Virus record (IMG/VR): IMGVR_UViG_3300009151_000398 | Coordinates: 1-23,598 of that record | Direction: 5' to 3' (one strand) | DNA from: a virus | Length of the DNA stretch: 23,598 nucleotides | In this document: positions 1 to 23,598 of the stretch, piece after piece | Numbering within the stretch: position 1 is the first letter of the stretch | How the letters are laid out: each line of letters begins with the position of its first letter | The notes under the pieces: model-generated | Database searches by the model: none | Told to the model about the DNA's origin: nothing | The model's input: only the letters and a program-made list of their open reading frames with translations | Translations under genes and position numbers: made by a program

Positions 1-395
1 ACTATAACAGCACCCGGTGTTGGGGTGTACGTTCCGTTAGCTGTGAATGTTGTAATTTTAGTTGCAGCAGACCAGTATACGTTACCCGTTCCGTTTGATG
101 CAAGCAATTGACCTGCTGTGCCTTGTGATGCTGTTGAGTCAATGATTTTGGCACCAGAAGCAAACGTCAAGTTAGCAGTACTGCCAATGCTCACGTTTGC
201 CGTACCTGAGATTAATGTTGCCGCAACTGTAGCAGCATTGACAGTACCAGTTGTCCATACGCCAGTAGCATTGGCTTGTACTGCCGACGCAATATTAGCA
301 CTAGTAGTTACAAACAACGTACTTGTATTAGTTTGGTTTGCAACATTAATAGACGGAGCATTGACTAGTGTAGAATTGGCAGTAAAATTTGACAT
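1..395 (-). CDS. Tail fibre protein 3, N-terminal part (runs off the left edge)
   Basis: The reading frame starts with ATG at 395 and stays open to the window edge (131 codons visible), so the 3' end is missing. The product begins MSNFTANSTLVNAPSINV and is rich in Ala, Asn, Ser, Thr and Val, like the two fibres upstream. Residues about 19-52 (TNTSTLFVTTSANIAS, then TTGTVNAAT) closely match a module of fibre 1. The visible end, TFTANGTYTPTPGAVIV, resembles the entry to the glycine-rich tip domain of many phage fibres, although the glycines themselves would lie beyond the edge. The likely role is a receptor-binding or accessory tail fibre. The start is 8 nt after the stop of the 58-residue gene. 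No Shine-Dalgarno sequence is visible there, only A-rich sequence, so translation may depend on coupling to the upstream gene. The fibre assignment is fairly secure; the tip domain is inferred. Confidence 0.8.
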   Translation of the reverse strand, partial: MSNFTANSTLVNAPSINVANQTNTSTLFVTTSANIASAVQANATGVWTTGTVNAATVAATLISGTANVSIGSTANLTFASGAKIIDSTASQGTAGQLLASNGTGNVYWSAATKITTFTANGTYTPTPGAVI

Positions 396-403
396 ATGTT
401 TTT

Positions 404-580
404 TTATTTTTGAGTAGAGAACGTCGCTGTTGATGTATCTTTATCTGCATTAATACCAGCAACAAGCATCTTTTGAAAATGCAATGCAGGCTCTGCAGAG
501 ACTAGGCCTAGTGACTTAACTGCCACATCGATAAAATTTAAAAGCACTTGTGCTTCGTTAGATGTCATTGTAATTTGCAT
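404..580 (-). CDS. Small conserved-type phage protein, 58 aa, function unknown
   Basis: A complete frame from ATG 580 to TAA at 404-406 encodes 58 residues beginning MQITMTSNEAQVLLNFIDVA and ending FSTQK. The sequence GAGGA lies 6 nt upstream of the ATG, a good ribosome-binding site, and supports this as a real gene despite its size. The N-terminal two thirds look amphipathic and helical (EAQVLLNFIDVAVKSLGL, then HFQKMLVAGI), with no membrane segment or catalytic motif. It sits between two fibre-region genes, in the place where T4-like phages of aquatic bacteria often carry very short uncharacterised genes. A chaperone or fibre-accessory role is possible but has no direct support. Its composition is clearly unlike the Asn/Thr-rich fibres on either side. 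Confidence 0.75.
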   Translation of the reverse strand: MQITMTSNEAQVLLNFIDVAVKSLGLVSAEPALHFQKMLVAGINADKDTSTATFSTQK

Positions 581-632
581 ATAGAGTCCTCAAAGTTAAT
601 GTTTATAATCAGTGTCATTGCTGACAGTATAT
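581..632 (-). promoter_or_regulatory. Intergenic region with near-consensus late-promoter octamers and a small stem-loop
   Basis: This 52-bp gap lies between the 109-residue gene and the 58-residue gene. On the coding strand it contains TATAAACA (607 down to 600), which is 7 of 8 to the T4 late core and 19 nt before the start codon. A second near match, CATAAATA (637 down to 630), overlaps the upstream stop codon. Between them lies a short stem-loop, TGTCA-GCAA-TGACA (626 down to 613), with a 5-bp stem and a GNRA-type tetraloop. It is not followed by a T-run, so it is not a typical terminator. A late promoter for the 58-residue gene and fibre 3 is the likely reading. It is weaker than the exact matches elsewhere in the window. 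Confidence 0.4.
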
Positions 633-962
633 TTATGCAGCAATCCACGGCAATGGAGAAGCAATTTTTGGATTAGATGCTGCATTAAGTTGCCCATCAA
701 TATCAGCTAAAATAGCAGCAACTCCTTCTTCACCCATTGCAGTATGTACCCATTCAATAACAATATCATTAGTTAAATTTGCATAAGGAATATAAACGTC
801 TCTAGTATAAAATGGAATGCCGGTTGCTCCCGCCATATACGCTGTATGTGTTCCATTAGTCCCGGTACAGGACCAATTTACGCTGCAAATTACATCAACT
901 TCTCCCTGGTATGAGGGATAATTGTCCATCGAGCCTACTGTCCAAGTATATGTGTTATCCAT
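633..962 (-). CDS. Small phage protein of the fibre region, 109 aa (DUF7936-like)
   Basis: The product begins MDNTYTWTVGSMDNYPSYQG and ends PKIASPLPWIAA. I chose the ATG at 962 because AAGGAG lies 7 nt upstream of it; a longer frame from 1016 would overlap the end of fibre 2 and lacks a comparable site. The layout is characteristic of a small family found beside phage fibre genes and which I recall as DUF7936. It has an N-terminal Y-T-W strand, a central V-x-W-x-x-T-G-x-x-G segment, then P-Y-A-x-L-T with W-V-x-x-A-M-G-E-E (residues about 74-88), and finally a C-terminal P-L-P-W. The biochemical role of that family is not known to me; fibre assembly is a guess from position. It starts 10 nt after the fibre 2 stop. 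The gene call is secure; the family name comes from memory. Confidence 0.82.
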   Translation of the reverse strand: MDNTYTWTVGSMDNYPSYQGEVDVICSVNWSCTGTNGTHTAYMAGATGIPFYTRDVYIPYANLTNDIVIEWVHTAMGEEGVAAILADIDGQLNAASNPKIASPLPWIAA

Positions 963-972
963 AATAAACTCC

Positions 973-3900
973 TTAAGCGAATCGAGTAGCAGTTGCCGTA
1001 ATAACTTGAGCCGCACCTGATGTTTGAGTTGCCACTAAGTTGTTTCCACTAACTGCTATAGCCATAAGTGTTGCCGTAACAAGGCTTGTGTATTTAAAAG
1101 AAACTGTTGGACCAGAACACGCTGCTACCAAAATACCCACAGCATTATAATTTGCAGCAGAAGCAGAGGCATAAAGACTTGCTTGAACTAGCCACAACCC
1201 ATTTCCGGGATTAGGTATTGCAAAGATAGTTACAGCTGTACCTGATGCAGTAGATGCTGTGTTCATGCTTGCTGTTTGGTGAATACCTGCTACAAGTTGA
1301 ACTTGGTTAGACGTGATATCTGTAGGAACCGATGTAGATCCAACATAAAAGTTTCCAGTCGAGTCTAACGTAGCTTTAAGCGTTGTATTGGTAGCAAATC
1401 CAAGCGAGTTAGCGGCGGGTAAATAAATGCCTGTTACTGGGATGGTTGTGTTTGTGACGTTTACGTTGTTTGCGCTAATACCGTAGAAAGATGCCACTGG
1501 TACAGATACAGTTAATTGTCCGGAGTTTAGACTCATCGTAGTTGTAAAACTAGCCGCGGCACCTGCGGTTCCGGATACGGTAGATGTGTCCCATGTGTGT
1601 GTTTGTCCGGCTTGGTAATATCGTGTAGCGTATCCAGCGGCTATAAAAAAATCAGACCCACTAGCATTGTAGACGTTTTGACCAACAATAAAATATTGAC
1701 TACTTTGATAATACAACCCGCCGCCACCAAACTGCAATGCAGGAGTTGTTCCCCACGCCTTTACGGATGTAGTTCCAATAGCTAACGTACCGTTCAAGTA
1801 ATTCGGAGCCGATCCGCTCATATACAAATTCCAACTATTAGTCGCTGAACCTGTGCCTTGTGCGCCATAATAAGCGTATGCTGTGCCAATACTTTGTGTT
1901 GCGTTGGCACCCTTCGCAATGTTGCCGGCATAATAGCTATAGGAACTTGTAACAATTGCGTTAGATGTTGCGCTGATATTTGGAACGTCAGCGTAAAATG
2001 CATAAGCACTTGTAACTGTATTACTAATTGCGGTTGCTGCTAATTGCCAATATCCTCGAATCGCAGTCAAGTTTGTTGACATTATCGAACTGTTTAAATA
2101 TGCAGCGCTAACAAATGCATAAAGGTTGCCAACAGTAGCGGTTGCTTGCGGAGTGAAGATAGGCACTGATGACAATCCAGTCATAGTCGTTGTAGCGGCT
2201 GTGCCGTTCATGTTTGGATTAATATAAAACCCAAATGGATTACCCGCAAAGGTGTTTGTACCTTGCTGTATAAAATTGTATTGCAATGATGTACTAGGAG
2301 ACCAAAAGATAGGCCCGTTAGTCATTGTGGTTGTACCTATACCCAGCTGGTTCGCAACCAATGTTGTTGCATTGGCGGTAACCGTGCCAATTGTCAATGT
2401 AGCAGAAGTTAGGTTTGCTTGTGACGTACTATTTTGTAATAATACAGAAGGTGCAGTGGTTACCGTACTATTACCTAATGTAGTTGACAACGAAGTTCGT
2501 GTAGCAATTGAAGTGCTGTTCTGTAATGATACAGTCGGCGCACCTGTGATTGTAGTATTTCCGCCAACCAATCCTGATGTAGTACTTGATGTTGTTACGT
2601 TAATAGTAGGTACGGTTGTGCTATTGCCCACTAGTGTTAGCGTAGACGTTGTAAGCTGTACGTTACCACCTACGTTAGCAGATGTAGTTGCAAAGAACGT
2701 AGCAGTATTCACTTGTCCTGTAATGTTGATTGCTGCAGCATTGACTAGTGTAGCATTAGCAGTGAATGTTGCACCAACAGTTAATAATGCTGAGTTAACG
2801 CTAGTAGATAAATTAGCAGTAGTGCCTGTGATTGCACCTGTAGCATCAATTGTATTTGCTGATAGAACAAATCGGGAAATGCTGTTACCTAGTGTTTGAC
2901 CTGATGAATTTGATGTAGGAACAATAGCAGTAGCATTTATTGTAATGCCGGTAGTTGTATATGAAGCAGCGTTAATATTACCTGTATGATAAGTACCTGT
3001 AGTATTAGCAATAAATGCTGTGCCGACTGAAAGAACAGCTGAGTTTACAATACCTGTTGCATTGGTTATCCAAATACCAGCAGTATTGACATAGACGTTA
3101 GAGGACGCTAGGTTTGCTGAAGTTGTGGTAAATAGCGTAGCGGTATTGGTTTGCCCGACAACATTGATTGCTGCAGCATTGACTAGTGTAGCATTAGCAG
3201 TGAATGTTGCACCAACAGTCAACAATGCTGAGTTAACGCTAGTGCTTACATTAGCAAACCCTGTGATTGTAGTGTTGCCAGTAATGCCAAATGTTGTCGA
3301 GTTGGCAACTGTAATCATTCTAAGACCACCAGCTGCCCCAGACCAAGGAACAATTGCTAAATTAGCATTACCTATACCAGAGTTGCCAACCGCAACAATT
3401 GTAGTATCACCTGCAGTAGTCAGAGAGTTATATGCACCTGCGCCAGCATTAGGAAGTACACCTAATGAGTATGACCCATTTAATATTTTTAAAACTTGGA
3501 CTGTATTCGCTGCTGCAGTAGTATCTGTGATTGTTGTAACTGTTGAGTTAGCAATAAATGCTGTGCCGACAGTTAATAAAGCGGTGTTGACGCTAGTGCT
3601 TACATTAGCAAAGCCAGTAATGGTTGTATTACCAGCAGCAAGAAGACCTGTAACATTTGTTGATGTACTATTGATGGACAATCTAGAAGATAAAGCCGTG
3701 GTATTTGATACTACAAATCCAAATCTTGAAGGAACATACCCGGAGTTAGCAACAGGTGCGCTATCTACTTCTGCAAGCATGTAAGCAGAATTGATGAATG
3801 TATTGCCATCGTGAGCTTGGAACATAAACGTACCGAGATCGTCATCAGCAACAACAATTCCTCCAGCTCGAGATTTACCTGTATTCCAATATGGTCCATA

Positions 3901-4803
3901 GCCATCAGCAGTTGAATTTCTTGCAACTAACTGTGGATTAAATGCAATATTAGAAAGCATTGTCAATGATGTATTAGATAACGTAGTATTAGATATGCTA
4001 TTGCCAAAAAATACTTTTGAAGTATTAGCGCTGAAACTAGTACCCACTGTCAACAATGCTGAGTTAACGCTAGTAGATAAATTAGCAGTAGTGCCTGTGA
4101 TTGCACCTGTAGCATCAATTGTATTTGCTGATAGAACAAATCGGGAAATAGTATTTCCTAATGTCTGCCCTGAGCTATTTGATGTAGGAACAATAGCAGT
4201 AGCATTTATTGTAATGCCGGTAGTCGTATATGAAGCAGCGTTAATATTACCTGTAGCATTAATGGCGCTAAAATATGACTGATTGCCATCATTAGCGTAT
4301 ACACCTTGCTGAACAATAATACCTGAACCAAAAACAACATTTGCAGATGTTCCGCCGCCAGAAATATTAAGAGAATCAATTGATATAGCGCCACTAATTA
4401 CGCCAATTCGTAACACATTTGAAGTTAAATTATCGGGATCAGCAAATATTAATTGTTTATTGCCTGTTGCATTATAATTTAAATAAACGCCAAATCCAGT
4501 TCCGGTACCAACATCGCTGCCACCAATACCTAGACCATATCCCGTATAAATTGACCTAGCCGCATTTCCAATGGGACTTTTGATGGTAATAAGTCCATTA
4601 GAAGCATAATAGGTATAGCAATTTTGACCGACGGCGAATACGTTACCTGATGTTCCGTTACTGCTGAACAGAATGCCATCAGCCATATTTAGCGCTAACC
4701 CACCTGCACCGATGTAGGCAGAATTGGTTGCGTATGATGCAGTCGTGTTGGGAGTTCTACCTGATGTAGAGGTTCGCAATACCTGTAATGCTGTATTTGC
4801 CAT
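973..4803 (-). CDS. Tail fibre protein 2, 1276 aa, repeat-rich
   Basis: This is a long fibre built mainly of Asn, Ser, Thr, Ala and Val with very few charged residues. Residues 1-60 (MANTALQVLRTSTSG, then GGLALNMADGILFSSNGT) follow the N-terminal pattern of phage fibres that attach to the baseplate. Residues about 183-810 are a shaft of repeated modules such as TANLSTSVNSALLTVG, INVVGQTNTATLFTTTSAN and GNTTITG. Residues about 900-1000 hold aromatic repeats (SAYAFYADV, SSYSYYAGN, TAYAYYGAQ, then APNYLNGTLAIGTTS), a module common in marine phage fibres. A segment resembling GIYLPAANSLGFATN follows. The last ~110 residues, from QVQLVAGIHQTAS, look like a compact beta tip domain and are the best candidate for receptor contact. 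The start is supported by AAGG a few bases upstream. Two near-identical 201-bp DNA segments lie inside the gene. Confidence 0.88.
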   Translation of the reverse strand: MANTALQVLRTSTSGRTPNTTASYATNSAYIGAGGLALNMADGILFSSNGTSGNVFAVGQNCYTYYASNGLITIKSPIGNAARSIYTGYGLGIGGSDVGTGTGFGVYLNYNATGNKQLIFADPDNLTSNVLRIGVISGAISIDSLNISGGGTSANVVFGSGIIVQQGVYANDGNQSYFSAINATGNINAASYTTTGITINATAIVPTSNSSGQTLGNTISRFVLSANTIDATGAITGTTANLSTSVNSALLTVGTSFSANTSKVFFGNSISNTTLSNTSLTMLSNIAFNPQLVARNSTADGYGPYWNTGKSRAGGIVVADDDLGTFMFQAHDGNTFINSAYMLAEVDSAPVANSGYVPSRFGFVVSNTTALSSRLSINSTSTNVTGLLAAGNTTITGFANVSTSVNTALLTVGTAFIANSTVTTITDTTAAANTVQVLKILNGSYSLGVLPNAGAGAYNSLTTAGDTTIVAVGNSGIGNANLAIVPWSGAAGGLRMITVANSTTFGITGNTTITGFANVSTSVNSALLTVGATFTANATLVNAAAINVVGQTNTATLFTTTSANLASSNVYVNTAGIWITNATGIVNSAVLSVGTAFIANTTGTYHTGNINAASYTTTGITINATAIVPTSNSSGQTLGNSISRFVLSANTIDATGAITGTTANLSTSVNSALLTVGATFTANATLVNAAAINITGQVNTATFFATTSANVGGNVQLTTSTLTLVGNSTTVPTINVTTSSTTSGLVGGNTTITGAPTVSLQNSTSIATRTSLSTTLGNSTVTTAPSVLLQNSTSQANLTSATLTIGTVTANATTLVANQLGIGTTTMTNGPIFWSPSTSLQYNFIQQGTNTFAGNPFGFYINPNMNGTAATTTMTGLSSVPIFTPQATATVGNLYAFVSAAYLNSSIMSTNLTAIRGYWQLAATAISNTVTSAYAFYADVPNISATSNAIVTSSYSYYAGNIAKGANATQSIGTAYAYYGAQGTGSATNSWNLYMSGSAPNYLNGTLAIGTTSVKAWGTTPALQFGGGGLYYQSSQYFIVGQNVYNASGSDFFIAAGYATRYYQAGQTHTWDTSTVSGTAGAAASFTTTMSLNSGQLTVSVPVASFYGISANNVNVTNTTIPVTGIYLPAANSLGFATNTTLKATLDSTGNFYVGSTSVPTDITSNQVQLVAGIHQTASMNTASTASGTAVTIFAIPNPGNGLWLVQASLYASASAANYNAVGILVAACSGPTVSFKYTSLVTATLMAIAVSGNNLVATQTSGAAQVITATATRFA
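2561..2742 (-). repeat. 182-bp module shared between fibre 2 and fibre 1 (copy in fibre 2)
   Basis: This segment matches 6828-7009 in fibre 1 over the same 182-bp length with no length change that I can see and roughly 85-90% identity by eye. It encodes the shaft module STLTLVGNSTTVPTINVTTS, the SGLVGGN linker and the TSANV / INITGQ elements. The two copies are about 4.27 kb apart in different genes and in the same orientation. Differences are scattered and many look synonymous (for example acgttaatagta against aaattaattgta), which points to an old duplication or exchange kept in frame. Confidence 0.85.
2726..2805 (-). repeat. 80-bp repeat in fibre 2, paired with 3164-3243
   Basis: Positions 2726-2805 and 3164-3243 match over 80 bp with about two differences. 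They encode the module running from LTVGATFTANATLV to NAAAIN, and a related, more diverged version occurs in fibre 1 at about 6993-7040 and in fibre 3 near 353-395. The offset of 438 bp is again a multiple of three (146 codons). Confidence 0.85.
2786..2986 (-). repeat. 201-bp direct repeat inside fibre 2, distal copy
   Basis: This segment is nearly identical to 4055-4255 (same length, only a handful of differences, most of them clustered around the codons for GQTLGN). It encodes the module from NINAASYTTTGITINATAIV to TANLSTSVNSAL. The high identity compared with the 182-bp cross-gene module suggests a recent duplication or continuing homogenisation. It overlaps, at its low-coordinate end, the 80-bp repeat described separately. 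Confidence 0.92.
3164..3243 (-). repeat. 80-bp repeat in fibre 2, second copy
   Basis: This is the partner of 2726-2805. Taken with the 201-bp pair, it shows that the fibre 2 shaft is a mosaic of a few modules reused in different orders rather than a simple tandem array. Confidence 0.85.
4055..4255 (-). repeat. 201-bp direct repeat inside fibre 2, proximal copy
   Basis: This is the partner of 2786-2986, offset by 1269 bp, which is a whole number of codons (423). Unequal recombination between the two copies would therefore change fibre length by 423 residues without breaking the frame. It encodes residues about 183-249. Confidence 0.92.
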
Positions 4804-4819
4804 ATGGCACCTTAGTCAA

Positions 4820-4833
4820 TCCGTATATACGGA
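4820..4833. promoter_or_regulatory. 14-bp perfect palindrome upstream of fibre 2
   Basis: The sequence TCCGTATATACGGA is a perfect palindrome filling much of the 33-bp gap between the 66-residue gene and fibre 2, 17 nt before the fibre 2 start codon. It could be a binding site for a dimeric protein or could form a small hairpin (5-bp stem with an ATAT loop) in the mRNA leader. No T-run follows it on the coding strand, so termination is unlikely. The ribosome-binding site AAGG lies between it and the start codon. Confidence 0.45.
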
Positions 4834-4836
4834 AGG

Positions 4837-5037
4837 TTAAAATGATTCTTCAGTCACCTTTTTATTGGGTTTCTGTGCTTTTGCGACAGCACTATTTAGC
4901 GCCGTCTGTAATTCCTCTACTTTTTTTGTCTTAAAGTGTAAATCTGTTTCCAAAAGTAATAACTTACTTTGCATTTCACTAATGACTGCTCTCATCTTTT
5001 CAATATACACATTAATAAATTCGCCACTCATATCCAT
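4837..5037 (-). CDS. Small coiled-coil protein, 66 aa, function unknown
   Basis: The product begins MDMSGEFINVYIEKMRAVIS and is charged and helical. Hydrophobic residues recur in heptad-like spacing from about residue 10 to 50 (I, M, V, L, L, L, V, L), and the tail is lysine-rich (AQKPNKKVTEESF). I do not recognise a named family, but similar short helical proteins are common between fibre genes in T4-like phages of aquatic bacteria. The ATG at 5037 overlaps the endonuclease stop codon in a TAATG arrangement and is preceded by AAGG. A second in-frame ATG at 5031 is the alternative start. A late-promoter octamer sits directly against the ATG at 5037, so transcripts from it would start close to the ATG at 5031. 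A trimeric coiled-coil fibre accessory is possible but unproven. Confidence 0.78.
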   Translation of the reverse strand: MDMSGEFINVYIEKMRAVISEMQSKLLLLETDLHFKTKKVEELQTALNSAVAKAQKPNKKVTEESF

Positions 5038-5756
5038 TATTTATACCTTTTTAATTTGCCCTTTACAAATCCTGCAGGCATACATATAGTAGCAGGAACA
5101 TATCTATTTATAATCCCGTTATTAACACAAATAGTACCTAGTTGTTTTTCTTTTAATTTTTGGCGAGTTTCATCAGACATTTGTGCTTGTAGTTTTCTTT
5201 TTTCTTTAATCTTTTGTTTTGTTTCTTCAGTATGAGTTTTCCCTTTAAAGCCAGAAGGGATTCCTTTATGTGCATCAATTTGACGTTTGCGATACTCAGG
5301 ATTTTGCCATTGATTTTTTACATTATCACTAAGAATTTTTCTTTGTTCAGGATCAGAGAATTGTTTTATAGAAGCTTTGCTAATATTATTTTTTGTTGCT
5401 TCTGATCTAATTTTGCCTATATTATTTAATTTTATTTTTTGTATAGTTTCATCGGAGTGATTATATCCTAAAGTAGACGGAGTAGTAGCTTTTTGAGTTT
5501 TATTATAATATTTTTTATTCAATTCTTCTGGCTTTATCATATCAAGCCAGCGCTGTTCTTCAATGACTAAAGCTTCTTTGGTATCTACACGAGAAACTAT
5601 TCTACGTTTGAAGTCATTTGGCCTGCGGCGATGAGCTTCTCGCATACTATTCGAACTGCTGATATACCCATCATTTATATGACCCCAATGCCTTCCAACA
5701 TAAAATCTATTGTATTGCTTGTCAAACCAAACGTAAATGAATCCATACTTTTCCAT
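5037..5756 (-). CDS. GIY-YIG homing endonuclease with NUMOD3-type DNA-binding motifs, 239 aa
   Basis: This is a site-specific DNA nuclease of the free-standing phage homing type. Counting from the ATG at 5756, residues 5-8 (GFIY) and 19-21 (YVG) form the GIY-YIG signature. The Arg-rich segment around 44-52, Glu66/Glu67 and Asn85 (in YYN) are in the positions expected for the catalytic Arg, Glu and Asn. Two NUMOD3-like motifs follow, at about 97-115 (GYNHSDETIQKIKLNNIGK) and 170-187 (FKGKTHTEETKQKIKEKR), with an S-x-P-E-Q-R-K segment between them. The C-terminus (NNGIINRYVP, then PAGFVKGKLKRYK) matches the small domain ending many phage homing nucleases. A longer start at 5840 would overlap fibre 1 and lacks a ribosome-binding site; GGAG sits 6 nt before the chosen ATG. 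It lies between fibre 1 and the coiled-coil gene, is lysine-rich, and differs sharply in composition from its neighbours, all as expected for an inserted mobile gene. Confidence 0.9.
   Translation of the reverse strand: MEKYGFIYVWFDKQYNRFYVGRHWGHINDGYISSSNSMREAHRRRPNDFKRRIVSRVDTKEALVIEEQRWLDMIKPEELNKKYYNKTQKATTPSTLGYNHSDETIQKIKLNNIGKIRSEATKNNISKASIKQFSDPEQRKILSDNVKNQWQNPEYRKRQIDAHKGIPSGFKGKTHTEETKQKIKEKRKLQAQMSDETRQKLKEKQLGTICVNNGIINRYVPATICMPAGFVKGKLKRYK
5038..5045 (-). promoter_or_regulatory. TATAAATA octamer fused to the start of the 66-aa gene
   Basis: On the coding strand the sequence AAAAGGTATAAATAATG encodes the final K-R-Y-K and stop of the endonuclease, carries an AAGG ribosome-binding site and the exact T4 late core TATAAATA, and ends in the ATG of the next gene. 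A late start site normally lies about 6 nt past the octamer, which would fall inside the first codons. A transcript from here could only use the second ATG at 5031, and would be nearly leaderless. The match is exact; its activity is uncertain. Confidence 0.4.
5105..5112 (-). promoter_or_regulatory. Possible T4-type late promoter (TATAAATA) inside the endonuclease 3' end
   Basis: This is an exact TATAAATA octamer on the coding strand, 67 nt before the start of the 66-residue gene. A start site about 6 nt downstream would give a leader of about 60 nt for that gene. It lies within codons for the C-terminal domain of the endonuclease (near NNGIINRYV), so it could be there by chance. Confidence 0.45.
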
Positions 5757-5757
5757 A

Positions 5758-5793
5758 AAATACTCCAGTAAACAAGATATCACTAGAGTATTT
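5758..5793 (-). promoter_or_regulatory. RNA hairpin that would hide the endonuclease ribosome-binding site
   Basis: On the coding strand, AAATACTCTAGT (5793-5782) can pair with ACTGGAGTATTT (5769-5758) as a 12-bp stem with a single G-U pair and a 12-nt loop. The GGAG ribosome-binding site of the endonuclease (5766-5763) is fully inside the 3' arm, and the ATG follows one base after the stem. The 5' arm overlaps the late-promoter octamer, so RNA started from that promoter would lack most of the 5' arm and could not form the hairpin. The same arrangement controls I-TevI and other T4 endonuclease genes. Confidence 0.75.
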
Positions 5794-5796
5794 ATA
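5789..5796 (-). promoter_or_regulatory. T4-type late promoter for the homing endonuclease
   Basis: This is an exact TATAAATA octamer on the coding strand in the 53-bp gap between fibre 1 and the endonuclease, 32 nt before the start codon. The expected start site near 5783 leaves a leader of about 27 nt containing GGAG. Its location in one of the few real intergenic gaps, on the coding strand, supports function. Such promoters need a gp55-type sigma factor, which would be encoded elsewhere in the genome. Confidence 0.75.
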
Positions 5797-5809
5797 TAAT
5801 AGCGTGTGT

Positions 5810-8230
5810 CTAGAACGTGCCGCCGTCCACGCCACCCCAAGCAGGTAAATTGTTTGTAACCTGCAACACGTTGCCGTTTGCTGCGATACCTAATTTTGAC
5901 AATGTGTTAGTTGCAGATGCATAAAGCAAGTCACCAGCAGCATATGTGCCTGTACCTGTACCACCTGATGTTGCACCTAACGCCGTACTTAATGATAATG
6001 AGTTTGCGGTGAGGTTGACATTGACTGTTGAGTTTGCAGTTACTGTAACTGTGAGTGAGTTAGCAACAAAGACGCCACCTGAACCATAGGGTAACAAGTA
6101 TGCTTGCAATGTACCTGTAGTTGCACCCGTATCGATGGTTGTTGTGCCAGGTGCAGTGCCTGTTGCAAAAAGTTTATAATATGGGTTCGTATTAGATGAT
6201 GATGCAGCAATACGAGCAATACCAGAGTAGAACGTATTAAGTGTATTACCTGTTGCTTGATAGATGCCTGTATCAACAGCATCCGTGAATGTTACGGTAG
6301 ATGCTTGTTGATCTGCAAGTTGAATCAAATTGTCCTTGACTTGCAAATTGGTTGTATCAATCGTTGTCAATGTACCTTGTACAGTCAAGTTACCTGTAGC
6401 AAGAATATCACGAATAGACAAGTATCCAGACGTTGCAACAATGTTGGCACCCGTGAAGGTCACCATGGTGCTGTTAGCAATAAATGCGGTGCCTATGCTA
6501 TGTACAGCGGCGTTGACCACACCTGTTGAGTTCGCTACGAACACACCAGCTGTATTTGCAATGACGTTAGACGATGCAATGTTGGCTGATGTTGTAACGA
6601 ATAACGTTGCTGTATTAACTTGTCCTGTGACGTTGGCATACGCTGCTTGAAGAGCAGTTGTAACATACGCTGTTGCTACGTTAAGTGTGGTGACGTTAGC
6701 AATACCCATCGCCATCGCTGTACTATTAACTACCGATGTACCAATCGTCAATGTAGCAGATGTTAAGTTCGCTTGTGACGTGCTGTTCTGTAATAAAACA
6801 GCCGGCGCACCTGTGATCGTACTATTGCCGCCAACCAATCCTGATGTAGTACTTGATGTTGTTAAATTAATTGTAGGAACTGTTGTACTATTGCCTACAA
6901 GCGTTAAGGTTGATGTTGTAAGCTGTACGTTACTACCTACGTTAGCACTCGTAGTTGCAAAGAACGTAGCTGTATTAATTTGACCTGTAATGTTGATTGC
7001 TGCAGCATTAACAAGGGTTGCATTAGCAGTAAATGTTGCAGACGCCTGAATTGTGGCGGCATTGACAGTGCCTGTTGTAAAAATTCCACTAGAATTAGCT
7101 TGCACTGCAGATGCAATATTAGCACTTGTTGTAGCATAGAGCGTAGCAGTATTAACTTGACCTGTGATGTTGGCATATGAACCTGACAAGTTAGCAACAG
7201 CAAGTGTTGCAGTCAAGCCAGCCGCATTGACAACCGTACTACCAATTGTCAAGGCAAGTGACGTTAGGTTAGAAGTTGATGTGCTATTTTGTAATGTAAT
7301 GATTGGCGCATTAGTTACGCTTGAGTTACCATATACAATGTTGCCGGTTGTGATAGTCGCTGTGGATACTGTTGAGTTACCTGCAATTGCAAAGGCAGAC
7401 ACATTAGTTGTAACGTTAGAACCTACAGCCAAGCCTACTGTATTAACAACAACAGTACCTAAGGTCAATGCAAGTGATGTTAAATTCGATGTTGATGTGC
7501 TATTTTGTAGCGTGATAATAGGTGCATTAGTTACGCTAGAGTTGCCGTAAACAATGTTGCCGGTTGTAACAGTCGCTGTAGATACTGTTGAGTTGCCAGT
7601 GATAGAAAACGCTGTCGTATTAACAGTAACGTTAGATCCGACCTGTGTGTTAGTTGTGACACTAACTGTATTGACGTTAAGGTTATTAGCGATGACTACG
7701 TTATTAGTTGTAGTCGTAAATGTGAACCCAGCAGTGCCGCCTAGCGTACCGCTGTTATTAAACTGAATTTGTGTGTTGGCACCACCAGGAGTTGCTGATG
7801 CACCAGTACGGCCGCTGATGTATTGTACCATTGCCGCTGTGGTTGCAAGTTCTAAACCTGATCCGCCGCCACTGGCATTAGCACCTAGGACAGATGAGTT
7901 CGCTGTATTGGATATTGAACTGACAATAACAGGAATCGTTGCAGACGATGTTCCTTGTACAACAAGGCCTGTTGTGAATGTATTTGATACGAATGAGTTG
8001 GCATCAAGAATGACAGTCGCATTAGCGGTCTGTGTACCTGGAGCTGTTGTTTGATTTACATAAGCAAACTTAGCGCCGCCGATAACAAATCCTGCGGTGC
8101 CTACGCCGGTTTGGGCACCAACATAGATGTTATTTGAGTTATAAGAATATGCTAACTCACCGGCAGCAAGTACTGTGCCTGGTGATGCTGCAGTGTTACT
8201 ACGACGAACTTGTACAATTGTATTTGCCAT
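5810..8230 (-). CDS. Tail fibre protein 1, 806 aa, repeat-rich
   Basis: Residues 1-60 (MANTIVQVRRSNTAASPGTV, LAAGELAYSYNSNNIYVGAQ, then FVIGGAKF) are the N-terminal pattern shared by many fibres of aquatic T4-like phages (Q-x-R-R-S...GELAYS...IYVG). The shaft from about 170 to 600 is made of Asn/Ser/Thr-rich modules, including a tandem duplication at about 198-335. Residues about 610-713 (NLTVQGTLTTIDTTNLQVKD, NLIQLAD, then DTGIYQ and TTGTLQAYLLPYG) form a conserved fibre module. The C-terminus (AAGDLLYASATNTLSKLG, then LPAWGGVDGGTF) is the usual ending of this family. It probably forms a trimeric fibre or a fibre-attachment segment. The ATG at 8230 overlaps the stop of the preceding gene by one base. 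The family call is secure; the exact place on the virion is not known. Confidence 0.9.
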   Translation of the reverse strand: MANTIVQVRRSNTAASPGTVLAAGELAYSYNSNNIYVGAQTGVGTAGFVIGGAKFAYVNQTTAPGTQTANATVILDANSFVSNTFTTGLVVQGTSSATIPVIVSSISNTANSSVLGANASGGGSGLELATTAAMVQYISGRTGASATPGGANTQIQFNNSGTLGGTAGFTFTTTTNNVVIANNLNVNTVSVTTNTQVGSNVTVNTTAFSITGNSTVSTATVTTGNIVYGNSSVTNAPIITLQNSTSTSNLTSLALTLGTVVVNTVGLAVGSNVTTNVSAFAIAGNSTVSTATITTGNIVYGNSSVTNAPIITLQNSTSTSNLTSLALTIGSTVVNAAGLTATLAVANLSGSYANITGQVNTATLYATTSANIASAVQANSSGIFTTGTVNAATIQASATFTANATLVNAAAINITGQINTATFFATTSANVGSNVQLTTSTLTLVGNSTTVPTINLTTSSTTSGLVGGNSTITGAPAVLLQNSTSQANLTSATLTIGTSVVNSTAMAMGIANVTTLNVATAYVTTALQAAYANVTGQVNTATLFVTTSANIASSNVIANTAGVFVANSTGVVNAAVHSIGTAFIANSTMVTFTGANIVATSGYLSIRDILATGNLTVQGTLTTIDTTNLQVKDNLIQLADQQASTVTFTDAVDTGIYQATGNTLNTFYSGIARIAASSSNTNPYYKLFATGTAPGTTTIDTGATTGTLQAYLLPYGSGGVFVANSLTVTVTANSTVNVNLTANSLSLSTALGATSGGTGTGTYAAGDLLYASATNTLSKLGIAANGNVLQVTNNLPAWGGVDGGTF
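6828..7009 (-). repeat. 182-bp module shared between fibre 1 and fibre 2 (copy in fibre 1)
   Basis: This is the partner of the segment at 2561-2742. Here it covers residues about 407-467 of fibre 1. Both copies begin in the codons for the VGGN linker and end in NAAAINITGQ. Because the copies are direct repeats, recombination between them would delete the end of fibre 1, the endonuclease and the 66-residue gene, and would fuse fibre 1 to fibre 2 in frame. Confidence 0.85.
7225..7636 (-). repeat. Tandem 216-bp duplication in the fibre 1 shaft
   Basis: Positions 7225-7420 and 7441-7636 match over 196 bp with a period of 216 bp (72 codons). The repeated protein unit contains the elements GNSTVSTAT, TTGNIVYGNSSVTNAP and IITLQNSTSTSNLTSLALT, identical or nearly so in both copies. 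The DNA differences are scattered and mostly synonymous, so selection seems to have kept the protein repeat. Confidence 0.88.
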
Positions 8231-8580
8231 TAGAAGCTACCGCCATCTATGTTTGTAATGTTTAAGTTTAGATGGTCTGCAGTTTCTAGTACAAATGTGG
8301 CATCTACCGCATTATAGACTAGCGTATTTCCATCAGCTTTATCTAACATCACAACATCTTTCAAATCACGCAAATTGTTAGTTGCTAATAACGCTTCATT
8401 TTTAATAACAATAGGATTGGCGTTTGTTGTAAACCGAACAGGATTAAACCCGAGATTCTCTGAAACTCGAGCGTTAGTAATTCCTGGAGAGTTGGATAGT
8501 TTAACACGAGCAGTGTGAGACGTATTCACACGGATGTTGCTGTTTCCTAATCCATTTTGAACATTAACATTAATAGCCAT
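8230..8580 (-). CDS. Small virion protein, 116 aa, with a fibre-type C-terminal tail
   Basis: The product begins MAINVNVQNGLGNSNIRVNT. Two features are informative. First, residues about 70-102 (NNLRDLKDVVMLDKADGNTL, VYNAVDATFV) match a L-x-D-L-x-D-V...DG-x-x-L-V-Y-N pattern that recurs in fibre-type proteins of T4-like aquatic phages. Second, the chain ends in IDGGSF, almost the same as the VDGGTF that ends fibre 1. It overlaps both neighbours by one base, so it is translated in a chain with them. It is likely a small structural or adaptor protein working with fibre 1. I cannot assign a precise function. Confidence 0.8.
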   Translation of the reverse strand: MAINVNVQNGLGNSNIRVNTSHTARVKLSNSPGITNARVSENLGFNPVRFTTNANPIVIKNEALLATNNLRDLKDVVMLDKADGNTLVYNAVDATFVLETADHLNLNITNIDGGSF

Positions 8581-8918
8581 TACGTTACCTGAGTGACTTC
8601 TGGTGTTACGGTTAGAATCCCCTCCACTACTCGAGTCACATGCCCAGTACCATCGATGGTTACTACATCATAAACATAACGACCATAATAAAGATTTGCC
8701 GTTGTATTGGCATCAAGAGACAAATAAATGATTCCATTCGTTGGTTCAGGAATCGAAATTGCAAAACTAACTGCATTAGTTGACGTATACCACTTTCGGA
8801 CTTGAGCTTGTGCTGTATAGCCAGTCAGATCCAAGGCATTCCCGGCATCGTTAGTCAAGTTTAATTCAGTATTAAATGTTGTAGCTTGATCAACGATTAT
8901 ATTTGCTTTTGCAGCCAT
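8580..8918 (-). CDS. Small virion protein, 112 aa, BppU-N/Ig-like beta domain
   Basis: Nearly the whole chain is one beta domain: QATTFNTELNLTNDAGNALD, LTGYTAQAQVRKWY, a central NGIIYLSL strand, then LYYGRYVYDVVTID and VTRVVEGILTVTPEVT. The order L-T-G-Y-T-x-x-x-Q-V-R-K, then G-R-Y-x-Y-D, then V-x-E-G-x-x-x-V-T-P-x-V-T is that of small baseplate/fibre proteins related to the N-terminal domain of BppU, widespread in phages. It is probably an accessory virion protein at the baseplate-fibre junction. It starts 17 nt after the preceding stop, with AGG about 8 nt upstream. CATAAATA, one base off the late core, lies at 8935-8928 but is very close to the ATG. Confidence 0.82.
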   Translation of the reverse strand: MAAKANIIVDQATTFNTELNLTNDAGNALDLTGYTAQAQVRKWYTSTNAVSFAISIPEPTNGIIYLSLDANTTANLYYGRYVYDVVTIDGTGHVTRVVEGILTVTPEVTQVT

Positions 8919-8935
8919 CTTAATACCTATTTATG

Positions 8936-9508
8936 TTATACTGCAATTGCAATTCGTTGGAAACTCACAGTTGACACAGACGGTGTCGGTGTAATAAGTA
9001 AATTAATGTTTCCGCCGCTGATATTTGCTGAGAATACTGCAATTGTTCCAGCTGATGCTAATGTAGCATATTCTGTAATGTATGCATTAGTGCCGTCATG
9101 CATCATCATAATTTCTGTTGATTGATACCCAGAAGCGCTATTCACTTGTAAAACATACTTAGAAGTTCTATAGGTTGAAAGACTATAAGAATCTACAATT
9201 TGGTTTGCAGTCGCTGTAACATACGAAGCTGCTCCGCCTAACTGCAGAACAATATTATTGCTTACAAATGCTTGGCTGATATTCAATGTTGCTGGGCTAC
9301 TAACTGTACCCCCACGAATGTCTGAGACAATCGCTAAGGTGTTAGCAGAGAACACTCCATTGACATATGCATTACCTGTAGTAAGCCCTGTCGAACTATT
9401 AGCCGTGACGATAGACGAACTGAGATTTGCGGCGATTTGATTAGTCTTTGTGACCCAATCATTGAACGTGTCAGTTGATGTAGATATCTGTGCTTGACTA
9501 ATTGCCAT
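8936..9508 (-). CDS. Tail fibre-like virion protein, 190 aa
   Basis: The N-terminus (MAISQAQISTSTDTFNDWVT, then KTNQIA) follows the D-T-F-x-x-W-x-x-K-T-N pattern seen at the start of many neck, fibre and baseplate-attached proteins of aquatic T4-like phages. A short Asn/Thr linker follows. Residues about 105-188 (QIVDSYSLSTYRTSKYVLQV, then YQSTEIMMMHDGTNAYITEY, and finally NISGGNINLLITPT) form a conserved beta domain that recurs at the end of many phage fibre proteins. The likely role is a short fibre or fibre connector. The first 11 bases overlap the end of the preceding gene. The domain call is fairly firm; the position on the virion is inferred. Confidence 0.82.
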   Translation of the reverse strand: MAISQAQISTSTDTFNDWVTKTNQIAANLSSSIVTANSSTGLTTGNAYVNGVFSANTLAIVSDIRGGTVSSPATLNISQAFVSNNIVLQLGGAASYVTATANQIVDSYSLSTYRTSKYVLQVNSASGYQSTEIMMMHDGTNAYITEYATLASAGTIAVFSANISGGNINLLITPTPSVSTVSFQRIAIAV

Positions 9509-9728
9509 TTTTATTACTCATTAAAATCTTTAACATTTCTTTAATATCTGTTACAGCTTCTGTTAGTTCATTAACTTTTCTATTAATGGCGTCTTGTTGC
9601 TGAACCCTATTACGCTCATTCATGTATTGAGTTAATTCTGCATCATTTCTATTTATGATGGCACCTGTATTTACATTCCTGAATAATCCTGGAATGCTGG
9701 TTGCAATAAATTCATTTTGAGTTGCCAT
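9498..9728 (-). CDS. Small coiled-coil virion-region protein, 76 aa
   Basis: The first ~30 residues (MATQNEFIATSIPGLFRNVN, then TGAIINRND) match a F-x-R-x-x-x-T-G-A-I-I-N-x-D start that recurs in small proteins beside the DUF4815 gene in related phages. The rest is a charged helix (residues about 38-70, with VNELTEAVTDIKEMLKILM) that should form a coiled coil. The ATG overlaps the stop of the 705-residue gene by one base (TAATG). No enzyme motif or membrane segment is visible. A role in baseplate or fibre assembly fits the position. The gene is well supported by its tight packing and coding character; the function is unknown. Confidence 0.78.
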   Translation of the reverse strand: MATQNEFIATSIPGLFRNVNTGAIINRNDAELTQYMNERNRVQQQDAINRKVNELTEAVTDIKEMLKILMSNKNGN

Positions 9729-11845
9729 TATGCGCTAACACCCAAGGCTTTCAAGCTGTTTACTCTAGGAACAATATTGACATTATTTGATAGAAGAACG
9801 ATTTTAAATTGTGCTACATCAAATGTATCATATTCAGTTAGATCTGTTCCATAATATCTAACCACAAAATTTTGTGGATTAATAAATGCTTCATAGGGAC
9901 TTGTAACCTTGTCAATGTACAACCCGCTACCATTAATGACCGTATTAGTTGCTACAAGTGAATTGAGCGTCAACTGGGTAGTGTTTGCAATTGATGCAAC
10001 AGTCGCAATGAAATAATTGGTATTAGGTGCTGTTGAAGAATAGATTTTTACAACATCATTGACCAAAATATCTGTACCGAAATTGGTTGCTGAGCCTGTA
10101 ACTGTGGCGCTTGCTGCTGTTGTAGTAACTACACCTGCAACATTTAAACTTGGAGGCTGAGTAGGCAATCCAAAATCAATTTCTACATAATTGTTTGCAG
10201 CGGTTGTACTAACCTGCCCACCTGTGTTATTAACAGTAACCAGTTGTGTCCACTTTTTGTCATCAAATGCATCGCTATCTTTGGTATTGTGTAATTTTGC
10301 ATAAGCAAGAACACTCGTACCTGCAGGTTGGAACGCTGTTAAGTATACAAACAAGCCCTCTGACGATTTGCCAGAATCAAATGTTAACTTTGTTGTGATA
10401 TGCTTTGACAGTGCGTTACCTGTACGGATAGCTTCATTTGTTGTATCGTTATTAATTAAATATTTGCCTACATGCAAACTTAATAAGTCTGTATCAACAT
10501 ATGGTGCGCTATAGACACTATTTGATGTATTGGCTTGTTTAATTGTAATCTTCTGAATTGAAGATTTATTACTATTGTATAAATTTGTTGGGTATTGTAC
10601 TTCGTTTGACCGAGACATGATCAAACTATTATATTTTGTGAGTGACGTTGTTTTTAAATTATCAACGTAACTAAAATTTGAATTAGATACTGTATAGTTT
10701 GATCCGTCATAATATGCAAGACTTTGTTGAATGTTTGCTGATCCACCTGCAGAAAGTCTAACAGCAACTTCAGGATTTATTTTTGACACACTAAGATTGT
10801 CAACAGAAGAAATTGTTGCATTAATAACACCATTGATTGCAATTCCGCCTGCTGCGCCGCCGGCACTAATAGACCCTGCAATAGATTGTCCCGCTTGGAA
10901 ATACAAAGTTGAGTTTGCAGTTGATCCTTTAAGATATATTGTATTTGCGTATTGGTTGGTGTAATATACTTCACCGACTTGTGTTTTGAAATATGGTGCG
11001 GCAACAGTGCTTAAACGCCAAACACTTGAATATGGCTCAGCTATGGTCAAGGTAGTATTATTTGCAATGCTTACAACTCTACGAACAATAGGCACTGTTA
11101 AAGTATTAGCAGCTGTGCCCCATACAGCAATATAACTGCCGCTGGTAAACGTGCTTAGGAACGTAGTGCCGGTACCTGTTACTGTTGTGCTGTTAGCAAT
11201 GACAGTTTGTGCAGACACATTAGCATATTTTGTAAATACAATATCACCGCCAACATATGCGCTTGACTGACCTGTAATTGTAAGAAACTCCATGTCATCA
11301 TTAACGTATTCATAGGTTGCGCTGTTAGCAGTAAATTGTGCAATGTATACCGCATGCTTTAGTTGTGATGCAGCACGTGGGGTTACTGTTCCGTCTGATG
11401 CATAGTCAAACAAAGCACCCTGAAACCCTGCAGAAAACCCAGAGAGTTTTGTATTAGTTCCTACGATAGGATATCCTGCAGTTCCTGTCCATAACTCATA
11501 GTCAGGATCATACGCTTGAATTCTAAGCGCATATTTTTTGCCTGACGCTAATGGGATTGGTTGAGTAAATGTAAGTGAAGTCGCTGTGTTAGCAAATGGT
11601 TCAGTAACAATTGTTGAGTATGCAACATCTAAGTGTGATGCAGGATATATTGAAGTAAAATTTGGACTACCATCTAAATTTGTATCACAAATAGAAACAT
11701 GTAATCCCGGATTAGAAATTCCTGAGCGGTTATTATTTGCTTGCGGTTTTGATTTTAAATAAAGATCGAGACCTGTGACAAATACAGAAGTTGAATTTGC
11801 TGCAGCATTTGGATCAATATAAAAAGTCTGTGCTAAAATATACAT
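9728..11845 (-). CDS. Baseplate/fibre-attachment protein, 705 aa; equivalent to the C-terminal part of DUF4815-type proteins
   Basis: The start MYILAQTFYI, followed by VFVTGLDLYLKSK at about residue 21, matches the D-P-L-A-Q-T-F...G-V-F-x-T-S-I-D-L-Y-F-x-x-K element found deep inside the large structural proteins of T4-like aquatic phages. Further elements come in the same order as in those proteins: SGKKYALRIQAYDPDYELWT at 91-110, LKHAVYIAQF, and a mid-chain segment with SKHITTKLTFDSGKSSEGLF, then VYLTAFQPAGTSVLAYAKL. The chain ends with FKIVLLSNNVNIVPRVNSLKAL, the family's usual C-terminus. It thus looks like the last part of a longer ancestral protein, now a separate gene. GAGG lies 5 nt before the ATG, so the start is real. 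It is predicted to be a host-facing baseplate component that holds fibres. Confidence 0.85.
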   Translation of the reverse strand: MYILAQTFYIDPNAAANSTSVFVTGLDLYLKSKPQANNNRSGISNPGLHVSICDTNLDGSPNFTSIYPASHLDVAYSTIVTEPFANTATSLTFTQPIPLASGKKYALRIQAYDPDYELWTGTAGYPIVGTNTKLSGFSAGFQGALFDYASDGTVTPRAASQLKHAVYIAQFTANSATYEYVNDDMEFLTITGQSSAYVGGDIVFTKYANVSAQTVIANSTTVTGTGTTFLSTFTSGSYIAVWGTAANTLTVPIVRRVVSIANNTTLTIAEPYSSVWRLSTVAAPYFKTQVGEVYYTNQYANTIYLKGSTANSTLYFQAGQSIAGSISAGGAAGGIAINGVINATISSVDNLSVSKINPEVAVRLSAGGSANIQQSLAYYDGSNYTVSNSNFSYVDNLKTTSLTKYNSLIMSRSNEVQYPTNLYNSNKSSIQKITIKQANTSNSVYSAPYVDTDLLSLHVGKYLINNDTTNEAIRTGNALSKHITTKLTFDSGKSSEGLFVYLTAFQPAGTSVLAYAKLHNTKDSDAFDDKKWTQLVTVNNTGGQVSTTAANNYVEIDFGLPTQPPSLNVAGVVTTTAASATVTGSATNFGTDILVNDVVKIYSSTAPNTNYFIATVASIANTTQLTLNSLVATNTVINGSGLYIDKVTSPYEAFINPQNFVVRYYGTDLTEYDTFDVAQFKIVLLSNNVNIVPRVNSLKALGVSA

Positions 11846-11857
11846 TTAAACCTCGAT

Positions 11858-12310
11858 TTAACCACTAACGATAGACACAGGGGTAGTAACAAAATTATTA
11901 GATACAGCACTACCTGCTAAAACTTGCAACGTTACATAACAGCTTGATGTGTTATCACTGTTAGTTAAAACAGCTTGCTTGGTACCTGCGATTCGATTTT
12001 TTAAATCTTGGTTCGCCAATAATGAGGTCGCATTGCTAGGAAGGCCTGAGTTATAATAATATGTGAATGTGATTGCTCCGTTTGCATCTGTTTGCAAATT
12101 ATCTCCAGGAAGCCCTCCATATATTTGGCAACTTGCAGAGGAATCAGTCCCATTATAATAAAAATAATGTCTTGTTGCGGGACGTAGCCCCTGTGCAGAT
12201 ATAACAAACCGTTGAGCAGCTGCTATGTATGTGATATTTTGGCTAGCAGCGGGTGGCGTAAACCCCCCAACAATTGCTGAGTTAGCAAGAATTCCTGTAG
12301 TAGTTGCCAT
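11858..12310 (-). CDS. Ig-like virion protein, 150 aa; equivalent to an internal module of DUF4815-type proteins
   Basis: The core (residues about 29-75: AAQRFVISAQGLRPATRHYF, YYNGTDSSASC, then TDANGAITFTYYY) follows the pattern F-x-x-x-G-L-x-P-x-T-x-x-Y-x-F-F-x-G...T-D-x-x-G-x-x-x-x-x-F. This is a fibronectin/Ig-like repeat normally found within the large DUF4815-type structural proteins, just before their A-Q-T-F element. The second half (GTKQAVLTNSDNTSSCYVTL) looks like the closing strands of the same domain. It sits exactly where that module would lie if the flanking genes were one chain. An exact late-promoter octamer and AGGA precede the ATG. It is probably a baseplate or fibre-collar component. 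Confidence 0.78.
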   Translation of the reverse strand: MATTTGILANSAIVGGFTPPAASQNITYIAAAQRFVISAQGLRPATRHYFYYNGTDSSASCQIYGGLPGDNLQTDANGAITFTYYYNSGLPSNATSLLANQDLKNRIAGTKQAVLTNSDNTSSCYVTLQVLAGSAVSNNFVTTPVSIVSG

Positions 12311-12336
12311 CGTATATTGTTCCTGAATATTTTAAT

Positions 12337-12344
12337 TATTTATA
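12337..12344 (-). promoter_or_regulatory. T4-type late promoter upstream of the 150-aa gene
   Basis: This is an exact TATAAATA octamer on the coding strand in a 51-bp intergenic gap, 26 nt before the start codon. A start site about 6 nt downstream gives a leader of about 20 nt that includes AGGA. It would drive the run of overlapping genes from the 150-residue protein through fibre 1. It is the cleanest simple late promoter in the window. Confidence 0.72.
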
Positions 12345-12361
12345 GACATGATTTAAGCATA

Positions 12362-15300
12362 TCAATGGCCGCCGAGCATCTGATCACGAGAGTAGTACGT
12401 GACGCCAGTTTGAATAATTGGATGTGTGGGTGTTGCAGTACTTGTACCTGTGTATATAACGGGTGTTGTATTTGTAGTTGAATTAGCTACTACAGTATTA
12501 GATGTAGCAATTACATTGTTTGTTGCAACAATGCTTCCAGTAAGAAGCTTCTGTGTATATGGTAAAGTCGTAATTTTTCCGTCAGTATTTGCAACAGTTG
12601 CTGTATTGCTTGGATTCACTTTATGTGGAATATTAATTGCAAATATCTGAGGAACAACTTCATGATTGATGATTGATGTTGTGTTTTCAGGACTTGTTGT
12701 ATCTGTAAATGATAAATCATTAAAGTTATCAGCAAAGAACCCATACTTAAAGCGGTTCAACGTAGGGCTTACTGAAGAAGGAATTGTCAAATCTTTAACG
12801 TTCTGCTCAAGACTTGTTAAAGTGACATAGAATTCTAATGCTGCAATTCTTGCCTCAAGATTCGCTATGTCTTTCATTGTGTATCCAACAGGTTGATACT
12901 GTTTTTGTTGTGATACAGTTAATGTAGGTACAATAACAGTGTGCTGCTGGACTCTAAATGTAGTTAGAGTCTCATTAGCAATGCCTTTATCTAAAATAAG
13001 AGTATAATTTGAAGATAACTGCGAAGGTACAGAGGGGTATGGCGGAACGTATAATAACGTGATAGTCATTGTATCAACAGGAGCAGGAGGCGCAACTAAA
13101 TTGTTTGCACCAGAAACACCTTGAATAGATGAAATGACGCCGTTTTTATCAATAACTACACGATCTACACGCCCCAAATAATTTTCAAGAGTTGAACTGT
13201 ATGTGCTTGCTGGGACAGGAAACCCGATCTTAGTAGTTAGCGACGCACTGTTACCAAAACGAGTATTAGCATTTAATACTGCAGGATTAATGGTTGCACC
13301 TGTAACTGTTGTAGATACAGTGGCTGTGTTTGGTACACGCGGTCTAAAATCTACATGGTCAATCAAATCACGATACACGCCATCTTTGCCAACCAATTCA
13401 GGAATTTCGTGTGTATTGACTTTCCCGCCGGTTAGTGTTGCATTGAGAGTTGCAAAAGATAATGTATCATCAACTGGGTATGAAACCCTACCTGCAAAGA
13501 ATCCTGCAGAAACATTTGTGTAATTGTCAAATGCAACTAACAGCCCCTTTGATGAAGTGAGTGCTACCGTAGATCCTGGATTAAGATTCAAGTACCCATG
13601 ATTATAGTAATCTACATTTTGATTATGATCAATGTAGAACTGGTTGGTCACATCGGTGCCTGTATTCGCAGTGGCCGCTACAACGTTAGCGGAAAGATCC
13701 AAGAACACAGCTTTCAATCTATGAATATCAGGTATACCCAAATTCCATGGGCCTGTTGTATTTGATGTGTATGCATTAACTGTAGCAGAACCTGATCCTG
13801 TTGCTGCAGCAGACATAATGACAACAGTAGAATTGACTGAGGAAACAGTTGTGCCTACTGTGATACCTGTAATATTTGCTGTTAGTGTTTCACCAGCAAC
13901 AATACCTGTGTTTGAAGAAATACTTGTAATCCACAAATTCCCACTAGCTAGTGTACCGGTGAAAGATGCTGCTTGCTGTACATTTGCAAGATTGAGTTTA
14001 ACCCAAGTGTATCGATTTGATACTTTAACTAGTGGGGTTGGAGCAACCTTTAGAATATTACACTCAACTCGAACATTGACGTTTGAAGAAAAATAACTTG
14101 CACTATTTGCTTTATTTAAAACAATAGTTAGGATTTGTCCGCTTGCATCAAGGTTTGCAAAACGGTCTGTTCTGTTATGAATAGAATAGTGTGTGTTTGC
14201 AGGATGATAGAATACAGCATTTGAGGTTGCATTAGTATTAAGTGTGTTTGAATCCACTTGGAAAGCGGTGCTATTAATAACACTTGTGATTCGTTTAATC
14301 TCACCTAATGAATTACTATATAGTTTAATATAGTCACCTGATGTTAGCACAGTCAACGGAGATACTGAAGCAGTTACAACATTGCTTGAAGCGGTAACAC
14401 CAAATGTTCCTAAGTAATTTGCAGACGCTTGAACATTCGCTAGCGGAATAACACTGATGTCATATTCTTGTGTAGCAGATAGTGTGCCGCCATTTGAATA
14501 TGGGTGATATTCATTACCGTTTGTAGTGACAGTGATGATACCCGCCGTATTTGTGCTACGTATGTCTTTATAAATGTATGTAATGGTATTTGCGTTCTTT
14601 GTTGCTGTAGCACCATGATAAAATACCATACCTGATGAATTGGTATTAACAACAGTTGCAATAGGTGTGTTTAGTGTTGGATCAATTGTTGTTTTAATAT
14701 CAGCAATACCCGTATACGCTGTACCGTTGGTTGCTGAGTAATACACACTTCGTGCATTTCTAAAATTATATCCAGGATTCATATCTACATCATAAAGATA
14801 AAGATTATAAGTTGCTGTATTGGTGCCCGGCGTACCTCCTGGCATTAACGATTTATGGCGAATTCTTGCGCGACCAATTGCATTACCTACAGGTGGTGCT
14901 GTATTACTGATTGACCAGTGGGCGTTGTTGCTCAAGTATTGCTTGGCTGTATCATAAAACGTAACTAGATCACCTACGGTGTAATCAAATACACCACCCA
15001 GCTCATTGATAGTAATATAGTTTCCATAATTCAATGCTATTGATGTATTAGATACTGTAGTTGTGTTACCTTGTGGTACAGACAATACGTAGTTTGTAAA
15101 CGTCTGTACTCGTTTTCCTGAGATATATGCATATCCTGGATCGATAGTAATCTGGAATGTATTTGCTTCTGCACTAACTGTGTTAGCAGTAATTGTTGAT
15201 ACAACAAACGGATCTATAACAAAGTCACCTGCAGTATCTTGTGTTCTCTTCGCCATCTCATCGCCAATAATACTATATGATGTCTGTTGGTTCTGAAGAT

Positions 15301-16618
15301 ATGGTTGCCCTTGTGAAAATGCAGTGATAGTGAAGAATTCAGTATTGCTTTGAGATGCTGCTGAGCTGAGTACTGTCAATGCAGGTGCAAGCAAGAGACG
15401 ATCTGCCCCGGGTGCCTGTGCATTGAATGTTCCAGCAGAATTATCAAGTAAGTTTGTGTCAATATTGCTATTGATAATCGCTTCGTTAGTATTAAATCCA
15501 ACGACTACGCCGTCTGGAGTATTAGAATACTTGCTTACAACAACTGTTTGCGGAGCAACGTATAGGAAGTATCCTTTCTGATAAATGACACCTTCTGAAA
15601 CACCAAATGCATATCCTGATCCGATGGGAGCAGATGCGGTGTTAGCAACTGTAAGCTGGCAAAGATAATTCTGAGCAGTTAATGATAGAGAAGCAACAGT
15701 CGCTGTTGAGTTTGATGTTTTGATTGTCGCATAAGGAGGAATATTATATCCATTACCTTGTGTGAGCATAATGATATTGACAATCTTACCAGAAGCATCT
15801 GTAACAGGTGTTCCTGTAGCGCCTGATCCGATAATACTCACCAACTGTGTAGATGTGACATTATTAATAAGAACTGTGTTACCTGGATTGAATGTCCAAG
15901 ATGTTGATGTTTGATTAACATTTGTTAATGCATTAGCATACGGACGTAGTTTCAATACCAAGCTGCCAGGAATTGCCGTAGCATTAACTTCTGTAACAAC
16001 TGCATTAGCTAGTGAAACAGGATCATTAAGTGTTTGTCCTGCTGTGACGCTTGCTGTGTTTGTAACAGTAACAGCAGACATGAATGTAACAACATCGGTA
16101 TTACTGAATCCTGCACCCGTACCGCCCACAGGAACATTGGTTTGGAAAATTGAATTATTTGAATCAAAAATAGTTAGAGAATCTTGGGCATTAAACGAAG
16201 TCTGCTGTCCGTTATTACCTGAGTTAATATAACGAACAAATAATGTATTAAGATCAGGTGCCTGAGACTGATATCCGCTAGAAACAGACATAATGTATGC
16301 TGTTAAATTAGCGCTGTTATTTGCATAGAGGCCTACGTAGTTATTAACTACAGTACCTAGCAGGTCTACTTGTAGATCATTAACTTTTACATAAGGATAT
16401 GTTGGGTAGTAATGAAAATTACACCCATTAATGATTGTACCTCGTGTAAAGATATTGTCACCAAATTGCTCGATTTGGTTTTGCAAAATTGTCTGAAGCT
16501 GGTTAAGCTCACGTACTTGTACTGCAACACCCGGCTTGAAGAGGATTTTATAGTAGTCATTAGACTGACTAAAATCATCATAGTACGGAGCAACACTTAG
16601 ATCTGTTTGAATAGGCAT
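12362..16618 (-). CDS. Large DUF4815-domain virion structural protein, 1418 aa
   Basis: The N-terminus is diagnostic: PYYDDFSQSNDYYKILFKPG at residues 11-30, then VQVRELNQLQTILQNQIEQF, GDNIFTRGTIING and CNFHYYPTYPYVKV. This is the DUF4815 start, usual for the large protein encoded just after gp8 in T4-like phages of aquatic bacteria. Residues about 1245-1305 carry a second conserved block, YTMKDIANLEARIAALEFYV, a short coiled coil, then LNRFKYGFFADNFNDLSF. Between them is a long Asn/Thr-rich beta region. In relatives the chain normally continues into Ig-like and A-Q-T-F modules; here it stops after a low-complexity linker ending YYSRDQMLGGH, and those modules are in the next two genes. The ribosome-binding site GAGGA overlaps the gp8 stop codon. 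It is probably a peripheral baseplate protein that anchors fibres, comparable in position to T4 gp10. Confidence 0.9.
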   Translation of the reverse strand: MPIQTDLSVAPYYDDFSQSNDYYKILFKPGVAVQVRELNQLQTILQNQIEQFGDNIFTRGTIINGCNFHYYPTYPYVKVNDLQVDLLGTVVNNYVGLYANNSANLTAYIMSVSSGYQSQAPDLNTLFVRYINSGNNGQQTSFNAQDSLTIFDSNNSIFQTNVPVGGTGAGFSNTDVVTFMSAVTVTNTASVTAGQTLNDPVSLANAVVTEVNATAIPGSLVLKLRPYANALTNVNQTSTSWTFNPGNTVLINNVTSTQLVSIIGSGATGTPVTDASGKIVNIIMLTQGNGYNIPPYATIKTSNSTATVASLSLTAQNYLCQLTVANTASAPIGSGYAFGVSEGVIYQKGYFLYVAPQTVVVSKYSNTPDGVVVGFNTNEAIINSNIDTNLLDNSAGTFNAQAPGADRLLLAPALTVLSSAASQSNTEFFTITAFSQGQPYLQNQQTSYSIIGDEMAKRTQDTAGDFVIDPFVVSTITANTVSAEANTFQITIDPGYAYISGKRVQTFTNYVLSVPQGNTTTVSNTSIALNYGNYITINELGGVFDYTVGDLVTFYDTAKQYLSNNAHWSISNTAPPVGNAIGRARIRHKSLMPGGTPGTNTATYNLYLYDVDMNPGYNFRNARSVYYSATNGTAYTGIADIKTTIDPTLNTPIATVVNTNSSGMVFYHGATATKNANTITYIYKDIRSTNTAGIITVTTNGNEYHPYSNGGTLSATQEYDISVIPLANVQASANYLGTFGVTASSNVVTASVSPLTVLTSGDYIKLYSNSLGEIKRITSVINSTAFQVDSNTLNTNATSNAVFYHPANTHYSIHNRTDRFANLDASGQILTIVLNKANSASYFSSNVNVRVECNILKVAPTPLVKVSNRYTWVKLNLANVQQAASFTGTLASGNLWITSISSNTGIVAGETLTANITGITVGTTVSSVNSTVVIMSAAATGSGSATVNAYTSNTTGPWNLGIPDIHRLKAVFLDLSANVVAATANTGTDVTNQFYIDHNQNVDYYNHGYLNLNPGSTVALTSSKGLLVAFDNYTNVSAGFFAGRVSYPVDDTLSFATLNATLTGGKVNTHEIPELVGKDGVYRDLIDHVDFRPRVPNTATVSTTVTGATINPAVLNANTRFGNSASLTTKIGFPVPASTYSSTLENYLGRVDRVVIDKNGVISSIQGVSGANNLVAPPAPVDTMTITLLYVPPYPSVPSQLSSNYTLILDKGIANETLTTFRVQQHTVIVPTLTVSQQKQYQPVGYTMKDIANLEARIAALEFYVTLTSLEQNVKDLTIPSSVSPTLNRFKYGFFADNFNDLSFTDTTSPENTTSIINHEVVPQIFAINIPHKVNPSNTATVANTDGKITTLPYTQKLLTGSIVATNNVIATSNTVVANSTTNTTPVIYTGTSTATPTHPIIQTGVTYYSRDQMLGGH

Positions 16619-16626
16619 TCGAATCC

Positions 16627-18477
16627 TCAGTATTCTAGAATAAGTTTTATAGTTTCAGACTGCGTACCTGATCTGCTAACAGCATCAAAGTTTTCAAGAT
16701 AAAGGACTTGACCGCTTTCCATAACTAAATCTGGGCTTGTGGAAGTATTTATATTAAAAATTGCACCGCTAGAAGCTCCTTGAATTGTCGAGGAGGAGTA
16801 TATAGGACCCAACTTCGAAGTTAAATAAACTTGAGTGCCTGCGCCATTGTTTGAAAAGAAAACAGCATTAGAAGTTGCAATGCTTTGTATACCCGGAGCA
16901 GGTGTAGTATTGCTTGTTCCTTGATACACAACTTCATTCGGTGTAAATGCATAAGCCCCTGTGTAACTTCCTGCATAGGAATACATTTGAACAAACGTCT
17001 CGAAGTATTTTGAAACGCCATTGTTTAGAATAGCGCTTATTTGAGCATTTGCAGCAGAAGTTTTCCCAATAATTGTTCCTACGGTACTATTTGTTGATAC
17101 CGCAAAGGATCCGTATGCATTAGTAATTTGCAAACTTCCAGCAGATGTTGCAACAACAACACCCGTAGCAGTCGTTGTTATATTGGCAGATGCATTTGCA
17201 AGGGACTGGGTGACTGTTTCACCTACTTGGAAACTACCATTCAATCCTGTTGTAGTAAAAACCACATTTGAGAATAACGGATCTTTTAAAATGCCAATTG
17301 TCTGATAATCATTCACTGCAGGGATGGTGCTGCTTTCTGTATTTGAAAACTTAACACTGAGACCTACTCGAGAAGAATACAGCTCTGCTCCCACGTTTGC
17401 TCCGTGGCCGCCTGTAGGTCCTGCGATAACACGAACGACAGCTGTGTTACTAACACCTACAGCATTAGATGCGTAAACATAAGCACCTGCATTATAGACA
17501 CCTGTACCTCTGTTCAAAACTTGAACTTGGTAGATGCTATTTGAGATACTTGAATTCACCAAGGCTCTTGCAATAGTGGTCGGCGCTGTGTCTGAACTGT
17601 TTAAAATAACAACAGCAGGATTAATATCATAGGTAGTTGTATTATCAGGAATAGAAGCAAATGCAGAATCTAAAGTAACATATGTTCCTAGAGTATTTGT
17701 CGAGTGTGAAGTGATTTTCCTGTATTGCCCTGATCCCGTGCCGCCCGTAATATACAAATAACATCCGTTATAATAGTTATTAACTGAAGATGCCGTATTT
17801 GCAAGCACACACAAAGGTTGTGTACCATTAGTGACTGAGCCTGCGTAGAATTTTCCTGAAAAGTAATTGTTATATCCTGTTCCGCCTGATTGAACTACAA
17901 TAATATCAACAGCACCCGAAACTGCATTAGCAGTTACATTAGAATCTGCGACGATAGGAATATATTGATTAGTTGAAAATTTATTGAATGTAGCAGAAGT
18001 AATCTGATACATGTACTTCCAGATATATCCATCGGAAGTCTTATAATATGTGTCGCTTGCTGAGGTATCAGCAAAGGTTGGAGGCTGAGTTGATGTGCCT
18101 CCATTATTATTAAACAAACATTTGAACACGTAGTATGTATTACTTTGATACACATACACATAAAATGCTTTATTAGAAAGTGTAGTATCTGTATCATCAT
18201 ACATTGTATATGCAGTACCGCTAGTCCATGGATACGCATATGCCATTAAAGATACGTCACTAGAAAGAATGTGCTTACCGAATAACATATTATTAAATGC
18301 ATTAAACTGGGTTGCACTAGGTGTATCTAGAAGAGGAGGAATTACGCCACCTGAAAACGGAGTAGATGTTCCAGAAAACATATAGTATAATGTATTCGCT
18401 GCTTCATTAAATGACTCAACGAACTGATTTGCCATGTGGAGTCTATAATTGTTTGGAATAAGTTGTGTTGTCGCCAT
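16627..18477 (-). CDS. 8: Baseplate wedge protein gp8, enlarged, 616 aa
   Basis: gp8 is a dimeric component of the baseplate wedge that binds gp7 and gp10 in T4. The N-terminal ~180 residues align in pattern with T4 gp8. They start with NNYRLHMANQFVESFNEAAN, and then come LYYMFSGTSTPF, a W-containing turn (AYPWTSGTAYTMYDD), YYVFKCLFNNNGG and SDGYIWKYMYQI (T4: GDGYVWEYLFEI). The C-terminus (MESGQVLYLENFDAVSRSGT, then QSETIKLILEY) matches the T4 ending GEMIYMEN...EEINILFTF. T4 gp8 has 334 residues; the extra length is a central region (about 185-580) of Asn/Ser/Thr-rich beta repeats of the type F-x-V-G-E-T-V...A-x-A-x-I. The gene starts one base after the gp7 stop. The identity is well supported by both ends and by its position. 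Confidence 0.88.
   Translation of the reverse strand: MATTQLIPNNYRLHMANQFVESFNEAANTLYYMFSGTSTPFSGGVIPPLLDTPSATQFNAFNNMLFGKHILSSDVSLMAYAYPWTSGTAYTMYDDTDTTLSNKAFYVYVYQSNTYYVFKCLFNNNGGTSTQPPTFADTSASDTYYKTSDGYIWKYMYQITSATFNKFSTNQYIPIVADSNVTANAVSGAVDIIVVQSGGTGYNNYFSGKFYAGSVTNGTQPLCVLANTASSVNNYYNGCYLYITGGTGSGQYRKITSHSTNTLGTYVTLDSAFASIPDNTTTYDINPAVVILNSSDTAPTTIARALVNSSISNSIYQVQVLNRGTGVYNAGAYVYASNAVGVSNTAVVRVIAGPTGGHGANVGAELYSSRVGLSVKFSNTESSTIPAVNDYQTIGILKDPLFSNVVFTTTGLNGSFQVGETVTQSLANASANITTTATGVVVATSAGSLQITNAYGSFAVSTNSTVGTIIGKTSAANAQISAILNNGVSKYFETFVQMYSYAGSYTGAYAFTPNEVVYQGTSNTTPAPGIQSIATSNAVFFSNNGAGTQVYLTSKLGPIYSSSTIQGASSGAIFNINTSTSPDLVMESGQVLYLENFDAVSRSGTQSETIKLILEY
16746..16753 (-). promoter_or_regulatory. 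TATAAATA octamer within the gp8 3' end
   Basis: This is an exact late-promoter core on the coding strand inside gp8, 127 nt before the DUF4815 gene. It could supply extra late transcription to that gene, but it lies in coding sequence and no other feature supports it. Confidence 0.3.
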
Positions 18478-18478
18478 C

Positions 18479-21406
18479 TTATGTGCCTATAATCGGAGCT
18501 GTATTTGAATTGCCAATCACTAGAGGTGTTGTTATTTTATACTTTTTAATAACCGCACCAAATAACTTTGTTCCTGCAACATGAGTAATTGTTTTTACCA
18601 TGTCAGCATATTTAGTTAAATCTAATGAAGACTGAACCTCATATGAAAAGCCTTGGTAATAGTTGCTGTCTTGAATGTATTTATCAGCACTTAAAAAGCC
18701 TTTTGTCGATGAATAATATCCAGGAGCATATCCTTGTTTACCCAATCCTGTTTTTGCTGTGCCGCTACGTGTTTTATCAGATGATGTAAAGGTTATCAAT
18801 TCCGCATTAACATATCCAAATCCTGAAGATTGTACAGCCAATGTTTTTACAGTGCCGGTAGAAGCAAATGTGTTAGCGTATACGTTGGCATTGTCACCTG
18901 AAAATCCAGAAATTGTATTAGCAACAACTGCAGTTACTATAGCATTTGCTCCACTCAAGGAACCTGTAATTGCATAGGTTGGTACAAAGTCCTGTACGAT
19001 TGATAATCTACGAACACTTAGAACAGTGCTGTTTGCAGCAATAATGCTTCCTAGCGCCGACAAATTAACAGGCACTGTACTAACACTTGCAAGATTTGCT
19101 GTTGTTCCAGATGATAGCCCTGTGATTTTGCTAGTTGTCACAAAGGTGCCGCTGAATGTGTTAGTAGTTAGAGTGTTACCTGAGATCAACAAGACAGAAC
19201 CTGCTGCTGACAATGAAAGAACGTTAGCCGCTGCATTTTGTGTATATGGGGCTTGTGTTATATAAAATGCTGTGGTGTTGATTACGTTATTAACAACTCG
19301 TAAATCTTTTGCACCGATATAAACATACTGCCCAACAGCAAGAGCAGCTGTTGATCCTGTTGTTGTTTTGACTAATGTTGATAATGTGTTTGCAAGGAAT
19401 AATCCTGCTGTGCCATTGCTTTGATAAACAACTTCACCGTAAGTAAACACATTAGCAGCGTATGTACCCCCATTAACGTTTGCAGTAGCAAGAGTAGATA
19501 CTCCTGAAATAGGCACAGCTTGTTGTACTGTCTCACCTACAATAAATGGTGTTACAGATGTTGCAATGTTTATAATATAATCTTGCTTTCTTTTTGGAGC
19601 AATTACAGGTTCATATATTTCAACGTATGGATTATCGTTATAATACAATCCAGGATTGGTTGTTATAATCGATTGGATTGAACCAAGATTATATACGCTA
19701 GCTCCGATTATATCAACAAGATATCCATTTGTCAAGTTTGCTGAAGGCAACTTTGGAAAGCCAAAGGTTGTTGCATTTAAAGCGATTGTTGTGTATGCTG
19801 TATTACCTGTGAATGTAACAGCGGCACCTGCAGTTGTTGTTCCTGTATAGTTTCCAGACATGATTACAGCAGTGCTGTTTACAATGTTAGTGACTATAGG
19901 TAGCGCAGGTAACCCTGCAGTTACTGTAGGATTGCTTGATGTAATAGCGCTATTGCTATTAATACCTGTTGTAGATGACATTCCGGTAATAAAAGCGTTA
20001 CCATTTGTAAATGTACCTGTTTTAGATGTTGATGTTTGTAGTGTGGATTGCCCACCTACATAATCAGTATAGGTATAGATAGTTTCTGTTGTATTCAATT
20101 GATTGATACTAAAGCTAGCACTGATACCTGTTGAGTATCCTGTGATAGTCGCATTGCCAGTTGTAGTATACAATGCTGTATGGGAATTAGTAACAGAGCC
20201 TGACAAACTTATAACACCAATATTTGTATCATAAGAAGATATATTTGCTTTCGCTCCTGAAATTGATCCTGTGATTACTTGACCTGCTGCAAAGTATGAA
20301 TTATACACATTAGAGACATTTAATATAACAGCTGTTGTATTCGAAGTAACTACCTTGACAACCGCATTTGCATTAGTATCAGCAGATGTGATTGTTTCAT
20401 TAAGAACAAAAGTTCCTGAAATTGGAGTAGCGTATAAATTTGCTGTTGTTGAAAAAGCAAATACATTAGCAGTCACATTGGCTGCATTGTTAGCAGGATT
20501 ATTGATAATAACTGTGCTGAACTTGCTAATCGGTGTTGTGTTTGTTAATAGTGTTGAGTGTACATTAGTCAAATAAAATTTTGTATTTGAAATTAATATT
20601 TGCGAGTTTGATGTATATCCCCAGCCGCCGTCATTCAAAGTAAACTTTACGATACCGCTGATGTCTTGTATAGCAGCTACACGCCCAACAGCCTGTTGTC
20701 CAGAGCCTGAGGATACAGCAACCTGATCTCCTATAGCAAACCCGTAACTTCCATCGTCTACTACGAAACTTGACAATGATCCAACTACGAAAGGCACATC
20801 AGTTAAATTGTTATCAATATATAGCGCTTCACCTGTTTGAAAATCTTTAGAAAGATTGGTGATATAGAAGACATTAATGAACTTAGATCCGATTGCTCTC
20901 GTAATGATTTTATCAACGAAAGCAGTAGCCCCCGAGTTTACACCTGTGACGATTTTGCCACTAAATTCAGGAATTCGAGGTGAGTTAGATACTTCCAAGT
21001 ATATAGGTTGAGTCCACACACCATCAGATGGTTTTAATATATCTTCTGACGGAAAGTATACAGTAATATCTTCATTGAATACTAATTGAAATAATAATTT
21101 AAGGGCACGAATATTACCTTTTGATCTATATAAATCAATGATTTTTTTAACAGTAAGTCGTTGATCTGAAAGTGTTGTAAACTGAATACCTTCAAGATAG
21201 GTATTTTTAAAGTGTATAATGAATTGGTCTAGCGTTGTATCAATATCTGAAAAACTTTGTAGGTTTCTAGCTTGATAAATTGGATTACCTTGTTGTTCCA
21301 TCCACTCATAATACGCTTCAATAAAAGCAATAAGCGTCGGCCCACTTTCATTGTAAAATGCTGGAAATTGACTCGCAATTAAATTCGAGATCGTTGTTGG
21401 TGTCAT
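18479..21406 (-). CDS. 7: Baseplate wedge protein gp7 homologue, rearranged, 975 aa
   Basis: gp7 is the wedge protein that nucleates wedge assembly in T4. Two separated blocks correspond to the C-terminal part of T4 gp7. Block one, residues 13-120, reads FPAFYNESGPTLIAFIEAYY and later DQRLTVKKIIDLYRSKGNIR, ALKLLFQLVFNEDITVYFPS; compare T4 STKGIEASYKFLFKVLYNEE. Block two, the last ~60 residues, contains YYQGFSYEVQSSLDLTKYAD, then VKTITHVAGTKLFGAVI; compare T4 YYVMKIKS...WKSDVIRFVHPVGFGFI. The ~700-residue N-terminal region of T4 gp7 is absent. Instead about 770 residues of Asn/Thr/Val-rich beta repeats (for example GSISGAKANISS and GSLSGANAIVTAV) lie between the blocks. The ATG overlaps the gp6 stop (TAATG). 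The homology to T4 gp7 is from remembered sequence; the position between gp6 and gp8 agrees. Confidence 0.82.
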   Translation of the reverse strand: MTPTTISNLIASQFPAFYNESGPTLIAFIEAYYEWMEQQGNPIYQARNLQSFSDIDTTLDQFIIHFKNTYLEGIQFTTLSDQRLTVKKIIDLYRSKGNIRALKLLFQLVFNEDITVYFPSEDILKPSDGVWTQPIYLEVSNSPRIPEFSGKIVTGVNSGATAFVDKIITRAIGSKFINVFYITNLSKDFQTGEALYIDNNLTDVPFVVGSLSSFVVDDGSYGFAIGDQVAVSSGSGQQAVGRVAAIQDISGIVKFTLNDGGWGYTSNSQILISNTKFYLTNVHSTLLTNTTPISKFSTVIINNPANNAANVTANVFAFSTTANLYATPISGTFVLNETITSADTNANAVVKVVTSNTTAVILNVSNVYNSYFAAGQVITGSISGAKANISSYDTNIGVISLSGSVTNSHTALYTTTGNATITGYSTGISASFSINQLNTTETIYTYTDYVGGQSTLQTSTSKTGTFTNGNAFITGMSSTTGINSNSAITSSNPTVTAGLPALPIVTNIVNSTAVIMSGNYTGTTTAGAAVTFTGNTAYTTIALNATTFGFPKLPSANLTNGYLVDIIGASVYNLGSIQSIITTNPGLYYNDNPYVEIYEPVIAPKRKQDYIINIATSVTPFIVGETVQQAVPISGVSTLATANVNGGTYAANVFTYGEVVYQSNGTAGLFLANTLSTLVKTTTGSTAALAVGQYVYIGAKDLRVVNNVINTTAFYITQAPYTQNAAANVLSLSAAGSVLLISGNTLTTNTFSGTFVTTSKITGLSSGTTANLASVSTVPVNLSALGSIIAANSTVLSVRRLSIVQDFVPTYAITGSLSGANAIVTAVVANTISGFSGDNANVYANTFASTGTVKTLAVQSSGFGYVNAELITFTSSDKTRSGTAKTGLGKQGYAPGYYSSTKGFLSADKYIQDSNYYQGFSYEVQSSLDLTKYADMVKTITHVAGTKLFGAVIKKYKITTPLVIGNSNTAPIIGT

Positions 21407-23217
21407 TATTGTCTTACAATTTGTACATTAACAGAAATTTCATCATTAGGAATTTCTAAGATTGTATTTTGATTTGAGGTATAATCTAATACACCGTCAG
21501 GAAGCCTTGCATAGATTCGAATAGAGTCTCCGAAGTAATTACTTGTAAAGAAATTATTCAACTGTATCCGGCCTGTGACATAATCAACCGTACCGATGTT
21601 TAGTATAGTATGATGGTTGCCGTCGCTTTGCTGCTGTACAATACGAATATTGCCATTACTATCATCTTCTAAAGAGACCACAACATCATTATAAACAAAA
21701 TTTGATGATAATATTGCATGTAAATCATCTGCAGCATGAATAGTAGGCTCAGGGGGATATGCGCTGTTAAGCGCAGTATTAAAGTCAATTGTATAATTTT
21801 GAATTTTTGCCAAAGAAGGTACTAACTTCTTCATCAAAGTATATTCTGTTTGGTTACTAATAATGCTGGCGTCTGCAGCGTCAATGTTGGCGACTAACTT
21901 TGAATACAATAAAGTTGCTTTAAAATTATTTAAATTTACCAAGTTATAACTTTGAATGGCAGAGGTGACAAACCCAGAAATATCTGCAGGAGACAAAGAT
22001 GTTTTATTGACATTATATTTGACCACACTTTGTACACTTGCATAGGTATAGTTGGGCTCAATGAACGATGGTTGAATGGTTAATGGCGCTCTTGCATTTA
22101 AGTATGTGGTATATTCTAGTTTCTTTGAGTCAGGCACTGCATCGAAGTTTGCAATCTTCATTGAGATAAGAACTGTGCCATACTGAGGAGGATTTGCAGT
22201 TTCTCCGCCATATACAGATAACGCTTGAATTTCAGGATAGGCAATACGAAGCAAACTCTCGTAGTCGTTTGCCGTAACTGCTCTATCTTGTGTGGCATAG
22301 AAACGAGGAGCATTCTGACGAATTGTTTCGATATCTTCGCCAATGTCACCCCCTGACGCACGAGAGACTGTTGTTATAGCGATATTTGATGATCCACCAA
22401 GGGTGCCATTAGGGGAGAAGATTGAAATCCCGTTAGGCAACTGTCCGTTGGTTACACGATATTCTGCAATGATAGTTGAGTTGTCTACAGGCTTCTTACC
22501 GACTACGTTGTCGCCAAAAACAATTTGATAAAGATTATTTTCTGATCCCTGCAAGAAATATACAGTAGACGTTGTAGTAAGATCTAAAATAGATGATGAA
22601 AGAGAATATGGAGTGACGTTAGCACCATTATTCTCAACAACAGTTACGGTTAAAGAGTTTGTGTCAATGGTTGGATTAGAAAGAACAAATTTTTGAACGC
22701 TGGCGCTGTTTGCTACTGCTTGTACTACAAAGGTGTCTGTGACATAAGTGCCTTCGTAGATGTTTAAATTGTTTGCTACAAATATTCCATTGCCACTTTG
22801 TAGAGTAATGTTCTCATTTGTACTGAACGTGTAAGCGTTAGACCCCGCTTTACCTGTAAATGAGGTTCCCTTAGGTATTGATAACAATATTGGAATATTC
22901 ACGCCAGTAAATGTAACCTGTAAATTTACATTGGCTTGTGCTGATCGGAATGACCGAGGAACATAGTTTAACTCTTTTGCTTTTAAAACAACAGAGTCAC
23001 GCAATTGTGCTGTATCAAGGAACATCTCAGATCCAATCATATTCATATAATATGCATTAAGATAGGTATTATATGATAATAAATCTAGAATGACGTTGAG
23101 ATTGCTCGCATCAAAATTATAATCTTGAAATTGTGGTTGTGATGAAAGATATGTCTTTAAAGAGTTCTTATAGTCAGCAAAATCGAGACTAGTTAAAGAG
23201 ATGCTAGAATTTGCCAT
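21406..23217 (-). CDS. 6: Baseplate wedge protein gp6, 603 aa
   Basis: gp6 forms the continuous ring that ties the six wedges of the contractile-tail baseplate together. The first 90 residues are typical of the family: LDFADYKNSLKTYLSSQPQF, then FDASNLNVILDLLSYNTYLN, YYMNMIGSEMFLDTA and LKAKELNYVPRS. A GSENNLYQIVFGDNVVGKKP element follows at about 224-243. Residues 286-354 form the baseplate-J-like core, with RASGGDIGEDIETIRQNAPR, then FYATQDRAVTANDYESLL. Length is close to T4 gp6 (660 aa) and typical of aquatic T4-like phages. Unlike gp7 and gp8 there is no large repeat insertion. The gene begins one base after the gp25 stop with only a weak ribosome-binding site, so translational coupling to gp25 is likely. 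Confidence 0.95.
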   Translation of the reverse strand: MANSSISLTSLDFADYKNSLKTYLSSQPQFQDYNFDASNLNVILDLLSYNTYLNAYYMNMIGSEMFLDTAQLRDSVVLKAKELNYVPRSFRSAQANVNLQVTFTGVNIPILLSIPKGTSFTGKAGSNAYTFSTNENITLQSGNGIFVANNLNIYEGTYVTDTFVVQAVANSASVQKFVLSNPTIDTNSLTVTVVENNGANVTPYSLSSSILDLTTTSTVYFLQGSENNLYQIVFGDNVVGKKPVDNSTIIAEYRVTNGQLPNGISIFSPNGTLGGSSNIAITTVSRASGGDIGEDIETIRQNAPRFYATQDRAVTANDYESLLRIAYPEIQALSVYGGETANPPQYGTVLISMKIANFDAVPDSKKLEYTTYLNARAPLTIQPSFIEPNYTYASVQSVVKYNVNKTSLSPADISGFVTSAIQSYNLVNLNNFKATLLYSKLVANIDAADASIISNQTEYTLMKKLVPSLAKIQNYTIDFNTALNSAYPPEPTIHAADDLHAILSSNFVYNDVVVSLEDDSNGNIRIVQQQSDGNHHTILNIGTVDYVTGRIQLNNFFTSNYFGDSIRIYARLPDGVLDYTSNQNTILEIPNDEISVNVQIVRQ

Positions 23218-23218
23218 G

Positions 23219-23598
23219 TTATCGTACTCTATAGAGAATGGTGTTTAACGTAATAGGATTGTTATTATTTATTACAGAAAAAGTAATCGTTACTACGTAA
23301 GCATTTTCATCAATGTACGGAGTAGCAATTACGTTAATCACATTAGCACGAGGCTCATAATTCATAATGACATTTTGTATTTCTTCTTGAAGGCCCGACT
23401 GTGTTTGTGGAGTCATAGGCTCAAACAAAAATTTTCTAATATTGCTTCCAAAGTTTGGATTAAAGGGTCTTTCATACTTATTCGTAAGAATAAGATTTTG
23501 AATAGCAGACTTTACAGCCTCTTCGTTCTTTTTACGAACAATGTCTCCAAGATCTGGATGTACATCAAAGTTAGTAAAAATATCACTATAGATTTCAG
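23219..23598 (-). CDS. 25: Baseplate wedge protein gp25 (5' end outside the window)
   Basis: gp25 is the small lysozyme-like-fold wedge protein that starts sheath polymerisation. The frame is open at the right edge (the first complete codon starts at 23596) and ends with TAA at 23219, giving about 125 visible residues; T4 gp25 has 132, so only a few are missing. Diagnostic motifs are YSDIFTNFDVHPDLGDIVRK near the start, then EEAVKSAIQNLILTNKYERP, FNPNFGSNIRKFLFEPM (T4-type N-H-Y-E-R-P-F-x-P-E-x-G), and a C-terminal beta segment ending ITLNTILYRVR. An internal ATG at 23428 is only a methionine of the chain, not the start. Directly followed by gp6, as in T4-like phages of aquatic bacteria. Confidence 0.95.
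   Translation of the reverse strand, partial: EIYSDIFTNFDVHPDLGDIVRKKNEEAVKSAIQNLILTNKYERPFNPNFGSNIRKFLFEPMTPQTQSGLQEEIQNVIMNYEPRANVINVIATPYIDENAYVVTITFSVINNNNPITLNTILYRVR

Follow-up and report, generated by a model that had tools for sequence, protein, structure and literature searches.

What kind of event leaves two nearly identical stretches of DNA at a distance of 423 codons within one phage tail-fibre gene? The window analyzed here is a stretch of 23,598 nucleotides of the IMG/VR virus record IMGVR_UViG_3300009151_000398, an environmental contig of a probably T4-like phage infecting bacteria, and the repeat pair lies in its fibre-like gene fibre 2. Baseplate wedge genes are located upstream and a neighboring gene product resembles a fibre-assembly protein; the fibre proteins match no family. 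Searches with the fibre 2 protein gave no match in Pfam and PHROGs (E-value cut-off 0.001), none among INPHARED phages at 1e-5 and none in the PDB at E 1. Modules of fibre 2 recur in fibre-like ORFs on contigs of other phages, given below by locus number. The gene is built like beads on a string, i.e., unique domains are set between recurring modules and short, conserved linkers.

The initial annotation had described near-identical 201-bp repeats, offset by a multiple of three and much closer to each other than the other module copies are. This proved correct. The two copies, A and B, are in direct orientation on the same minus-strand ORF, 1269 bp (3 × 423, or 423 codons) apart, and align without gaps with 190 of 201 bases alike. 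In the reading frame, 187 of 198 bases agree (94%), compared with 71–88% in eight other module pairs, some of which overlap one another. Any two copies of a protein module within a single gene should be offset by a multiple of three, and this spacing hence is no separate evidence. Exact runs shared by A and B measure 95, 48 and 30 bp, the first being the longest exact direct repeat of the window; the next unrelated one (56 bp) is also found in fibre 2. Weaker homology extends to 2744–2986 and 4013–4255, with 90% identity overall. A and B each comprise the same fibre module, about 56 residues long and widespread among fibres, together with the start of its linker. The predicted structure of the module had a mean pLDDT of 55.9 and was unusable.

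Table 1. Features of the fibre region (positions in the window).
Feature	Position	Strand	Remarks
Third fibre-like gene, start	3–395	-	70–212 90% identical to post-module sequence in the short fibre 2 of L011
Fibre 2 gene	973–4803	-	single ORF, 1276 aa, modular, tail-fibre-like
Block 88% identical to fibre 1 (6776–7040)	2509–2773	-	modules common to both fibre genes
Second exact repeat, partner, 56 bp	2726–2781	-	copy B ends 4 bases away
Repeat copy B	2786–2986	-	module at 2818–2985
Diverged patch in copy B	2881–2907	-	10/27 bases differ from A; 6/7 changed codons synonymous
Second exact repeat, 56 bp	3164–3219	-	partner 2726–2781, offset 438
Linker GNTTITGFANVSTSVNSALLTVG	3211–3279	-	
Domain B	3280–3561	-	about aa 415–508; edges approximate
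Linker GNTTITGFANVSTSVNTALLTVG	3565–3633	-	
Unique domain A	3640–4029	-	about aa 259–388; edges approximate
Repeat copy A	4055–4255	-	module TGNINAASY...DATGAITGTT at 4087–4254 and start of linker STSVNSALL; 190/201 to B
Diverged patch in copy A	4150–4176	-	identical in L011
Fibre 1 gene	5810–8230	-	806 aa; 1158 aa in L011 via in-frame indels, 684 + 372 bp

Differences between A and B are clustered: 10 of the 11 fall into one stretch of 27 bp (p about 5e-6 by permutation), and outside this patch one base differs across the 201-bp stretch. The patch is a different allele, an island within nearly identical outer parts. These outer parts differ at 1.0 of 21.3 and 0 of 26.3 synonymous sites, i.e., pS along the three parts of the alignment is 0.05, 0.96 and 0.00, compared with 0.34–0.69 in the eight other module pairs. 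With synonymous differences of 0–5% against 34–69% elsewhere, the outer parts therefore lack the module-like divergence that would speak against a recent event. The proposal of the initial annotation that high identity reflects such an event accordingly held for the outer parts; near-identity throughout did not hold, as the patch with about 96% synonymous difference has reached the divergence of unrelated modules, and continuing conversion, its other proposal, is no more than a possibility on the basis of a single contig. From this mosaic we conclude that recent copying or homogenization affected one part of the pair and not the rest, a pattern in the letters of the two copies that supports recombination, copying or conversion in the recent past as their probable origin.

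Selection on the protein or RNA, rather than recombination, might likewise keep the copies alike, and the module protein is indeed well conserved: an alignment of 13 modules, including two from the window, has 22 invariant columns out of 56. However, A and B hardly differ at synonymous sites outside the patch, whereas within it these sites are saturated, and we regard this explanation as very improbable. A near-identical repeat pair within a tail-fibre gene could also be the work of a dedicated diversity system, i.e., a diversity-generating retroelement or a site-specific invertase. The A/B differences are, however, of mixed types and not limited to adenines, whichever copy is taken as the template, the repeats are direct and not inverted, and no reverse transcriptase or recombinase was found among 14 window proteins searched against PHROGs (11 also against Pfam). 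The chance that such a system made the pair is therefore negligible.

We consider it likely that homologous recombination between module copies explains both the pair and the gain, loss and swapping of fibre domains. It could proceed by gene conversion, unequal crossing-over or exchange with a co-infecting relative, and would homogenize the module copies while domains between them are added, removed or swapped. If A and B recombined with each other, 423 codons with two unique domains would be lost or duplicated; the outcome would be an altered fibre length and possibly, as known phage biology suggests, other receptor-binding domains. Over 30 bases, the patch region of B agrees at 25 positions with one L014 module, at 24 with L013 and L017 and at 20 with A; a donor was not found among the loci fetched. 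A single recent duplication of A, or of a longer block, may instead have made B, with a foreign piece later replacing 27 bp and no recurrent conversion. This course of events fits A and B about as well, being in line with the single base that separates them outside the patch and with the presence of only copy A in L011; we nevertheless rate it as possible rather than probable. On its left, B is bordered by FIANTTGxYH, the customary module flank, which three of the four modules compared (L013, L014, L017) also have; B therefore looks like a resident module that was converted, not like a newly inserted one. Moreover, the patch still requires a second recombination event. The pair is most likely a trace of ordinary tail-fibre recombination, and offers a clear record of recombination at the level of synonymous sites inside the tail fibre of a wild phage.

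The repeats had also been suspected as a likely site of assembly error. A repeat that strains have in common could have led to a chimeric join, in line with a record that is classed as linear and a gene that is rich in repeats. However, exact identity extends over 95 bp at most, less than the length of a usual read pair, the patch separates A from B, copy A is present together with its left flank in a second contig, the left flank of B has homologues in other phages and the frame is open across all 1276 codons. The suspicion was hence not confirmed, and we consider an artefact improbable.

The nearest relative, L011, has neighboring DNA that is 88–96% identical. Its fibre 2, however, has 377 aa and is much shorter than the 1276 aa found here. 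It contains one module copy, which agrees at 167 of 168 bases with the module of copy A. After codon 55, the L011 gene continues, with the switch on a codon boundary, in sequence like that of the third fibre-like gene of the window, to which homology is weak at the switch point. A/B identity continues for 32 bp past this point. We placed the 3′ end of the module with knowledge of the L011 junction, and a switch at the module end is therefore partly a matter of definition; the best modules of other phages lose similarity at most four codons from this assigned end. A search of other viral contigs, which may omit records very near the window, gave no exact match to 29 bases of the repeat that extend beyond the L011 divergence point. 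We asked whether the homing endonuclease located between fibres 1 and 2 might drive conversion. Near it, most 200-bp bins are 93–100% identical to L011, but distant bins match equally highly, and we therefore make no specific claim on this enzyme.

The in-frame change of fibre length by recombination that the initial annotation had envisaged was borne out in part: fibres of related phages differ by in-frame blocks and L011 has its 377-aa fibre 2; a form with the exact 423-residue deletion was not found. L013 (588 aa) and L017 (905 aa) differ in frame by 480 and 471 bp, and L013 differs from L014 by an in-frame block of 1416 bp (105 bp when compared with another L014 copy). The indels of these three loci break at short conserved linkers, where homologous stretches overlap by 39–46 bp. 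All six hand-placed breakpoints touch linker motifs, with a Fisher p of 0.0016 that is post hoc because the motif pattern was written after the breakpoints had been seen. A fairer check, based on the recurrence of 6-residue words learned only from 33 other loci, gave a summed p of 0.001, where some of the 33 had been fetched with linker-containing queries; taken singly, the breakpoints are matched in score by 4–29% of stretches. In a list of fibre length changes, 13 of 13 rows were in frame, which is no evidence alone because the filter required open frames on both sides; several rows represent one event repeated, and in one row both loci come from the same contig. Of 37 fibre loci, counting the window, 24 contain exact direct repeats that are at least 30 bp long and separated by more than 90 bp. 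These 37 were taken from 47 loci, leaving out five baseplate-only and five near-identical or same-contig ones and keeping both L059 and L060, which are 99% alike. In the baseplate-anchored loci L005–L010, exact direct repeats were found in none of six (spacing >60 bp). Some length changes speak against this picture, as such repeats are absent at the 105-bp indel between the near-identical L059 and L060 and at the fibre 1 indels of 684 and 372 bp. Reusable linkers are indicated as likely joints for domain exchange. If true, this would help to predict swappable fibre parts, and it cautions that otherwise close phages can differ in fibre length and domain content.

Tail-fibre domain shuffling is already known, and the A/B pair is an example of it, not a new system. 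In a T4-like tail fibre, short conserved motifs beside variable adhesin domains reportedly function as recombination joints. Motifs would serve as domain joints in both cases; other motifs and genes are involved here, and their role is deduced from sequence. A fibre domain duplicated within its gene is said to have been described in 1996. This feature is shared, but the present copies are spaced at 423 codons, and unique domains lie between them. In Enterococcus phage EfV12-phi1, in-frame 1.8-kb tandem tail-fibre duplications arose in a coevolution experiment (PMC6365445). The in-frame length change in a myovirus fibre is alike; in contrast to head-to-tail tandems, however, the copies here are dispersed at 1269 bp with unique sequence between them, partly diverged and located on an environmental contig. 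For lytic E. coli phages, motifs of 44, 95 and 20 nt that precede and follow the receptor-binding domain were proposed as recombination hotspots, although the same study found motif presence uncorrelated with observed exchanges (PMC10408124). Those motifs flank a C-terminal domain, whereas here several internal linkers occur in one fibre. The host recognition cluster of pelagimyophages is a hypervariable tail-fibre region in T4-like aquatic phages (PMC7029224); hypervariability of the fibre region is alike, and the variation described there is one of gene content.

The two domains bracketed by A and B differ in their distribution. Unique domain A had no match in INPHARED and is without clear relative except for a 43% match over 67 aa, linker included, in L063. 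Domain B is also found in L014, L069 and L070 with 71–81% amino acid identity; its predicted structure (mean pLDDT 32.1) was unusable. Short conserved motifs flank exchangeable fibre domains here, as in T-even-type phages. Tentatively, and with considerable doubt, the tail fibres of a widespread group of aquatic phages might be seen as an open cassette array, in which the short linker GNT[TS]ITGFANVSTSVN..LLTVG and the 56-residue module would be common joints for in-frame exchange of internal fibre domains between phages, and A and B would bracket a two-domain cassette that is lost or gained as a unit. The neighbors of domain B vary between phages, the full linker stands upstream of it in only two of four, and the same linker follows it in all four (window, L014, L069, L070). 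DNA homology of domain B to L014 fades at the linkers.

The window, a linear IMG/VR virus record of 23,598 bp, encodes three proteins matching PHROG baseplate wedge families (219, 17744 and 438), and a gene neighbouring the fibres gave a match to phrog_3304, a family for L-shaped tail fibre assembly. Neither fibre gene product matched a Pfam or PHROG family. The labels 'fibre' and 'T4-like' are putative and rest on position, on the repeat-rich Thr/Asn/Ser-rich sequence and on the neighbouring genes. A homing endonuclease gene (phrog_314, NUMOD3) lies between both fibre genes. The longest ORF for a DUF7936 protein (phrog_7802) and the end of fibre 2 overlap in different frames.

Coordinates of fibre-region features in the window
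Feature	Position	Strand	Product
Fibre 2	973-4803	minus	1276 aa
Fibre 1	5810-8230		806 aa
Repeat copy A	4055-4255		
Repeat copy B	2786-2986		
Domain between A and B	~3280-3561		
Shared block, fibre 2	2509-2773		
Shared block, fibre 1	6776-7040		
Homing endonuclease	5037-5840	minus	
DUF7936 protein	633-1016	minus	

The initial annotation described near-identical 201-bp repeats in fibre 2, and copies A and B indeed match at 190 of 201 bases, with exact runs of 95, 48 and 30 bp. Ten of the 11 differences fall within 27 bp (codons 26-34; p ~5e-6), the remaining one being synonymous at module codon 9. Synonymous differences amounted to 1.0/21.3 sites in the first part, 6.8/7.0 in this patch and 0/26.3 in the last part, compared with pS of 0.34-0.69 in eight other, partly overlapping module pairs from the two fibre genes. 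The further claim that A and B are closer than the other module copies holds for the pair; the near-identity fails in the patch. Clustered differences and the synonymous contrast between outer parts and patch mark the pair as a recombination mosaic. Over 30 bases, the B patch matched one module of locus L014, fetched like L013 and L017 from other viral contigs, at 25 positions, L013 and L017 at 24 and A at only 20.

In our view the best explanation of the pair, and a probable one, is that module and linker copies recombine, both inside a fibre gene and from one fibre gene to another. Recombination would homogenise module copies, giving the outer parts, would leave or import short foreign pieces, giving the patch, and would add or remove fibre domains in frame; an altered fibre would presumably alter host binding. 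Against this explanation, the 853-aa form of fibre 2, i.e., the product lacking 423 codons predicted from an A/B exchange, was not found. One duplication with later import of the patch might about as well have produced A and B; the canonical left flank of B slightly favours conversion of a module already in place.

The repeat represents a module, TGxxNAASxTTTG..NATAIVPTSN...LGNSxxRFVLSANTID.TG, that numerous phage contigs carry in their fibre-like ORFs, often in several copies per locus. Exact direct repeats of at least 30, 60 and 90 bp occurred in 24, 11 and 4 of 37 fibre loci, respectively; none of at least 30 bp was found across six baseplate-anchored loci (L005-L010). The longest window repeat (95 bp) is close to the top, yet not exceptional (L025, 114 bp; L056, 113 bp; L048, 106 bp). 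Fibres 1 and 2 also have in common a 265-bp block (88% identical), which is a second sign of exchange between them.

Fibres of L013 (588 aa) and L017 (905 aa) share blocks of 89-96% identity, the length differences being 480 and 471 bp. The breakpoints each fall in a stretch of 39-42 bp of which the longer fibre has two (imperfect) copies and the shorter fibre one. Between L013 and L014 the difference is 1416 bp, again at a linker of this kind, or 105 bp when an alternative L014 copy is used. All six hand-placed breakpoints, two of them possibly one event, touch linker motifs, a pattern written post hoc. With recurrence learned solely from 33 other loci, breakpoint stretches were jointly more recurrent than random same-gene stretches (p 0.001), single scores being equalled by 4-29% of stretches. 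The tally of in-frame length changes is biased by the filter used. In one fibre ORF, the ~99% identical contigs of L059 and L060 are distinguished by an in-frame indel of 105 bp that has no flanking repeat, hence not every length change is repeat-driven. L060 also has an open second fibre ORF, which further indels interrupt in L059.

The domain between A and B is common to L014, L069 and L070 (71-81% amino acid identity), and in position-by-position DNA comparison with L014 homology fades at the linkers. GNT[TS]ITGFANVS follows the domain in all four phages. Upstream, two of them (window, L070) have the complete linker and the other two just a variant of its second half; sequences past the linkers differ among the four. 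Linker and module might be common joints at which phages exchange internal fibre domains in frame, A and B bracketing a two-domain cassette, a reading we hold to be rather doubtful. The post hoc pattern and the incomplete upstream linker slightly lowered our confidence in this reading and in recombination among copies alike.

In T-even phages, adhesin swapping is driven by motifs, and domain duplication occurs. The window repeat pair most likely falls within such already known tail-fibre recombination. A literature search, thin on subscription journals, found no published description of the present A/B arrangement. A tail-fibre segment was duplicated in tandem and in frame in coevolving Enterococcus phage EfV12-phi1 (PMC6365445), and homing endonucleases are described at exchange boundaries between phages (PMC10448857). 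Conserved 44-, 95- and 20-nt motifs around receptor-binding domains of lytic E. coli phages were proposed as hotspots, but did not correlate with the exchanges that were observed (PMC10408124).

IMGVR_UViG_3300032242_002820 (L005, L011) is the nearest relative, its main baseplate-fibre blocks being 88-96% identical to those of the window. Its 43.9-kb record holds a single module copy, identical to copy A at 167 of 168 bases, patch included. Its fibre 2 has 377 aa; past codon 55 the sequence switches on a codon boundary and from there shows 90% identity across 143 bp to window 70-212, which lies within the window's next fibre-like gene. A/B identity extends 32 bp past this switch point. Two in-frame indels (684 and 372 bp) separate its fibre 1 (1158 aa) from that of the window (806 aa), and their junctions show little direct-repeat homology. 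An ORF at L011 7449-8252 equals the window homing endonuclease in length and place (block 94% identical). A 219-aa protein in the fibre region (12977-13636) has a weak sulfotransferase match below the cut-off (PF03567, E 0.0089), and the short fibre 2 is followed by a 1040-aa gene (9626-12748) with a concanavalin A-like lectin domain (PF13385).
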